From assembly GCF_016820655.1 (NCBI RefSeq), contig NZ_WSFT01000053.1:372001-436000 (forward strand): 64,000 nt of DNA, in the 5' to 3' direction. The notes below the pieces were generated by a model that had not been told where the DNA came from, searched no databases, and was given only the letters and a program-made list of their open reading frames with translations. This stretch comes from Anaeromonas frigoriresistens (GTDB lineage: Bacteria; Bacillota; Clostridia; Tissierellales; SIT17). Every line of letters starts with the position of its first letter. The first letter of the stretch is position 1. This document shows, piece after piece, positions 1 through 64,000 of the stretch. Both the position numbers and the translations under genes were made by a program.

Positions 1-1425
1 AGCTGTTCGACCACTAATACCTGTATCAATTTCATCAAATATCATTGTTGAAATATTGTCTGTTTCAGCTGTAATAGATTTTATTGCTAACATTATCCTA
101 GACATCTCTCCACCTGAAACTATTTTAGAGAGTTTTCTTAATGGCTCACCAAGATTTGTAGAAATTAAAAACTCTATTTTATCTATACCTTTAATATTTG
201 GAGATAGTAAAATTTCATGATTAACTTTAAAATTTACATTTTTCATATTAAGTTCATATAATTCATTTATTATATCCTTTTCAAATTTATCAATTATATT
301 TTTTCTTATCTTTGATAAATTCTTTGATAATTTTAATAACTCCATCTCTTTATTTTCTATTTTTTTATGTAATTCATTGATTTCCTTTTCATCATTAATA
401 ATTTTATCTAGCTCTTCGGTGATATCATCTCTATAATTTAAAACTTCAGATATATTAGACCCATATTTTCTTTTTAATTTATTTATTAATTCAATTCTTC
501 CATCAAGAAACTCTAGTCTTTCTGGATCATACTCTATGTTTTCAGAATAACTTCTAATATCTCTTGCAAAGTCTTGCATTTGATATATTATATCATTAAT
601 ATTATCATAGTAATTGTTTAGAGTATCATCAAACTTTGATATTTTATTTAAATCATGAGAGATTACATTTAATCTATCTATTATTGAAATATCATTATAA
701 TCATTATAATCTAGTGCATTATAACTTTGGTTTAAAATTTTTGATATTTCTTCTTGATTTGATAGTTTGCTATATTCATTCATTAACATATCTTCTTCAT
801 TAGACTTTAACTCTGCAGTATTTATTTCATCTACTTGAAACTTTAATAAATCGATTTTTCTTTCCCGTTCCATTTCATCTATCACTATACTGGATAATCT
901 TTTCTTTAAATCATTTAACTCTAAATATTTATTATAAATTTCATCTTTATAAGAATTTAAATCTTTACCTCCTAATGAATCTATCAGTTCAATATGGTTT
1001 TCAGAGGATAAAAGGGATTGATGCTCATGCTGTCCATGAATGTCAACTAGATAATGGGTTAACTGCTTTAACATTGTTAAAGTTATTGTATGACCATTTA
1101 CTCTAGAAAAGCTTCTTCCATTTAAATGAATTTCTCTGCTAATAAGTAATGTATTGTCTGGTTCACAATCTATTCCATATTCCTTTAGAATAGAATTGAT
1201 ATTTCTAGGGTTGTCCAAGTGAAATAAAGCTTCTATTATTGCTTTATCTTTTCCAGTTTTTATAAAATCTTTATTGGATCTTTCTCCTAAAATCATGCTA
1301 ACAGCATCAATTATTATTGACTTTCCCGCCCCAGTTTCTCCTGTTAATACGTTAAACCCTTTTGTAAAAGATATATTTAAATCATCTATTATAGCAAAAT
1401 TTTTAATATTCAATTCAAGAAGCAT
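1..1425 (-). CDS. recN: DNA repair protein RecN (3' end outside window)
   Basis: RecN is an SMC-like ATPase that acts early in double-strand break repair. The 475 codons present start MLLELNIKNFAIIDD, followed by a Walker A motif (TGETGAGKS) near residue 30. A long helical, charge-rich middle follows, then the ABC signature VSGGEMSRIMLAIKS and Walker B IFDEIDTGISG close to the left window edge. Only the last 80 or so residues of a typical 550-570 residue RecN are missing. The ATG at 1425 lies 16 bases downstream of the argR stop. The argR-recN order matches the conserved dxs-tlyA-argR-recN operon of Firmicutes. Identification is firm. Confidence 0.97.
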   Translation of the reverse strand, partial: MLLELNIKNFAIIDDLNISFTKGFNVLTGETGAGKSIIIDAVSMILGERSNKDFIKTGKDKAIIEALFHLDNPRNINSILKEYGIDCEPDNTLLISREIHLNGRSFSRVNGHTITLTMLKQLTHYLVDIHGQHEHQSLLSSENHIELIDSLGGKDLNSYKDEIYNKYLELNDLKKRLSSIVIDEMERERKIDLLKFQVDEINTAELKSNEEDMLMNEYSKLSNQEEISKILNQSYNALDYNDYNDISIIDRLNVISHDLNKISKFDDTLNNYYDNINDIIYQMQDFARDIRSYSENIEYDPERLEFLDGRIELINKLKRKYGSNISEVLNYRDDITEELDKIINDEKEINELHKKIENKEMELLKLSKNLSKIRKNIIDKFEKDIINELYELNMKNVNFKVNHEILLSPNIKGIDKIEFLISTNLGEPLRKLSKIVSGGEMSRIMLAIKSITAETDNISTMIFDEIDTGISGRTA

Positions 1426-1440
1426 CTTATATCTCCCCCA

Positions 1441-1893
1441 TTACTCCAATAATTTATAAAATATATCCAATATTTCATCTATTTTTTCTGCATCACTAAT
1501 TGCAACAAATACCGTGTCATCACCAGCAATAGTACCTACCACTTCTTTTACCCCTAGGTTATCAATAGCTGATCCTGATATTTGAGCAGCTCCTGGTATA
1601 GTTTTTAATACCAGCAAATGTCCAGCTGCATGAATTGATACGATGGAATTCTTAAAAATATTTATCAATCTATCAGTTATTCCATCTTGATTTTGTCCTA
1701 TAGCAGCATATTTATACTTGCCAGATTTAGACATAACTTTAACTAACCTTAATTCTTTTATATCTCTTGATACAGTTGCTTGAGTTACATCAATTCCAGC
1801 TGATTTTAGATAATGAGCTAGTTCCTCTTGTGTCTCTATTTCATTATGATTAATTAAATCTATTATCTTGCTTTGTCTCACGTATTTTTTCAT
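1441..1893 (-). CDS. argR: Arginine repressor ArgR/AhrC
   Basis: A 150-residue transcription factor that senses L-arginine and controls arginine synthesis and catabolism genes as a hexamer. The N-terminal winged-helix domain (about residues 1-70) contains the ArgR pattern TQATVSRDIKELRLVKV. The C-terminal domain contains GTIAGDDTVFVAI, the arginine-binding and oligomerisation segment. Length is exactly typical. The start at 1893 is set by a GGGGG ribosome binding site, and the gene lies about 20 bases after tlyA. It is placed between tlyA and recN, as in Bacillus and many clostridia, and no arginine genes are nearby. Confidence 0.96.
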   Translation of the reverse strand: MKKYVRQSKIIDLINHNEIETQEELAHYLKSAGIDVTQATVSRDIKELRLVKVMSKSGKYKYAAIGQNQDGITDRLINIFKNSIVSIHAAGHLLVLKTIPGAAQISGSAIDNLGVKEVVGTIAGDDTVFVAISDAEKIDEILDIFYKLLE

Positions 1894-1913
1894 TTGTTGC
1901 CCCCTTGGATTTT

Positions 1914-2711
1914 TTATAACTTATTATGAGAGTCTCTTACTACTTCTTGAATTTTATTATCTATATTTATATTAGATATCTCTTGAGTAATATAAGCAAT
2001 ATATTCAATATTACCCGTACCACCTTTTATTGGTGAATAATCAATATTAGTTAAAAAGTATCCTAATGAAGTAATAAAACTATTAATATTATCAATTACT
2101 TCAAGATGTATATTCGGATTTTTCACTACACCTTTTTTCCCTATATTATCTTTGCCTGCTTCAAATTGTGGTTTTATAAGTGCTACTATTTCCCCTTGTG
2201 TTTTAATTAATTTTTTAGCTATAGGAAGAACTTTAGTTAAAGATATAAAGGAGACATCAATTGATATAAAATCTACTTTTTCTCCTATATCTTCTACTTC
2301 TAAATTCCTAATATTTGTCTTTTCCATGTTTATTACTTTATTATTTTTAATCAGTTTCTCAGCTAACTGATTATAACCTACATCTACTGCGAAAACTTTT
2401 TTTATATCATTCTGTAGCATGCAATCAGTAAATCCCCCAGTTGATGCTCCAATATCCATTGCTATTTTATCAGTTAAATCTATATTAAAGACTTTAATTG
2501 CTTTCTCTAGCTTATATCCCCCTCTTCCTACATAAGATAAAGGAGGTTCTATTAATTCAACATTAGCATCCTGTGGTACTTTTAATGATGATTTTTTTAC
2601 TATTTTATCATTATATTTTACTAGGCCTTTTTTAATAGCTTTTTGGGCTAATTCTCTACTTTCTACTATTCCTTTATCATTCATCAATATATCAATACGT
2701 ATATATTCCAT
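1914..2711 (-). CDS. tlyA: TlyA family rRNA 2'-O-methyltransferase
   Basis: A 265-residue protein with an N-terminal S4 RNA-binding domain (residues 1-65, with RIDILMNDKGIVESRELAQK) followed by an FtsJ/RrmJ-like SAM-dependent methyltransferase domain (VGRGGYKLEKAI, then DIGASTGGFTDCML as the SAM-binding loop). TlyA homologues methylate ribose 2'-OH groups of 16S and 23S rRNA; some were once called haemolysins. It starts at 2711 behind AGGAGAG and follows dxs by 12 bases, so it is translated from the same message. The same gene in B. subtilis is yqxC. Substrate position cannot be read from the sequence. Confidence 0.94.
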   Translation of the reverse strand: MEYIRIDILMNDKGIVESRELAQKAIKKGLVKYNDKIVKKSSLKVPQDANVELIEPPLSYVGRGGYKLEKAIKVFNIDLTDKIAMDIGASTGGFTDCMLQNDIKKVFAVDVGYNQLAEKLIKNNKVINMEKTNIRNLEVEDIGEKVDFISIDVSFISLTKVLPIAKKLIKTQGEIVALIKPQFEAGKDNIGKKGVVKNPNIHLEVIDNINSFITSLGYFLTNIDYSPIKGGTGNIEYIAYITQEISNINIDNKIQEVVRDSHNKL

Positions 2712-2723
2712 TAAACAACTCTC

Positions 2724-4595
2724 CTAGGCTTTAATACTATTTATAATAGTATCATAGATACCATCTGCATCTAGTTTATGTTTCTTAAATAACTCACTAG
2801 TATTTCCATGTTCAATAAATTCATCAGGTAACCCAATATTTATAAGGTTTCCTTTATATTTGTATTTAAATAATTCATTATTTACAGAGGTAGCTAATCC
2901 CCCGGAAATTACATTGTCCTCTAGTGTTACAACCATATTATACTCATTTGATACTTTCTTTATTAAATCATTATCAATAGGTTTTAGAAATCTAATATTA
3001 ATTAATGTAGGATTCAATCCACTTTCTTCTAATTTTAAAGATGCCTCATAGCCTATATCTACCATTTTACCTATAGCTATAATTGCAACATTTTTTCCTT
3101 CTTTAATCATTTCACCTTTTCCTAAGACTATTTCATTATTAGTTATTAATTCATCTTTTTCAACACTTACTCCTCTAGGATATCTTATGGCAATTGGTCC
3201 ATCATTATATTTATAAGTGAATTCTACCATTTCTTCAAGTTCTTTCTTATCTTTAGGAGCCATAATTATTAAATTGGGTATATGACTAAGATAAGAAAAG
3301 TCAAATACACCATGATGAGTTTCTCCATCATTTCCTACTAATCCAGCCCTATCAATAGCAAAAACTACTGGCAGGTTTTGTAAGCAGACATCATGTAAAA
3401 CTTGATCATATCCCCTCTGAAGAAAAGTAGAATAAACTGCAAAATATGATTTTAGACCTTGAGATGCTAATCCCGCTGCAAAAGTAACAGCGTGTTGCTC
3501 AGCTATACCTACATCAATGAATCTTTTAGGAAGTTTATTCTTAAAATTTTCTAACCCCGTTCCTGATGGCATAGCTGCAGTAATAGCTACAATATCCTTA
3601 TGATTTTTAGCTAGATCATATAATTTATCTCCAAAAACTTTAGAATATTTAACTCCTTTAGTTTTACTAAGTGCTTTACCTGTTTTTAAATCAAAGGCTG
3701 AAGCCCCATGAAACTTATCTGGATTTTCTTCTGCATGCTTATATCCCTTACCTTTTTTAGTTAATACATGAACAATTACGGGACCATTTACTAATTTAGC
3801 TCTATTAAGAGTCTTTATTAATAATGGTATATTATGTCCATCTACTGGTCCTAGATATTTAAAGCCTAGTTCTTCAAATAGTATCCCTGGCAATAAAAAA
3901 TATTTTAGACTATCCTTAGCTCTTTCTGCAGTCCTATACATTGTTTTACCTATAGCAGGTATACTATTTAATAAAGTTTCTACATCATCTTTCATTTTCC
4001 CATAAGTTGGTGCCGTTCTTATTCTATCAAGATATTTAGATAGTCCACCTACATTCTTAGATATAGACATTTCGTTATCATTCAATATTACTATCATTTT
4101 ACTTTTGATATCTCCAGCATGATTTAAAGCTTCGAATGCCATACCGGCAGTCATTGATCCATCTCCTATTATAGAAACAACTTCATTCTTTTCCCCTTTT
4201 ATATCTCTTGCAATAGCCATACCTAAGCCAGCAGATATTGAGGTAGAACTATGCCCGGTTTCAAATGTGTCATGGAAGCTTTCACATCTCTTTGGAAAAC
4301 CACTTAAACCTTCATATTGTCTAATTGTATGCATCCTATCTTTTCTACCTGTCAGAATTTTATGTATATATGATTGATGTCCCACATCCCATATAATTTT
4401 ATCTTCTGGACTGTTAAAGACTTTATGAATAGCTATTGTCAATTCCACAACTCCAAGATTTGAAGCAACATGCCCTCCAGTCTTTGATACGTTATCTAAG
4501 AGGAATTTTCTTATTTCACCACTTAATTTATTTAATTCAGTTATATCAAGTTTTTTAACATCTGAAATACAATTTACTTTATCTAATGTTTTCAT
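2724..4595 (-). CDS. dxs: 1-deoxy-D-xylulose-5-phosphate synthase
   Basis: First enzyme of the MEP isoprenoid pathway; it condenses pyruvate and glyceraldehyde 3-phosphate with thiamine diphosphate. Visible landmarks are GGHVASNLGVVELTIA, the TPP-binding stretch GDGSMTAGMAFEALNHAG, the EQHAVTFAAGLA segment of the pyrimidine domain and the transketolase C-terminal domain. Length, about 623 residues, is normal. I place the start at the ATG at 4595 because the N-terminus then lines up with B. subtilis Dxs; an in-frame GTG at 4610 is possible but has no spaced ribosome site. It shares an operon with ispA, so two isoprenoid steps flank the OLE RNA. Confidence 0.97.
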   Translation of the reverse strand: MKTLDKVNCISDVKKLDITELNKLSGEIRKFLLDNVSKTGGHVASNLGVVELTIAIHKVFNSPEDKIIWDVGHQSYIHKILTGRKDRMHTIRQYEGLSGFPKRCESFHDTFETGHSSTSISAGLGMAIARDIKGEKNEVVSIIGDGSMTAGMAFEALNHAGDIKSKMIVILNDNEMSISKNVGGLSKYLDRIRTAPTYGKMKDDVETLLNSIPAIGKTMYRTAERAKDSLKYFLLPGILFEELGFKYLGPVDGHNIPLLIKTLNRAKLVNGPVIVHVLTKKGKGYKHAEENPDKFHGASAFDLKTGKALSKTKGVKYSKVFGDKLYDLAKNHKDIVAITAAMPSGTGLENFKNKLPKRFIDVGIAEQHAVTFAAGLASQGLKSYFAVYSTFLQRGYDQVLHDVCLQNLPVVFAIDRAGLVGNDGETHHGVFDFSYLSHIPNLIIMAPKDKKELEEMVEFTYKYNDGPIAIRYPRGVSVEKDELITNNEIVLGKGEMIKEGKNVAIIAIGKMVDIGYEASLKLEESGLNPTLINIRFLKPIDNDLIKKVSNEYNMVVTLEDNVISGGLATSVNNELFKYKYKGNLINIGLPDEFIEHGNTSELFKKHKLDADGIYDTIINSIKA

Positions 4596-4634
4596 ATAAA
4601 GGTCACTCACCTTCTAATATTTATTGTTTTAATT

Positions 4635-5228
4635 TTATCTATCCAGTAATTTTATCTTAAATTTATTATCTAATATCATAACAACTTTACCAGTATAATA
4701 AATTATTGTTTTAGAATGCTTTATTGCAATTTCTTTTCCAAGAGCCTTTCCACCTACCGTTAAAGATGCAATAAATCCACTCATTACAACACTTATTATA
4801 GTTAATTCTTTTATTTCGTACATACTAGATATTTTTGAAATAATTATTGCTCCAGCTGCACCACTTATAATTCCACAGATATCTCCTATAACATCATTAC
4901 AAAAATTCGAAACAGGTCCAGCATTTTTAATTAGTTTAATAGAATATCTAGCCGCTGTATTCTTTTTTGCTGCCATAGAGTGAAAGGGCTTTTCTTGAAC
5001 CGCAGCCACAGCAATACCTATTGTATCGAAAAACACTCCTACAAATATAATTAATATTAAAGTTATAAAAGCAAAAAGAAGATCAAAATTTCTCATTATA
5101 TTTTCTGCTAATATACTAACTAATATTGCTAAAAAAAATGTCCAGATAGATATAATTATTATCCATTTATAATTAGTTTTCTTTTTATTATTTTTTCTTT
5201 TCTTAATAGTCTTTTTATATTTCGACAA
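4635..5228 (-). CDS. oapA: OLE-associated membrane protein OapA
   Basis: A 197-residue protein with a very basic N-terminus (residues 4-18 are almost all Lys, Arg or Asn), hydrophobic segments at about 21-41, 50-67, 115-132 and 142-160, and a DxxxD motif (DVIGD, residues 112-116). It has the look of a distant DUF21/CNNM-type membrane domain; relatives are sometimes annotated as Mg/Co transporter-like. Its position directly after a large structured RNA and before dxs is diagnostic for OapA, the protein reported to bind OLE RNA and anchor it in the membrane; I recall a DxxxD motif being described for that family. The start is a TTG at 5228, seven bases after GGAGG. Confidence 0.9.
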   Translation of the reverse strand: MSKYKKTIKKRKNNKKKTNYKWIIIISIWTFFLAILVSILAENIMRNFDLLFAFITLILIIFVGVFFDTIGIAVAAVQEKPFHSMAAKKNTAARYSIKLIKNAGPVSNFCNDVIGDICGIISGAAGAIIISKISSMYEIKELTIISVVMSGFIASLTVGGKALGKEIAIKHSKTIIYYTGKVVMILDNKFKIKLLDR

Positions 5229-5251
5229 AATATACCTCCACTTCTTTTATA

Positions 5252-5295
5252 CTATCAGCTTTATTTAAATATTAATATTTAAATAAAGCTGATAG
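5252..5295 (-). repeat. 44-bp perfect palindrome after OLE RNA
   Basis: Positions 5252-5295 form a perfect inverted repeat centred between 5273 and 5274, with arms starting CTATCAGCTTTATTT. It lies between the OLE 3' hairpin and the oapA ribosome binding site (5235-5239). On the minus strand it is followed by UAUAAAAGAAG, not a U-run, so it is not a classical terminator by itself. Its right arm is shared with the upstream hairpin 5288-5312, so the two hairpins exclude one another. Confidence 0.9.
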
Positions 5296-5312
5296 CACAA
5301 AAAGCTATCAGC
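5288..5312 (-). terminator. OLE 3' hairpin, possible terminator
   Basis: On the minus strand GCUGAUAG (5312-5305) pairs with CUAUCAGC (5295-5288) around a nine-base loop. UUUAUUUAAAU follows. This resembles a weak intrinsic terminator and could define the OLE 3' end, while allowing read-through into oapA and dxs. The 3' arm can alternatively pair with 5252-5259. Confidence 0.65.
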
Positions 5313-5867
5313 GTTAGAATGGTAGCATATTGAGTAAATTTTGCGGCTTGAGGTCTGGCAGGATTTCCCAAATAAGAACTGCCTGTCGCCATAGCAGCGG
5401 TTTCCCTTTAATCCTATCCCTATTAAAATAGAGCCAGATTGCCATTTAGTCCGCACTGCAATCCCCAATATACTTCTTATATGAACAGTCTAGGAGTTTT
5501 CCTCTACAGTCATGCCAATCCTTAGCCTCTTTTGCAAAGTAGGTTTCAACAGCAAAACCGGTCATTTATAGGGCCCCTAAAATTCACAGTCACAACTGTT
5601 ATCCACCTATTTCACTCAAGGCAGGCTACACTGCATGTAGCTTGCACCACATAGCAGGTTATCCTACAAAATAAGTAGGTCTCCACGGAGGTAGGGTCAT
5701 CGCCCGCATGCCGTTGCAGATCGCCCCATCCTCCTTACTCCCAGAAATGACCCCTGACTGGGCGTCACAAGCCATAACCAGGAACTTCATCGATATGCCC
5801 TTTGACGGATTTTTAGCCCCGCCTTCAAAATTGGCTGTACTGACTAGAATACTGCACCATCCTTAGC
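5288..5867 (-). ncRNA. ole: OLE RNA (ornate, large, extremophilic RNA)
   Basis: A gap of about 690 bases between ispA and oapA holds no credible gene but is clearly richer in G and C than the rest of the window and contains many small helices, e.g. GCUACA-UGCAG-UGUAGC and CCUAC-UUAUUUU-GUAGG. The predicted 5' segment 5855-5863 can pair over nine positions (two G-U) with 5316-5324 near the 3' end, closing the whole molecule. Size (about 580 nt) and gene order (folD-xseA-xseB-ispA-RNA-oapA-dxs) match OLE RNA. That RNA, known from anaerobic and extremophilic Firmicutes, forms a membrane-bound RNP with OapA and is linked to ethanol, cold and magnesium tolerance. Exact ends are estimated; I could not run a covariance search (Rfam OLE model). 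Confidence 0.92.
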
Positions 5868-5873
5868 AGGATA

Positions 5874-5902
5874 ATTATATCATATGAATTATTATTATTC
5901 AA
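5874..5902 (-). promoter_or_regulatory. Sigma-A promoter for OLE RNA, extended -10
   Basis: On the minus strand TTGAAT (5902-5897) and TATAAT (5879-5874) are 17 bases apart, and the -10 box is preceded by TGA, giving an extended -10 (TGATATAAT). It lies just past the ispA stop codon and predicts a start near 5867. This lets OLE and oapA be transcribed independently of the upstream folD-ispA message. Confidence 0.75.
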
Positions 5903-5919
5903 ACTGACAACATAGTTCT

Positions 5920-6810
5920 CTAATTATCTCTCACTGTTAAATAATCAGCTAATTCAACAAAAAAAGTTGCTTTATTTTTATCAAATTTACTCATTATTTT
6001 TATTGCTTTATCTCTATAAGTCTCTAGATCAATAATAGATTTATCCATTCCATGAATAGACACATAAGTAGATTTTTCTTTATCAATATCGCTACCGATA
6101 TCTTTACCTAATATTTTTTGATCTCCAACGATATCCAATATATCATCCCTTATTTGAAATGATACCCCTATATACTTTCCATAATCTCTTAATAATTGAA
6201 TTTCTTGTGAATTTGCTTCCCCAATAATTCCTCCAGCTACTAAAGAAGCTTCTATCAATGCAGATGTCTTATTTAAATGAATGAAATCTAAAATTTTTGG
6301 ACTAATCTCCTTGTTTTCAGATATTATATCAACAACTTGTCCTCCAATCATGCCATTAAATCCAGCAGAATTAGCAATCTCATTCATAGCATCTATGAAT
6401 TTATTTGAGTATTTATTTTCAATTACTGTTTTTAACATAATTTCATAAGCATAATTCAATAATCCATCACCAGCTAGTATAGCCAATCCATCACCATACA
6501 CTTTATGATTCGTAAGATTTCCTCTTCTATAATCATCATCATCCATTGCTGGAAGGTCATCATGAATTAAAGAATAAGTATGTATCATTTCCATTGCAAT
6601 AGCAAAAGGTATGGCTTCTTGTACATTTCCATTAACTAATTCACAGCTTTTTAATAGAAGTATTGGTCTCAATCTTTTACCTCCAGCTAATAGGCTGTAT
6701 TCCATCGATTCTAATATTATTTCTTGAGGTATATTGTCTTTAGGAAATACCTTTTTTAATTCTTCTTCTATTAATATTTTATACCTTTTTAAATCTTGTT
6801 GTAAATTCAT
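5920..6810 (-). CDS. ispA: Polyprenyl (farnesyl) diphosphate synthase
   Basis: A 296-residue all-alpha prenyltransferase that condenses IPP with DMAPP/GPP to make farnesyl diphosphate, the precursor of undecaprenyl carriers and quinones. Both aspartate-rich motifs are present: HDDLPAMDDDDYRRG (first DDxxD) around residue 85 and FQIRDDILDIVGD (second) around 215. The GGKRLRP substrate-binding motif is at about residue 43. Start at 6810 behind AGGAGG. Chain length cannot be proved, but size and position after xseB fit the ispA/yqiD orthologue of the xseA-xseB-ispA-dxs operon. Confidence 0.95.
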   Translation of the reverse strand: MNLQQDLKRYKILIEEELKKVFPKDNIPQEIILESMEYSLLAGGKRLRPILLLKSCELVNGNVQEAIPFAIAMEMIHTYSLIHDDLPAMDDDDYRRGNLTNHKVYGDGLAILAGDGLLNYAYEIMLKTVIENKYSNKFIDAMNEIANSAGFNGMIGGQVVDIISENKEISPKILDFIHLNKTSALIEASLVAGGIIGEANSQEIQLLRDYGKYIGVSFQIRDDILDIVGDQKILGKDIGSDIDKEKSTYVSIHGMDKSIIDLETYRDKAIKIMSKFDKNKATFFVELADYLTVRDN

Positions 6811-6819
6811 AGGATCCTC

Positions 6820-7056
6820 CTAGTCAATATTTGTAAAGTCACTCTCTTTAACTATACCTTCTCCATCTTCAAGTATTAATTTTATTTTTCCTTCAGTTTC
6901 TTCTATTTTTTTATAACATTTATTATATAATTGAATACCTTTTTTAAATTCATCAATAGCACTATCTATTGTTAAATCACCAGTTTCTAAACGATCAACA
7001 ATATCTTCTAATTGTGAAATTGCTTCTTCAAACTTTACTTCCTTTTCCTTACCCAT
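6820..7056 (-). CDS. xseB: Exodeoxyribonuclease VII small subunit
   Basis: A 78-residue small helical subunit that binds in several copies to XseA to form the single-strand-specific exonuclease VII. The family pattern is seen in KFEEAISQLEDIVDRLE and LTIDSAIDEFKKGIQLYNKC. The start chosen is the ATG at 7056, nine bases after AGGAGG; an earlier in-frame Met would add 12 basic residues of the xseA overlap and is unlikely. It overlaps the end of xseA by eight bases, which suggests translational coupling of the two subunits. Confidence 0.94.
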   Translation of the reverse strand: MGKEKEVKFEEAISQLEDIVDRLETGDLTIDSAIDEFKKGIQLYNKCYKKIEETEGKIKLILEDGEGIVKESDFTNID

Positions 7057-8272
7057 TATAATCTTCCTCCTTTTTTTGAATTTCAGATACAATAGCTTTT
7101 ACATTCCCATCCTTAAAGTGAATTAATAATTCATTTCCCTCATTAATATTCAAGACAGATTTAACTATAGTTTTACTATTATCTTCTACATATGTAAAAC
7201 CTCGCTCTAATATAGATAAAGGATTTAACCCAGTTAATTTATCTCGTACATTTTCCAATTTATTTTTTTTATTATTTAGTAAGGTATTCTTTGCAGTTAT
7301 TAGTTCCTTAAACTGAAAATCCAATCTCTGTTTGTATTGATTTATATAATAAATTGGTTCAGTAAATAATCTTGATCTTCTATAACTATATAATATTTCT
7401 TTTTGATTTTGAATTAATCTATTCATGGAGTCAATTAATAAGCCATTTACATTAGTTAATCTCTCTTTCATAAATTCAATGTCCTCTACTGCTAGTTCTC
7501 CAGCAGCTGAGGGAGTAGGCGCCCTTAAGTCCGATACAAAATCTACTATAGTGAAATCAGTTTCGTGCCCTACCGCTGATATAATAGGTATCTTAGAATT
7601 GTATATCTCCCGTGCTACTTCTTCTTCATTGAAGGACCAAAGTTCTTCTATTGAACCTCCGCCTCTTCCAATAATTATAGTATCTATATCCTCTCTATTA
7701 TTAAAGTGATTAATACCTTTACAGATTTCATTTTTGGCATATATTCCTTGAACATGTACTGAATATATCAAAATATCTACAGTAGGATTTCTTCTTGTTA
7801 TTACATTTATTATATCTCTTACTGCTGCACCTGTAGATGATGTAACAACACCAATTCTCTTTGGATATTTATTTATGCTCTTTTTATTAATTTCATTAAA
7901 TAAGCCTTCTTGCTCTAATTGTTTTTTTAACTTTTCATATTTAATATAAAGATCTCCAACGCCATCTTTTTTTATGTTTTTTACGTATAATTGATAACAT
8001 CCATCTCTTTCATATACCGATACATAACCTTCAGCTACTATTTTCATTCCATCTTCTAAAGAAAAATCTATTGATCTATTATCACCATTAAACATAACAC
8101 ATTTAATTCTGCTTTTTTCATCCTTTAATGTAAAGTACATATGTCCACTATAATGATGTTTAAAATTAGATATTTCTCCTTCTATCTTTATACTATTTAA
8201 TATTGGATCACTTCCAAGTACTTTTTTTATATAGGAATTTAGTTCAGAAACTCTAAGTGGTTTTAATTCCAT
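7049..8272 (-). CDS. xseA: Exodeoxyribonuclease VII large subunit
   Basis: A 407-residue catalytic subunit of exonuclease VII, which degrades single-stranded DNA from both ends. The N-terminal OB-fold (residues 1-100, ISNFKHHYSGHMYFTLKD) is followed by the catalytic domain with GVVTSSTGAAVRDIINV, IIGRGGGSIEELWSFNEE and ISAVGHETDFTIVDFVSDLRAPTPSAA split over about residues 140-265. A coiled-coil for XseB binding comes next. The start at 8272 overlaps the 3' end of folD by 20 bases. Length is slightly short of the 440-450 typical of the family but no core motif is missing. Confidence 0.96.
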   Translation of the reverse strand: MELKPLRVSELNSYIKKVLGSDPILNSIKIEGEISNFKHHYSGHMYFTLKDEKSRIKCVMFNGDNRSIDFSLEDGMKIVAEGYVSVYERDGCYQLYVKNIKKDGVGDLYIKYEKLKKQLEQEGLFNEINKKSINKYPKRIGVVTSSTGAAVRDIINVITRRNPTVDILIYSVHVQGIYAKNEICKGINHFNNREDIDTIIIGRGGGSIEELWSFNEEEVAREIYNSKIPIISAVGHETDFTIVDFVSDLRAPTPSAAGELAVEDIEFMKERLTNVNGLLIDSMNRLIQNQKEILYSYRRSRLFTEPIYYINQYKQRLDFQFKELITAKNTLLNNKKNKLENVRDKLTGLNPLSILERGFTYVEDNSKTIVKSVLNINEGNELLIHFKDGNVKAIVSEIQKKEEDYNG

Positions 8273-9110
8273 ATTTTAAATAACCCTCCATAACATTTTC
8301 TAATAACATAGCAATTGTCATAGGTCCTACTCCTCCTGGAACAGGAGTTATTAAAGATGATTTTTTCAATACTTCTTCAAATTTCACATCTCCAACTATC
8401 TTACCATTAATATTACTGATACCGGCATCTATGACTATGCACCCCTCCTTAATCATATCTTCCTTTATTAACTCAGGCTTGCCAACACAACTTATTACGA
8501 TATCAGCATTAATCGTCGATTCTTTTAAGTTTTTCGTTCTCGAATGGCAAACTTCTACAGTTGCATTCCTATTTAACATAAGAAGGCTAATAGGTTTACC
8601 TAATATATTGCTTCTACCTAAAACCACGACTTTCTTTCCTTCAATATTCACAGCATATTCTTCTAAAAGCCTAATAATTCCTTTAGGCGTACATGGAATA
8701 ACATTCTCCTCCCCGAGATATAGCTTTCCGGCATTCGAAAAATGAACCCCATCTACATCTTTATTCGGACTAATATGAGAAACAATAAGATTCGTATTGA
8801 ACTTCTTTGGCAAAGGTAATTGCAATAATATTCCATCAATCAATGGATTATTATTTATAGAATTTATTTCTTCTAATAATTGATCTTCAGTTATATCCTT
8901 ATCAAATTTATGTATATTGCATTCTAAACCTACATTTTCTGATTTTTTCTTTATCATTTTTATATAAGCTAAAGAACCTTTATCATTCCCTACATAAATT
9001 ACAGATAAAGACGGTCTTCTAAAACCTTTGTTTATTCTATCCTCAATAGTTACTTTAATACCTTTAAAAATTTCACCTGATATTTTCTTCCCATCTATAA
9101 TCTTATTCAC
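8253..9110 (-). CDS. folD: Methylene-THF dehydrogenase/cyclohydrolase FolD
   Basis: A 285-residue bifunctional enzyme that interconverts 5,10-methylene- and 10-formyl-tetrahydrofolate for purine, formyl-Met and, in acetogens, one-carbon metabolism. Markers are YIKMIKKKSENVG with the catalytic lysine, DGILLQLPLPK, the NADP-binding GRSNILGKPISLLML, and the C-terminal PGGVGPMTIAML. The start is a GTG at 9110 behind GGGAGTGATATA. It overlaps xseA by 20 bases. folD-xseA-xseB-ispA is the classic Firmicutes order. Confidence 0.97.
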   Translation of the reverse strand: MNKIIDGKKISGEIFKGIKVTIEDRINKGFRRPSLSVIYVGNDKGSLAYIKMIKKKSENVGLECNIHKFDKDITEDQLLEEINSINNNPLIDGILLQLPLPKKFNTNLIVSHISPNKDVDGVHFSNAGKLYLGEENVIPCTPKGIIRLLEEYAVNIEGKKVVVLGRSNILGKPISLLMLNRNATVEVCHSRTKNLKESTINADIVISCVGKPELIKEDMIKEGCIVIDAGISNINGKIVGDVKFEEVLKKSSLITPVPGGVGPMTIAMLLENVMEGYLKYGIKTT

Positions 9111-9114
9111 TATA

Positions 9115-10074
9115 TCACTCCCCCTTTAAATACTCACATGCTAATATAGCTATTCCTACCCCATTATCTGTGCATAAATTTTTTTCTGCAAATATAATAT
9201 TTTTATGTGCTCTATTACTAACTCTACAAAATAGATTTTTCCTTAAATATTTATTTGAAGCAACTCCCCCTACTAATAAGGCAGAATTTACATCATTTAA
9301 TTCTCTAAAAATATTCACTAAAATTCTCTCTATAGAAGTATTTATACAATGTAATACTGACCTTGCAATATCCGAATTAGAAAATTTCTCTTCTTCTATT
9401 AACCTAGTAAAATACGTTTCAGGACCAGAAAAATTAATCCAATTTCCATTAGTGCTGACAGGTATATGTTCTAAAAGTTCTCCATCTTTAGATAGTTCAT
9501 CTAAATGTTTACCGCTAGGAAAGTCTAATTCCATTTTTACACCAATTCTATCAATCAATTGTCCTGCACTTATGTCTTTAGTTCCTCCTATTATGTCTGT
9601 TACATATCTAAAATTATTATAGTGAGTCAATAATATTTCAGTTGTACCTCCTGAAAGATGGATACTAATAAAAGGTTTTCTTTTATCTAAATAATTGTTG
9701 CATAAGCCAGCAGCAATATGTCCTTCCTGATGGCTAAAATTATAACTCTTTATTCCTAACACCTCTGCTAATGATATTCCATAACTCTGGGCTACTTTAA
9801 AAACAGGCATATAAGATTCACTTATATTCCTTGGCTTATCACTATATCCTATAGCTTGTATACTTTTGAAATCTACATCCTTTTTTATATTAGCTATCAT
9901 TTCTGGAAGGTTTTTTATATGTTGAAAGACAGCTTCTTGCTGTCTTAATCCTCTACTACCTTTATTAACTTTGAGTATCTTTCTATAATTAGCTACAATA
10001 TTATTGTTATCATCTATTACCCCTAGAGATGTTGTATATGCACTAGTATCTATACCTAAATAATACTTACTCAT
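9115..10074 (-). CDS. TsaD/Kae1-like paralogue of unknown role
   Basis: A 319-residue ASKHA-fold protein of the TsaD/Gcp (peptidase M22) superfamily. It begins YYLGIDTSAYTTSLGV where true TsaD has a GIETSCDETA-type start. It has GSRGLRQQEAVFQH in place of the usual ASRxH motif, but keeps the metal-binding pair in SHQEGH and the glycine-rich ATP segments LSGGTTEILL and LLVGGVASN. This looks like the second, clostridial-type paralogue and not the main tRNA t6A37 enzyme. The start at 10074 overlaps nusB by eight bases (ATGAGTAA), so it is coupled to nusB; a TTG at 10089 is an alternative. Function unknown. Confidence 0.8.
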   Translation of the reverse strand: MSKYYLGIDTSAYTTSLGVIDDNNNIVANYRKILKVNKGSRGLRQQEAVFQHIKNLPEMIANIKKDVDFKSIQAIGYSDKPRNISESYMPVFKVAQSYGISLAEVLGIKSYNFSHQEGHIAAGLCNNYLDKRKPFISIHLSGGTTEILLTHYNNFRYVTDIIGGTKDISAGQLIDRIGVKMELDFPSGKHLDELSKDGELLEHIPVSTNGNWINFSGPETYFTRLIEEEKFSNSDIARSVLHCINTSIERILVNIFRELNDVNSALLVGGVASNKYLRKNLFCRVSNRAHKNIIFAEKNLCTDNGVGIAILACEYLKGE

Positions 10075-10471
10075 CTTTTGATCTAACAAAACTACCTAGA
10101 ACTCCATTTATAAATTTACTCGCTTCATCAGAACTGAATTTTTTACTTATCTCTATGGATTCATTTATAGATACTTCTGTAGGTATATCATCTCTATACA
10201 TTATCTCATAAATTGCTATCCTCAATGTAGCTAAATCAATCCTTGAGAGTCTATCTTTTTTCCATCCTTCTATATGTTTCTCAATTTTTTGATCTATAAT
10301 ATCTAAGTTTTCATTTACCGTATTAATAGAATCGATTATATATTCTTTCTCATCATCATTGAATTTTTCATTTTCAAAAAACACCTCGATTATTTCTTCA
10401 TCATAAGATTTATTTAATTCTAATTGATATAATAACTTCATTGCTGATTCTCTCGCATTTCTTCTTCCCAT
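10067..10471 (-). CDS. nusB: Transcription antitermination factor NusB
   Basis: A 134-residue all-helical protein that binds boxA RNA together with S10 (NusE) in rRNA antitermination. Starts MGRRNARESAMKLLYQLE, the highly conserved NusB opening. LATLRIAIYEIMYRDDIPTEVSINE and KFINGVLG near the C-terminus are the other family blocks (given here in pieces of the same helix pair). Length is typical. A GAGGAGG site precedes the ATG at 10471. It heads the nusB-TsaD-like-folD-xseAB-ispA transcription unit, after the yqhY terminator. Confidence 0.96.
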   Translation of the reverse strand: MGRRNARESAMKLLYQLELNKSYDEEIIEVFFENEKFNDDEKEYIIDSINTVNENLDIIDQKIEKHIEGWKKDRLSRIDLATLRIAIYEIMYRDDIPTEVSINESIEISKKFSSDEASKFINGVLGSFVRSKDE

Positions 10472-10563
10472 CTTTCTTCCTCCTCGTTTATCTATATAAT
10501 TCTAAATTTACCTTTTGTTATATTTAATATACAGATTTTTCTCATATTATTGTCCTTAACTTT

Positions 10564-10596
10564 AAATTAACCCTCTGATTTCCAGAGGGTTAATTT
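10564..10596 (-). terminator. Terminator after yqhY
   Basis: A 14-bp stem (AAATTAACCCTCTG with its complement) and five-base loop begins 16 bases past the yqhY stop. The U-tract is short and lies within the 3' arm, so termination may be partial and nusB may also receive read-through. Confidence 0.65.
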
Positions 10597-10611
10597 TCTA
10601 TATTTATAATA

Positions 10612-11004
10612 TTATTCAGATTCCTCATCATCTGATGGTTGTTCTTGCTCAAGTTCCACTCCTTGAACATGAATATTAACTTCAACAACTTTTAATCCAG
10701 TCATATTTATTATTGCATCTTTAACACTCTCCTGGATTTTCCATGCAACATCTGGTATTTTTGCTCCATATTTTACTATTATGTATAGATCAATTGATGC
10801 ATCTTTATCTCCTACCTGGACCTTTACACCTTTTGATAGATTTTTTCTTCCTAGCATATCAGCTATTCCACCAGTAAATCCACCACTCATTCCGGCAACA
10901 CCTTCTATTTCTGTAGCTGCTAATCCTGCTATAGTTGCTACCACATCATCGGAAATTTTAACCTGACCATTTTCGAACTCTTCATTATGCTTAATATCAG
11001 CCAT
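10612..11004 (-). CDS. yqhY: Asp23/Gls24 family protein (YqhY-like)
   Basis: A 130-residue Asp23/DUF322 protein. The family pattern is visible in ISDDVVATIAGLAATEIEGV, then VQVGDKDASIDLYIIVKYG and the amphipathic block WKIQESVKDAIINMTG. The tail is acidic (EQEQPSDDEESE). In B. subtilis YqhY sits beside accBC and nusB and affects acetyl-CoA carboxylase activity; here it is beside nusB but no acc genes are adjacent. It has its own promoter (11041-11069) and terminator, so it is probably monocistronic. Biochemical role is not settled for the family. Confidence 0.9.
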   Translation of the reverse strand: MADIKHNEEFENGQVKISDDVVATIAGLAATEIEGVAGMSGGFTGGIADMLGRKNLSKGVKVQVGDKDASIDLYIIVKYGAKIPDVAWKIQESVKDAIINMTGLKVVEVNIHVQGVELEQEQPSDDEESE

Positions 11005-11040
11005 CTTTACACCTCCAGCTTACCTATAAATTATAAAGTA

Positions 11041-11069
11041 ATTATATCAAATTAAAAGTATCTTTACAA
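11041..11069 (-). promoter_or_regulatory. Sigma-A-type promoter for yqhY
   Basis: Minus strand TTGTAA (11069-11064), a 17-base spacer and a perfect TATAAT (11046-11041), about 37 bases before the yqhY ATG. It separates the constitutive yqhY gene from the sporulation operon just upstream. Confidence 0.65.
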
Positions 11070-11072
11070 ACA

Positions 11073-11750
11073 TTAACTTTGCTTCTTCATTATTTTTATA
11101 TCAGAAGTTTTTAATTCAGTTTCAGATGTTACTATTTCTAGTATTTGCATAACTTCATTTTCTGATAGTTCATTTGTAGATACTACTATCCTTGCTCCAC
11201 TGTCACCAATAAATACTAATGCATCTTCAAATCCTTTTGACTTAATTATTCCTTCAACTAGAAGTTCCTTCTCAGTTAACTGACCCACTTCGATAATTTC
11301 CTTTTGAGCACTATCTCTGACACCTTGACTAGTACTATCATTTTTCACGATATCATTTAATCTATCTATTAATTCTGCTCTCATTTTATCTCTTGATAAT
11401 CGATACTCAACAAAATAATTAGTCTTTTCTATATTTTCTTCACTGGTAATAGCAGTTCCTATTTGAGCATTAACTTCTGATGTAATATCGCCAACTTCTG
11501 TATCAATACTATCCACCACTTCTATATCTTCTCCTTCAGCTGAAGTTTCTTCAGTATCTTCTAAATCATTTACTACCTCAACTAAATCACTGTTTGGGTT
11601 AGCAATTTCTGTTAATCCCTCTTCATAACTTTGATAATCTACTGAAGAATCAGTTACAGATTCTTTTGACAGCTGATGATTTATAAAACCTAACATTACT
11701 AACATTAATATTAATGATACTAGATAGATAGTTTTTTTTCTTATTATCAT
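11073..11750 (-). CDS. spoIIIAH: Stage III sporulation protein AH
   Basis: A 225-residue mother-cell membrane protein that binds forespore SpoIIQ across the intermembrane space and forms a ring of the engulfment channel. One membrane segment (about residues 6-24) is followed by an acidic linker and a C-terminal YscJ/FliF-like domain (YRLSRDKMRAELIDRLNDIV ... STNELSENEVMQILEIV). I choose the ATG at 11750, which follows a GGGGGA site; an upstream in-frame Met at 11780 would overlap spoIIIAG. The last gene of the spoIIIA operon. Confidence 0.93.
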   Translation of the reverse strand: MIIRKKTIYLVSLILMLVMLGFINHQLSKESVTDSSVDYQSYEEGLTEIANPNSDLVEVVNDLEDTEETSAEGEDIEVVDSIDTEVGDITSEVNAQIGTAITSEENIEKTNYFVEYRLSRDKMRAELIDRLNDIVKNDSTSQGVRDSAQKEIIEVGQLTEKELLVEGIIKSKGFEDALVFIGDSGARIVVSTNELSENEVMQILEIVTSETELKTSDIKIMKKQS

Positions 11751-11766
11751 TATTATTCCCCCATTT

Positions 11767-12378
11767 TTATTTTTTAACATGAATACTCACCTTATTTCCA
11801 CTTAATCCTAGAACCGTTTTAACAGCTCCATAGATTGTTTCTTTTATTCTTATATCTGATGCACCCTGAGCTGAAACTATCACACCTTTTATCTCGGGCT
11901 TTATTTCTTTTATAGTCATCATAGAATTTTCACTCCCACTTACTACTACTTGTTCTGTGGATTCCTCCCGGGTAACATTTCTATTTCCCCCTTGAGCATC
12001 ATTTTCTGTAGTAATCTCTTTATTATTTGTTTTATTTATTGCTGGAATACTTTCAACCGTCTCTACCAGCGTTATCATCACATCTACTTCACCAACTCCC
12101 TTCATTTGACTTAAAATATTTTCTAATTTTATCTCTAACTCATTAGAGTAATTATTCATGTTGTTCCTAACTTCTTCTTGTATATCATCATTGTCTTTAT
12201 TTGCATTATTGATCACTTCATCTCCTTCATCAAAAAATACAGTTATTGCCAAAAGTATCATTATACCAATTGATATTACCATAACTAAATTTGTGTATTT
12301 TTTATTTTCTGATATTTTTTTTATTAGTCTATTTAAATAATTTTCTTTTTGGGTTGTATCTTTATTATCATTATTCAT
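11767..12378 (-). CDS. spoIIIAG: Stage III sporulation protein AG
   Basis: A 203-residue bitopic protein with one transmembrane segment at about residues 31-49 and an outside domain with the SpoIIIAG ring-building motif region (LENILSQMKGVGEVDVMITL, then EIKGVIVSAQGASDIRIKET). SpoIIIAG forms a large homomeric ring in the mother-cell membrane as part of the feeding channel. Length is a little short of B. subtilis (229). Eleven bases follow spoIIIAF. Expression in the mother cell under sigma-E is expected from the family. Confidence 0.93.
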   Translation of the reverse strand: MNNDNKDTTQKENYLNRLIKKISENKKYTNLVMVISIGIMILLAITVFFDEGDEVINNANKDNDDIQEEVRNNMNNYSNELEIKLENILSQMKGVGEVDVMITLVETVESIPAINKTNNKEITTENDAQGGNRNVTREESTEQVVVSGSENSMMTIKEIKPEIKGVIVSAQGASDIRIKETIYGAVKTVLGLSGNKVSIHVKK

Positions 12379-12388
12379 TTTATCCCTC

Positions 12389-12979
12389 CTAATTTTCCAT
12401 AATACTAATATTCTCTAATGGTATTTTATACTCATCATGAATATAGTTTTGTATTTCCTTATAACTATCATTTTCTACCTGTTTATCTTTATTTTCATCC
12501 TTAGATATTCTAATTTCTTCTACCAAAATTTCATCATTAGATACTTTAGTTTCCTGTTTTTTACTTATACTAATACTTAGGCCATTAATTTCACCATAGG
12601 ACTCTTTTTCATCTGATAGCTCAATATTTATGTTATCTATAATATAATTAAAATTTGTTTCAATAGAACTTCTTATATTATTTTTCAACTTATCGATATA
12701 TAAATTTTCTATTTGATCCTCATTTGTCATAGAGATATTCATCTCCGAGCTTTCCATACTACTATATTTGTCCATGGTCGCAAAAACTTCCTTATCTATA
12801 CTTATGTTATTTGATAACAATTTTATGAATGGATTTAATAAAACAATTATCATTAAAAATCCACCTATCATTTTTATATAACCTTTAAAACTATTATTAG
12901 GTAAAATTGCTTCTAATAAAGCAATAAAAATAGATAAAATTACAATATTTATGATCCATTGTCTTAAGAATTCAATCAT
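12389..12979 (-). CDS. spoIIIAF: Stage III sporulation protein AF
   Basis: A 196-residue protein with two N-terminal membrane helices (about residues 8-25 and 32-52, IKMIGGFLMIIVLLNPF being the family signature) and an extracytoplasmic ring-building-like domain rich in Glu, Lys and Ile. Component of the SpoIIIA-SpoIIQ channel. It starts nine bases after spoIIIAE. The C-terminal half is poorly conserved across the family, so its identity rests on the N-terminus and operon position. Confidence 0.92.
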   Translation of the reverse strand: MIEFLRQWIINIVILSIFIALLEAILPNNSFKGYIKMIGGFLMIIVLLNPFIKLLSNNISIDKEVFATMDKYSSMESSEMNISMTNEDQIENLYIDKLKNNIRSSIETNFNYIIDNINIELSDEKESYGEINGLSISISKKQETKVSNDEILVEEIRISKDENKDKQVENDSYKEIQNYIHDEYKIPLENISIMEN

Positions 12980-12987
12980 TATTCCAC

Positions 12988-14172
12988 CTACCTCATCATC
13001 AAAGTTATATTTCCTGCTCCAACTATTATAGTTATAGAGATAATAAACATTACAGTTACTGTTAATAGCAATCCTAATAGTATAATAAGAGATTTACTTA
13101 TATCATTTAATCCATCTACTATCCGTCCATCAGATATTGGCTCTATAACTGCAGCTGTTATCCTATATACAAAAATTAAAGATATCAATTTAATAGCAGG
13201 TATTATAGTAATAAGAAATAATACTATAATACCTATAACTCCAACTGCATTCTTTAATAATAATGAACATCCAACGACAGTATCCATTGCATCAGAGAGG
13301 AAACCTCCTACTACCGGTATAAAATTGTCAATAGCGAACTTAGCTGTTCTAATAGTAATACCATCTACTTGTGATGCTGTTACCCCTTGGATAGACATGA
13401 TTCCCATAAATATGGTCAATGAAACTCCTATAATCACAATAGATATTTCTCTTAACAAACTTGATATTCTATTTACTTGAACTTTATCTGAAACCTTACT
13501 AACTAAACCCAAAATTGTAGAGAAAAAAATTAATGGTATTATTAAATCCTTAATTAAAGTGCTAAATAAACCTAAAGAACCTAATATTAATGGATGTAGT
13601 AATGCTGAAGAAGCTAGTCCCCCCACAGCCATCAATAAAGCCATTAAGATAGGTATTAAAGCCTGCATAAACACCACCATACTGTCTATAGTAGATTTCC
13701 CTATATCCATAGCTAGTACAAAACTCTTAATTACAATAGAAATAAGTATTATATAAGTAATAAATTGGGCTATATTCGATATAGATTCATTGTCAAAGGC
13801 TTTTTGAAGATTCATCAATATTGCTGATATTATAGCTAATAAAAGAAGTTGTACTATTAAGTCCATATTCTTCATTAATTCATTTAATACTAGTTTCAAT
13901 AGACCATTTAGTATTTTATCTTGTTCAAATATTTTTTCTCCCTTAACTACTTTCTCTATCACCGACTTAAAATCTACTTCTCCAAAGTATTCTTCAGTAT
14001 CATAGTTTATTTCTTTTATTATATTTGTTAATTCCCTTATATTTAAGCTATCCAATTGATTTTCTATAACTTCATAGGGTATATTGCTAGTCTCCTCTTC
14101 TGGTTCTCCATGGGCTGTTGAAGAAACCATTATCAAAATAATTAATAAAATTAAACTCTTTGTTTTTTTCAT
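12988..14172 (-). CDS. spoIIIAE: Stage III sporulation protein AE
   Basis: A 394-residue polytopic membrane protein with a signal-like N-terminus, a short outside segment (residues 25-100) and about seven membrane helices, including the family stretch QALIPILMALLMAVGGLA and TAKFAIDNFIPVVGGFLSDA. In B. subtilis it is needed for forespore maturation and may be the transport core of the channel. The ATG at 14172 is preferred because AAGGTG lies at the right distance; the GTG at 14181 lies inside that site. Only two to four bases separate it from spoIIIAD. Confidence 0.95.
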   Translation of the reverse strand: MKKTKSLILLIILIMVSSTAHGEPEEETSNIPYEVIENQLDSLNIRELTNIIKEINYDTEEYFGEVDFKSVIEKVVKGEKIFEQDKILNGLLKLVLNELMKNMDLIVQLLLLAIISAILMNLQKAFDNESISNIAQFITYIILISIVIKSFVLAMDIGKSTIDSMVVFMQALIPILMALLMAVGGLASSALLHPLILGSLGLFSTLIKDLIIPLIFFSTILGLVSKVSDKVQVNRISSLLREISIVIIGVSLTIFMGIMSIQGVTASQVDGITIRTAKFAIDNFIPVVGGFLSDAMDTVVGCSLLLKNAVGVIGIIVLFLITIIPAIKLISLIFVYRITAAVIEPISDGRIVDGLNDISKSLIILLGLLLTVTVMFIISITIIVGAGNITLMMR

Positions 14173-14183
14173 AATCCACACCT

Positions 14184-14570
14184 TTAAGGCATTATTTTTA
14201 TAATTAGCTCTAAAAGAGCCAGTAATATAGGAATAGAGATTACTAAGATCATTACTTTTCCAGCTAACTCTATTTTTGTGGCAATTGCACCTTCTCCTGC
14301 ATCTTTTGCAATTTGAGCTCCAAACTCACAAACATAAGCAATTCCAATTACTTTTACTATAGTAGTGAAATAAATAAAGTCTAAGTTTGCTTTGTTTGAC
14401 AGGTCCTTAAGTACTTCTATCACATAGGCTACTTTATCAATAATAAATATAAATATTAAAACTCCCGTCACAATACTCATCAGTATTGAAATTTCTGGTC
14501 TCTCTTCTCTTAATGTTACAATGAGTACAGTTGCTACTAGTCCAATGGCTACTACTTGTATAATATTCAT
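14184..14570 (-). CDS. spoIIIAD: Stage III sporulation protein AD
   Basis: A 128-residue membrane protein with about four helices. Family sequence includes RPEISILMSIVTGVLIF and IVKVIGIAYVCEFGAQIAKD, both of which are characteristic of SpoIIIAC/AD. It probably forms part of the membrane base of the SpoIIIA channel with SpoIIIAC. Length matches B. subtilis (133). Eleven bases after spoIIIAC. Confidence 0.94.
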   Translation of the reverse strand: MNIIQVVAIGLVATVLIVTLREERPEISILMSIVTGVLIFIFIIDKVAYVIEVLKDLSNKANLDFIYFTTIVKVIGIAYVCEFGAQIAKDAGEGAIATKIELAGKVMILVISIPILLALLELIIKIMP

Positions 14571-14581
14571 ATTAATCCCTC

Positions 14582-14779
14582 TTAATATAACTGGAATATT
14601 GTTTTTACATTATCAAATAGATTGCTTACTAAATCTATCACTATAGTTAATACCATCACGATACCTACTAAAGTAACCATCGTAGCCATTTCTTCTCTTT
14701 CTGCCCGTATTAAAACTTGATTTGTCACAGAAACAAGTAACCCAATTCCTGCTATCTTAAAAATAATATCTATACTCAT
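14582..14779 (-). CDS. spoIIIAC: Stage III sporulation protein AC
   Basis: A 65-residue protein with two membrane helices. The order IIFKIAGIGLLVSVTNQVL then EMATMVTLVGIVMVL is typical; SpoIIIAC is homologous to half of SpoIIIAD. Role in the mother-cell channel complex is inferred from the family. Length is essentially the same as in B. subtilis (68). Confidence 0.94.
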   Translation of the reverse strand: MSIDIIFKIAGIGLLVSVTNQVLIRAEREEMATMVTLVGIVMVLTIVIDLVSNLFDNVKTIFQLY

Positions 14780-14793
14780 GTTTCAGCTCCCCT

Positions 14794-15318
14794 TTAAATT
14801 AATATTAAAATCAATAATAATCCGAACACTATACCAAGTTTCTTATATAAGTTCTCATTTTTTTTACTTTGTTCTATTGCCTGATCTCTCTGTATTTTTA
14901 ATTGTTGGATGGCAGTAGAAAAGTGTTTTCCTTGTTCGTCCTTATCTGTTACTCCTATTACTTTAGCTAATGATAAGATTATCTCCTCATCTTCTTTAGT
15001 AAAATTATATTTTGATCTAGTAAGAATTAATTCATTTTTAAAAGCACTATATAGATTCATATCTCTATTAGAATTTAATTTTTCTATTATATTTGAAAAT
15101 ATATTTGACACTTTGTTATTTGTTCTCTCATCTACATTTTCAAAAGCTAAATTAATAGGATTTGATAAATGAATTATTTCTGTTTCCAATACCAGTAAAC
15201 AATTTATAATTGAAGTAATATTATTAACCCTATTTGTGAATCTTTTTCCCATCATAATACCAATAGCCGCACTAGGTATAAAGATCATTCCACAGGCTAT
15301 TATTTTTATGAAAAACAT
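14794..15318 (-). CDS. spoIIIAB: Stage III sporulation protein AB
   Basis: A 174-residue protein with one N-terminal and one C-terminal membrane helix around a helical cytoplasmic core; it resembles GspF-like assembly proteins at low level. The pattern TNRVNNITSIINCLLVLETEI split around residues 28-50 and LGVTDKDEQGKHF-like text (here IGVTDKDEQGKHFSTA) are typical. It directly abuts spoIIIAA (stop and start separated by no base), indicating coupling to the ATPase subunit. Confidence 0.93.
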   Translation of the reverse strand: MFFIKIIACGMIFIPSAAIGIMMGKRFTNRVNNITSIINCLLVLETEIIHLSNPINLAFENVDERTNNKVSNIFSNIIEKLNSNRDMNLYSAFKNELILTRSKYNFTKEDEEIILSLAKVIGVTDKDEQGKHFSTAIQQLKIQRDQAIEQSKKNENLYKKLGIVFGLLLILILI

Positions 15319-16332
15319 CTAATCCCTCCTTTGTTTATTGATTACTGAATTATTTGTTTTTCCATCTATAATATCCTTTATAGTACCTACACCTTCTGAA
15401 TTATCTAAAATAATTATTCTTTCAAATATTTTTTCTTTAATTATAGATGCAATATTAGGTTTAGATTGAACATCTTCTATACTTTCTCCATGAATAGTAG
15501 TAAGAATTTTAACTCCTGCTTTAAGAGAATTATGAATGGCATCAATATCAAGTTTATCTCCAAGCTCATCTGTGGCAATTATATTAGGTGATAATGATCT
15601 TAACATCATTAAAGTACCATCATATTTATTAACCCTATCTAGAATGTCTGTCCTTATACCTAGATCATTTTGAGGAACACCTTGATATATACCACCTATC
15701 TCTGATCTCTCATCTATTACAGCCACTTTAAGACCTGTCATATCATATTCAGGGATACCATTACTTAAAGTTCTTATAATATCTCTTAATAGAGTAGTTT
15801 TTCCACATTGGGGCGGAGAAACAATAAGAGTGTTATATATACTACCCTTGTCCACTAAATATTCAATAACCTCTTTTGCTATACCAATCTTTTGCCTGGC
15901 TATTCTAATATTAATAGAAGATATGTCTTTGATAGTAGATATACTTCTATTCTTATATACTACTCTCCCAGAGATACCAATTCTATGGCCTCCTTTTATA
16001 GTAAGAAAACCATTTCTAATCTCATCTTCTACCGCATATATAGAATATTCACATAATCTTTCAAAAGTTTTTATTATATTGTTTTTACTAATAATAAAGT
16101 TGTTTCTATTCTCTCTCGATATTTGTCCCTTTTCTGATACAAAATAATCATTACCTCTGGCTTCTATCATTAAGGGCTGATTAACCCTTAATCTAATTTC
16201 TTCTATAGACTCCTTATATCTAGTAGGAATATTTCTTAATATATGTTCTAACTCCATATCTAATCTTGATATAACATTTCTAAATCTCTCTAAATCATAA
16301 TTTGAATATTTTTTAGTCTTTAGTTGCTCCAT
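15319..16332 (-). CDS. spoIIIAA: Stage III sporulation protein AA, ATPase
   Basis: A 337-residue secretion-type AAA ATPase that powers or gates the mother-cell-to-forespore channel. The Walker A motif is in IVSPPQCGKTTLLRDI at about residue 165, Walker B-like ATDELGD around 255, and IDERSEIGG between them. The N-terminus has EIRLRVNQPL. Start at 16332 behind GGAGGGAC. First gene of the eight-gene operon; expected sigma-E control cannot be confirmed because I saw only a poor match to a sigma-E promoter upstream. Confidence 0.95.
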   Translation of the reverse strand: MEQLKTKKYSNYDLERFRNVISRLDMELEHILRNIPTRYKESIEEIRLRVNQPLMIEARGNDYFVSEKGQISRENRNNFIISKNNIIKTFERLCEYSIYAVEDEIRNGFLTIKGGHRIGISGRVVYKNRSISTIKDISSINIRIARQKIGIAKEVIEYLVDKGSIYNTLIVSPPQCGKTTLLRDIIRTLSNGIPEYDMTGLKVAVIDERSEIGGIYQGVPQNDLGIRTDILDRVNKYDGTLMMLRSLSPNIIATDELGDKLDIDAIHNSLKAGVKILTTIHGESIEDVQSKPNIASIIKEKIFERIIILDNSEGVGTIKDIIDGKTNNSVINKQRRD

Positions 16333-16415
16333 AACATGTCCCTCCTTTTATATATATTAGTATTAAAATACTTTTGATATTATTACCTAATTTATATAAT
16401 TTTTTTTACAATAAA

Positions 16416-16451
16416 AAACACCCTAAGTGATTTAAATCACTTAGGGTGTTT
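16416..16451 (-). terminator. Strong terminator after the efp gene group
   Basis: A 36-base perfect palindrome (AACACCCTAAGTGA and complement) starts ten bases past the acidic-protein stop codon and is followed on the minus strand by a run of T. It separates the aro-pepP-efp group from the spoIIIA operon, whose promoter must lie in 16333-16412. Confidence 0.93.
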
Positions 16452-16460
16452 CCCTTAGAA

Positions 16461-16760
16461 TTATTCTTCTATGTATTCCTCTTCATCATAGTACTCATCT
16501 TCATAATCTTCGTCGAACTCATCAAATTCATCGAACTCACCATATATATCTTCTTCAACATCTGCTAAGTCCTCATCAATATAGTCAACATATTCACCAA
16601 TTTCTTCTTGCTCTACAACTAAATCTTCTATAGCACCTGCAAAATCATCTAATACATCTACTATATTTAGTAATAACTTTCCTTCTTTACTACTTTCATC
16701 AATACCTAACCCATCAGCTAAACCTTTTAAATACGATATTTTTTCATATAAATAATCCAT
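16461..16760 (-). CDS. Acidic CD1247-like domain protein
   Basis: A 99-residue protein. Residues 1-65 (ISYLKGLADGLGIDESSKEG, then LLNIVDVLDDFAGAIEDL) match what I recall of the 'CD1247 N-terminal domain' family found across clostridia. The rest is an extreme acidic tail, mostly Asp, Glu and Tyr (about 20 of the last 35 residues are Asp or Glu). No function is known to me. It lies 35 bases downstream of efp and ends the operon. A link with translation is suggested only by that neighbour. Confidence 0.8.
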   Translation of the reverse strand: MDYLYEKISYLKGLADGLGIDESSKEGKLLLNIVDVLDDFAGAIEDLVVEQEEIGEYVDYIDEDLADVEEDIYGEFDEFDEFDEDYEDEYYDEEEYIEE

Positions 16761-16795
16761 TAAAATACCTCCTTTATTTTTTTATATATTATAAC

Positions 16796-17353
16796 CTAAA
16801 CTCTAGATAAATACTCACCAGTTCGAGTATCTACTTTAATTTTATCACCAATGTTAACGAATAAAGGAACATTAATTACAGCTCCTGTCTCCACTTCTGC
16901 TGGTTTAGTTGCTCCTGTTGCAGTATCACCTTTTACTCCTGGCTCAGTATGAGTAATTACTAACTCAACAAAATTGGGAGCATCAACTTGGAAAGGCTTA
17001 CCTTCATAGAATTTCATAACAGCAACATCATTCTCTTTTATATATTTTATTGCATCTTCTACATTATCATAATTAAGAGCCATTTGCTCATATGTAGAAG
17101 TGTCCATAAAGTGATATAATTCTCCATCACTATATAAGTATTGCATTTCTTTTGTTTCAATATGAGCTTTTGGATATTTTTCACTAGGGTTAAAAGTATC
17201 CTCTTTAATAGCTCCTGTTTTTAAATTCTTTATTTTTGCTCTTACAAATGCTGCTCCTTTTCCTGGCTTTACGTGTTGAAAGTCAATTATCTGATAAATA
17301 TCTCCATTGATTTCAATTGTTATACCTTTTCTAAAATCTCCTGCCATAATCAT
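16796..17353 (-). CDS. efp: Elongation factor P
   Basis: A 185-residue three-domain translation factor that relieves ribosome stalling at polyproline. It begins [14 protein letters not shown] after a two-residue extension and has [18 protein letters not shown], the loop carrying the modifiable residue; Lys32 (of the MAGD numbering, in KPGKG) is the expected site. The C-terminal [17 protein letters not shown] is typical. An AGGAGG eight bases upstream supports the ATG at 17353, although the second ATG at 17347 is the usual start. Follows pepP by 12 bases, as in most Firmicutes. Confidence 0.97.
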
Positions 17354-17365
17354 AATTGTATCCTC

Positions 17366-18436
17366 CTAAATGTTTATTTCTAATAGGTCCTTTGTTGAAT
17401 TGGATAAAACTTTATATCCATCCTCTGTTACTAGTATTAAATCCTCAATTCTTACTCCACCAAATCCAGATATATAAATTCCTGGTTCATCAGTAATTAC
17501 CATACCGGATTCCATAGGTGTTTTGGATTTATCATTATTAGCTAGCCTTGGTAACTCGTGGACTTCTAATCCAACTCCATGACCTAATCCATGACCAAAA
17601 TTATCTCCATAACCCTCTTTAGTGATTATGTCTCTTGCAATGCTATCTAATTCATAACCTGTTATTCCTGGTTTTATAGCCTTTAAAACTTCCTCTTGTG
17701 CCTTTAAAACGATATTATATATCTTTTTTTGTTCTTCAGTAGCTTTTCCTACTACTATAGTACGGGTCATATCAGAGCAATACCCTTTATATATACATCC
17801 CATATCAATCGTTACAAAATCTCCTTGTTCTATTACCTTTTCACTTGCAACTCCATGAGGCATAGAAGATCTTAATCCTGAAGCCACTATAAAACTAAAG
17901 GAAGCTCCTGTAGCACCTTGTTTCTTCATATATGCTTCTAATTCATTAGATATCTCAATCTCTTTAACTCCCGGACGGACAAAATTCAAGATATGAGTAA
18001 AAGCATCATCAGTAATCTTAGCTGCTTTAGAGATTAATTCTACTTCTTCATCATCTTTAATCATTCTTATCTTAGTTAAAAGTCCTTTTAAAGGAATAAG
18101 TTTCAAACCTTTTACATTATTTTCTAGATTAAGTACAAATTCATATGTAATAAAATCATCTTCTACTGCAAGATTTTCTATTTTTAATTCTTTCAAAAGA
18201 TGATATATTGTATACTTCTGATCTACTTCTTTTATTGTATAGCCTTTACACTGTTCTTTTGCTTGTTCCATGTATCTAAAGTCAGTGGCAAATATTCTTT
18301 CTTCTTCAGTTATTATTATGTACCCAGTAGTACCTGTGAAACCGCTAAAATATTTTCTATTTTCTGGTTTGAAAATCAGTACTCCATCTGTATTATATTT
18401 TTTGATATTATCTAATAATTTGTTTACTCTATTCAT
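17366..18436 (-). CDS. Xaa-Pro aminopeptidase, M24 family
   Basis: A 356-residue creatinase/prolidase-type metallopeptidase (YqhT-like) removing N-terminal residues before proline. The N-terminal domain (1-125) is followed by the pita-bread domain with metal ligands in TIDMGCIYKGYCSDMTRT (two Asp), GHGLGHGVGLEVHE (His), DEPGIYI (Glu) and GVRIEDLILV (Glu). All five ligands are present. The gene is two bases from aroQ and 12 from efp; the pairing pepP-efp is widespread in Firmicutes. Dipeptidase activity is a possible alternative. Confidence 0.94.
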   Translation of the reverse strand: MNRVNKLLDNIKKYNTDGVLIFKPENRKYFSGFTGTTGYIIITEEERIFATDFRYMEQAKEQCKGYTIKEVDQKYTIYHLLKELKIENLAVEDDFITYEFVLNLENNVKGLKLIPLKGLLTKIRMIKDDEEVELISKAAKITDDAFTHILNFVRPGVKEIEISNELEAYMKKQGATGASFSFIVASGLRSSMPHGVASEKVIEQGDFVTIDMGCIYKGYCSDMTRTIVVGKATEEQKKIYNIVLKAQEEVLKAIKPGITGYELDSIARDIITKEGYGDNFGHGLGHGVGLEVHELPRLANNDKSKTPMESGMVITDEPGIYISGFGGVRIEDLILVTEDGYKVLSNSTKDLLEINI

Positions 18437-18437
18437 A

Positions 18438-18875
18438 TTATCCCTCCAAAATATTTCTTATAGCTTCTAATGCAATTAGATAAACATTATATCCAAATCC
18501 ACTTATTTGCCCATAACTTACAGGGGATATTACTGACTTTCGTCTAAACTCTTCTCTTGAATAAATATTGGTCATATGAACTTCAATTACTGGAGTCTCA
18601 ATACCTTCAATAGCATCTCTTATTGCAATACTATAATGAGTAAAAGCTCCTGGATTTAATATAATAAAATCTACATCATCATCTGATTTATGTAGTATAT
18701 CAATAATATCGCCCTCATGATTTGATTGAAAAGTTTGAAGACTATAATTCAACTCTTTACATTTATCAAAGCACTTCTTTTCTATGTTTTCTAATGTTTT
18801 TGATCCATACATTTTTTTGTCTCTTTTACCTAGTAAATTTAGATTTGGACCATTAATTATGAGTATTTTTTTCAT
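18438..18875 (-). CDS. aroQ: 3-dehydroquinate dehydratase, type II
   Basis: A 145-residue dodecameric enzyme of the shikimate pathway that dehydrates 3-dehydroquinate. Opening IINGPNLNLLGKRDKKMYG holds the catalytic Arg and Tyr; QSNHEGDIID and LNPGAFTHYSIAIRDA supply the other active-site residues, and IEVHMTNIYSREEFR ends the active site. Length is typical. It stands 69 bases from aroK, so a separate promoter in 18876-18944 is possible, and it is followed by pepP and efp. Confidence 0.97.
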   Translation of the reverse strand: MKKILIINGPNLNLLGKRDKKMYGSKTLENIEKKCFDKCKELNYSLQTFQSNHEGDIIDILHKSDDDVDFIILNPGAFTHYSIAIRDAIEGIETPVIEVHMTNIYSREEFRRKSVISPVSYGQISGFGYNVYLIALEAIRNILEG

Positions 18876-18944
18876 TATATTTCCTTTCTAAATATCTCTA
18901 TTATATATTAACATAGTTTTTAACTATTGAATAGATAGTTTGTG

Positions 18945-19526
18945 TTATCTATTTTTTATATTATTTTTATGATTTCTATGTTTTTTATGCTTATAATTAA
19001 TTTCTTTATTAATATTCCTAAAATATATCTTACTTATTTCATTAACTATGTGAAAATGATTTTTATTATCCACTCTGATTATAAAATCAGCACTATTATA
19101 GTATAACTCATGTCTACGATTTAATATATTAACAACTTCATTTGTCCAATCCTTTTTTTCAAGTAAAGGTCTTTTTTTATAGGAGTTCTTTAAATTATAT
19201 ATAATATTATCAATAGAACTTTCTAATAAAAATATATATCCGTTCCGCTTTAATAATTGTACATTTTTGGGATTTAAGATTGTTCCTCCACCTGTCGATA
19301 TTACTTTGTTTTTTTTAGTACTAACTTCCTTGACAATTCTTGATTCTAACTTCCTAAAATATCCTTCTCCATGTTTTTTAAATATCTCATCAATTGACAT
19401 ACCTTCTTTTGATTCTATTAAAAAATCTGTATCTATAAACTCTTTATGGAGTTTTCTCGCTACCCTTCTACCATTTGTAGTTTTACCTGTTCCCATAAAT
19501 CCTATTAAAACTATATTACTTTTCAT
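18945..19526 (-). CDS. aroK: Shikimate kinase with basic C-terminal tail
   Basis: A 193-residue P-loop kinase that phosphorylates shikimate with ATP. Walker A GFMGTGKTTNGRRVA, the DTDFLIE substrate motif, FRKLESRIVKEVS and the STGGGTIL loop are all present. The normal enzyme ends near residue 170; here about 22 extra residues follow, very rich in Lys, His, Asn and Arg (KHKKHRNHKNN). The tail is not part of the fold. It lies between comFB and aroQ. Confidence 0.94.
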   Translation of the reverse strand: MKSNIVLIGFMGTGKTTNGRRVARKLHKEFIDTDFLIESKEGMSIDEIFKKHGEGYFRKLESRIVKEVSTKKNKVISTGGGTILNPKNVQLLKRNGYIFLLESSIDNIIYNLKNSYKKRPLLEKKDWTNEVVNILNRRHELYYNSADFIIRVDNKNHFHIVNEISKIYFRNINKEINYKHKKHRNHKNNIKNR

Positions 19527-19549
19527 TTTATCACCAACTGTTTTATTTT

Positions 19550-19816
19550 TTACTCATGTCTAGGATTTTTAGATACTATATTTATAGCTTTTGTAATTTC
19601 TTTTATAATATCAACAGTAAATTGATTTTCCATTTGAGATAATTTAGAGTAAATCTCCCCAGTATCTCTAGCAATATATTTAGGTGGAAGATTATTTAAT
19701 GCTATAGCAGAAATGTCATCCACACATTGCTGACATTTACACATATCTGATTGTTTATTTAATACTACCTTTATATGATTCTTTACCCCAATCTCCATAA
19801 AATTATATAAAGTCAT
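19550..19816 (-). CDS. comFB: ComFB family protein
   Basis: An 88-residue protein of the late-competence ComFB family: LYNFMEIGVKNHIK, the cysteine cluster MCKCQQCVDDISAIALNNL and PPKYI. The ATG at 19816 is chosen because AGGGGGA lies six bases before it; the longer reading frame overlaps the preceding pilin gene. ComFB proteins from cyanobacteria and B. subtilis are reported to bind cyclic di-GMP and to affect type IV pili or competence. Here it closes the type IV pilus gene cluster, which fits such a role; there is no comFA or comFC beside it. Confidence 0.85.
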   Translation of the reverse strand: MTLYNFMEIGVKNHIKVVLNKQSDMCKCQQCVDDISAIALNNLPPKYIARDTGEIYSKLSQMENQFTVDIIKEITKAINIVSKNPRHE

Positions 19817-19827
19817 GTTAATTCCCC

Positions 19828-20304
19828 CTAATATTTGTTTTTCCAACCATTTTTCCAATCTTTTTTATACCCTTGTCTTATTTTATCATACATATGAATC
19901 CTACCGGTCCCCGGGGTTATAGTTATTTCAATATATTTATTATTATTGTTGTTAAATATAAGTATTGTTCCAGCCCTTACAGGTGATCCACTTGCATAAA
20001 ATTTCACCTCATTATACATGTTATTTGTGATTTTATAATTGGATTTAAAATTTACGTTTTTATGGGACTTCCCATTTAATTTAATAAAATAGTATTTTTC
20101 ATCAAGAATTATCAGATTATCAGTACTATTTCCTGCTACTTGACTTTTAGTTTTTATATGGTTTAAATCACTGACCAATTGTCTACCACAGGACCTAAGC
20201 TCTTGATCACTAAAGTCCAGTCTTGGTAAAGTAATAGCTATAATAATTCCAACAATCAATAACACAAATATCAGTTCAATTATAGTAATACCCTTATTAT
20301 TCAT
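19828..20304 (-). CDS. Minor pilin, GspH-like
   Basis: A 158-residue prepilin. The leader MNNKG is followed by a hydrophobic helix ITIIELIFVLLIVGIIIAI with Glu at position 5 of the mature protein, the hallmark for PilD processing. Later residues predict a beta-rich head with YASGSPVRAGTILIFNN, typical of GspH/FimT minor pilins. The ATG at 20304 follows GTAGGTG; a GTG nine bases upstream lies within that site. It is probably part of the pilus tip or priming complex. Confidence 0.88.
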   Translation of the reverse strand: MNNKGITIIELIFVLLIVGIIIAITLPRLDFSDQELRSCGRQLVSDLNHIKTKSQVAGNSTDNLIILDEKYYFIKLNGKSHKNVNFKSNYKITNNMYNEVKFYASGSPVRAGTILIFNNNNNKYIEITITPGTGRIHMYDKIRQGYKKDWKNGWKNKY

Positions 20305-20332
20305 AGTATACACCTACTAATGATTTATTTTA

Positions 20333-20902
20333 TTAGTCAACTCCCGGGAGAAAATCAATTAATGTGGGATTAAAGTTTAAATCTATAGGATTATCTTTAT
20401 GAATTTCAATATTAGTTGGAAACTCCCCTGTTTCAGTAGGTTTCACATCATAGGTTAATATATAAAAATCGGAAGGATATTCTTCATTAAGAAACTTAAA
20501 TTTCAAATGATAATTATTAGGATTTTCGATATCTACTTCATCATATAATATAGCTTTATTATTTTCATCGTAAAAATATAAATTAATTGAGTCGACTAAC
20601 ATATTGTCCGTAAATTTAAAATTAAATTTTGTATTATTCTTAGCCTCTGATGCATCTAATAATATACCTATAGTATAATAAGTATCTTTAACCATCAAAA
20701 TTTCTTCGTTTACATCTAGAATATAATCTTCTGGGCTAGTAGCACTTTCTACAGGGGTGAAAAGTCCTGTCTTAATTATATCAACATATCCTTGACCATT
20801 TCCATTACCGTTGTTTCCGTTTCCTGGATTTGCATAAGCAACTATCATGGGAATTAAAAGTAATATAATTAATAAAATTATTGTTTTTTTACTTATCTTC
20901 AT
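20333..20902 (-). CDS. Secreted protein of unknown function in pilus cluster
   Basis: A 189-residue protein with a clear signal peptide (hydrophobic residues 7-23, AYA-N cleavage likely) followed by a short low-complexity Gly/Asn segment (residues 25-38) and a probably beta-rich domain without cysteines. No family recognised. It stands between two minor pilin genes, 11 bases after one of them, so it is likely co-expressed and exported with the pilus. A pilus-associated adhesin or an accessory protein is a guess only. Confidence 0.8.
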   Translation of the reverse strand: MKISKKTIILLIILLLIPMIVAYANPGNGNNGNGNGQGYVDIIKTGLFTPVESATSPEDYILDVNEEILMVKDTYYTIGILLDASEAKNNTKFNFKFTDNMLVDSINLYFYDENNKAILYDEVDIENPNNYHLKFKFLNEEYPSDFYILTYDVKPTETGEFPTNIEIHKDNPIDLNFNPTLIDFLPGVD

Positions 20903-20913
20903 AGCCTTTCCTC

Positions 20914-21492
20914 CTATTCATTACGGAAATATATATTTGTATCCAAAGGTTTGGTTGAATTTTTATCTTTTTTAAAATCAAGGGTTATAGTCACTCCATT
21001 AGAATTTAACTTCTTTATTTTTATATTTTCAATATAATAAGCAACTTCCATATTAGCTTGATTAGTAGTCTGACTATATCCTAATCCATGATTATCCTTA
21101 ACCCATCCAAATTCTATTTTTTTATAATCTTCAGTTGGAGCTTTAGTAATAAAAAAAACAGATTTGTCATAGACATTAGTCTTTACTTTATATTCTAAAG
21201 TATCTAATACAAAGGCTGATATAGATATTTCTTCTCCATTATTATAGTTTTCAGTGACATCAACTTTATTCTCATCCCAAACCTTAAATATACCTTTAGA
21301 TTCAATTATTTTTTCTGTCATCAATTCTATTGAACTTCTAGCATTCTGCTGAAGAGTGATGCTCCCTTCATTCCTATCAAAATTCCTAAAATTAGAAATA
21401 AAGAAAGTGAAGAGCGCTGTGACAATCACACTTATTAATCCAATACTTAATAATAATTCAATTAATGTAAAACCTTTATTATTAACTCTCAT
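20914..21492 (-). CDS. Minor pilin, PilW/GspJ-like
   Basis: A 192-residue prepilin with leader MRVNNKG and mature helix FTLIELLLSIGLISVIVTAL containing Glu5. The head (residues 30-192) has NARSSIELMTEKIIESKGIF, a pattern common in PilW/GspJ minor pilins. It follows the PilX-like gene by 13 bases. Probably a member of the tip complex with the other minor pilins. Assignment to PilW versus GspJ is not certain. Confidence 0.87.
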   Translation of the reverse strand: MRVNNKGFTLIELLLSIGLISVIVTALFTFFISNFRNFDRNEGSITLQQNARSSIELMTEKIIESKGIFKVWDENKVDVTENYNNGEEISISAFVLDTLEYKVKTNVYDKSVFFITKAPTEDYKKIEFGWVKDNHGLGYSQTTNQANMEVAYYIENIKIKKLNSNGVTITLDFKKDKNSTKPLDTNIYFRNE

Positions 21493-21505
21493 ACTATCAT
21501 CCTAA

Positions 21506-23455
21506 TTATAAATTTAATTTCCATTCTATTATCTTAATAAACTTGTCCATATCGTTTCTACTATTATTTTCTACTCCTAACTCTTCATGTATTAGAGTAG
21601 GAATAGTTTCCTCAGGATCTTTAGTAAATAAATCTTTAAATGCTACTAGATTTTGTCCCAATAATTTTAGTAGATAGTCCTCGTCATAGGTTAACTCTAC
21701 TTTACTGCCATTTTTTATCTCTATATCATCCCCTGCTATAATAGTTCCTGTAAAATCTATTTTTCCAGACAATATAACTTTTCCACTAGTAATAATAATT
21801 CCTTTTATTGCATCATCAGCATCAATAACATTCTCACCTGTGTGAGTATCATTTTTTCCTGAGATATACACATCTTTATCAGTTATACAAATGATCTCAT
21901 TCTTCTCATTACTTAAAAAATTATCATTTTTATTGTTTTCGATATCGAGCCTATTTTTAATTGTCCCATTCTTTAATTTTCCTTTTAAGTTTTCTACTTC
22001 CCCTTGTAACTTCTTCCAATAAAAATTGTACTGGGAGACCTTTGGCTCTTTTATTTCTCCATTATCTAATGTAATTCCTAAACTAGTTATATTTGAAGCT
22101 GGAATATCAATACTCTCATTACCAAGAATTAAATTATGAGGGGTAGTCTCATTTTTATATTCTATAAAATGATTAGCTTTTCCATTAATAGATTTATTAA
22201 CAAACATAAAAGGTGGATAATAGGAAACCACATCTGTAAGATTTAATATCTTTGTATATGCTCTATAATTACCTTTTATAGAAATAGATTCCCCCGTTTG
22301 ATATTGACCATTATCGTACTTTAGTTCTTTATCTTCAAGTTCTATTTTTTCTACAAAGGAAGTTCCAAGAACTCTCATTTCATTGGTAATTTTAAGAGAA
22401 GTCCCATTTCCTAAATCACTTGATTCTATGTTAATACTACTAGAATCAGCAGGCCCAGCAACATCTCTACCATCCATATGACCATGTTCACCGTATGTAT
22501 AACCATAATAGTTATCTATTGTAATATTAGTTTTACTTCCCTCAATTTCTAAGTCATCTTTTGTATAGAGAGTTGTTATATCAACAGTAGAGTTTTTTGA
22601 TTCTTTATCAATAATAAAATTATTAGCATGGGTATCTCCAGAAAAGTCGATAGTTTTTCCATTATTTGAATTTACCCTTATATCTCCATAAGCAATAGTG
22701 TCTCCTTCTTTTACTGAAAACTCTTCGATATTACTATTAGTAGATGTTCCTATAAAGATATCTCCTTTAACATAAATATCACCTTTAATTTTTAATTCAT
22801 TTGAATCATTTTTCAAATTCTTTTCTGTATATAATCCTTTAGTAAATAATATATCCTTTGGTACTTCAACTATATTGCTATGATAATAATAACTTTGATT
22901 ATATGGAGGTTCTAATAATTTATATGAAGCAAATACCTCTCTTTTTATGTCATCCTTACTAAACTTAGATCTTATTCCAATTGTATTCTGGTCTTTATCA
23001 TATTCTGAAGTGATAATATAATTTTCTTTTTTTATCAAACTATACTTGGTCATATCATTAATTGTATCTTCTAAATTTTCCTCAATATGTTTCTTATAAG
23101 AAGCCTTAAAAACAGTTTCTTGTTTTTCATAAACTTTATCCCAATCTATACTTCCATCATCCAAAATATAGTCACTTTCTTTATCCGCAATTTTAATATT
23201 ATTTACAATTTCTGTAGCTGCCTGATTACCTATATCTATTGCTTCTTCGATTACATTGGTTAATATTAAATGAGCCTCTTCTATTCCTGCCTCAGCTAAA
23301 TATAAATTTTCTTTTCTCTTTCCACTCACTGTCTCTATTTTATAGTTAGTGACTGCTACAGAATAGATTGTAGTACCTAATACAGTTAGAATACTAAAAA
23401 CTATTAATAGCATTATTAGTACTGATCCTTTATTATTTATTGCTCTTTTATCCAT
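21506..23455 (-). CDS. Large PilX/GspK-like pilin with repeat-rich head
   Basis: A 649-residue protein with an N-terminal PilX_N-type segment: NNKGSVLIMLLIVFSIL then NLYLAEAGIEEA. Position 5 Glu is absent, as in GspK/PilX proteins that cap the pilus. The middle (about 190-420) is a series of short segments of the type GDIYVKGDIFIG and GSKTNITIDN, suggesting a beta-solenoid resembling bactofilin-like repeats. A second such stretch (GIIITSGKVILSGKIDFTG) is near 555-590. Much larger than proteobacterial PilX (about 170). Probably the tip adhesin or cap; location in the minor pilin operon supports this. Confidence 0.82.
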   Translation of the reverse strand: MDKRAINNKGSVLIMLLIVFSILTVLGTTIYSVAVTNYKIETVSGKRKENLYLAEAGIEEAHLILTNVIEEAIDIGNQAATEIVNNIKIADKESDYILDDGSIDWDKVYEKQETVFKASYKKHIEENLEDTINDMTKYSLIKKENYIITSEYDKDQNTIGIRSKFSKDDIKREVFASYKLLEPPYNQSYYYHSNIVEVPKDILFTKGLYTEKNLKNDSNELKIKGDIYVKGDIFIGTSTNSNIEEFSVKEGDTIAYGDIRVNSNNGKTIDFSGDTHANNFIIDKESKNSTVDITTLYTKDDLEIEGSKTNITIDNYYGYTYGEHGHMDGRDVAGPADSSSINIESSDLGNGTSLKITNEMRVLGTSFVEKIELEDKELKYDNGQYQTGESISIKGNYRAYTKILNLTDVVSYYPPFMFVNKSINGKANHFIEYKNETTPHNLILGNESIDIPASNITSLGITLDNGEIKEPKVSQYNFYWKKLQGEVENLKGKLKNGTIKNRLDIENNKNDNFLSNEKNEIICITDKDVYISGKNDTHTGENVIDADDAIKGIIITSGKVILSGKIDFTGTIIAGDDIEIKNGSKVELTYDEDYLLKLLGQNLVAFKDLFTKDPEETIPTLIHEELGVENNSRNDMDKFIKIIEWKLNL

Positions 23456-23466
23456 AAAATCACCTA

Positions 23467-24168
23467 TTAAACCATATTTTTATATCCTTTGAATTCTTTT
23501 AGTAGGTTACTATCTTTATACACTTTAATTATTACTTCATAAATTTTAGAACCTGATTTAAGCTCTGAATTATCACTAAAGTTTCTATATACTTGGATAT
23601 TTCCTAACTTATTTTCAATAGTAATATCTTGTTCTTTTTTGATATAAATCTTCAAAGAAATAGGACTGTCTATAGAAACTGTAAGAGTTCCTTTATCTTC
23701 TCCTGAAATATTTAACAATAAAATAATCTCGTTATTATCGATTTGAAAGGTACCATTGGAGTATCCTGTTAATGTATAACTTCCTCCTGTATTTACCTCT
23801 AAAGAGTAATTACTATATTCATCCATATCTAATTCTACATTATTAGGAATTTCATTAATATATCCTTCTTCTTCTCTTAAATATCCCTCTACCTCAGAAA
23901 TTTCTACTGCATAAGAAAAGCCATTATGTTCCGTATCATCTATTTCTTTCTCGTCAGTAGTAACAGTAATTTCCTCTGTAGACTTAACCTTTTCCATTTC
24001 CCTTTGTGCTATATAAGAGGCTACCATTTTATCATTTGATGCATTGGTTGCCTTAGCTGATCCTATGAAAAGAGAACTTATTGGTATGATTATTATACTA
24101 AGTATGGCAAGGGTGATTATCAATTCTAGTAATGTAAAACCTTTATTATTATAAATTGTTTTTTTCAT
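23467..24168 (-). CDS. Minor pilin, PilV/GspI-like
   Basis: A 233-residue prepilin with leader MKKTIYNNKG and helix FTLLELIITLAILSIIIIPI with Glu5. The text SAKATNASNDKMVASYIAQR after the helix resembles PilV/GspI. The head contains a Ser/Gly/Tyr-rich section and ends in KVYKDSNLLKEFKGY. It starts the minor pilin group, separated from pilO by 106 bases with a weak hairpin; so the minor pilins may be a sub-operon. Confidence 0.85.
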   Translation of the reverse strand: MKKTIYNNKGFTLLELIITLAILSIIIIPISSLFIGSAKATNASNDKMVASYIAQREMEKVKSTEEITVTTDEKEIDDTEHNGFSYAVEISEVEGYLREEEGYINEIPNNVELDMDEYSNYSLEVNTGGSYTLTGYSNGTFQIDNNEIILLLNISGEDKGTLTVSIDSPISLKIYIKKEQDITIENKLGNIQVYRNFSDNSELKSGSKIYEVIIKVYKDSNLLKEFKGYKNMV

Positions 24169-24274
24169 ATAATTCTCCTATTCTATCAAATCCAAAATAG
24201 AAAGCCAGCAGTCTATATACTTAAACTGCTAATATTAAATATAGATCCTACTGACATAAGCTGTTATGATAATA

Positions 24275-25042
24275 TTATTGTATTTGAAAAGGATTATCTT
24301 TTCCCTTTCTATCTTCAGATGGAGTATTTACAAAATCATCTTCTAAATCTTCAAATTTTGGTATTCCATAAAAATCTAATAAAATATTTCCTGTTACTCT
24401 GCCTTCATTTTCTATTATAGTAAGACCTCTTATTATGATACTTTTATCATAATTATCTATTAAAGATAAAAAATCAATCATTTCAAAATAATCCCCTGAA
24501 TATACCATCGTGGCAGAAAGATTCTCCACCTTTATTTCTTCCTCCGAATTTGAATTATCTTCTTCGTTATTTTGGTCATTATCACTCTCTTCAACTAAAT
24601 CTTTATTATATTTAACTATATTATTATACTGATTTACTATATTTCTAAATCTTGTATCTTCTTTTTCCGATATGTCCCTCTGACTATACTCTATGGGTTT
24701 TAGTTCTATATCAGAAAAGTTTATTCCTTCGATAGTTATATTTGAGTCATTAATAAATCTATCTAATAGAAGTATTATTTCATTTTGTTTTAATTGAGGA
24801 AACAACTTGTCAGTGGATTGAGCTATTTCAGTAGTTTTTGATTCAATATTCTTCTCTAATGTCTTTATAGAATTTATACTATCTTTCGAATCAGTTGTGT
24901 CTTTTTCAAGCTTTAAATTTTCTGCTTTAAGTTGATTTAATCGTGTGATTTGGGGGGATAATATGAAATTGTATATCAAAAAGCATACTAATAAAACCCC
25001 ACTTATAATTATCAATATCTTTTCTCTTTTACTCAATTTCAT
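24275..25042 (-). CDS. pilO: Type IV pilus assembly protein PilO
   Basis: A 255-residue inner-membrane protein with one membrane helix (residues 8-25), a coiled coil (about 30-80) and a ferredoxin-like C-terminal domain containing VENLSATMVYSGDYFEMIDF and the IRGLTIIENEG pattern. A negatively charged linker (residues 148-168) is lineage-specific. With PilM and PilN it forms the alignment platform. The start at 25042 follows AGAAGGTGAT; it overlaps the end of pilN by 14 bases. Confidence 0.88.
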   Translation of the reverse strand: MKLSKREKILIIISGVLLVCFLIYNFILSPQITRLNQLKAENLKLEKDTTDSKDSINSIKTLEKNIESKTTEIAQSTDKLFPQLKQNEIILLLDRFINDSNITIEGINFSDIELKPIEYSQRDISEKEDTRFRNIVNQYNNIVKYNKDLVEESDNDQNNEEDNSNSEEEIKVENLSATMVYSGDYFEMIDFLSLIDNYDKSIIIRGLTIIENEGRVTGNILLDFYGIPKFEDLEDDFVNTPSEDRKGKDNPFQIQ

Positions 25043-25595
25043 TTTTATCACCTTCTATTATAGAAGTAAGAACAAAAACATAATTATCATTTAATGTATC
25101 CTTGGTCATAGAAGTAATATAAACATTAGAAAAAATTATTTTATTATTTAATGTTTGCTGAAATTGTGCCAAGGAAGACCTGTCTTTTGTAGTACCATGT
25201 ATTTCTACTATTCTATCAGCGATACTCATAGAATCAAAATATATAGAGCTCGGAATACTGAAGTTTATCTCTTCAATTATATCAGTATTTATTACATCTA
25301 TTTGAGTTATTTTATTATTGATTCCTGATACTGATGTGGAGTACTCATCTAATATTTTAATTTGAGTTTGCTTCTGTTTCAATTCTGATAATTGGGTTTT
25401 GATCCCTTCAGAACTAAGGTAGCTGTTCATTTCTGCAATATTCTTCTCTAGTTTATTGACCGAATGAAAATACCAACCGGTATACAAAGAACTAATTACT
25501 ATAAAAGAAGCTATTCCTATAATTATGTATAAATTTTTATACTTCGATTCTCTTTCTTCTTCAATATAGGGGGAAAATAAATTTATATCTACCAT
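25029..25595 (-). CDS. pilN: Type IV pilus assembly protein PilN
   Basis: A 188-residue bitopic protein. The cytoplasmic N-terminus MVDINLFSPYIEEERE is a variant of the INLLP motif that binds PilM. A membrane helix at about 22-42 and a coiled coil precede a PilN domain (INFSIPSSIYFDSMSI as the family pattern). It lies between pilM and pilO in the expected order. Confidence 0.9.
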   Translation of the reverse strand: MVDINLFSPYIEEERESKYKNLYIIIGIASFIVISSLYTGWYFHSVNKLEKNIAEMNSYLSSEGIKTQLSELKQKQTQIKILDEYSTSVSGINNKITQIDVINTDIIEEINFSIPSSIYFDSMSIADRIVEIHGTTKDRSSLAQFQQTLNNKIIFSNVYITSMTKDTLNDNYVFVLTSIIEGDKNEIE

Positions 25596-25607
25596 GATTT
25601 CACCTTC

Positions 25608-26657
25608 TTATAACCTTATTATTGATCCAATATTATTTAGGTACTCCATTGTATCTATGGCTTTCATTTTTTTACCTAGTCTTAATGGATATATATCCTT
25701 TAGTTGCCAGGTTTGAATATTAAGTTTTTCTTCTAGATATTTATCTAATCCTTTTAATCTTGAGCCACCACCATAAATGTATATTCCATCTATTTTATTA
25801 CCTCTATTTATATTTCTATAATATGTGAATATCTTTTCTATATCTGATATCCATTCATCTAATCCAGCAGTAATCAATGTATGAATAATATCATAAGAAT
25901 TCATATTATCTTCATATAAATCGAAATCTTCCTTTTTTGACTTAGCTTCTGATAATTCCAGATTAAAAGCATTAGCAAGACCTATGTCTATGTCTCTACT
26001 TCCCCTTTCAATTACCCTATTAAATACAGAGGTGTAATTAGAAATAATATTTATATTTATATTTTTATATCCAATATCTATAAAAGCTAATGTATCGTTT
26101 TCATTTATAATCTTAGTATTTATTCTTGATTTCTTATGGATAAGTTTAGATACAGCATTAGAATTCAGATCTAGCGCATAAGGATCTAAATCTAACACTT
26201 CTAATAGTTCCATATATCCTTCAACTATCTTTTTAGGAATTGCTACTACTAATAGTCTTAGTTTCTTTACACTATCCTCTTCAAATTCTTCTCGTTTTCT
26301 ATAGTCAATGACATAGTCATCTAACATGATAGGTAGGAATTGTTCTATTTCATACCTAACCATTTCCTCTAATTCATCTTCTTTAGCAAAAGGAAGCATT
26401 ATCTCTCGAGATATTACATTGGGATAATCTAAAGTAATAACACCTTTACTTCCTTTAAATCCATGCTTATCTAAATTTTCTTTAATATAGGAGGATAGTG
26501 TATGAATATTCATTATATTTCCATCATCTATAGAATTCTTTGGAGTATTTATAGTGATAGCATTTTCTAATGTTATATTCTTATTTAATTGTTTGACTTC
26601 TAACATCTTTATGTTTTCATTACCTATATCTAATGAAATGATCTTTTTACTAAACAT
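25608..26657 (-). CDS. pilM: Type IV pilus assembly protein PilM
   Basis: A 349-residue actin-like cytosolic ATPase-fold protein. It begins MFSKKIISLDIGNENIKMLE, followed by the phosphate-binding LAFIDIGYKNININII and the glycine-rich IYIYGGGSRLKGLDKYLEEK. PilM binds the PilN N-terminus and links the platform to the motor. Length is typical. The start follows AGGAGG. It is 51 bases after pilD; a 40-base palindrome lies in this gap. Confidence 0.93.
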   Translation of the reverse strand: MFSKKIISLDIGNENIKMLEVKQLNKNITLENAITINTPKNSIDDGNIMNIHTLSSYIKENLDKHGFKGSKGVITLDYPNVISREIMLPFAKEDELEEMVRYEIEQFLPIMLDDYVIDYRKREEFEEDSVKKLRLLVVAIPKKIVEGYMELLEVLDLDPYALDLNSNAVSKLIHKKSRINTKIINENDTLAFIDIGYKNININIISNYTSVFNRVIERGSRDIDIGLANAFNLELSEAKSKKEDFDLYEDNMNSYDIIHTLITAGLDEWISDIEKIFTYYRNINRGNKIDGIYIYGGGSRLKGLDKYLEEKLNIQTWQLKDIYPLRLGKKMKAIDTMEYLNNIGSIIRL

Positions 26658-26675
26658 AGCTTCCTCCTATTTTTA

Positions 26676-26715
26676 ATTTTAAGGGTTTATTAAATATTTA
26701 ATAAACCCTTAAAAT
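26676..26715 (-). repeat. 40-bp perfect palindrome between pilD and pilM
   Basis: Perfect inverted repeat centred at 26695/26696; arms contain TTTTAAGGGTTTATTAAAT. It includes the pilD stop codon (26709-26711). The minus-strand sequence after it is ATTAAAAATAGG with no U-run, so simple intrinsic termination is unlikely. RNA processing, a stability block or an attenuator inside the pilus operon are possibilities. Confidence 0.85.
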
Positions 26716-27452
26716 ATAATTTTTAAATAAATATTTAATATTTCTTCTGAAAACAGCATTACTATTAATCCTGCAATAGCTAAAAAGGGCCCAAAAGGTA
26801 TAGCATCCTTTCTGGATTTTATCTTTGTAGCTAAGAGGATAAGGGAGATAATAGCCCCTAAAATAAAGGATAATATCATTACCATAAATACCTTTAATCC
26901 AAAGATATATCCTAATAGGGCTATTAATTTAATATCTCCTCCACCCATTCCCCCCTTTGATGCTATTGCAATAAGTAAAAATAATCCTCCCCCTATTAAT
27001 AGTCCTAAAAGACCATTTAATAGTGATGTTGGAAAATTATATAATAAATGTGTAAGGGAAACTATAATAAATCCAACTATAAGTATCTTATCTGGTATAA
27101 TCTGATAGCGATAATCTATAAAACTTATCACTATCAATATACTTGATATAAGCATGTACATAATTGAAAGGACGCTTAAACCCAGTTTTAAATATATACT
27201 TAAATATAATAGTCCATTTAATACCTCAACTATTGGATATTGTAAAGATATTTTATCATTACACTGTCTACATCTTCCCCGCAAGAAGATATAGCTTAGT
27301 ATTGGTATTAAGTCCCATGGTTTAAGTTCCTCTCCACAGCTTGAGCATTTAGAAGGTGGATAGGATATAGATTTCTGCCTAGGTATACGATATATGCATA
27401 CGTTAAGGAATGAACCTATTATTATGCCGAGTATAGTTATGAGTATTGGCAT
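26709..27452 (-). CDS. pilD: Prepilin peptidase PilD
   Basis: A 247-residue polytopic aspartic protease that cleaves prepilin leaders and methylates the new N-terminus. Four cysteines in the cytoplasmic loop (KCSSCGEEL and RCRQCNDK, residues 36-75) and both catalytic Asp motifs (FIDYRYQIIPDKI and GGMGGGDIKLIALLG) are present. About seven or eight membrane helices. Bifunctional because the zinc-type cysteine domain is retained. Only a weak ribosome site precedes the ATG at 27452; it is six bases after pilA, so coupling to it is likely. Confidence 0.95.
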   Translation of the reverse strand: MPILITILGIIIGSFLNVCIYRIPRQKSISYPPSKCSSCGEELKPWDLIPILSYIFLRGRCRQCNDKISLQYPIVEVLNGLLYLSIYLKLGLSVLSIMYMLISSILIVISFIDYRYQIIPDKILIVGFIIVSLTHLLYNFPTSLLNGLLGLLIGGGLFLLIAIASKGGMGGGDIKLIALLGYIFGLKVFMVMILSFILGAIISLILLATKIKSRKDAIPFGPFLAIAGLIVMLFSEEILNIYLKIIF

Positions 27453-27458
27453 TGGTTG

Positions 27459-27857
27459 TTATTTCTTTTCAGGCTTATCGTCTGGTGGATTAGGATATAA
27501 CACAGTACCTCCTGATCCATACTTAATTTCAGCTTTACCATCAGTAATAGTTACATCAAAAGTGTTTGTTCCATATTGAGGAGTTGTTTGATTATTATCA
27601 AGATATTTTGACTCTAATTCGGTTAATATATCTGTTGTTGTGTCATCAATATCTCCATTAGCATATGCTAATTCAGCAGTTTTTCCAATATTAGCCGCTG
27701 ATGCTATATCAGCTTTCCAAGCTGCATCATCTTGAAAATCTAGAAACTTTGGCACTGCTATCGCCGCAATAATACCTAATATAGCTAATACTACTATAAG
27801 TTCTACTAATGTAAATCCTTTGTTGTTTTTAATTCTCTTTTGAATTGCTTTTATCAT
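27459..27857 (-). CDS. pilA: Major pilin PilA
   Basis: A 132-residue prepilin and the likely main pilus subunit. The leader MIKAIQKRIKNNKG is cut before FTLVELIVVLAILGIIAAIA; Glu5 is present. The head is short, begins VPKFLDFQDDAAWKADIASA, and lacks cysteines, so no disulphide-bonded D-region as in proteobacterial pilins. The Pro/Asp/Lys-rich tail (residues 122-132) is unusual but short. Single copy in the cluster and placed between pilC and pilD. Confidence 0.93.
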   Translation of the reverse strand: MIKAIQKRIKNNKGFTLVELIVVLAILGIIAAIAVPKFLDFQDDAAWKADIASAANIGKTAELAYANGDIDDTTTDILTELESKYLDNNQTTPQYGTNTFDVTITDGKAEIKYGSGGTVLYPNPPDDKPEKK

Positions 27858-27884
27858 TTTTACATACCTCCTTAAAATTTTATC

Positions 27885-29093
27885 CTAATAGGATATTGTA
27901 TTTATCATATCAAACATAGGAAGAACCATAGCTATTACAATTGAACCTATGATTATAGCCATCACTATTATCATAATAGGTTCAAGTAATGATGTGAACT
28001 TCTCTATGGCTGATTCGACTTCTTCGTCATAAAAATCAGCTGTTTTGTTCAATATATCATCTAATGCCCCTGACTCTTCTCCGACATTTACCATCACAGA
28101 TACCATTGGAGGAAAGAGGTTTGTCCCCTCCATTACGTTACCTAGTGTATTACCCTTTTTTATCTCATCTTGAGCATGTCCAATAAATTCACTTCCAACT
28201 TTATTCCCTAATACATTGCTTACCAAATCTAAAGATTCCATAAGAGATATACCACTAGTTTGTAGTAGAGCTAAAGTTCTTGTGAATCTAGATGTCATTA
28301 TCATTTTTAATGTATTATTAAGTACTGGTATTCTTAGTTTTAATTTATCTAATACATATCTACCTCTATCAGTACTCTTATATTTTTTTAATGAAAAAGC
28401 TAATATTAGAAGAAGTATGACTAATATATACCATAAGTCTCTTATAGTATAGCTTACAGCTAATAGAGCTTTAGTAGGTCCAGGTAAGGGTACACCGCTT
28501 CCTTCAAACATGCTTACAAAGGTGGGCATCACTACGGTTAGTAAGAATATAACAACAAATATTGACACTACTGATAATATAATAGGATATATCATTGCAC
28601 TTCTTACTTTATTGTTTATTTTATTTTCCTTTTCGTAATGATCTGCCATCTTTTCCATCATAATATCAAGGTTTCCTGTGTTTTCTCCTGCCATTACCAT
28701 GTTAATAAATAAATCTGGAAAAGTATCTTTTTGTTTTAACATAGACTCAGAGAAGGTTAATCCCTTTTGTAAATCTTCATGAATCTCTGCTACAGCTTTT
28801 CTTAGCTTTTTATTTGTGGTTTGTTTCCTTAATATGTCTACAATAGTTAGTATAGTAATTCCCGAGTTTAACATAGCATAAAATTGCCTTGCAAATATTG
28901 ATATATCCTTAGATTTAACTTTACTAAAGGGTGTTAATTTTATCTCCTTACTTCCCTGTACAGCTTTAATTGAAACAGGATAGTATCCATTACTTCTAAG
29001 TATAGCTATGACTTCTTCTTTAGTATCTACATCATAGAATCCTTGTACCTTCTTACCATCCTGTTTAATAGCACTATATTCAAACTCAGCCAT
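27885..29093 (-). CDS. pilC: Type IV pilus platform protein PilC
   Basis: A 402-residue inner-membrane platform with two GspF domains (about 70-195 and 270-395) and three membrane helices. Family markers: FARQFYAMLNSGITIL, GENTGNLDIMMEKMADHYE, VGEESGALDDILNKTADFYD and a C-terminal LLEPIMIIVMAIIIG. The ATG at 29093 follows AGGGGGAGAAC; a longer frame overlaps pilT and is less likely. It connects the PilB/PilT motors to the pilus base. Confidence 0.95.
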   Translation of the reverse strand: MAEFEYSAIKQDGKKVQGFYDVDTKEEVIAILRSNGYYPVSIKAVQGSKEIKLTPFSKVKSKDISIFARQFYAMLNSGITILTIVDILRKQTTNKKLRKAVAEIHEDLQKGLTFSESMLKQKDTFPDLFINMVMAGENTGNLDIMMEKMADHYEKENKINNKVRSAMIYPIILSVVSIFVVIFLLTVVMPTFVSMFEGSGVPLPGPTKALLAVSYTIRDLWYILVILLLILAFSLKKYKSTDRGRYVLDKLKLRIPVLNNTLKMIMTSRFTRTLALLQTSGISLMESLDLVSNVLGNKVGSEFIGHAQDEIKKGNTLGNVMEGTNLFPPMVSVMVNVGEESGALDDILNKTADFYDEEVESAIEKFTSLLEPIMIIVMAIIIGSIVIAMVLPMFDMINTISY

Positions 29094-29103
29094 GTTCTCC
29101 CCC

Positions 29104-30159
29104 TTATATTCCAATATACCTCTTCACCATATCCTTATCAATAGAATGATTTTCCAAATCATCCTTTGAAATTATTCCTCTTTTATAAAGATTCATAAGG
29201 CTATTATCCATACTATCCATTCCATATTTCTTTCCAGTAACTATTGCAGTCTGAATCTGATGAGCTTTTCCTTCTCTTATCAAGTTCTTAATAGCAGGAG
29301 TAGCTACCATTGTTTCAATAGCCAATGCCCTTCCTGTGTTATCTTTATTAGGTAATAATTGTTGAGATATTATTCCCTCTAAAACGTTGGATAATTGTAC
29401 TCTTATTTGTTGTTGTTGTTCAGAAGGAAATACATCAATTATCCTATCAATAGTCTTTGCTGCACCTATTGTATGCAATGTAGATAGAACTAAATGTCCA
29501 GTCTCTGCAGCTATAAGGGCTGTTGATATGGTTTCTAGGTCTCTCATTTCACCTACCAATATAACATCTGGATCCTGTCTTAGAGCAGACCTTAAAGCTT
29601 CTGCAAAGGAATATGAATCTGTTCCTATTTCCCTTTGATTAACAATACTCTTATTATGCTTATGTAAGTATTCAATAGGGTCCTCTAAAGTCAATATATG
29701 ATCTTTTCTAGTATTATTTATCTCATTAATCATTGATGCTAATGTAGTAGATTTACCACTACCAGTTGGTCCAGTAACTAATACTAGTCCCCTTCTTTTG
29801 GTAGTAAGCTCTTTAATTAGAGATGGTAATTGCAATTCTTCTATTGTTGGTATACTAAGGGAGACAGTCCTTATAGCAACTCCATATGTACCCCTTTGTT
29901 TATATACATTTACTCTAAATCTGCCTATTCCCTGTATAGAATGGGATTTATCTAGTTGTCCCTTTTCTTCTAAAATATTTAATTCCTTTTCATCTAATAT
30001 TTGTTTCACTAGATTATGATTATCTTCTGGTGTTAATGACTCACCCTCCATCTTTTCAAGATGGCCATTAATCCTTAATACTGGTGGATAACCTACAGTA
30101 ATGTGTAAATCTGAAGCCTTCATATTAATTGCCTTGTTTAAAAGTTCTTTTATATTCAT
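29104..30159 (-). CDS. pilT: Pilus retraction ATPase PilT
   Basis: A 351-residue hexameric ATPase that depolymerises pili. Walker A VTGPTGSGKSTTLAS, Asp box TLEDPIEYLH, Walker B QDPDVILVGEMRDLETI, His box THLVLSTLHT-type (here TGHLVLSTLHTIGAA). It starts MNIKELLNKAINMKASDLHI, which is characteristic for PilT, as opposed to PilB. Retraction ATPase implies twitching movement or DNA uptake. The C-terminus has the SMDNSLMNLYKRGII pattern. Confidence 0.95.
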   Translation of the reverse strand: MNIKELLNKAINMKASDLHITVGYPPVLRINGHLEKMEGESLTPEDNHNLVKQILDEKELNILEEKGQLDKSHSIQGIGRFRVNVYKQRGTYGVAIRTVSLSIPTIEELQLPSLIKELTTKRRGLVLVTGPTGSGKSTTLASMINEINNTRKDHILTLEDPIEYLHKHNKSIVNQREIGTDSYSFAEALRSALRQDPDVILVGEMRDLETISTALIAAETGHLVLSTLHTIGAAKTIDRIIDVFPSEQQQQIRVQLSNVLEGIISQQLLPNKDNTGRALAIETMVATPAIKNLIREGKAHQIQTAIVTGKKYGMDSMDNSLMNLYKRGIISKDDLENHSIDKDMVKRYIGI

Positions 30160-30167
30160 ATAATCAC

Positions 30168-31847
30168 CTACTCCGTCGTATATGTTACTTTTAATAATTC
30201 ATCAATTGATGTTATACCTTTTACTACTAATGATTTATTGTTTGACCACAATGAAGTCATACCATTACTCTTAGCTCTATCTCTTATCTCATCTATCGAA
30301 TCATTATTATTGATGCTGATCCTAATATCCTTGTCCACATCTAATATTTCATGAATAGCAATTCTGCCTTTGTAACCAGACTGATAGCATTTATTGCACC
30401 CTTTGCCTTTATGTAAAGAAATATCTTCAGCTGTATTTAAAATTTCTTTTTCTTCCTCAGTAATAGTATAATGAATTTTACAATTATCACATATTCTTCT
30501 TACTAACCGTTGAGCTAGTACCCCTATTACTGATGAAGATACTAAATAGGGTTCTATCCCCATATCTACTAATCTAGATACTGTAGAAGGAGCATCATTA
30601 GTATGCATAGTACTTATCACAAGATGTCCTGTTATGGAGGCTCTTACAGCAAGCCGGGCTGTTTCTTCATCCCTTATCTCACCAATCATTATTATATCCG
30701 GGTCTTGTCTTAAAATAGATCTAAGTCCTGCTGAAAATGTCAAGCCAGCCTTAGGATTAATCTGAACTTGGTTTATTCCATCTAACCTATATTCCACTGG
30801 ATCTTCTAGGGTGATAATATTCTTACCAATATTATTTAGTTCCTTTAATGCAGTATATAATGTAGTAGTTTTCCCACTCCCGGTTGGACCAGTCACTAGG
30901 ATTATACCATTGGGTTTACTTAGTAAGCTATCAAACCTTGATAGATTATCTTCTGTGAATCCAAGCTCTGTCTTAGATAATATAACATTTGATCTATCTA
31001 ATAGTCTTATAACTATCTTTTCACCAAATACTGTGGGCAAACTAGATACCCTTAGATCAACTTCTCTACCATCAATATTTAACTCTACCCTGCCATCTTG
31101 CGGAATCCTTCTCTCTGCAATATTCATCTTTGCCATTATTTTTATCCTGGTTATTATTGCTGAATGAGTATTTTTAGAAGGACTCATTATTTCTTGTAGA
31201 GTTCCATCTATTCTAAATCTAATCCTTACTCTATTTTCAAAGGGCTCTATATGTATGTCACTAGCCTTTGATGTAATAGCTTGTTTTATAAATGAATTAA
31301 CTAGTCTAACTACTGGTGCATTATTTATCTCATTTAGCATTTCATCATCTAAATCCGGTAAATTGTCAATATCATATTGTTCTTTTAAATCCTCTATAGC
31401 CTTTTCTGCACTCTTTTTCCCATAATATTGCTCAATTGAAGTTATGATATTTTGTTTAGTTGAAATAACAGGCTCTACATCTAGTCCAGATGAAATCTTA
31501 ACATCATCTATTGCAAATAGGTTCAGTGGATCTGACATTGCCACTACTAATTTACCTCTATCCTTTTTTATAGGAATTAAGACATATTTTCTAGCAATAG
31601 TTTCTGATATAAGGTTTACTACTTCTGGCTCAATAAAATATTTTTGTAAATCAACATGGGGTATTCCCATTTGAAACTCTAAAACTTCTATTATATCTGC
31701 CTCTGTAACATACCCATTATCTACCAGGATTTCCCCTAACTTTTTGCCAGAAGATTTTTGAATCTTTAAGGCTTCACTTAATTGCTCTTCAGTAATTTTA
31801 TTTACTGATACTAGCAAATCACCCAATCTTTTAATGGATTTACTCAT
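30168..31847 (-). CDS. pilB: Pilus extension ATPase PilB
   Basis: A 559-residue GspE-family ATPase. The N-terminal MshEN-type domain (residues 1-150, RLGDLLVSVNKITEEQL and LGEILVDNGYVTEADII) matches motifs that bind cyclic di-GMP in some homologues, though the ligand cannot be predicted from sequence alone. The motor has VTGPTGSGKTTTLYTAL, ITLEDPVEYRLDG and a zinc tetracysteine CDNC...CNKC near 465-490. First gene of the pilus operon, 14 bases after aroE. Confidence 0.95.
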   Translation of the reverse strand: MSKSIKRLGDLLVSVNKITEEQLSEALKIQKSSGKKLGEILVDNGYVTEADIIEVLEFQMGIPHVDLQKYFIEPEVVNLISETIARKYVLIPIKKDRGKLVVAMSDPLNLFAIDDVKISSGLDVEPVISTKQNIITSIEQYYGKKSAEKAIEDLKEQYDIDNLPDLDDEMLNEINNAPVVRLVNSFIKQAITSKASDIHIEPFENRVRIRFRIDGTLQEIMSPSKNTHSAIITRIKIMAKMNIAERRIPQDGRVELNIDGREVDLRVSSLPTVFGEKIVIRLLDRSNVILSKTELGFTEDNLSRFDSLLSKPNGIILVTGPTGSGKTTTLYTALKELNNIGKNIITLEDPVEYRLDGINQVQINPKAGLTFSAGLRSILRQDPDIIMIGEIRDEETARLAVRASITGHLVISTMHTNDAPSTVSRLVDMGIEPYLVSSSVIGVLAQRLVRRICDNCKIHYTITEEEKEILNTAEDISLHKGKGCNKCYQSGYKGRIAIHEILDVDKDIRISINNNDSIDEIRDRAKSNGMTSLWSNNKSLVVKGITSIDELLKVTYTTE

Positions 31848-31861
31848 CTCATCACCTACAT

Positions 31862-32728
31862 CTACTTATTAGTATTAATTTCTATGTTATTTTTCATAAT
31901 CCTTTTTTTTATGTTGTTTTTCATCAAAAAATAATCTAAATTTTCAGACAACCATATATTCTCACTTAATAGGGCTTGATGTATCAACATATCTAATCCA
32001 TCTATTGTAATTTTATTTTGTTTTTTAGATTCTTTTAAGAATTTAGTAGGCCTAGGTTTATATATAATGTCATAAATAATAGTATCGTCATCAAAAATTG
32101 AAGGATCTATAGGCATGTCTATAATATTTGGAAACATACCTATAGATGTAGTATTGATTACTATATCATAGCAATCCACTATATTATTTTTTTCAATAAA
32201 TTTAACATCTAAATTCTCATAAGTATTATTTATATCTGAGACTAGATTTTTTGCTCTTTTAATTGTTCTGTTAGTTATATGTAATTTATGAATACCTTCA
32301 TTAGCTAAAGTCATAGCTATAGCTCTACTTGCTCCACCTGCTCCAAGTATAAGGACATTCTTGTTATTTAGGTTGATATTTCTTTCCTCTAGAGATTTAA
32401 TAAACCCTAGACCATCGGTGTTGTAGCCTACTAGCTTTCCATCTATATTCTTAACAGTATTTACAGCACCTATATCTTTAGCTAATTTATCTATTTCATC
32501 TAGATAGATCATAATCTTTTCTTTATATGGAATGGTAACATTAAATCCTTTTATACCTAGAGCTTTTATTCCATCTATAGACTTTTCTAAATCTTCCACA
32601 TTGAAGGTTAAATATGTAGAGTTGATCTTATTCCATTCAAAGCTAATATTGTGAATTAAAGGTGACAAACTCTTTGATACAGGATTTCCTATAAGACAAA
32701 AGAGACTGGTATCAGAATCAATTTTCAA
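31862..32728 (-). CDS. aroE: Shikimate dehydrogenase
   Basis: A 288-residue NADPH enzyme that reduces 3-dehydroshikimate. Visible are LIGNPVSKSLSPLIHN, the FNVTIPYKEKIM loop with catalytic Lys, the GAVNTV motif, the NADP-binding LILGAGGASRAIAMTLA and DMLIHQALLS. The start is a TTG at 32728 seven bases after AGGAGAG. It lies between yqeG and pilB; the 3' neighbour genes are for pili, and the other shikimate genes (aroK, aroQ) appear only 12 kb further, across the pilus cluster. The last 14 residues (KKRIMKNNIEIN) are Lys/Asn rich. Confidence 0.95.
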   Translation of the reverse strand: MKIDSDTSLFCLIGNPVSKSLSPLIHNISFEWNKINSTYLTFNVEDLEKSIDGIKALGIKGFNVTIPYKEKIMIYLDEIDKLAKDIGAVNTVKNIDGKLVGYNTDGLGFIKSLEERNINLNNKNVLILGAGGASRAIAMTLANEGIHKLHITNRTIKRAKNLVSDINNTYENLDVKFIEKNNIVDCYDIVINTTSIGMFPNIIDMPIDPSIFDDDTIIYDIIYKPRPTKFLKESKKQNKITIDGLDMLIHQALLSENIWLSENLDYFLMKNNIKKRIMKNNIEINTNK

Positions 32729-32729
32729 A

Positions 32730-33230
32730 TTAATTCTCTCCTTTTTTAATTTTTCTTAATACAAACCTTTCAAACCTTCTAACTATAGTAGTCCACCAAA
32801 ACTCTTTGCTTCTAATAGGTACAACAAGGATTGTATATATACCCATTCTATTACCACCTAAAACATCTGTAAAAATTTGATCTCCAATAATTGCTGTATT
32901 AGTTTTATCCGTTCCTAAAGTTTTCATTGCTTTATAAAAAGGTGCTTTAGTTGGTTTTTTAGCAGAATGAACTGCATGAATTTTAATTTTCTCTGTAAAC
33001 TTAACCACTCTATCCTCAGTATTATTAGAAACTAAACATATCTCTAACCCATGCTCTCTTATTTCATCAAACCATTTTATGACACTTACAGGAGCAGTCT
33101 TTTTGTCCCAAGCCACTAAAGTATTGTCAATGTCCACTATTAACCCTTTTATTCCATCATCCACTAGTTTTTGTAAATCAATTTCAAATATAGAATCAAC
33201 ATATAATTTTGGTACTAATAAATTTCTCAT
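32730..33230 (-). CDS. yqeG: YqeG family HAD-type phosphatase
   Basis: A 166-residue HAD-superfamily protein. Motif I is GLIVDIDNTLVAWDKK, motif II LVSNNTEDRVV, motif III AKKPTK and motif IV GDQIFTDVLGGNRMG. YqeG is a predicted phosphatase, related to mitochondrial phosphatidylglycerophosphatase GEP4. In B. subtilis yqeG heads yqeG-yqeH-aroE, so the aroE neighbour here is expected, though yqeH is absent. Start at 33230 behind GGAGGTG; the upstream in-frame Met at 33290 would add a hydrophobic tail that has no ribosome site. Confidence 0.9.
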   Translation of the reverse strand: MRNLLVPKLYVDSIFEIDLQKLVDDGIKGLIVDIDNTLVAWDKKTAPVSVIKWFDEIREHGLEICLVSNNTEDRVVKFTEKIKIHAVHSAKKPTKAPFYKAMKTLGTDKTNTAIIGDQIFTDVLGGNRMGIYTILVVPIRSKEFWWTTIVRRFERFVLRKIKKGEN

Positions 33231-33340
33231 AATTACACCTCCGCTTAATAATAGTATTATGTATTTTAGTAACAAATATAAGTATAACAAATTTTCATCA
33301 ATATATAGAATTTTTCTATTACTTTATTCTACAAAAGAAT

Positions 33341-33360
33341 AACAGGCCTCTAAGCCTGCT
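33341..33360 (-). terminator. Probable terminator after orphan gene
   Basis: A seven-bp stem (AGCAGGC with GCCTGTT) with six-base loop overlaps the stop codon of the 106-residue orphan gene (33359-33361) and is followed by ATTCTTTTG on the minus strand. It separates that gene from yqeG. Confidence 0.65.
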
Positions 33361-33679
33361 ATTTTATATCAGCTTCTCTTATTTTTGCTACTTTGTTAAG
33401 TAACTGAGCTTTTTCATTCTTGCTTAATTCTTCAATCTCTTTTTTATCAAATTTTTCTTTGTCTTCCTCATAGTTAATATAAATGGTATTCTCTAGTTCA
33501 GATATAAGATACTTATTTAATTCTTCTTCTGATAATTCATGGGAATTCTCATATTTATGAAAAAGTTCTTCTGTAATTTCTTCATCAGGGTTTAATCTAA
33601 ATGATATTGCATCACCCTTATCTGAAATAAAACTATAAAGATGTAAATACTCTCTCTTTTTAGATTGTTTATCTGCCAT
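33359..33679 (-). CDS. Small charged protein, unknown
   Basis: A 106-residue cytosolic protein with no recognisable family. It has a lysine-rich start (MADKQSKKREYLHLYSF), a middle of high Glu content and a predicted coiled-coil C-terminal half (KDKKEIEELSKNEKAQLL-like). No signal peptide or membrane helix. Preceded by a good AGGAGT ribosome site and followed by a hairpin, so it is probably real and monocistronic. No functional link to the neighbouring transporter or yqeG can be made. Confidence 0.7.
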   Translation of the reverse strand: MADKQSKKREYLHLYSFISDKGDAISFRLNPDEEITEELFHKYENSHELSEEELNKYLISELENTIYINYEEDKEKFDKKEIEELSKNEKAQLLNKVAKIREADIK

Positions 33680-33744
33680 AATATCACTCCTTAAGAATAA
33701 TCTATATATTATAGTTACCCATTTAAAGAATTATTATTGAATAA

Positions 33745-34908
33745 TTAATCTAATCTCACATCTTTAGTATTTAAAAAGATTATTACACTAAAAATAGTAC
33801 TTATAAACAATGATAAAGGTATTATGAAGAAGGAATTAGTTGTGCCTACTAAATCATTAAAATATCCTATTAGAAAATTAACTATCATACTTATACCTGA
33901 AGCAGATGTAATGACGATTCCTGTAACAAAAGAACTATTTCTAGGAAATACTTTGCTAATTGTCACTACTAAAGTAGGAAATACTATAGAGAAGAAAACA
34001 CCAGATATAGAGACAATTATTAACCCTTTATTTCCTAATACTAGACCCAATGTGTATATTGATGTGGCAAAAAACAAGGAAATCATAATACTCTTAAAAT
34101 GTCCTACCTTCTCAACAACAAATCCACCAGTTAGTCTACCTACAGTAAAAATTCCCAAAAATAATGAGGAATAAAAGGCACTTTTATTTTCATTGAAACC
34201 ATGAGAATTTTGCATAAAATTAATAAACCAATTTCCTGTACTCATTTCGGCAGCTACATATAGTCCTAGGGCTATCATATAAAAGTATGTAAGCTTATTT
34301 TTTAATATATATCCCCATTGTATCCTTTTATCTTCTTCATATTTTTCTCTTTCAGGTATTTTCACAAAAAAAGAGATAATGAAAGCTAAAGAATATAATA
34401 TTATTAAGTATAAATATATAGTTCTCCAACTGAATCCTTCATATAGAAGTAAGCCAGCAGTTCTTTGGGTGATAGTAGCTCCTACTCCATAAAAGGAATG
34501 GATCATATTCATTAAAATTGCTTGAAACGCTACACCTAACAGTGGTATTAGAGTATTGATACCAATACCTATTAAGGATATCCCCATATTAATGACAAAC
34601 ATTCCTACTAACAAAACTGTAAAATTAGGAGAGAAAAACAGAATTATCAAAGCTATTAAAGCTGAAAAAATTCCCAATTTAAGAACTTTACCTTGCCCAA
34701 TTTTGTCACATAGTATTCCCCCTAGAAAAGTGAATGTCATATATCCTAGAGAACTAATTATCAGCATAAGTCCCATAGAAGTATCTTCAACATTAAATTC
34801 TCTCTTAAATACTGGTATAAACACTCCCCTTACATTGTCTCCCATAGATATTAGAACCATTAATGCAAAGAGAAATATTATTGTTATTTTATTACTTTTA
34901 TTTGTCAT
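33745..34908 (-). CDS. MFS family transporter
   Basis: A 387-residue major facilitator with about 12 membrane helices. The conserved loop 2-3 motif is GGILCDKIGQGKVLKLG. A second half motif is GGFVVEKVGHFKSI. The start at 34908 follows GAGGTG; the in-frame GTG nine bases upstream overlaps that site. The gene is isolated, so substrate cannot be inferred; candidates are sugars, organic acids or drugs. 138 bases with AT-rich promoter-like sequence separate it from the next gene's terminator. Confidence 0.88.
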   Translation of the reverse strand: MTNKSNKITIIFLFALMVLISMGDNVRGVFIPVFKREFNVEDTSMGLMLIISSLGYMTFTFLGGILCDKIGQGKVLKLGIFSALIALIILFFSPNFTVLLVGMFVINMGISLIGIGINTLIPLLGVAFQAILMNMIHSFYGVGATITQRTAGLLLYEGFSWRTIYLYLIILYSLAFIISFFVKIPEREKYEEDKRIQWGYILKNKLTYFYMIALGLYVAAEMSTGNWFINFMQNSHGFNENKSAFYSSLFLGIFTVGRLTGGFVVEKVGHFKSIMISLFFATSIYTLGLVLGNKGLIIVSISGVFFSIVFPTLVVTISKVFPRNSSFVTGIVITSASGISMIVNFLIGYFNDLVGTTNSFFIIPLSLFISTIFSVIIFLNTKDVRLD

Positions 34909-35022
34909 TGGTATCACCTCATTTATTATATCAACTAATTATATCATAATATATAATATCCTTAATATTAGTTTATAGCTAATCTTTTATAAGTTTTAGT
35001 AATAAAATATAGTTGAAAATCA

Positions 35023-35057
35023 TAAAAATATCTCTACGTATAGTAGAGATATTTTTA
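35023..35057. terminator. Terminator hairpin, symmetric
   Basis: A 14-bp stem TAAAAATATCTCTA with complementary arm and seven-base loop, flanked by T/A runs on both sides. It ends the 124-residue membrane-protein gene on the minus strand; its stop codon lies at the edge of the stem. Confidence 0.88.
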
Positions 35058-35429
35058 TCTAAATAATTTTTTAATTTTGCTATCTACTAATAAACTATAT
35101 ATTAATAATGGCAATATAAGACTTAGTAATAAATCTAACAGTTTATCCATCCCTGAAACTCTAAGAGATAATACTCCCATAAATACAATAAAGACTATTG
35201 CACCTATATCTAATCCAATAGCAAGGAGTCTACCCCAATTTTTGAATCTCAATAATCCAATTCCTCCAGGAATTAATAAAAAACAATAGATTAATAAAAC
35301 CCAGCTTAAAATATCATTAAGGTTCGGAGTAAGTAAAAAAAAGAAAATAACCACACTTACTATAATCATAAAAACACCAAGTATCTTGATTTGGGTTTTA
35401 TCTCTCACACCAAAATTATTATTACTCAT
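35055..35429 (-). CDS. Small membrane protein, unknown
   Basis: A 124-residue protein with four predicted membrane helices (approximately residues 14-32, 38-56, 64-88 and 94-115). Cytosolic N-terminus MSNNNFGVRDKTQ and basic C-terminus KIKKLFR follow the positive-inside rule. No motif identifies it. The ATG at 35429 is favoured over one nine bases upstream by the AAAGGATG site. It lies alone between the MFS gene and the glycan cluster and faces away from the plus-strand glycosyltransferase. Confidence 0.75.
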   Translation of the reverse strand: MSNNNFGVRDKTQIKILGVFMIIVSVVIFFFLLTPNLNDILSWVLLIYCFLLIPGGIGLLRFKNWGRLLAIGLDIGAIVFIVFMGVLSLRVSGMDKLLDLLLSLILPLLIYSLLVDSKIKKLFR

Positions 35430-35609
35430 ATATATCATCCTTTCTAAAACCTATCTACCTTATTTAATTAATTCTACATAAAACCTCAGACTCCTTTATT
35501 TTATGAGAATTGTAACCGATATATAATTTAAATAATAATTATAAAGTATAGAGACGGTATGTTTTCATATTTTTCTAAAGTTAAACTTAAAGAAAGGTGA
35601 ATATTAATT

Positions 35610-36476
35610 ATGAAACTAGTTTATTTAATAAATACATATAAAAATGAAAATCAGTTGATTAGACTTATAAATGCATTAAAAAACGATTTAGTTATTATAT
35701 TTGTAAATATAGATAAGAAGTTCGAAACTAATTTTAATAAAGAAAAAATATTAAAATCTACTGATACTGATGTAAAATTTATAAAAAATAATATAGAAGT
35801 TTATTGGGGTGGTTTTACCGTAGTGAGATCTACATTTAATGCCTTAAAAGAAATTTACCATTCGAATACCAATTTTGACTATCTCACTTTATTAAGTGGT
35901 CAAGATTATCCTATTAAATCTAGCGAATATATATTAAAATATTTTTCTGTTAGTAATGATGTCCAATATATAGATTCTTTTAAAATACCTTCGCCATTAG
36001 AATGGTCTCATGAAAAAGGTGGTATTGAGAGATTAGAATACTATTATGACTTTGATAATAAAAATTTAGAATGGGATTATTATTTAAACTTAATGAAGAA
36101 TAATAATATCAAAAGAAAGCTCTTAGATAATACTAATTTTTATGGAGGGTCAGCTTGGTGGACATTAAGCTATGAATGTATAGAATATATTGTTAAATAT
36201 ATTGATAATAATTATAAATTTTTAAATTTCTTCAAGTATTCCAAACATCCTGATGAAATGATATTTAATACTATTGTAATGAACTCTCCCTTTAATAAAA
36301 ATGTAGTAAATATTAACCTTAGATATATCGAATGGATATTAGGCATATCTCATCCTAAGATTTTAACAATACAAGATATTGATAAATTACTAACCTCTGA
36401 TAAATTATTTGCAAGAAAATTTGATATCAGCGTAGACTCTCAGATATTAGATAAACTAGATGAACACATATTATAA
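35610..36476 (+). CDS. GT14-like glycosyltransferase (core-2/I-branching type)
   Basis: A 288-residue protein resembling beta-1,6-N-acetylglucosaminyltransferases of family GT14: KLVYLINTYKNENQLIRLIN, then TLLSGQDYPIKS, GGSAWWTLSYECIEYIVKYI and HPDEMIFNTIVMNS, in the family order. It has no membrane segment, so works on the cytosolic side. It is the only gene on the plus strand. Start at 35610 follows AAAGGTGA. It converges with a GT2 gene and shares a terminator with it. Sugar donor and acceptor are unknown; a role in cell-surface glycan branching is likely. Confidence 0.88.
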   Translation: MKLVYLINTYKNENQLIRLINALKNDLVIIFVNIDKKFETNFNKEKILKSTDTDVKFIKNNIEVYWGGFTVVRSTFNALKEIYHSNTNFDYLTLLSGQDYPIKSSEYILKYFSVSNDVQYIDSFKIPSPLEWSHEKGGIERLEYYYDFDNKNLEWDYYLNLMKNNNIKRKLLDNTNFYGGSAWWTLSYECIEYIVKYIDNNYKFLNFFKYSKHPDEMIFNTIVMNSPFNKNVVNINLRYIEWILGISHPKILTIQDIDKLLTSDKLFARKFDISVDSQILDKLDEHIL

Positions 36477-36480
36477 AAAG

Positions 36481-36510
36481 CAGGTATCTATAATTAATTA
36501 TAGATACCTG
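36481..36510. terminator. Bidirectional terminator shared by two convergent genes
   Basis: A 30-base perfect palindrome (CAGGTATCTATAATT and complement) immediately after the GT14-like stop codon. The stop codon and last codons of the minus-strand GT2 gene (36494 on) lie inside it. Serves both convergent genes. Confidence 0.92.
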
Positions 36511-37318
36511 TAAATTTAGTAAAATCATGAATAGTTTGAAATCCATCGCACCAACTCATCATTTTTGAATCAGATATTTTCCAAGTATGATTCTTTGGAT
36601 TTTTTCTGATGTATACATGATTGTATCTGTTGCTAGAATATATTTTTAATCCCCTTCTAACTACATCGTAACAAAACTCTAAATCTGCTCCTAAACTAAT
36701 ATCTTTAAACCTTACTTTATTTATTAGATTTTTGTGATAAAAAAATGTAGATCCATTTACAAAACCAGTATACTTATTCTCATGCTCTGGCGTTCTGATT
36801 CCTAATAATTTCTTTTCTTCAAAATATACATAATGAGCTGCTTTACCTAAGAGGTCTGTCTTGCAATGATGATAGGTGTGAATACAATCATTCAAATAAT
36901 TCGATGCATAGAAATCATCATCATCAAAATGTGCAATATAATTATATAATGAATTTTCTACACAAAAATTCAAACAAGATCCCCAACTTAAATCTTCGTC
37001 TAATTGATATACTCGTACATATGGGTATTCTCTAGCTTTTTTTTCAACTAAATTTATATCAATATCATTCTTATTTATTACTAATATTAATTCTTTAACA
37101 TTATGATTTTGTCTATTATAATTTTCAAAGATATTATCAAAATATTGATGTTTGTTAGTACATGTTATTACTGTTATTCCCTGTTCTTTAATAGGGAGAG
37201 AATCAAATTCTTCAGATATTTTAATTTTATTTGAAGATATAATTTCCTGTTTTGCTTTTACTTTCTTAAAGAATTTATCTAGTGATTTATTAACGGGAGA
37301 TTTTATTTCTTTATTCAT
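36494..37318 (-). CDS. GT2-family glycosyltransferase
   Basis: A 274-residue GT-A fold enzyme. QGITVITCTNKHQYFDNIF opens the nucleotide-sugar domain, SWGSCLNFCVENSLYNYIAH precedes the DXD-type metal motif HFDDDDFYASNYL, and ISLGADLEFCYDVVRRGLKI forms the acceptor region. The first 45 residues are lysine-rich and helical. Overlaps nothing; it starts right after the dehydrogenase stop (GGAGG present). Possibly transfers sugar onto surface polysaccharide or a protein. Confidence 0.87.
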   Translation of the reverse strand: MNKEIKSPVNKSLDKFFKKVKAKQEIISSNKIKISEEFDSLPIKEQGITVITCTNKHQYFDNIFENYNRQNHNVKELILVINKNDIDINLVEKKAREYPYVRVYQLDEDLSWGSCLNFCVENSLYNYIAHFDDDDFYASNYLNDCIHTYHHCKTDLLGKAAHYVYFEEKKLLGIRTPEHENKYTGFVNGSTFFYHKNLINKVRFKDISLGADLEFCYDVVRRGLKIYSSNRYNHVYIRKNPKNHTWKISDSKMMSWCDGFQTIHDFTKFTGIYN

Positions 37319-38221
37319 TCACTTCACCTCCCTCTTATAAAATTGTGATTTCCTTCTAGAATCTAATATCTCAGATATTTTCAGACTAGAAACTATATTA
37401 GAATTTTTTTTATTTTTTAGACATTTCCAAAAATCTTCTAACATTAACTCTATATTATTATTTTCATCGAATTCAAAACTTTTTTTACATAATACTATAG
37501 GTCTCTCTTTTTCTATTTTAAAATATTTCAAAGTCTCAGATTTTAAAGGTGTATATTCTACATAAAAATCATTACCGTATATTTTGATATATCTTTCTTT
37601 TATAGGTGAATATAATGAATTTATTATCCTTCCTTGAAAGTCATCATTATAAAATAGAATTTCTCCCATTCTTACAAAATCATTTTTCATAATATCATTA
37701 AAGTTAAATTCAAAATTATCTAATCCAAATAAATAATCTAATATAGATAGCTGATGACAACTTAAGGTATAATATATATCCTCTTGATAATATTTACCTA
37801 ATTGACTCATATTCATTTCGATATAGTTTATTTTTTTACCATCTATTATTTCCTTAATCTTGTTTATGGAAGGAGAAAATGTATATACATAATCAGTCTG
37901 TATTATTAAGTTTTTTTCTTTTGATATTTTAGCTAATTCTTTTGTTTCTTTAAAACTTAAAGTTAAAGGCTTTTCACAAAATATATTTTTATCCTTTAAA
38001 AGTCCTTTCTTCCCGAGTTCATAATGGGTTTTAGTGGGGGATGCTATGAATATTGTTTGGATATCTGTATTATCAAACAAGTCATTTATATCATTAGTAA
38101 ATAATCCATTCCTTTCTGTTGAAGGGCAATAAATGCTAATCAAATCAAACTTCTTATCTTTTTGAATATATTCAGATAAAATTCTTCCCCAATATCCATA
38201 ACCAACTAATCCCACCTTCAT
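37319..38221 (-). CDS. Gfo/Idh/MocA family oxidoreductase
   Basis: A 300-residue NAD(P)-dependent sugar or cyclitol dehydrogenase. The Rossmann motif is MKVGLVGYGYWGRILSEYI at the N-terminus; IFIASPTKTHYELGKKGLL and the catalytic-type FCEKPLTLS follow, as in the family. The C-terminal dimer domain lacks the common HxxD-type end and is short (300 versus about 340). Placed between an FAD enzyme and GT2 on one message, so likely makes an unusual sugar donor or modifies a glycan; a UDP-sugar 3-dehydrogenase-like role is one option. Confidence 0.87.
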   Translation of the reverse strand: MKVGLVGYGYWGRILSEYIQKDKKFDLISIYCPSTERNGLFTNDINDLFDNTDIQTIFIASPTKTHYELGKKGLLKDKNIFCEKPLTLSFKETKELAKISKEKNLIIQTDYVYTFSPSINKIKEIIDGKKINYIEMNMSQLGKYYQEDIYYTLSCHQLSILDYLFGLDNFEFNFNDIMKNDFVRMGEILFYNDDFQGRIINSLYSPIKERYIKIYGNDFYVEYTPLKSETLKYFKIEKERPIVLCKKSFEFDENNNIELMLEDFWKCLKNKKNSNIVSSLKISEILDSRRKSQFYKREVK

Positions 38222-38224
38222 ATC

Positions 38225-39361
38225 TTAAACCTCCTTGATTTTACTGATAAGTTCTAATCCTATATCCATAATTGTATTTACTTTCCCAGCAAATATCACA
38301 TAATATCCTTTAGCTTCTGGATACTCAAATATAACACTAGGTCTTTCATCAGTGTCATCTACATCACTCAATATTGTTTTAACAGTAAACATTGAATCTA
38401 TAACATTTGCATATTTCATAAAAGGAATATAATCAATAGCAAAATTTTTCATACCCTCATAACCACTTTGAAGCCTATAGGGACAATCAATACAAATCTC
38501 TATATTGTCTGGTCTACATTCATTTTCCTTCTTATTACAAGAAAATAGCGGCAAACCATTACATGATCTTTCGTGGGGTGTTCTTCTTACATTAGTAATA
38601 CTATGAAAACCAGTCAATCCAAAAGGCATAACTGAAGTAAAGTCCCCATCCATTATTGTTATACCATAATTTTTATAAGGATGTGGTAATTCAATTAAGC
38701 AAACTTCACACATTTCAAATTCTAAAGGTAGTTTAGATAGACCAAATTTTTCATTTAAACCATTTATATTGGAATATGCAATGTTTAGTACAATATCATA
38801 TTCTCTTTCTAAGATATCTCCATTGTATAATACTTTTAATTTTTTATTTTCATCCTTAACTTCTCCAGATAATACTTTATGCCCAAGATAGATATAACCT
38901 CTTCGATCTATTACATCCTGTCTTAATTTATCTACAATTTTTTTCCAATCAAAAGAATATTCAATGGCCTCAATAGTTAAATCTATTAATTCTGAATTAA
39001 TAATATCACTATTCAAATTAACTATTTTAGAAGGTATATTTAGTCTTTCTAAAAAATTTAAATATTCCACACTACTAACTTTTGAACCTTCTTTAGCAAT
39101 TGCATAATATTGCTTAAAATTTTCATTTATTGCATCTTTAAATTCTAATCTGAATTTATTAAATCCTTCAATACATTGTTTTGCAGTTTTATCTGATCTA
39201 GGATAATGATATCCATTATGCAACCTAGCTTGATTTACTTTTGTTGCACATTGTCCTAATTCTGCACCTTGTTCATATACATCTACCCTATGGCCATCAT
39301 CAAGTAGCACTTTGGCACAATATAACCCAAATACTCCTCCACCTATTATTCCTACTTTCAC
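38225..39361 (-). CDS. FAD-dependent oxidoreductase with cysteine cluster
   Basis: A 378-residue DAO-like flavoprotein. It has the FAD-binding GIIGGGVFGLYCAKVLLDDG and the QARLHNGYHYPRS segment. Unusual is a cysteine group at C267, C275, C282, C290 and C293 (spacings x7, x6, x7, x2), preceded by C218 and C221. These could bind zinc or an Fe-S cluster. The start is taken at the GTG at 39361, eight bases after an AAAGG site; a GTG nine bases upstream lies in that site. First gene of the minus-strand glycan group, whose promoter must lie in 39362-39420. No specific product known. Confidence 0.82.
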   Translation of the reverse strand: MKVGIIGGGVFGLYCAKVLLDDGHRVDVYEQGAELGQCATKVNQARLHNGYHYPRSDKTAKQCIEGFNKFRLEFKDAINENFKQYYAIAKEGSKVSSVEYLNFLERLNIPSKIVNLNSDIINSELIDLTIEAIEYSFDWKKIVDKLRQDVIDRRGYIYLGHKVLSGEVKDENKKLKVLYNGDILEREYDIVLNIAYSNINGLNEKFGLSKLPLEFEMCEVCLIELPHPYKNYGITIMDGDFTSVMPFGLTGFHSITNVRRTPHERSCNGLPLFSCNKKENECRPDNIEICIDCPYRLQSGYEGMKNFAIDYIPFMKYANVIDSMFTVKTILSDVDDTDERPSVIFEYPEAKGYYVIFAGKVNTIMDIGLELISKIKEV

Positions 39362-39420
39362 CCAAATCACCTTTCCTCTTTTTTTCAGTACATAATATGA
39401 TGAAAGCTATAATTGGTGAA

Positions 39421-39451
39421 AAAAAGAGAATGCTTTAAGCATTCTCTTTTT
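39421..39451. terminator. Terminator after typA
   Basis: A 15-bp stem of AAAAAGAGAATGCTT with its complement and A/T runs at both ends. It lies 17 bases past the typA stop codon and insulates typA from the glycan cluster. Confidence 0.92.
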
Positions 39452-39467
39452 AAAATATTCTATATTA

Positions 39468-41291
39468 TTATTTTCTGTTAGCTCTTTTTCTTTCAGTTTT
39501 ATCTAAAATTTTCTTTCTTAATCTAATATTTTCAGGAGTAATTTCAACTAATTCATCATCCTCAATAAATTCTAAGGCTTCCTCTAAACTAAATATAATA
39601 GGAGGAACTAACCTTAGTGCTTCTTCTGACCCTGATGCACGCATACTTGTAAGATGTTTTTTCTTACAAACATTTAAATCTATATCTTGAGTTTTTGAAT
39701 TCATTCCAACTATCATTCCTTCATATACTTCCACTCCCGGATGGATAAATAGATTACCTCTATCTTGTACATGATACATACCATAAGTTACAGAAGTACC
39801 TTGTTCAGAAGAAACCAATGATCCCCTAGATCTTGTAGGTATATCTCCTTTAAAAGGCTCATATCCATCAAATATTGAATTCATTATTCCATTTCCTTTT
39901 GTATCTGTCATGAACTCAGATCTATATCCAATAAGTCCACGGGCAGGTATAGAGAATTCTAATCTAGTATATCCGCCTTCACTAGGCACCATATTTACCA
40001 TCTCGCCTTTTCTTGTTCCTAGTTTTTCAATTACAGATCCCATGAACTCTTCAGGAACATCTATAGTTACTCTTTCCATTGGTTCATATTTCTTATTTTC
40101 AACTGTTTTAAATAGAACTTTAGGTTTAGATACCATAAATTCATAACCTTGTCTTCTCATAGTTTCTATTAAAATAGATAAGTGTAGTTCTCCTCTACCG
40201 GATACTATAAATGAATCTGCAGATTCAGTCTCTTCAACTTTTAAACTTACATCAGTATGCAATTCTTTAAATAATCTTTCTCTAAGTTGTCTTGATGTTA
40301 CAAACTTTCCTTCTCTTCCTGCAAATGGTCCATTATTTACTGAGAAAACCATGGATATAGTAGGCTCAGATATTGTAACAAAGGATAGAGGCTCTGGATT
40401 ATCAATACTGCATATTGTATCACCTATACTGATATCTTCTACTCCAGCAATAGCTATGATACTTCCAGCTTTTGCTTCTTTTACTTCTACTCTACTTAAT
40501 CCTTCGAACTCATATAATTTAGTAATTCTGATTTTTTTATTTTTACTTTCTTCTTCTTTGTTAACTATTATTGCATCTTGATTAGTTTTTATATTACCTC
40601 TTTCAACTTTACCTATACCTATACGGCCTAGATATTCATTATAGTCAATAGTAGATATAAGAACTTGAAGATCTCCTTCTGCATCTACATCAGGAGCTGG
40701 AGTATGTTTGATTATACTTTCAAATAATGGTTCCATATTATCTTCCTGTTTACTCATATCTATAGAAGATGTACCTTCTTTTGCAGAAGTAAATACTACT
40801 GGGAATTCAATTTGTTCTTCACTAGCATCTAATTCAATAAACAAGTCTAACACTTCATCAATAACCTTTTCCGGTCTAGCTTCAGGTCTATCAATTTTGT
40901 TTATTGCAACAATTACTGGTAATTGTAGCTCTAGAGCTTTTTTTAAAACAAATTTAGTTTGAGGCATAGGTCCTTCAAAGGCATCCACCACTAGTATAAC
41001 ACCACTTACCATTTTAAGAACTCTTTCTACTTCTCCTCCAAAGTCAGCATGTCCTGGTGTATCAATTATATTTATCTTTGTATCCTTATAATTAATCGCT
41101 GTGTTTTTAGAAAGGATGGTTATTCCTCTTTCTCTTTCTAAATCATTAGAGTCCATCATTCTTTCTTTAACTGATTCATTAGTTCTAAATATTCCACTTT
41201 GCTTTAAAAGTTCATCAACTAATGTGGTTTTACCATGGTCTACATGGGCTATAATCGCTATATTTCTAATATCTTCTCTTTTAGTATTCAA
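39468..41291 (-). CDS. typA: Translational GTPase TypA/BipA
   Basis: A 607-residue ribosome-binding GTPase of the EF-G family, important for ribosome assembly and stress growth. Visible are the G1 motif [18 protein letters not shown], the switch [12 protein letters not shown]3 [16 protein letters not shown] and G4 [12 protein letters not shown]. The C-terminal TypA-specific block contains [40 protein letters not shown]. The start is a TTG at 41291 after an AGAAGGA site. Its terminator is at 39421-39451. A 200-base upstream gap holds the sspH terminator and a promoter region. Confidence 0.97.
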
Positions 41292-41440
41292 TAAATTTCC
41301 TTCTCTCTATAAATTTTCATCGTTTTTTGTTCAACTGTATTATAATATCATATAATGGTTGATTAATCCAATATATGTGTTTTTCTTATTAATATATAGA
41401 TTGATTATCATTTATGATAAGATTACTTATGATTACATAT

Positions 41441-41484
41441 ATAAAAAAATTATGGCAAAAAATCAAACACCATAATTTTTTTAT
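41441..41484 (-). terminator. Terminator after sspH
   Basis: A 15-bp stem ATAAAAAAATTATGG with complementary arm, 14-base loop, followed by T-rich sequence on the minus strand. It starts 15 bases past the sspH stop codon. Confidence 0.9.
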
Positions 41485-41498
41485 ATCTTGATTCTTAA

Positions 41499-41693
41499 TT
41501 ACATTTCTAATTTAAAGTCACTTTCCTTTAGGTCCTTTGATGGAACTTGCATAATTTTATTATTAATCATGTCTTCTACTTGTACTAAATCTTCCTTATC
41601 CATGACTTTTTGTAACCAAACTGGAAAATTGTTATATAACACTTCTACATCCTGTGGTGAATGAATTATTTCTTTTGCTCTTTTCTTATCCAA
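41499..41693 (-). CDS. sspH: H-type small acid-soluble spore protein
   Basis: A 64-residue protein matching the SspH family: LDKKRAKEIIHSPQDVEVLY, then PVWLQKV and the C-terminal KIMQVPSKDLKES. SspH proteins are packed in the forespore and are produced under sigma-G. The start is a TTG at 41693 that gives a normal N-terminus (DKKRAKEI) and follows GGAGGTG by six bases; an ATG at 41708 lies inside that ribosome site and would add five residues. The neighbour sigK supports a sporulation role. No clear sigma-G promoter could be placed. Confidence 0.88.
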   Translation of the reverse strand: MDKKRAKEIIHSPQDVEVLYNNFPVWLQKVMDKEDLVQVEDMINNKIMQVPSKDLKESDFKLEM

Positions 41694-41767
41694 ATAATAC
41701 ACCTCCATAATACTTATTGTGTTTTATACTATTAAAAAATATTCTTATTCTATCTTAGTTTTATAAA

Positions 41768-41803
41768 AAAATAAATTCTTGCCTACTTGCAAGAATTTAT
41801 TTT
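41768..41803 (-). terminator. Terminator overlapping sigK 3' end
   Basis: A 15-bp stem AAAATAAATTCTTGC with complement (41768-41782 with 41789-41803) and T-run on the minus strand. The sigK stop codon (41797-41799) is inside the upstream arm. Confidence 0.92.
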
Positions 41804-42501
41804 CCCATCTCCATAGCTTTATTTAATTTAGTTACTGCTCTTTTCTCTATTCTTGAAACATAAGATCTTGATATACCTAATGTTTTTGCTATTTCTCTTT
41901 GAGTTTTACTACCACATTGTAATAAACCATATCTAAGTTCTATTATTTTCTTTTCTCTTCCTTTTAATACTAAATTTATTTTCTCATATAGTTTTTTTAC
42001 TTGTATTTTAAGATGTACTTCATCAATAACATCATCTGGATTTGTTCCAAGTATATCTAATAATGATATTTCGTTACCTTCTTTATCTACTCCTATTGGA
42101 TCCTGTAGATAAACTTCTGACTTTGTTTTCTTATCTGATCTTATACACATTAGTATTTCATTATCAATACATCTAGCAGCATAAGTAGCTAATCTAGTTC
42201 CTTTTGTTCTGTCAAAAGTTGATATAGCTTTTATTAATCCTATTGTACCAATTGATATTAGATCATCTACTTCTCTCCCTGTATTATGATATTTCTTCAC
42301 TATATGTGCTACTAGGCGTAAATTACGCTCTATCAAGATGTTTTTTGCTTCTTCATCTCCTTGTTCATAAAGTATTAAATACTTTCTCTCTTCATCTTTA
42401 TTTAAAGGTTGAGGAAAAGAGTTATTATTGGAAATATACCCTAAAAATATAGAAACTGGTTTGATTAAATTAAAAATTGAGAATAGAAGTGAAGCCAACA
42501 T
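41797..42501 (-). CDS. sigK: Sporulation sigma factor sigma-K, with pro-sequence
   Basis: A 234-residue mother-cell late sigma factor. Hydrophobic N-terminus (residues 1-20, [18 protein letters not shown]) is a pro-sequence, with [12 protein letters not shown] as the mature start, closely like B. subtilis pro-sigma-K. Regions 2 and 4 follow: [35 protein letters not shown] and [18 protein letters not shown]. The gene is intact, so there is no skin-type insertion. Start ATG 42501 follows GGAGGTG with a long 9-11 base spacer. Upstream has a likely sigma-E/sigma-K promoter. Confidence 0.95.
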
Positions 42502-42536
42502 TAAAACGCACACCTCCAATATATTAAGCCACATTA

Positions 42537-42565
42537 TAGGTTATGCTTATATATATGTAAGTGTG
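42537..42565 (-). promoter_or_regulatory. Candidate sigma-K/sigma-E promoter of sigK
   Basis: Minus strand: -35-like CACA (42565-42562), 16-base spacer, -10 CATAACCTA (42545-42537), a perfect match to the CATAnnnTA type of sigma-K and partly compatible with sigma-E. It predicts a start about 30 bases before the sigK ATG and would allow autoregulation. No SpoIIID site assigned. Confidence 0.5.
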
Positions 42566-42579
42566 CAAGTCTCATTAAT

Positions 42580-44220
42580 TTATTTGTTTTTTATTTGATT
42601 TATTTTTTGAATTATCTCATTAAATACAACTGCTGCTGTATTAGAACTAGTCTCATTTCTAGCTATATTTTCTACAACTATAGTTATAGCATATTTAGAA
42701 TTATCTGAAGGAGAATATCCTGTGAATAAACCATTACTATTTCCTTTAGACTTTTCTGACGTTCCTGTCTTACCTGCAGCTCCTCCATATTCCTCTAGTT
42801 TGATTTTTAAACTACCTGTACCTTCCTTTACAACTGATTCCATATATTCTTTTATAACATTGGTGTAACTACTATCTATTACCCATTGGTCTTCTTTCTT
42901 AGTAAATCTCTGGGATTCTTTTCCTGTATTCGTTGCATAGCCCTTTATTATTGATATATCTTTCTTAATACCATCATTAGCTATTATCATTGTCAAATTA
43001 TTAATTTGAATAGGAGTCAATCTAACATATGCCTGACCCATTGCGAGATTACCTATCCCAGGGCCTTTTACGTTATCTATTGGAGCAAACTTACCTTTTA
43101 TTTCACCAGCTAAACCTATATCTACCTTTTCATCTAAACCCATTTTTTTTGCAGTTTCAATGATTTTTTCTCCTCCGATTTTCTGAGCTAATTGAATAAA
43201 TATGGTATTACAAGAATAAGAATAGGCTTCTTTGATTGTAAGCTCACCATGGACCTTCTCATTATAACAACTATAAGGTTTTATTCCTCCAATATCTATA
43301 CTACCTTCACATAAGAACTTCTCATCTAAATCAATATTATTTTCTAATGCACTTAAAAGAACTATTGTCTTAAATATAGAAGCAGGATCATAATGGAATT
43401 TTATTGCTTTATTTATTTGAGAATTATCATTTGATTTATTGCTACTTCCTATATCATTTAAATTGAAATCCGGTTGACTAGTTAGAGCTAATATTTCTCC
43501 AGTTTCTACTTCTGTAACAATCACTACTCCTTCATATCCTCTTGATTCCATTGTTTCTTCAACTATTTTTTGTATATCATAATCTATAGTTAATTGAATA
43601 GAATTTCTAATAGTTGATTTGTTTTCACTAACATTTAGATAATCTTCCTTATCATATAGGAGTCTATTTCTTCCATCAAAAGTTAGTAGTACTTTACTCT
43701 TATTCCCTTTTGATAAAGTTTCATTATACATTTTCCTTATTCCTATACCTTCTCCATTTTGATTTATATATCCTATTACATGAGCTAAAATATTTTCATC
43801 ATTATATTCTTCGCTCTCTTCTAATATAAAAGTATTTTCAAGATCTTCATTATTAAAATCTTCACTTATAGGAATTTTAATAACCTTAGTGTATTCATCA
43901 TTTATGTATTTATTAAGTTCTTTTTCAGAATAGTTTAATCTCTTTAATAATTCTTCATAATATTCCATATCATTCATCAGATTAGATTTAGGTACATATA
44001 AATATTTTTGAGTTACCTTATTCGTTAATGGCACCATATTCCTATCATATATGGTCCCAACAGAAGAATTTGTTATAGGATAATACCATTGATTTTGTAC
44101 TTTTTCTTTATATTTGGGACCTAGCATTAACTGTATCCAAGATATTCTTAGAATTAACACACAAAATAATACTAATGAAAATTTATATAATAGTTTTAGT
44201 CTTTTATTCAATAAGGACAT
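42580..44220 (-). CDS. pbpI: Class B penicillin-binding transpeptidase (PbpI-like)
   Basis: A 546-residue membrane-anchored D,D-transpeptidase. One N-terminal membrane helix (residues 12-31) precedes a short dimerisation region (DRNMVPLTNK, residues 59-68) and a transpeptidase domain with SIFK (residues 281-284), SCN (336-338) and KTGTSEK near residue 490: the three class B motifs. Small for FtsI (which have PASTA) or PBP2. In B. subtilis the syntenic gene after udk-greA-yrrS is yrrR/pbpI, a sporulation-linked PBP. Start ATG 44220 follows GGAGG, which is inside a 17-bp hairpin; longer frames extend into the hairpin. Confidence 0.87.
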   Translation of the reverse strand: MSLLNKRLKLLYKFSLVLFCVLILRISWIQLMLGPKYKEKVQNQWYYPITNSSVGTIYDRNMVPLTNKVTQKYLYVPKSNLMNDMEYYEELLKRLNYSEKELNKYINDEYTKVIKIPISEDFNNEDLENTFILEESEEYNDENILAHVIGYINQNGEGIGIRKMYNETLSKGNKSKVLLTFDGRNRLLYDKEDYLNVSENKSTIRNSIQLTIDYDIQKIVEETMESRGYEGVVIVTEVETGEILALTSQPDFNLNDIGSSNKSNDNSQINKAIKFHYDPASIFKTIVLLSALENNIDLDEKFLCEGSIDIGGIKPYSCYNEKVHGELTIKEAYSYSCNTIFIQLAQKIGGEKIIETAKKMGLDEKVDIGLAGEIKGKFAPIDNVKGPGIGNLAMGQAYVRLTPIQINNLTMIIANDGIKKDISIIKGYATNTGKESQRFTKKEDQWVIDSSYTNVIKEYMESVVKEGTGSLKIKLEEYGGAAGKTGTSEKSKGNSNGLFTGYSPSDNSKYAITIVVENIARNETSSNTAAVVFNEIIQKINQIKNK

Positions 44221-44225
44221 AAAGA

Positions 44226-44274
44226 TACCTCCGAGATGTTTTAATATAAGTATTTCCAAAACATCCCGAAGGTA
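44226..44274 (-). promoter_or_regulatory. 17-bp hairpin masking the PBP ribosome site
   Basis: Minus-strand arms 44274-44258 (TACCTTCGGGATGTTTT) and 44242-44226 pair over 17 positions with two G-U pairs and a 15-base loop. The 3' arm contains the GGAGG (44232-44228) seven bases before the PBP ATG at 44220. No U-run follows, so it looks like a translation-level control or read-through attenuator rather than a true terminator after udk. Confidence 0.75.
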
Positions 44275-44280
44275 TAATAG

Positions 44281-44913
44281 TTATTTTGATTGCTTTTCTC
44301 TTACAATAGATTTAACTTTAGTAACCATCAGGTCTATAGCAACTTTATTAAATCCTCCTTCTGGTATAATTAAATCCGCATATCTTTTTGCAGGTTCAAT
44401 GAATTGTAAATGAGCTGGTCTTACAGTAGTAAGATATTGATCTATTACTGAATCTAATGTTCTGCCTCTATCTCTGATATCTCTAAGTATTCTTCTTATT
44501 ATTCTAACATCTGAATCAGTATCCACATATATTTTTATATCTAATAAGTCCCTTATTCTTTCATTTTCTAAAATCATTATTCCTTCAACAATTATTATAT
44601 CTTTACTTACTACATTAATTGTTTCTTCTTTTCTATTATGCTTTTCAAAGTCATAGATAGGTTTTTGTATAGTTTCTTTATTTATTAATTGTTTCAAGTG
44701 TTCAATGAACAAATCATTATCAAAAGCTAGTGGATGATCATAATTAGTCTTAGTTCGCTCATCAAAGCTTAAATGGCTTTGATCTTTATAATAAGAGTCT
44801 TGTTCTATTATTAAAATATTTTCTTGGGGTAATGACTTAAATATTGCTTGTGCTACAGTACTTTTACCGGAGCCAGTACCTCCTGTTATTCCTATTAATA
44901 CTGGTTTACTCAA
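44281..44913 (-). CDS. udk: Uridine kinase
   Basis: A 210-residue P-loop kinase making UMP/CMP from uridine/cytidine, part of pyrimidine salvage. Walker [18 protein letters not shown] is followed by the [20 protein letters not shown] substrate segment, [12 protein letters not shown] and an [20 protein letters not shown] lid. The start is best at TTG 44913, which gives 210 residues like B. subtilis Udk; it lies 10 bases after AGAGAGG. An ATG at 44922 overlaps the U32 gene's TGA (ATGA) and is the alternative. It follows the U32 gene as in B. subtilis. Confidence 0.94.
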
Positions 44914-44918
44914 AAATA

Positions 44919-46148
44919 TCATTCCTCTCTTGCTTTTCTTATCATATCCCATTTCTCTACAGGTTTGTCTACTTTAATTTTTATTATCTGTTTAGCATGG
45001 GGGGCTACATCAATAGGATTATCATCTTTATCCCACATTCTAACTATCTGCTGTACAAAATATTCTTTGTTTGGTCCAAAAATTTCTACTGTATCTTCAT
45101 CAAAGATTCTATTTCTTTGTTCCACAGTGGCAATTTTAGTTTCTTCATTATAATCTAAAACAAGACCCAAGAAATCATAATTTCTTATATATGAGCTACT
45201 TCCATATAATTGATCTTCTTCAGTAGGTTTATTAAAGTAAAAACCTGTAGTGAAATCTCTATAACTGGCTTTTTTTATTTCTTCTAACCATATATCATTA
45301 TAAACATATTTTTCTGGATTAGCAAGATAAGTATCTATTGCCATTCTATAAGATCTTATTATAGTTGCAACATAATATGAACTTTTCATACGGCCTTCAA
45401 TTTTCAAACTTTTTACTCCTGCTTCAATAACTTGTGGTATATGCTTAATCATACATAAATCCTTAGAATTGTAGATGTATGTTCCATTCTCATCTTCATA
45501 TACTGGATAATACTCTCCTGGTCTTTTCTCTTCAACTAAATTATATTTCCACCTGCAGGCTTGAGCACATTCGCCCCTATTAGCATCTCTACCAGTCATA
45601 TAATTGCTAAGCAAACATCTTCCAGAATATGATATACACATAGCCCCATGTACAAAGGCTTCTATTTCTAATTCCTTTGGTGTATTATCTTTGATATTTT
45701 TTATTTCTTCTAATGACAATTCTCGTGCAACTACTATTCTTTGAACCCCTTGTTTAAACCAAAAATTAGCTGTCCCATAATTAGTTGTGTTTGCTTGGGT
45801 ACTTAAATGCATCTCCATATCCGGTACAAGCTCTTTTACGATAGAGAACACTCCAGGGTCTGATACTATTACTGCATCTACTCCTATATCATTTAATTTA
45901 AGTACATATTCATCTAATCCTGATAAATCATCATTATGAGGTATAATATTCAATGTTACATACACTTTTTTACCTCTTTGATGAGCAAATTCTAAACCTT
46001 CTTTTATTTGGTCTATAGTGAAGTTTTTTGCTTGAGCTCTTAATCCAAACTCTTCCCCACCTAAATATACTGCATCTGCACCATAGGTTATAGCCATCTT
46101 TAGTTTCTCTAGATCTCCCGCTGGAGCCAATAATTCAACATCCCTCAT
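44919..46148 (-). CDS. trhP: U32-family tRNA hydroxylation protein, TrhP-like
   Basis: A 409-residue protein of the peptidase U32 family. N-terminal [20 protein letters not shown] and [18 protein letters not shown] are the signature, and cysteines in [11 protein letters not shown] and [10 protein letters not shown] look like an Fe-S site. In B. subtilis (YrrN/YrrO) and E. coli (TrhP/YegQ) the family makes 5-hydroxyuridine at tRNA position 34 using prephenate. The B. subtilis locus has two U32 genes; here only one. It overlaps the methyltransferase gene by a base, fitting joint use. Confidence 0.87.
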
Positions 46149-46795
46149 TACTTGTCATCCTCCTTATATGAAATAGCCATACCATCTCCAATTGGTATTA
46201 CACTTGTTGTTAATCTTGGATGGTTCGATATATAATCAAGATATTCTCTCATTCTTCTTACGATTGTCTTTTTTCGTCTTACAACTAAATCATCATTTGC
46301 TACCATTCCTTTAAAGAGTACATTATCTGATACTATAACGCCATTTTCTTCCAACATATCAATACAAAAAGGTAAAAATTCCATGTACTTACCTTTAGCT
46401 GCATCTATAAATATAAAGTCAAACTTTTGTTTAATATTTGGTAATACTTCTTGAGCTTCTCCATGAATTATATTTACTCTTTCTAGTCCAGATTTCTCTA
46501 TATTTGATTTTGCTAAATTAACCATATCTTCTCTTCTCTCTATAGATGTTAGGCTACCATTGTCCATACTAGATGCCATTATTATAGCTGAATAACCAAT
46601 GGCAGATCCAATTTCTAATATATTTTTAGCTTTTTTTATTTTTATTAATACCTTTAAAAACTCTGCCACTTCTAAGTGAATAATTGGTACATGATTCTCT
46701 TTAGCATATTCTTCTAGAGATTGGATTAACTCTGTTCTTTTTGGTATTATCTCTCTGATATACTCTTCAATATATTCTTTATTTATATTACTCAA
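46148..46795 (-). CDS. trmR: SAM-dependent O-methyltransferase, TrmR (YrrM)
   Basis: A 215-residue methyltransferase: ILEIGSAIGYSAIIMASSM is the SAM motif, FIFIDAAKGKYMEFLPF and VIVSDNVLFKGMVANDDL complete the fold; end VIPIGDGMAISYK. B. subtilis YrrM/TrmR methylates tRNA ho5U34 to mo5U34. The start is a TTG at 46795 after AAGGAGAG; a longer frame would run into the terminator hairpin at 46818-46856 and is rejected. It directly precedes the U32 gene that makes its substrate, so the pair encodes one two-step pathway. Confidence 0.9.
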   Translation of the reverse strand: MSNINKEYIEEYIREIIPKRTELIQSLEEYAKENHVPIIHLEVAEFLKVLIKIKKAKNILEIGSAIGYSAIIMASSMDNGSLTSIERREDMVNLAKSNIEKSGLERVNIIHGEAQEVLPNIKQKFDFIFIDAAKGKYMEFLPFCIDMLEENGVIVSDNVLFKGMVANDDLVVRRKKTIVRRMREYLDYISNHPRLTTSVIPIGDGMAISYKEDDK

Positions 46796-46817
46796 ATTAT
46801 ATCTCTCCTTACATACA

Positions 46818-46856
46818 AAGAATAATACGTGGTTTATTATACCACGTATTATTCTT
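46818..46856 (-). terminator. Terminator or attenuator after mltG
   Basis: A 16-bp stem AAGAATAATACGTGGT with complement and seven-base loop, 30 bases past the mltG stop codon. The following sequence on the minus strand has only a short T stretch (TTTG), so read-through into trmR is likely. Confidence 0.72.
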
Positions 46857-46886
46857 TCCAAAAAAGTTATTTAGATTCGTTATATG

Positions 46887-47909
46887 TTATTTCGCCTTTA
46901 AATGGTCTGAATAATTTGTACTAAATGTATGAGTGCTGCTTCCATCATCTTTTAATACAAAGTATAGGAAATCATGTTCTTCAGGATTAATCGTAGCTTC
47001 AATAGCTTCTAACCCTGGTGTAGCTATTGGCGCTGGAGGTAATCCGGTATTCAAATAAGTATTATAAACGGAATCTATCTGTGTATCAGCAATAGAGAGA
47101 TTCGGCTTTCTTTCACCTAATATATATTGAACTGTAGCACAGGATTGTAGTTTCATACCTATTTCAAGTCTATTATAAAATACTTCTGCAACTTTTGATC
47201 TCTCTTCATCAACCATACTTTCCCTTTCAACTATTGAAGCTAAAGTTATTAATTGATTAATATTCAAACCTTGTTTAAACTTTTTACCCTTTAACTTTTC
47301 AACATAAACAGAATTGAATTGATCTAGCATTTTTCTAATAATTTCTTCCTCAGAAGAATCAGCATACACCTCATAAGTTTCTGGGAATAAATAACCTTCC
47401 ATATTATTGCCTTCAGGAATTTCGTTTAAAAATTCATAATCCTCCGAGAATTTATCTATATTATTGGTTAAGTTTATAAAGGTCTCTCTATTTATAATCT
47501 CTTCCTTAGATAATTTATCTGCCATCTCCTCTATAGTATATCCTTCTGGAATAGTAAATTTTATGGTTTTACCACTTCTCCCACCTTCTACTAATTCATC
47601 TAATATTTCTCCTGGAGACATTCCCGTATTTAAATTATAAAAACCCGCTTTTAATTTTCCGTCAGTTCCTTTTAATTTTGAAACGACTCTAAATACGTTA
47701 GTATTTCTTATTAGCTTATTTTCCTCTAGTAAAGATGCTATTTTACTAGTGGAACTACCACTAGGAATTTCGACCTCAACTGATTCAATATCATTATCTG
47801 TAGAAACAGGCTTTGTATTAACTTCATAATAATATTTAGCCCCTATTCCTCCTATTAGGATAATAATTAGTAATCCTATAAACCCCTTTAATAATACCTT
47901 CATTTTCAT
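46887..47909 (-). CDS. mltG: Endolytic murein transglycosylase MltG (YceG-like)
   Basis: A 340-residue membrane-bound lytic transglycosylase that cleaves nascent glycan strands. One N-terminal helix (residues 5-27), LysM-like subdomain with IPSGSSTSKIASLLEENKL, and catalytic domain with TLASIVERESMVDEERSKVA (catalytic Glu within IVERE) and GLPPAPIATPGLEAIEATI. All typical. Start is ATG at 47909 or 47903; GGAG lies 4 or 10 bases ahead. A strong promoter at 47939-47967 precedes it. Syntenic with B. subtilis yrrL. Confidence 0.95.
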   Translation of the reverse strand: MKMKVLLKGFIGLLIIILIGGIGAKYYYEVNTKPVSTDNDIESVEVEIPSGSSTSKIASLLEENKLIRNTNVFRVVSKLKGTDGKLKAGFYNLNTGMSPGEILDELVEGGRSGKTIKFTIPEGYTIEEMADKLSKEEIINRETFINLTNNIDKFSEDYEFLNEIPEGNNMEGYLFPETYEVYADSSEEEIIRKMLDQFNSVYVEKLKGKKFKQGLNINQLITLASIVERESMVDEERSKVAEVFYNRLEIGMKLQSCATVQYILGERKPNLSIADTQIDSVYNTYLNTGLPPAPIATPGLEAIEATINPEEHDFLYFVLKDDGSSTHTFSTNYSDHLKAK

Positions 47910-47938
47910 CACACTCCGACAAAATTTATATATTCCTA

Positions 47939-47967
47939 ATTATATAATTTTGTCACTCTTATTACAA
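47939..47967 (-). promoter_or_regulatory. Sigma-A promoter of mltG
   Basis: Minus strand TTGTAA (47967-47962), 17-base spacer, TATAAT (47944-47939); start about 20 bases before the mltG ribosome site. It lies just after the terminator of the YlbF-family gene. Confidence 0.75.
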
Positions 47968-47975
47968 GTAAAACA

Positions 47976-48013
47976 AAAGATAAGAAGCCAATATATATTG
48001 GCTTCTTATCTTT
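47976..48013 (-). terminator. Terminator after YlbF-family gene
   Basis: A 38-base perfect palindrome (AAAGATAAGAAGCCAATAT arm) with a T-rich 3' flank on the minus strand, overlapping the stop codon at 48012. Confidence 0.93.
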
Positions 48014-48341
48014 AATTTATATCTAGTTTATCATTTAATATTATATATATATCATTCATTACTTGTGTAAATCTCATTTCAGCAGCAAACAAATCACTTA
48101 TAGTATCGTGTTTCATTACTGCTTCTTCTAGTTCTTTAATATCATTAATTTTTTCTTCTTCCAATTCTTGTCCAGCCATTTGCGCCATTTGGATTTCCAT
48201 AACCTTTGACTTGAAATTTTCAAATACTTTCTTACTATTAGGATCAGAATAAACTTTTTCTTTCAACTTTATATATTCCTTATATTCATCAGACTCTTTT
48301 AATGCATTTGCTAGATTATGAGCAGAATCATATATATTCAC
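48012..48341 (-). CDS. YlbF/YmcA family protein
   Basis: A 109-residue helical protein of the YheA/YmcA/YlbF family (DUF964), seen in NIYDSAHNLANALKESDEYK and MAQMAGQELEEEKINDI. In B. subtilis YlbF, YmcA and YaaT form a complex that steers RNase Y and thus mRNA maturation, affecting sporulation and competence. The start GTG at 48341 has a normal AAGGAG eight bases before; a GTG nine bases upstream would overlap it. It is three genes from rnjA, another mRNA nuclease, although lysO genes lie between them. Confidence 0.86.
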   Translation of the reverse strand: MNIYDSAHNLANALKESDEYKEYIKLKEKVYSDPNSKKVFENFKSKVMEIQMAQMAGQELEEEKINDIKELEEAVMKHDTISDLFAAEMRFTQVMNDIYIILNDKLDIN

Positions 48342-48353
48342 ATTAATCACTCC

Positions 48354-48947
48354 TTATATATTGATAATTATTGGTACTAATATAGGTACAGAAGTTGATA
48401 GAATTACTCCTGTAATAAATGATATGATTGCTGTTTTAGGATTAGTAGATCTAGATATCATTGGTAAGGCAGTATCCATTGCTGTGGCTCCTGCAGGAGC
48501 GATACTTTCTAAATCTCCTATGTATTTTGCTATTAAAGGTATAGTTATTAGTGCTATTATTTCTCTAACTACATTTGTTAAAAAAGCTAATGTGCTAAGT
48601 TCAGAGGAATAATTTGCAAGCATCATAGCCGATAAAGTATACCACCCTAATCCAGCTCCTACAGCACCTGATTCATTTATAGGCAAGTCTATTATTAATC
48701 CTGCCAACATACTTCCAGTTATACTACCTATAATAATCATTAAAGGTATTAATAAAATTTTAAATCCCATCTTTTTTATTCTTGATAATACCTCTTTATT
48801 TTTACCTATATCAATTCCTACAAAAAACAAAAGAATACATAATCCAATATCTATAATGATATCTGTATTAGTTAAAATATATTCTGGAGAAAAGTAATAT
48901 CCTAATAATATTCCACCTAATACTGATAGGATTATTCTAACACTCAT
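48354..48947 (-). CDS. lysO: LysO-type lysine exporter, C-terminal half
   Basis: A 197-residue membrane protein with about six helices, of the LysO/YbjE (DUF340) family. Recognisable are DIGLCILLFFVGIDIGKN, GAGLGWYTLSAMMLANY and APAGATAMDTALPMISR. Together with the 103-residue partner gene it corresponds to the one-gene LysO of E. coli, which exports lysine. The two frames overlap by 11 bases with a GAGGGGG site in the first. Start ATG 48947. Confidence 0.88.
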   Translation of the reverse strand: MSVRIILSVLGGILLGYYFSPEYILTNTDIIIDIGLCILLFFVGIDIGKNKEVLSRIKKMGFKILLIPLMIIIGSITGSMLAGLIIDLPINESGAVGAGLGWYTLSAMMLANYSSELSTLAFLTNVVREIIALITIPLIAKYIGDLESIAPAGATAMDTALPMISRSTNPKTAIISFITGVILSTSVPILVPIIINI

Positions 48948-49248
48948 TTTCATCCCCCTCTTCTTCATCTTTATCGATTACAAACTTCTTAATAGCCATA
49001 ACAAATAATACACTTAAAGCTATTGAGAATACTGAGATTATAACAGCCTGATACCCTAGCTTAAAGAAAGAAGAAATAACCTTTTTATCTCCACCAATTT
49101 TTATCCCCATAATAAAAAGTAAAGATAATAAGCATAGTGATTGTATAAGATTCATTTTACTTACTACAGTTTTATGTACAAGATCTTTATATCCTACTAT
49201 TCCACCCAAAAAAATAATTGCTAAATATAGTATTAATCTTATACCCAT
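48937..49248 (-). CDS. LysO-type lysine exporter, N-terminal half
   Basis: A 103-residue membrane protein with three predicted helices, equivalent to the N-terminal portion of LysO (LSLLFIMGIKIGGDKKVISS matches the DIGLCILLFFVGIDIG repeat of the partner). Ends in an acidic tail DEEEGDENEC. Its own GGGGGGG ribosome site precedes the ATG at 49248. Split LysO genes are known in Firmicutes, so this is probably natural rather than a frameshift. Confidence 0.85.
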   Translation of the reverse strand: MGIRLILYLAIIFLGGIVGYKDLVHKTVVSKMNLIQSLCLLSLLFIMGIKIGGDKKVISSFFKLGYQAVIISVFSIALSVLFVMAIKKFVIDKDEEEGDENEC

Positions 49249-49275
49249 AATATCCCCCCCATGTATTTATAATTG

Positions 49276-49314
49276 AAAATAATAGCCACAGCGAGGAGCT
49301 GTGACTATTATTTT
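49276..49314 (-). terminator. Terminator after rnjA
   Basis: A 17-bp stem (AAAATAATAGCCACAGC with complement, one G-U or mismatch) around a five-base loop immediately after the rnjA stop codon. TTTTCAATT follows on the minus strand. Only about 27 bases remain to the lysO start, so lysO may depend on read-through. Confidence 0.9.
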
Positions 49315-50978
49315 TAAACTTCCATTATTATTGGTAATATCATAGGATTTCTCTTAATCTTTTGATATAAGAAATTCCTTAGAGCATCTCTAACACTAGA
49401 TTTAAGTGTTGACCAATCAGTTATTTGATTCTTTTCACATTCTTTTAATACGTCTCTTACTACTCTTCTAGCTTCATCCATTAAATCTTCTGATTCTCTA
49501 ACATATACAAAACCTCTTGATACAATATCGGGACCAGAAACTACCTTCCCATTTTCTTTCTTTATGGTTACAACTACTACTATAAGTCCATCTTCGGATA
49601 AATGTTTTCTATCTCTTAATACAATATTTCCAACATCACCGATACCTAATCCGTCAACTAATATATTTCCTGATGGAATACTTCCATTAACTTTAGCATA
49701 GCTTCTACCTAATTCTAAAACAGATCCATTCTCCATTATGAATATATTATCTCTTTTCATTCCAAGGTCTTCAGCTAATTGTGCATGTTGATTCAAGTGT
49801 CTATACTCTCCATGAACAGGAATAAAGTACTTAGGTTTCACTAGTGAATGTATTAACTTCAATTCTTCTTGACAAGCATGACCAGAAACATGAACATCAG
49901 CTAATGCTTCATAAATAACCTTAGCACCTTTTTTGAACAACTGGTTTATTACTCTTGATACTGTCTTTTCATTACCTGGTATTGGAGTTGCAGAGATGAT
50001 TACTAAATCTCCAGGTATTAATTCCATTTTTCTATGATCGGAAGAAGCTAATCTAGATAATGCTGCCATCGGTTCTCCTTGACTACCTGTTGTAATTATA
50101 GTGATTTCGTTATCTGGATACTTATTCATATCATTAATATCTATTATAGTACCTTCAGGAGCATCTAAATATCCTAATTCTGTTGAAACTCTAACTACAT
50201 TTATCATGCTTCTTCCAGAAACTACAACTTTCCTATTAAACATAACCGCTGCATTAATAATTTGTTGAACTCTATGCACATTCGATGCAAAGGTTGCTAC
50301 GATTATTCTTCCTTCAGCCGTTTTAAAGATATCATTGAATGTATTTCCTACCGTTTTTTCAGACATAGTAGATCCAGGTCTCTCAACATTTGTACTATCT
50401 GCTAATAAAGCTAATACTCCTCTACTACCTAAATCTGCGAATCTATTTAAGTCCATCATGTCTCCGTTTATAGGAGTATAATCAATTTTAAAGTCTCCTG
50501 TATGAACTATTGCTCCTTCTGGAGTATGAATAGCTAAAGAAACTGCATCAGGAATACTATGATTAGCAGTTATATACTCAACTACCATTGATCCTAATTT
50601 CGTTTTTTGTCCTGGCTTAACTACATTTAATGTAGCATTTTTTATACCTTTTTCAATAAGTTTGTTTTCTACTAAGCCTAAGGTTAATTTAGTTCCGTAA
50701 ACTGGTACATTTATTTTCTTTAATACATATGGTAGCGCTCCAATATGATCTTCGTGTCCGTGGGTCAATACAATAGCTCTTATTTTTTCTTTATTTTTTT
50801 CTAAATATGTTATATCAGGTATAACTACATCAATACCTAACATCTCGTCTTCTGGGAATATAATTCCACAATCTATCACTATAATATCATTTTTATATTC
50901 AATAACTGTAATGTTTTTTCCAATTTCATTTAATCCACCTAATGGGATTATTTTAACATTTGGTGTTTGTTTTCCCAC
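49314..50978 (-). CDS. rnjA: Ribonuclease J
   Basis: A 554-residue metallo-beta-lactamase/beta-CASP RNase with 5'-to-3' exo and endo activity, central to mRNA decay and 16S rRNA maturation. Zinc motifs are THGHEDHIGALPYVL, HTGDFKIDYTPI, and the beta-CASP portion includes SGRSMINVVRVSTEL. C-terminal PIIMEV end is typical. The start is a GTG at 50978 after AAAGGAGAG. It stands alone with its terminator; 133 bases of leader upstream hold no clear promoter that I can place. Confidence 0.96.
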   Translation of the reverse strand: MGKQTPNVKIIPLGGLNEIGKNITVIEYKNDIIVIDCGIIFPEDEMLGIDVVIPDITYLEKNKEKIRAIVLTHGHEDHIGALPYVLKKINVPVYGTKLTLGLVENKLIEKGIKNATLNVVKPGQKTKLGSMVVEYITANHSIPDAVSLAIHTPEGAIVHTGDFKIDYTPINGDMMDLNRFADLGSRGVLALLADSTNVERPGSTMSEKTVGNTFNDIFKTAEGRIIVATFASNVHRVQQIINAAVMFNRKVVVSGRSMINVVRVSTELGYLDAPEGTIIDINDMNKYPDNEITIITTGSQGEPMAALSRLASSDHRKMELIPGDLVIISATPIPGNEKTVSRVINQLFKKGAKVIYEALADVHVSGHACQEELKLIHSLVKPKYFIPVHGEYRHLNQHAQLAEDLGMKRDNIFIMENGSVLELGRSYAKVNGSIPSGNILVDGLGIGDVGNIVLRDRKHLSEDGLIVVVVTIKKENGKVVSGPDIVSRGFVYVRESEDLMDEARRVVRDVLKECEKNQITDWSTLKSSVRDALRNFLYQKIKRNPMILPIIMEV

Positions 50979-51111
50979 CTAATCACTCTCCTTTAACTGA
51001 TCCACTATCGTATCTCATTCCACGTTTTATCGCTACCTTTATTATGCCCAATATTCTTCCCTTAATCATATAGCCTTAACAAATTTTATAGTTGGTATAT
51101 GTAATCCTGCA

Positions 51112-51552
51112 TTATTCGCTTTGACAATCTTCACAATATCCAAAAAATTTAACGTTATGATCTACTATTTTAAATTTACCTTCTTTTTCAATTTTATCTT
51201 CTAATTTGTCTAATAAATCGATCTCTACTTCAAGTACTTTACCACAATCCATACATATCAAATGGTGATGCTGATGATGATTAGCATTGGTATTAAGCTC
51301 ATATCTATTACATCCATCATTAAAATTCAATTTATATATAACGTCTAACTCTTCCAGCAATTGAAGAGTTCTGTATACAGTTGCTAATCCTATCTCAGGA
51401 TACTTATCCTTCACCATATCATAAACTTCTTCAGGACTAAGATGACTTCCTTGATTTTCTATAAAGATATCATAAATTACTCTTCGTTGAGTCGTCAATT
51501 TATAACCTTTTTCCTTAAGTTTAGTTCTTAACATGTCAAATAATGACTCCAT
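51112..51552 (-). CDS. fur: Fur family transcriptional regulator
   Basis: A 146-residue metalloregulator. DNA-binding helix region LTTQRRVIYDIFIE and EIGLATVYRTLQLLEEL, then the metal sites: NHHQHHHLICMDCGKVLEVE and a C-terminal CEDCQSE. Both CxxC pairs are present, giving a structural zinc site. The histidine-rich HHQHHH segment is the regulatory site. Fur, PerR or Zur cannot be separated with certainty; I lean to Fur-type ferric repressor. Preceded by a promoter whose -10 region carries an 18-bp palindrome, suggesting autoregulation. Confidence 0.9.
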   Translation of the reverse strand: MESLFDMLRTKLKEKGYKLTTQRRVIYDIFIENQGSHLSPEEVYDMVKDKYPEIGLATVYRTLQLLEELDVIYKLNFNDGCNRYELNTNANHHQHHHLICMDCGKVLEVEIDLLDKLEDKIEKEGKFKIVDHNVKFFGYCEDCQSE

Positions 51553-51570
51553 TAAATCACCTGCTTTTTT

Positions 51571-51588
51571 TATTCTATTAATAGAATA
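51571..51588. promoter_or_regulatory. 18-bp palindrome, candidate Fur-family operator
   Basis: TATTCTATTAATAGAATA is a perfect inverted repeat covering the -10 box (51583-51588) and start region of the fur promoter. Dyads of this kind in this place often bind a repressor; the gene's own product is the simplest candidate. Confidence 0.5.
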
Positions 51589-51611
51589 TATCTATATTAT
51601 GGAAATGTCAA
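51583..51611 (-). promoter_or_regulatory. Promoter of fur
   Basis: Minus strand consensus TTGACA (51611-51606), 17-base spacer and TATTCT (51588-51583), ending about 30 bases before the fur ATG. A second Fur/PerR-like sequence, TGATAAT-C-ATAATTT, is at 51636-51650, near the sfsA stop. Confidence 0.7.
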
Positions 51612-51641
51612 TATTGATTGCAAATAAAACTCAATTGATAA

Positions 51642-52346
51642 TCATAATTTAACTTCTATTTCTTCCAAAAGTTGTATATTTGCATCTGTAACATTGCATT
51701 TAATTGCTTTTATCTTTACATTATTTTTAGCTGCTAATTTTAATGCCTTACTAAACTTTGGATCCATTGAATGATTAGGCATAAACACTTGTGCATCTTC
51801 TCTTTGAATAACAAAAATGACAGCAGCCTCAAATCCATCTTCAATAGATTCTATAAGTTCTAAAACATGCTTTGTGCCCCTCTCGGTAGGAGCATCAGGA
51901 AATCTAGCTACATCTTTGTCTACATAAGTTACACACTTAGCCTCTATTAATGTATTTATATTGCCCTTGAGAGCTATATCAAATCTACTATTTTTATACT
52001 TCACTTCTTTAACTACTTCGATATAATCCTTAAAAAACGGTAATTGATAATTTTTTAAGGAATGAAATAATATTTTATTTGGCATAGCTGAATCTATTAG
52101 CACTAGAATACCATTATGGTTAACCATCAATAAGTCAAATTTAGTTTTTCTTTCTATACTATAAATTCGTCTAACTATAATGTTTGCCCCAGGAACTAAT
52201 AATTCTATCATTCTTCCTGTATTTGGTACATGGGATAAATGAATTTCATTATCAATAGAGATTTCTGCAACAAATCTATTCAAACGTTTTATGAATTTAG
52301 CTTCTATTAATTCTCCAGTTATATCTACTTGAGCTAATTTTGACAT
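51642..52346 (-). CDS. sfsA: SfsA family nuclease
   Basis: A 234-residue protein of the SfsA family, known for DNA/RNA nuclease activity in E. coli and once called sugar fermentation stimulation protein. N-terminal OB-like part has AKFIKRLNRFVAEISID and HVPNTGRMIELLVPGANI; the PD-(D/E)XK-like core has RFDIALKGNINTLIEAKCVT and FPDAPTERGTKHVLELI. Length is normal. It directly follows the DUF1292 gene (stop and start share a base) and precedes fur. In vivo role in this organism is open. Confidence 0.92.
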   Translation of the reverse strand: MSKLAQVDITGELIEAKFIKRLNRFVAEISIDNEIHLSHVPNTGRMIELLVPGANIIVRRIYSIERKTKFDLLMVNHNGILVLIDSAMPNKILFHSLKNYQLPFFKDYIEVVKEVKYKNSRFDIALKGNINTLIEAKCVTYVDKDVARFPDAPTERGTKHVLELIESIEDGFEAAVIFVIQREDAQVFMPNHSMDPKFSKALKLAAKNNVKIKAIKCNVTDANIQLLEEIEVKL

Positions 52347-52585
52347 TACTCTTCATCAACAAGTTGCATATATAACTCACTAACTTCATCAAATTCTTTC
52401 TGTTCTTCAATCTCCATTAGAAAGGCATCTCCATTTTCATCATATTCTACCTTCAATAGTAATCCTTCTTCCATATCATCGGGCTGTACAACTGCATATT
52501 CTGATTCTTCAACTTCAAATAAATGAATGATTTCAAAATTATGCTCTTTTCCATTTTCATCAATAAATACAAATTTTTCTTCCAC
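52346..52585 (-). CDS. yrzB: DUF1292 protein, YrzB
   Basis: A 79-residue acidic cytosolic protein of DUF1292: FVFIDENGKEHNFEIIHLFE and EYAVVQPDDMEEGLLLKVE. The family is conserved between ruvX and mltG or nearby in Firmicutes; no function is established. The start is a GTG at 52585 after AGGAGG. It is part of the alaS-ireB-ruvX-yrzB conserved group. Confidence 0.9.
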   Translation of the reverse strand: MEEKFVFIDENGKEHNFEIIHLFEVEESEYAVVQPDDMEEGLLLKVEYDENGDAFLMEIEEQKEFDEVSELYMQLVDEE

Positions 52586-52596
52586 AATAATTCCTC

Positions 52597-53010
52597 CTAT
52601 TTATTTGTATCTAGATAAGTTTGTAATATATAAACTGCTGCCAACTTATCTACTACTTCTTTTCTTTTTTTTCTACTTATATCTGCTTGAATTAATGTCC
52701 GTTGAGCAGATACTGTTGTTAATCTCTCATCTTGATATATTATTTCTACATCAATTTTTTCCTTTAGTTTATCTACGAACTTCAATACTTTTTCTCCCTG
52801 AGGCCCTAAAGTATTATTCATATTCTTCGGTAAACCTACTACTAATTTTGATACTTTATACTCCTCAATAATTTGTATCATCTCTTTTATGTCCTTTTTA
52901 ATACCAATTCTTCTAATAGTTGTTACACCTTGAGCAGTTAAGCCTAATGGATCACTTACTGCTACTCCAATAGTCTTATCTCCCACATCTAAACCTAATA
53001 ATCTTTCCAT
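52597..53010 (-). CDS. ruvX: Putative Holliday junction resolvase RuvX/YqgF
   Basis: A 137-residue RNase H-like nuclease. [20 protein letters not shown] holds the first Asp, [18 protein letters not shown] and [15 protein letters not shown] the next acidic residue, [14 protein letters not shown] the last. The family acts in pre-16S rRNA 5' processing in E. coli and may resolve junctions. Start at ATG 53010 behind GGAGG; an upstream in-frame GTG is rejected as it lies in that site. Syntenic with B. subtilis yrrK. Confidence 0.94.
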
Positions 53011-53021
53011 CTTATCCTCCA

Positions 53022-53972
53022 CTATATTATTTTAATACAGAATTCACTGCAATATTTACCACAATAACCACATAATACACATTTATTCATATCTACTTGA
53101 GCTTTTTTACCAATAATTTCTAATGCGCTATGTTGACATATATCTTTACACTTTCCACATCCAACACACCATTCTGCAATATGAAGTTTTCTATTAGTTT
53201 TTCGGAGTTTTTCCTTTGTATGTTTATCTATAGTTCTACTTTGAATTAAGCTTACATTAGCATCTATTTCTTCCTTTGATTGCATACCTATAGCAATGGA
53301 ATGTATCTCCTCAATATCTTGGACATAATTAAAAGCTTCTTCTACATTGTTTAAAAGATGTCCGCCTCCTAAAGGTTTCATACCATATATTCCTTTGCCC
53401 ATCATATGACACTTTTTTATTGCTTCTAACATATCTTTAGCATTACCATCTTGAATTCCTATTCCTAATTTATTTATTATAGGATGAATTACTTCTATCT
53501 CATTATATTTAGATGCTGCCAAAACCCCTTCTACTCTATGGGTTGATATACCTATACTTCTAATAATCCCTTTTTCCTTAGCCTTTAAAAAATATTCAAT
53601 TGCTTCATAATGTCCTCTTATTGTATTATCACTTTCTTGTTCGTGTAATAAAAATATATCTATGTAATCAGTACCCATTTCTTTTAATGCTTTCATTAAG
53701 CTATCTTCTGCAGTCTTTGTAGAGTAAGAATAAGACTTTGTAGCAATTACATAATCTTTTCTATTTATTCCTTTGAGAAATAAATTTATATGTTTATAAT
53801 TATTATATAATTCTGCAGTATCTAAAAATTTTATACCTTTATTAAAAGCATATTTTAATAATTCCGCACCTTTTTCATAAGAGAGATTTCTTTGTAATGG
53901 ACTTATAGTGAGAGACCCAAAGCATAATCTAGAAACATCTATATTAGTATTTCCTAATTTAATAGATTTCAT
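53022..53972 (-). CDS. Aldo/keto reductase with ferredoxin-like C-terminus
   Basis: A 316-residue protein. An AKR barrel (residues 1-255) has [20 protein letters not shown] with catalytic Tyr and [11 protein letters not shown]; the C-terminus has two CxxCxxC-type sets, [12 protein letters not shown] and [15 protein letters not shown], for two [4Fe-4S] clusters. Such fusions are common in anaerobes and are probably redox enzymes on carbonyl compounds with electrons from ferredoxin-like clusters. Substrate unknown. It separates ruvX from a membrane protein gene, not a conserved neighbour pair that I know. Confidence 0.9.
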
Positions 53973-56018
53973 CTATTCACTCCCTTTATACTTTCCTTTA
54001 ATTATTGTAACATATATTAAAAAAATAGAAAGATAAAGATTAGCTAGAGCTGATAATAAGAGTCCAGAGTCATTTACTAAAAAACCAACTATACTTCCAA
54101 CTATAAGACTGTTGATTAATAATAACTCCTGTTTTTCTACTATATTGTTTTTTGTTAGTTGATTTAAAAGAATACAAATGGTAGGTATTGTGATAAATAG
54201 TATTTTGTTCCACATGCTATCTCCTAGTAATCTTATATTTACTAAAATCTTTCTTTTAAATATATCTAAAACACTTACTACCCCATGAGAGGAGATCTTA
54301 TTAAGAAACTCACTTATATGACTTTCTTCAATAGAGAAAAACATAATATAGACTATAACCATTGATATAATAATTATTCCAAAACTAATAATTTTCATAA
54401 TAATTCTATGGTGATTTTTTTCCTTTAGCCCCTGGTAGATAATATATAATAGCATACTAAGAATAGATAAACCGGCCCCTAAATTTGATCCCCAACTGGG
54501 AGATATTACGATAATAAAAGTGAAAAAGTAAATAAATAGTATTTTTAATCCTTCATTATTTTTAATCATAATTTTAGTGAAATAAATCATATTAAATATC
54601 AATATACCAGCCATTTCATTTCCTAACCCATAGTACCTTGCACCAATCAAGGGATCATATCCTAACACAGAAGATGCTATAAGTTTGCTCCCATTTAAAA
54701 GATCAATAACTATAGTAATAAAAGTAAGTCCACATATATACTTTGGATTTATACCCCTAACCTTAAACAATACTAATAAAACAGCTAAAAAAATCATTGT
54801 AAAGTATATGTTATTATCAAATATTGAACTAATTAATAATACAAAGGGGACTAAAATAAATATATAAGTTGTGTGTTCTAATAAAATACTTATGTATAAA
54901 TTCTTAATCCTAAAAATATTCAGAATTAAATATAGAAATAAAAATATAAATCCTAATATTGTTACTATTTTAAATGTTTCCTCTCTTATATTTGAAGTCC
55001 TATTAATTATGTTATTTATATTTTTGATGTAATCAAAATTTGATTCCCGTTCTATATTGACTACTCCACTACTATCAAGATATTCACTGCTGATACCAAA
55101 GCTTTCTATTATATAGGGTGCTACATCTAAATTCGTTAGTATTCCTTCTCTTTTTGTTGAATCACTATATAATATACCTCTTTTTATATCTTTACCCCAA
55201 ATAACAATAGGAGTTAATCCTTTAGAAAGCTCTTCCTGAATATTAGGGCTAATAATAATCATTTTGTCTTTAGATTTATCAATATTATTTATCATAACAT
55301 TTAAAAAATTATCAATTCTATTTAAAGTATCTATTCTTGATGATAGAGTATTGTTTAAATTCTCAGTGTCAATTACAATAAAATCTGATGAATCTTTAAC
55401 TCTGCTTAAGTTGTTAAAAATGTTATTATAATAATTACTAATATCATCTTCATTATTATAATTACTGTAATATATTGATGTATAGTCTACTTCACCTTCC
55501 TTATCCATTGCAATTAGTTTTGTTTTTCCTACAAAAGTATCAGCAGTATCTGAATAATCAAATACTGCTGTCTTTATATTATTTAAATGAAGTATTTTCC
55601 CTATAATCCCTATATCTGGATTATAAAGACTATTCTTATTTGTATCTATAATCTGTTCTATCATTGAATTGTTGCTATCAACAATTGTGTCTTGTCCTAA
55701 TAAGCCTTGCTCTTTCGATATATCTATAGGATAGTAATTTTCTACTTTAGCTAATATCTTATTAGTAGAATTAAGTGTTCCAAAACCTTCATAATTTGTG
55801 TAGCTAGAAGCACCTTTTGGATTCATTAAACCAATGCTACCTTCAGAGATTATCTTTTTTAAGGACTCTAATTCATCAATATCTTCTAAAGTTAATCTAT
55901 TAATTACTACTATATAAAAGTTAGAAACTCTACTATCATTATAACCTAAACATATTGTATTGTTTAATAATATTGTAAATACTAATATTATGAATAAGAT
56001 ATACCTATATCTTTTCAA
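53973..56018 (-). CDS. Unknown membrane protein, phosphatase-like outer domain
   Basis: A 681-residue protein. Signal/anchor helix at about 6-25, an outside domain (30-340), then about nine to eleven membrane helices from 350 to 675. The outside domain has alkaline-phosphatase-superfamily features: VVINRLTLEDIDEL, KMIIISPNIQEEL and the TNLDVAPYIIESFGI block, but I cannot see the usual metal-binding and nucleophile motifs complete. The membrane part has YGLGNEMAGILIFNMIYFTK and WGSNLGAGLSILSM. No family name. Starts with TTG at 56018 and abuts the aldo/keto reductase. A role in envelope polymer synthesis is guesswork. Confidence 0.75.
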   Translation of the reverse strand: MKRYRYILFIILVFTILLNNTICLGYNDSRVSNFYIVVINRLTLEDIDELESLKKIISEGSIGLMNPKGASSYTNYEGFGTLNSTNKILAKVENYYPIDISKEQGLLGQDTIVDSNNSMIEQIIDTNKNSLYNPDIGIIGKILHLNNIKTAVFDYSDTADTFVGKTKLIAMDKEGEVDYTSIYYSNYNNEDDISNYYNNIFNNLSRVKDSSDFIVIDTENLNNTLSSRIDTLNRIDNFLNVMINNIDKSKDKMIIISPNIQEELSKGLTPIVIWGKDIKRGILYSDSTKREGILTNLDVAPYIIESFGISSEYLDSSGVVNIERESNFDYIKNINNIINRTSNIREETFKIVTILGFIFLFLYLILNIFRIKNLYISILLEHTTYIFILVPFVLLISSIFDNNIYFTMIFLAVLLVLFKVRGINPKYICGLTFITIVIDLLNGSKLIASSVLGYDPLIGARYYGLGNEMAGILIFNMIYFTKIMIKNNEGLKILFIYFFTFIIVISPSWGSNLGAGLSILSMLLYIIYQGLKEKNHHRIIMKIISFGIIIISMVIVYIMFFSIEESHISEFLNKISSHGVVSVLDIFKRKILVNIRLLGDSMWNKILFITIPTICILLNQLTKNNIVEKQELLLINSLIVGSIVGFLVNDSGLLLSALANLYLSIFLIYVTIIKGKYKGSE

Positions 56019-56039
56019 AACTTACCCTTCTTTTATGAA

Positions 56040-56294
56040 TTATCTATCTTTTAAATAACTTTTTAGCAATTCCTCTAATAAATCATCTCGTTCTAATTTT
56101 CTTATCATACTTCTTGCATTATTATAACTTGTTATATAAGTAGGATCACCAGATAAAATATAACCTACCATTTGGTTGATAGGATTATAACCTTTTTCTT
56201 CTAAAGCATGATACACGGATAAAAGTATATCTTCAGCTTTATTCTCCTCAATCTTTGAAACATCAAACATCATTGTTTTATTTATATCACTCAT
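56040..56294 (-). CDS. ireB: IreB family regulatory phosphoprotein
   Basis: An 84-residue protein of the IreB/YrzL family (DUF965): [56 protein letters not shown]. In Enterococcus, IreB is the substrate of the Ser/Thr kinase IreK; the N-terminal Thr residues here (NKTMMF) are at the expected site. Found between alaS and ruvX in most Firmicutes. Start at 56294, preceded by GAGGGG; the longer frame at 56327 has no ribosome site. Confidence 0.94.
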
Positions 56295-56393
56295 AAGAAC
56301 ACCCCTCTTTTTATAACGATTCCTCACAAATTGGAATAATCTCTATATACCTTATTATATAGGATATTAGTATTCTCTTCAATGGAGTTTTGA

Positions 56394-59033
56394 TTATTTA
56401 TTTAATTGTTCTTTAACTAATTCCTTAACTTTATTTAAAGCCTCCTGAATTTTAGCAGGGTCTTTACCGCCAGCTTGTGCCATATTTGGTCTTCCACCGC
56501 CGCCTCCACCAGTAGTCTTTGCAACTTCTCTTATAATATTCCCACAATGAATGCCTTCTTTTACTGCATCCTGTGTAGCTGTTGCAATGAAATTTACTTT
56601 ATTGTCTTTTTCTGTACCTAATACTACTACTATATTATCAGTTTTATCCTTTAATTTATCTCCTAATTGTCTTAATCCATCAATATCCATTCCATCAATT
56701 TTCTTAGTTATTATGTTTATTCCATCTACTTTATATACTTCTTTTAATAAATCATCTATTTTTGAATTTGCTAATTTTGATTTAAGCATATCAATTTCTT
56801 TTTCTAGAGTTTTCACTTCATTTATAGTACTTTTAGCTTTCTCAATAAAATTATCTTTATTAGTTTTCAGTATAGTAGCAATACTATTTATTTCATTTTC
56901 CATTTCATTAATCATATTGTATAATTTTCTACCAGTTACTGCTTCAATTCTTCTAACACCAGATGCAATTCCTGATTCTCCTATTATTTTAAACATTCCT
57001 ATTTGACTAACATTATTTATGTGAGTACCTCCACAAAGTTCCATGCTGTAATCCCCTATTTTAACCAACCTTACCTTTTCACCATACTTCTCATCAAATA
57101 ATGCAGTTGCTCCCATTTGTTTTGCTTCATCTATACTTGTTTCCAATACTTCTACTTGTAGAGAATCAAAAATTTGTTTATTAACTACTTTTTCTATCTC
57201 ATTCACTTGTTCTTTTGTTAAGGCTTCAAAATGAGTAAAGTCGAATCTAAGTCTATCTTCAGTTACTAATGATCCTGCTTGATTTACATGTTCTCCTATT
57301 ACTTCTTTTAATGCTTTATGAAGAAGATGAGTAGCTGAATGATTCCTTGCTATATCAGATCTTATTGATTTATCAACTAAAGCATTTACTTGATCTCCTA
57401 CTCTTATTTCTCCTGAATTTACTTTAACTAAATGTAAAAATCTATCATTATTACGCTTAGTATCATATACTGATCCTGTAAAATATTTATTCTCTATTGT
57501 TCCTTTATCTCCAATTTGTCCTCCACTTTCACCATAAAAAGGAGTATTATCTAATATTATATATCCTTCTTCATTCTCAGATAATTTTTCTATAGATTGG
57601 CTTTCTTTAATAATTGCCAATACTTTAGATTGACTAGATAACTTGTCATATCCTTCAAACTCTGTTTTTATACCTACATCTAAATCCAAGCTCTTATTTG
57701 CATCCCAAGCTTCTATACCATCACTACTTCTAGCACTTCTAGCTCTATTTCTTTGAGACTCCATCTCTTTATTGAACTGTTCTTCATCAACCTTCAAATC
57801 TTCATCTTCTAATATTTCTTTAGTTAAATCCAGTGGAAAACCATAAGTATCATACAATTTAAAAGCTTTTTCCCCTTTTAAAGTAGTCTCATTATTTGAT
57901 TTCATTTCATTTATATAGGATTTTAATATCTCTATTCCCTGGTCAATAGTTTCTTCAAATTTTTCTTCCTCTATTTTAATAATTTTTTTGATTTGACCTT
58001 TCATATCATCTAATTCATTATAGAATTCTTTCCAATTATCAATAACCGAATCTACTAATCGGTTCAAAAAATTACCTTTTATTCCTAATAATTTTCCATG
58101 TCTAGAAGCTCTTCTTATTACTCTTCTTAAAACATAGCCTCTGCCTTCATTACTAGGAATTACACCATCACAAACTAAGAAAGTCATTGCTCGAATATGA
58201 TCTGTTATAACTCTAATTGATACATCAGTTTTTTTATCTTCACCATATTTAACATTAGCTGTTTTTTCAACTTCATTAATAATTGTAATTATAGGCTCTA
58301 TCTCAAAAATATTATTAGCATCGTTCAGAACTGCTGTTATTCTTTCTAATCCCATACCAGTATCTATATTTGGATTAGGTAATGGATTATAGTTACCTTT
58401 TTCATCTTTATCGTATTGAGAAAATACTAAATTCCAAACCTCAACGTATCTATCACATTCACATCCAGGTTTACAATCTTCATCTCCACAACTATACTTT
58501 TCCCCTCTATCAATATATATTTCTGAGCATGGACCACATGGGCCTACTTCCATTTCCCAAAAATTATCTTCTTTTCCTAGTCTAACTATTCTATCCTTAG
58601 ATACTCCTATCTTTTCATTCCATATTTTATAAGCATCATCGTCATCTAAATATACAGACACCCATAATTTGTCTTTTGATATCTTTAACACCTCTGTCAT
58701 AAACTCCCAAGCCCAATCAATTGCTTCAGTCTTAAAGTAATCTCCAAAAGAAAAATTTCCTAACATTTCGAAAAAAGTACCATGTCTATCAGTCTTACCA
58801 ACATTTTCAATATCACCTGTTCTAACACATTTTTGACAAGTGCTCATTCTCTTATTTGGAGGTTCTAATGTTCCTATAAAATATGGTTTTAATGGTGCCA
58901 TTCCTGCATTTATAAGTAATAAACTCTTATCATTTTTAGGCACCAAAGAAAAACTCTCTCTTACTAAATGGTTTTTTTCTTTGAAAAAATTTAGATATTC
59001 TTCTCTAATTTTATGTAGACTATAATTATTCAT
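56394..59033 (-). CDS. alaS: Alanyl-tRNA synthetase
   Basis: An 879-residue class II synthetase. The catalytic domain opens with NYSLHKIREEYLNFFKEKNH; the motif KNDKSLLLINAGMAPLKPYF and GMGLERITAVL complete it. The editing domain has HSATHLLHKAL and the CGGTHI metal set; the C-Ala domain ends in a GGGGGGRPNMAQAGG sequence. Start ATG 59033 follows GAGGAG. Regulated by a T-box leader at 59062-59275 with GCA specifier. Confidence 0.98.
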   Translation of the reverse strand: MNNYSLHKIREEYLNFFKEKNHLVRESFSLVPKNDKSLLLINAGMAPLKPYFIGTLEPPNKRMSTCQKCVRTGDIENVGKTDRHGTFFEMLGNFSFGDYFKTEAIDWAWEFMTEVLKISKDKLWVSVYLDDDDAYKIWNEKIGVSKDRIVRLGKEDNFWEMEVGPCGPCSEIYIDRGEKYSCGDEDCKPGCECDRYVEVWNLVFSQYDKDEKGNYNPLPNPNIDTGMGLERITAVLNDANNIFEIEPIITIINEVEKTANVKYGEDKKTDVSIRVITDHIRAMTFLVCDGVIPSNEGRGYVLRRVIRRASRHGKLLGIKGNFLNRLVDSVIDNWKEFYNELDDMKGQIKKIIKIEEEKFEETIDQGIEILKSYINEMKSNNETTLKGEKAFKLYDTYGFPLDLTKEILEDEDLKVDEEQFNKEMESQRNRARSARSSDGIEAWDANKSLDLDVGIKTEFEGYDKLSSQSKVLAIIKESQSIEKLSENEEGYIILDNTPFYGESGGQIGDKGTIENKYFTGSVYDTKRNNDRFLHLVKVNSGEIRVGDQVNALVDKSIRSDIARNHSATHLLHKALKEVIGEHVNQAGSLVTEDRLRFDFTHFEALTKEQVNEIEKVVNKQIFDSLQVEVLETSIDEAKQMGATALFDEKYGEKVRLVKIGDYSMELCGGTHINNVSQIGMFKIIGESGIASGVRRIEAVTGRKLYNMINEMENEINSIATILKTNKDNFIEKAKSTINEVKTLEKEIDMLKSKLANSKIDDLLKEVYKVDGINIITKKIDGMDIDGLRQLGDKLKDKTDNIVVVLGTEKDNKVNFIATATQDAVKEGIHCGNIIREVAKTTGGGGGGRPNMAQAGGKDPAKIQEALNKVKELVKEQLNK

Positions 59034-59061
59034 TATTTTCACTCCTCTTATTTTTTGTAAA

Positions 59062-59275
59062 AAAATAAAGCTCCATCCCTATTAGGGACGAGCTTTGCCC
59101 GCGGTACCACCCTAGTTACAAAAGTGTCACTTAATCATATAACGGTCTCATCCGAAATTCTCTACTAATTTCAAGAATTCAGCTTAAGGGTTGCTTCTCT
59201 ACACTATACTAGATATTTTCCAGCCTTGAACATCCTCTCTGTAAGTAATCATGTAAATACTACTCCCTATCATAG
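59062..59275 (-). promoter_or_regulatory. T-box riboswitch (tRNA-Ala) upstream of alaS
   Basis: The T-box sequence GGGTGGTACCGCGGGC (minus strand of 59097-59112) is near-canonical. Stem I begins with AGGGAGTAGTA (59268-59258); on its opposite side GAAGCAACCCT places the specifier GCA (59194-59192), an alanine codon, against AGUA of the loop-E motif. A terminator hairpin at 59067-59096 with a T-run lies at the 3' end. Uncharged tRNA-Ala would stabilise the antiterminator and switch alaS on. Confidence 0.96.
59067..59096 (-). terminator. T-box intrinsic terminator
   Basis: Stem of AAAGCTC/GAGCTTT with CCCT/AGGG inside, followed on the minus strand by TTATTTTTTT. Competes with the antiterminator formed with the T-box sequence. 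Confidence 0.93.
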
Positions 59276-59302
59276 CTATTTCATTATTCTATTCTTATAA
59301 AG

Positions 59303-59331
59303 ATTATAAAAATTAAATCTAAATTTGTCAA
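59303..59331 (-). promoter_or_regulatory. Consensus promoter of alaS leader
   Basis: Minus strand TTGACA (59331-59326), 17-base spacer, TATAAT (59308-59303): perfect sigma-A consensus. The start is predicted near 59296, giving a leader of about 260 bases. It begins three bases after the stop codon of the AI-2E-family gene, so alaS is not dependent on that gene. Confidence 0.92.
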
Positions 59332-59333
59332 CA

Positions 59334-60509
59334 CTACATTTCACTTGTTTTTTGTAATATATGAGATAAAACTATTTTTAAAGTAGTAGTTACAGGTATT
59401 GCCAATAACATACCTAATATCCCCATTAAATTACCACCTATTAATAAAGCAATTATAATAATCACAGGATGTAACCCTACTTTATCTCCCATAATTTTAG
59501 GTTGTAGTATATTTCCCTCTAATTGTTGAATAATTATAAAAAGAATTAATACCCAAACTGCTTTTAATGGTGATTCCAAAAGAGCAAATAACATAGCTAT
59601 TGCTCCTCCTATTATTGGGCCAAAGTAAGGAATAATATTCATTACCCCTGATATAAGTCCAATTGTTAGAGCATAATTTACTCCTAATACTAAAAGCCCT
59701 ATTGCAGTAAATGTTCCCACAAACAGCGCAATAATAAATTGTCCTCTCACAAAATTCCCTAGGGAATAATCTATTTTTCTAGATAAATTTATAATTTCTG
59801 ATCTAGATTTTTTCGGAATTGTCATTTCTATATTTTTCTTGAAATAATCTTTATCTTTTACTAGATAGAATGCAATAATAGGAATTAAAAATATATTTAT
59901 TGCTTTAGAGAAAAATGATATTATAAAATCCATTGAACCTTTTATTCCATCGATTAGTATATTTTGTACTTTTGTAATATTCTCTTCAATACTACCCTTG
60001 ACTTCATCTAAACCAAATGGTAAATCTTTAATATTTTTATAATAATCATTATATAAGTCATTCACAAAGTTACTTACATTGTTGGAATATTTAGGTAATA
60101 AGTTGACTAAGTTTTTTATTTCATTAAATATTGCTGGGAATATTAATACTGACATTAAATATATAGTTCCTAAAATTACTAAATATACTAATAAAACACC
60201 GTATACTCTATTTACTTTTTTATCTTCTAAAATATTTACTAAAGGATTTATTACATATGCAATGATAATAGAAATGAATATTGTAAAAATTATTTCTCTT
60301 AATCCATTATCGCTAAATACATAATATGTAGTTATTATAAAAATAAGTAACAACAATGATATAATTATTTGTTTTTTACTTATATGTAACTCTCTATCAT
60401 GTCCCAAATACTTGTTCCCAAATTTCACTATAAAATATGATAATAATATTAATAATACTATTATCGAAATCTCTCTTATGTAATTTAATGCATCTAATAA
60501 ACCTATCAT
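59334..60509 (-). CDS. AI-2E family transporter, YrrI-like
   Basis: A 391-residue membrane protein of the AI-2E family (UPF0118), with about eight helices. The pattern FIALFVGTFTAIGLLVLGVN, IIPYFGPIIGGAIAMLFALL and GLHPVIIIIALLIGGNLMG is typical. Family members are proposed exporters or sodium/proton antiporters, so the actual substrate is unknown. Located upstream of alaS, as yrrI in B. subtilis. Start at 60509 follows GGGGGGG. Confidence 0.9.
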   Translation of the reverse strand: MIGLLDALNYIREISIIVLLILLSYFIVKFGNKYLGHDRELHISKKQIIISLLLLIFIITTYYVFSDNGLREIIFTIFISIIIAYVINPLVNILEDKKVNRVYGVLLVYLVILGTIYLMSVLIFPAIFNEIKNLVNLLPKYSNNVSNFVNDLYNDYYKNIKDLPFGLDEVKGSIEENITKVQNILIDGIKGSMDFIISFFSKAINIFLIPIIAFYLVKDKDYFKKNIEMTIPKKSRSEIINLSRKIDYSLGNFVRGQFIIALFVGTFTAIGLLVLGVNYALTIGLISGVMNIIPYFGPIIGGAIAMLFALLESPLKAVWVLILFIIIQQLEGNILQPKIMGDKVGLHPVIIIIALLIGGNLMGILGMLLAIPVTTTLKIVLSHILQKTSEM

Positions 60510-60527
60510 ATTATCCCCCCATCAATT

Positions 60528-60552
60528 ATTAAGGCAGCAAAGCTGCCTTAAT
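60528..60552 (-). terminator. Hairpin after the 52-residue gene
   Basis: An 11-bp stem ATTAAGGCAGC with complement and three-base loop, directly after the stop codon. No U-run follows on the minus strand (AATTGATGG), so it may be an attenuator or a stabilising 3' end rather than a strong terminator. Confidence 0.5.
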
Positions 60553-60711
60553 TTAAAACATATTCATATTGTCCATTGCATTCGTAAACATCTTTTTACT
60601 TCTTTTCATCATTTTTCTTTTTTGTCTAGGACTCATTTTAGAGGATGCATACATACCTACCGCACTAATAATCGTCCCAGTGATAATACCATTCACTAAT
60701 TTGTTATTCAT
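60553..60711 (-). CDS. yrzQ: 52-residue YrzQ-like small membrane protein
   Basis: A short gene beginning ATG at 60711 behind GAGGAG, with a 52-residue product: a glycine-rich hydrophobic helix (VNGIITGTIISAVGMYA, residues 6-22) followed by a strongly basic half (SPRQKRKMMKRSKKMFTN). By position between yrrD and yrrI and by layout it corresponds to B. subtilis YrzQ (DUF3918-like). Function unknown; the shape suggests a membrane-bound nucleic-acid- or lipid-contacting peptide. Confidence 0.85.
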   Translation of the reverse strand: MNNKLVNGIITGTIISAVGMYASSKMSPRQKRKMMKRSKKMFTNAMDNMNMF

Positions 60712-60747
60712 ATTATCATCTCCTCAATATTAGTTTGCTCTATTATT

Positions 60748-61284
60748 TCAATCTAACACAAGAAGTTTTTTGAATTTTTCCTTATTCTTTTCATAATCAT
60801 CCTTAAATTGTTTATCAATTATTAATGCTTTTTTAGTAATACTCATTACTTCTAGAAATGGTAACATGTTCCTGCCATCTAAAATATCTTGTATTATTCC
60901 ATCTGTTAATAAAAAACCCATAACAGTTCCATTTTTTTCTTCAAATACTATATCATCAATATATCCTATATTTTCTCCATCTTCTATGAGTACTGGTAAT
61001 CCTATTATATCATTATCTGATTCAGATTCCTTTTCTATTTCCGGAAAATCTTTTAATTTTTCTACTATATTTTTCTTTTCTACAGTAATAAAGTCTTTAC
61101 CTATGCTAGAGATGTTTTTATATCTTATAATTTTTTCTTCTTTAAATAATCCACCCTCTGATACTAATATGGCAACTATTCTAAGTTTTTGTCTTGAAAA
61201 AATAAAGTCTTTTACTGTACCTAATTTATCGCCAGTCTGATTATCAATAATGTCAAATCTCATTATTTTTTTGGTTCTTTTCAA
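60748..61284 (-). CDS. yrrD: PRC-barrel domain protein, YrrD-like
   Basis: A 178-residue protein with two PRC-barrel domains, about residues 8-80 (RFDIIDNQTGDKLGTVKDFI) and 92-165 (GLPVLIEDGENIGYIDDIVF). The family is found in RNA maturation (RimM) and photosystem proteins; YrrD function is unknown. The start is a TTG at 61284, five bases after AGAGGTG; a later ATG at 61263 is possible. It precedes the YrzQ-like gene as in B. subtilis. Confidence 0.85.
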   Translation of the reverse strand: MKRTKKIMRFDIIDNQTGDKLGTVKDFIFSRQKLRIVAILVSEGGLFKEEKIIRYKNISSIGKDFITVEKKNIVEKLKDFPEIEKESESDNDIIGLPVLIEDGENIGYIDDIVFEEKNGTVMGFLLTDGIIQDILDGRNMLPFLEVMSITKKALIIDKQFKDDYEKNKEKFKKLLVLD

Positions 61285-61345
61285 TATAACACCTCTTTTC
61301 ATTCTTTTTTTATTTATATACTTATTATTGCAAGAAAAAACACTT

Positions 61346-62431
61346 TTATTTTAATTTCTTTAAAATTGTTCCTCCACCCACAATTACATCATTGTCATAA
61401 AATACAACAGACTGTCCAGAAGTGATTGCTCTTACTGATTCATCAAAAATTATTTTTACTTTATCATCATCTATAGGAATCAAGTATGCATCACTCGATT
61501 GAGAGTTATACCTTATTTTTGCTTTTACTTTTAATGGAGATTCAAGACTATCAATGGATATCAGATTTATATCTTCAGCAATTAATTCTTTACCATATAC
61601 ATCACTATTATCACCAATAATAACTTGATTTTTTTCTGCATCAATATCAGTTACATATGCAGGCTTTCCTAAAGCTAGTCCTAAACCTTTTCTTTGTCCA
61701 ATAGTATAATTAGTAATTCCTTTATGCTTACCGATAGTATTTCCATTAATATCAATAAAATTACCTGATTTTATTTTGTAATCAGCATTTTCTTGTATAA
61801 ATTTACTGTAGTTATCATCTTCAACAAAACAAATTTCTTGGCTGTCTTTTTTATCAGCTACTATTAAACCTAGTTCTCTAGCTATATCTCTTACTTTTTC
61901 TTTATTATCAAAATTTCCTAATGGCATTAATGTATGCTTTAATTGTTCTTGAGTCATATTATATAATGCATAAGATTGATCTTTAGCATCAGAATCTGAT
62001 TTTTTAAGTATATATCTATCTTTGTTAGTATCATATTCAATTTTACCATAATGTCCTGTTGCAACATAATAGGCTCCTAGTTGATTTGATCGTTTTAATA
62101 ATTCTTCAAATTTTATATATCTATTACATGCAATACATGGATTTGGTGTTCTGCCCTTTCCATATTCATCTATAAAATAATCAATCACTCTTTTTTTGAA
62201 TATATCTTTAAAATTCATTACATAAAAAGGTATGTCTAATTTATTTGCTACCATTCTAGCATCTTCCACTGCTGATAACGAACAACACCCTCCTTCTTTT
62301 TCAATACCATTATCTTGCCATATCTGCATAGTAACTCCTATTACATTATACCCTTGTTCTTTTAATAGATATGCTGCAACAGAGCTATCAACTCCACCAC
62401 TCATTCCAATAACTACTTTTTTCTTATCCAT
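61346..62431 (-). CDS. mnmA: tRNA 2-thiouridylase MnmA
   Basis: A 361-residue enzyme that thiolates U34 of tRNA-Lys, -Glu and -Gln. The PP-loop is [18 protein letters not shown]; the catalytic cysteines are in [18 protein letters not shown] (residue about 100) and [12 protein letters not shown] (about 195); [11 protein letters not shown] and the C-terminal [12 protein letters not shown] are normal. Start ATG 62431 follows GGGGTGA. It is downstream of iscU and iscS, which supply the sulfur relay, though a terminator lies between. Confidence 0.97.
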
Positions 62432-62475
62432 TTCTTTCACCCCACTTTATTATCCAATATATTATTTCAAAAAAA

Positions 62476-62499
62476 AAGCTACTGTGTCAACAGTAGCTT
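62476..62499 (-). terminator. Terminator overlapping the iscU stop codon
   Basis: A nine-bp stem AAGCTACTG with complement and six-base loop, followed by a run of nine T's on the minus strand. The iscU stop codon is at 62498-62500. Strong intrinsic terminator between iscU and mnmA. Confidence 0.95.
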
Positions 62500-62917
62500 A
62501 GTGATGATGGTCTTCTTTCGGTTCAAAATCTTTTAATTCTTCTATTTCAACACCACTTTTTTCTGAATAATCTTTAAGTGCTGATTTTATAGCTTCCTCT
62601 GCTAATACAGAACAATGCATCTTAACAGGTGGTAAACCGTCTAAAGCTTCAGCTACAGCTTTGTTAGTTATCTTTAATACCTCTTCTATTGATTTTCCTT
62701 TAATAAGTTCTGTAGCCATACTTGATGATGCAATAGCAGATCCACATCCAAATGTTTTAAATTTAACATCTACTATTATATTATTTTCTATCTTAAGATA
62801 CATTTTCATTATATCCCCACATTTAGCATTTCCTACTTCTCCTACACCATCAGCATCTTCAATTTCTCCAACATTTCTTGGATTAGTAAAATGTTCCATT
62901 ACCTTCTCTGAATACAT
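62498..62917 (-). CDS. iscU: Iron-sulfur scaffold NifU/IscU
   Basis: A 139-residue scaffold for Fe-S assembly. Three cluster cysteines with a conserved Asp are present: NAKCGDIMKMYLKI, KTFGCGSAIASSSM, PPVKMHCSVLAEEAI. It is the short, C-terminally extended clostridial type ending in HHH (KEDHHH). Its start (ATG 62917) follows and touches the iscS stop. Acts with the cysteine desulfurase. Confidence 0.95.
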   Translation of the reverse strand: MYSEKVMEHFTNPRNVGEIEDADGVGEVGNAKCGDIMKMYLKIENNIIVDVKFKTFGCGSAIASSSMATELIKGKSIEEVLKITNKAVAEALDGLPPVKMHCSVLAEEAIKSALKDYSEKSGVEIEELKDFEPKEDHHH

Positions 62918-64000
62918 TATTTGTCCTCCTTTACTCTTTCATACAACGGTGACATATCTCTTAACCTCTGTACTATCTTTGCTAAATTTTCTATTACATA
63001 ATCTACTTCTTCTTCAGTATTAAAATCTCCTAGAGATAATCTTAAAGAACCATGAGCTATTTCATGAGGTAACCCCATAGCTAATAGTACATGAGAAGGA
63101 TCTAATGACCCCGAAGTACATGCTGATCCACTGGATGCTGCTATGCCAACCATGTCTAAACTTAGTAACAAGGCTTCACCTTCTATAAACTCGATTGATA
63201 CATTTACATTACCAGGTAATCTTTTTTCTGGATGACCGTTTAATTTTACATAACTAATCTCATTCATTATACCTTTTATTAATTTATTTCTTAAATATAT
63301 TAAATTTTCATTGTGAGATTCTAAATTATTATATGCTAATTCTAATGCTTTAGCTAGACCCACAATGGCTGCTATATTCTCAGTACCAGCCCTTCTATTT
63401 CTCTCTTGTGCTCCGCCATGTATATAAGGATTAAGTTTTACACCTTTTCTGATGTATAATGCTCCTACCCCTTTAGGTCCATAAAATTTATGAGCTGATA
63501 AAGATAAAAGATCAACTCCTAATTCATCTACATCAATTTCTATATTTCCAACTGCCTGAACAGCATCTGTATGAAAATAAATGTCATTATCCTTAGCAAT
63601 TTTACCTATTTCTTTAATAGGCTGTATAGTTCCAACTTCATTATTTGCATATATTATACTAATTAATATTGTATTTTTATTTATTGCTTTTTTTAAATCA
63701 TCTAAGCTTATCATTCCATATTCGTCAACATCCAAATAAGTAACTTCAAACCCATTTCTTTCTAGATATTGACAAGTATGAAGTACTGCATGATGTTCAA
63801 TTTTTGTTGTTATAATATGATTACCCTTATTCTTATTTCCTAGAGCTACCCCTTTTATTGCCCAGTTATCTGATTCAGATCCTCCACTAGTAAAGTAGAT
63901 TTCTCTAGAACTTGCTCCTAATATCTTAGCTACAAGATCCCTTGATTCATCAATAGCTTTTTTTGAATCTCTTCCTCTTCTATATATACTTGAAGGATTG
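62917..64000 (-). CDS. iscS: Cysteine desulfurase NifS/IscS (5' end outside window)
   Basis: 361 codons of a PLP-dependent cysteine desulfurase. IYFTSGGSESDNWAIKGVAL begins near the right edge; TTKIEHHAVLHTC, the PLP lysine in SLSAHKFYGPKGVGALYI and the catalytic loop Cys in ASSGSACTSGSLDPSH follow, with HEIAHGSLRLSLGDFNTEEE. About 35 N-terminal residues lie outside the window. It supplies sulfur to IscU and to MnmA. Confidence 0.96.
   Translation of the reverse strand, partial: NPSSIYRRGRDSKKAIDESRDLVAKILGASSREIYFTSGGSESDNWAIKGVALGNKNKGNHIITTKIEHHAVLHTCQYLERNGFEVTYLDVDEYGMISLDDLKKAINKNTILISIIYANNEVGTIQPIKEIGKIAKDNDIYFHTDAVQAVGNIEIDVDELGVDLLSLSAHKFYGPKGVGALYIRKGVKLNPYIHGGAQERNRRAGTENIAAIVGLAKALELAYNNLESHNENLIYLRNKLIKGIMNEISYVKLNGHPEKRLPGNVNVSIEFIEGEALLLSLDMVGIAASSGSACTSGSLDPSHVLLAMGLPHEIAHGSLRLSLGDFNTEEEVDYVIENLAKIVQRLRDMSPLYERVKEDK

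Follow-up and report, generated by a model that had tools for sequence, protein, structure and literature searches.

Results

An OLE RNA and its membrane-protein gene lie between ispA and dxs

The window analysed here, a 64,000-nucleotide stretch of the Anaeromonas frigoriresistens genome, carries near its start a minus-strand cluster in the order xseA-xseB-ispA-OLE-oapA-dxs-tlyA-argR, which is the known context of OLE RNA. Its central members are:

5920..6810, minus strand: ispA, polyprenyl synthetase, upstream neighbour of OLE (Pfam PF00348, E 4.9e-57)
5303..5876, minus strand: OLE RNA (RF01071), full length (Rfam 487.5 bits, E 5.5e-140, model 1-616; covariation)
4635..5228, minus strand: oapA, OLE-associated membrane protein A, 197 aa, TTG start (genomic context, motif, predicted fold)
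2724..4610, minus strand: dxs, downstream neighbour (Pfam PF13292, E 1.7e-126)
1914..2711, minus strand: tlyA-type S4/FtsJ methyltransferase, usual OLE neighbour (Pfam)
1441..1893, minus strand: argR, usual OLE neighbour

OLE is a large membrane-bound RNA from stress-tolerant Gram-positive bacteria; to our knowledge it is one of the largest structured bacterial RNAs, and we know of no biochemical function assigned to it. The sequence-only reading of this DNA had placed OLE between ispA and a DxxxD membrane protein followed by dxs, and the gene order bears this out. ArgR is an unpublished candidate OLE partner (PMC12265935). Upstream, on the strand of the OLE cluster, a run of spoIIIA-type sporulation genes (11073-14181), identified by sequence alone, fits a spore-former. 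Elsewhere in the window, a T-box leader (RF00230, 59081-59282, minus strand, 133.9 bits) lies directly upstream of a large gene (59042-56394) that by sequence look alone is alaS-like.

The gap between ispA and the membrane-protein gene (5229-5919, about 690 bases) had been described as lacking a credible gene, as richer in G+C than its surroundings and as carrying many short helices, and all three descriptions stand. The sole open reading frame of at least 60 aa within it is a 67-aa TTG frame (5468-5265); the OLE RNA has a G+C content of 45.8%, where the window as a whole has 28.7% and the genes on either side have 26-28%; and its fold energy of -193.9 kcal/mol is better than that of every one of 100 dinucleotide shuffles (-171.3 ± 6.3 kcal/mol; z = -3.6). 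The covariance-model search on which the OLE assignment had been staked returned RF01071 at 5876-5303, with a score of 487.5 bits where the gathering score is 50 bits, and the assignment thus holds. OLE is present as a single copy in this genome, and each of the four genomes examined from the family carries it.

A MAFFT alignment of the window RNA and 44 relatives was made with no fitting to structure (alignment A1, 45 sequences). The RF01071 pairs were paired in 90.5% of cells, compared to 81.0 ± 0.3% after shuffling and 40-47% when the partners were slid, and 82 of the 131 pairs had changes on both sides. RNAalifold, supplied with no structure, recovered P1, P2 and P3, all three of which are unmodelled in RF01071, and identified compensatory changes in P1 and P3. 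At the level of sequence, 184 of 574 OLE positions are identical to at least 97% of 79 sequences. The idea that the gap is protein-coding, or a merely G+C-rich spacer without an OLE RNA, can point to the 67-aa frame; against an RF01071 match of E 5.5e-140 and the compensatory base changes it is vanishingly improbable, and we rejected it. We likewise rejected a split OLE, with two half-genes far apart, in two genomes (G062 and G068; loci L095, L096, L097 and L098). Both are broken at the same place and the ends of the pieces overlap by about 63 nt, while the breaks in G062 are runs of N, so the split is a scaffold artefact of assembly.

The RNA keeps the published contacts and has a predicted promoter

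The features of the RNA and its 3' flank considered below, all on the minus strand, are:

5874..5902, minus strand: putative sigma-A promoter of OLE, TTGAAT-17-TATAAT, TG before the -10 (consensus scan, 10/12)
5809..5816, minus strand: A-rich L4 loop CUAAAAAU (C61-T68 invariant in A1)
5792..5793, minus strand: U84/C85, likely k-turn residues (T84, C85 invariant in A1)
5663..5679, minus strand: P7 stem, strongly shortened, CCUAC/GUAGG (RF01071 alignment; A1 columns 200-247)
5572..5575, minus strand: P9 terminal GGCC, self-complementary (sequence; conserved in A1)
5433..5438, minus strand: P12.2 5' strand UCUGGC, pairing with GCCAGA at 5359-5354; site of the genus's A-U to G-C change
5420..5431, minus strand: P13 hairpin CUAUUUUAAUAG, GNRA tetraloop lost (sequence comparison; P13 by helix order)
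5288..5312, minus strand: conserved terminator-like hairpin GCUGAUAGC-UUUUUGU-GCUAUCAGC, then UUUAUUU, directly 3' of OLE
5253..5294, minus strand: second hairpin of 19 bp, overlapping the first in the terminator's 3' arm; restricted to the genus; lies immediately before the oapA ribosome-binding site

All of the published dimer contacts are retained, namely the A-rich L4 loop, the L5/L6 loops and the P9 GGCC. In cryo-EM structures the L4 loop is an RNA-RNA dimer contact (PMC12286853), and the P9 GGCC is a dimer kissing loop (PMC12265935). From numbering and local sequence, U84/C85 are likely equivalent to the k-turn residues of Halalkalibacterium halodurans that are needed for OapC binding (PMC9723947).

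An own promoter had also been proposed for the gap. A site matching 10 of 12 consensus positions does lie in the right place; the scan gave four promoter-like sites where 3.0 ± 1.5 are expected by chance, no more than chance would supply, so the evidence for the promoter is weak. The limits given earlier (5229-5910) enclose the OLE RNA and are slightly wide, since the RNA would run from about 5868 to about 5281 if the putative promoter and terminator hold.

OapA has a predicted CNNM fold

We found OLE RNA immediately upstream of the OapA relative in 80 of 80 loci, these being the best relatives kept by the genome scan, a sample of best matches and not of all homologues. The N-terminus of the 197-aa protein is basic; the sequence has four hydrophobic regions and 29 K+R against 11 D+E, and its DxxxD motif is DVIGD (residues 112-116), within an NFCNDVIGD motif that is invariant across 13 OapA relatives. 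Pfam and NCBIfam gave no family above cut-off for it. Its AlphaFold model (pLDDT 81.6) has a CNNM fold, with MtCorB and CorC as the top structural matches: the Z-scores were 13.1 (MtCorB, 7m1t), 12.5 (MtCorB, 7m1u) and 11.8 (CorC, 7cff), versus 8.0 for the next fold, and the MtCorB/CorC matches overall (Z 13.1 to 11.5) superimpose at 2.6-2.9 Å over 126-133 residues. The Foldseek E-value for the fold match was weak (0.013), though the top-ranked folds were all CNNM. A CNNM-like fold, against 7m1u, has reportedly been published for H. halodurans OapA. In several relatives the Pfam CNNM family (PF01595) weakly matches OapA (E about 1e-6; for example G016:C34:45853, directly after OLE), which gives independent support for the link between OapA and CNNM. 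OapA resembles the CNNM-domain proteins in its predicted fold and in the hydrophobic helices of the CNNM domain, and differs from them in having the DxxxD motif and in lacking a CBS or CorC domain. We conclude that the protein at 4635-5228 is OapA, as had been proposed.

The other OLE partners are encoded elsewhere in the genome

The genome encodes an OapB (YbzG) homologue, which matches the PDB entry 7k9b ("OLE-associated protein B") with E 1.7e-13 over residues 11-95 and lies between map and infA, and an OapC (YbxF) homologue, which matches 4lck with E 1.4e-13 in the context rpoC-ybxF-rpsL-rpsG. A second L7Ae protein of the genome is YlxQ-like, and bS21 is encoded as well. As with the known OapB (7k9b) and OapC/YbxF (4lck, 3v7e), both homologues sit in conserved operons, map-oapB-infA and rpoC-ybxF-rpsL. 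All four members of the genus have kept OapB, 73-100% identical to that of the window genome. OapB has been reported to be essential for OLE in H. halodurans.

The P13 tetraloop is lost in all four sequenced members of the genus

The OapB site on OLE comprises P12.2 and the P13 stem-loop (PMC12265935, PMC9723947). We assigned P13 by helix order along the model, as the hairpin that follows immediately on the P12.2 5' strand. A UGGNRACA-type P13 loop is absent from all four genus members (the window, L002, L082 and L083), a point that the sequence-only reading had not raised, and is kept in 20 of 20 further loci of the same order. Across 145 distinct OLE RNAs, 51 of them from a phylum-wide draw, 139 have the P13 GNRA loop in a table read by eye in which short-stem cases were scored as loop-bearing. 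Its retention argues that the loop is under strong selection elsewhere. The six RNAs without it are the four of the genus plus L032 and L189; these two come from other lineages and likewise have G replacing A in P12.2.

The fourth pair of P12.2, elsewhere A-U, is G-C or G-U in six of the six loop-less RNAs and in 6 of the 139 that keep the loop. With the genus counted once, the pair departs in all three independent losses (versus 6/139; Fisher p about 2e-4). That P12.2 and the P13 loop change together suggests that they form one recognition unit. In the genus both partners of the P12.2 pair have changed, from A-U to G-C, a compensatory exchange that preserves the shape of the helix. We considered the genus's OapB substitutions as co-evolution with the loss of the loop and rejected this, because both changes, K to S and Y to T, are also found in G020, where the loop is intact.

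A conserved hairpin marks the 3' end of OLE

Just beyond the end of the RF01071 match, a hairpin at 5312-5288 has a 9-bp stem, a short loop and a U-rich tail (-15.4 kcal/mol); it too was absent from the earlier reading. It is present in 52 of 83 OLE sequences (the window and relatives, one duplicate removed), among which the 9-nt arms are nearly identical, with some compensatory changes, while the loops vary and the flanks are unalignable. Among 120 genomes of the order, 35 have the exact pattern, each of them once; all 35 carry OLE, and the pattern lies at the 3' end of OLE. A reversed control pattern occurred 0 times in the same 120 genomes. G068, whose assembly is fragmented, has the hairpin and the 3' part of OLE together on a separate contig. 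As the exact pattern is found only at the 3' end of OLE, these genomes do not use it as a general terminator. The hairpin is confined to Tissierellales and neighbouring lineages, with 0 of 51 phylum-wide OLE loci having it. A conserved OLE terminator is unmentioned in the OLE papers searched, a set that did not include the 2006 discovery paper.

Between OLE and oapA, at 5253-5312, there are three mutually complementary copies (GCTGATAGC, GCTATCAGC and GCTGATAG), which give two mutually exclusive hairpins in the genus. The second of these, 5294-5253, has a fold energy of -20.1 kcal/mol and one compensatory change in L082/L083. An antiterminator role for it is unlikely, because its 3' arm is made after RNA polymerase passes the terminator; since it is transcribed after the terminator, it is likelier to be a processing or stability element. 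Pairing of the terminator's 5' arm with the invariant CUAGUCAG near the 5' end of OLE was seen by eye and discarded, being within chance and clashing with P2/P3.

MpfA-type transporters accompany OLE in most of the genus

OLE and MpfA are anticorrelated in published work. We reproduced this in the present order, with 0.67 strong CNNM matches per genome in OLE carriers versus 1.66 in genomes without OLE (Mann-Whitney p 6e-10, phylogeny ignored). The window genome encodes two complete MpfA-type CNNM-CBS-CorC proteins (L087:1471-2733 and L088:808-2118), which beside an OLE runs against the usual one or none. Two strong CNNM matches are also present in two of its three genus mates, making three of four members in all, and two or three MpfA are likewise found in four further OLE carriers of the order.

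Discussion

A full-length OLE RNA is encoded here with oapA immediately after it, and the genome also encodes OapB, OapC (YbxF) and bS21. The locus as a whole is best explained as an OLE-OapA locus with a genus-specific change in P13, a reading to which we assign a probability of roughly 0.9. The OLE-OapA pair is confirmed and is ordinary in kind, and its host is one more Tissierellales carrier. Beyond the known model are three features: the loss of the P13 loop with OapB kept, the conserved 3' hairpin, and two MpfA in most of the genus.

The P13 GNRA stem-loop is a typical feature of OLE and not a strictly defining one, as OLE variant 1 RNAs also miss nucleotides of the OapB site (Fernando and Breaker, PMC11332333). 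The OLE described here has in common with RF01071 OLE RNAs (H. halodurans, C. acetobutylicum, C. botulinum) the full-length fold, the conserved core, the dimer contacts, the k-turn residues and the order ispA-OLE-oapA-dxs; unlike them, it has a P13 without a GNRA tetraloop, a very short P7, and the conserved GCUGAUAGC hairpin on the 3' side, outside the Rfam model. In variant 1 (TANB77 clade) P13 likewise often ends without the nucleotides that bind OapB, but P7, P8 and P9 are shorter and the hosts largely lack OapB and OapC (PMC11332333), whereas the present RNA has P8 and P9 and its host encodes both proteins.

What the loss of the loop means for OapB can be read in two ways. In the first, OapB still binds the genus's OLE through P12.2 and the P13 stem, the tetraloop being dispensable and its loss neutral drift. 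The retention of OapB in four of four members, the surviving P13 stem, the compensatory, shape-preserving change in P12.2, and the occurrence of the K to S and Y to T substitutions in loop-bearing G020 (hence no sign of co-evolution) all speak for it; a dispensable loop is harder to square with its presence in 139 of 145 OLE RNAs across the phylum and with the P12.2 A-U pair departing in three of three independent losses and in 6/139 keepers (Fisher about 2e-4). We rate drift at somewhat below even odds. Our tentative alternative, which we hold with similar and likewise less than even confidence, is that the OapB contact at P12.2-P13 has been dismantled in the genus though OapB is kept, that OLE would here work without canonical OapB binding, and that the OLE-specific hairpin at the 3' end would be an OLE element not described before. 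In the account of the locus that we favour, the loss of the P13 tetraloop leaves OapB with binding to domain 2 that is probably weak, altered or absent, and OapB is probably kept for another job; its retention fits a kept role in OLE as well as another role.

A plainer explanation is that the hairpin is an ordinary intrinsic terminator and owes its conserved sequence to shared ancestry alone. Its terminator form and its limitation to Tissierellales and neighbours agree with this, while loops and flanks that have diverged past alignment around nearly identical 9-nt arms, and an exact pattern with a single occurrence per genome in 35 genomes, invariably at the 3' end of OLE with a control of 0, do not; we regard the matter as evenly balanced. 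Replacement of a decaying OLE by MpfA transporters would account for the two MpfA-type CNNM proteins in three of four genus members, above the order's averages for carriers and non-carriers, and for the lost P13 loop and shortened P7. It seems quite improbable, however, for an RNA that scores 487.5 bits over the full model with its helices intact, a compensatory pair in P12.2 and 184/574 positions matching at least 97% of relatives, in an order where four other carriers hold two or three MpfA.

On the reading that we favour, the following working can be proposed, its particle function carried over from H. halodurans. The predicted sigma-A promoter would start a transcript of about 590 nt ending at the 5312-5288 hairpin, and read-through or a second promoter would yield the oapA mRNA. 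By analogy with H. halodurans and Clostridium, two OLE RNAs may dimerise via L4, L5/L6 and the P9 GGCC; an OapA dimer, as a CNNM-like four-helix membrane protein, would serve as their membrane anchor near P2 and P4a, and OapC would fold the k-turn near P5. Such a particle would help the cell to cope with Mg2+/Mn2+, cold, alcohol and carbon stress, and would probably regulate OapA-dependent divalent-metal transport.

An OLE-specific hairpin past the Rfam boundary suggests that, in these lineages, the conserved 3' end has been set a little too early; the hairpin is also a well-defined starting point for studying the link between OLE and oapA expression. A genus with an otherwise intact OLE minus the P13 tetraloop is a natural experiment on the job of OapB. 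If our tentative reading is true, the core particle (RNA, OapA and OapC) is separable from OapB as an accessory partner, and the 3' hairpin may, for instance, set the OLE:oapA ratio or bind a protein.
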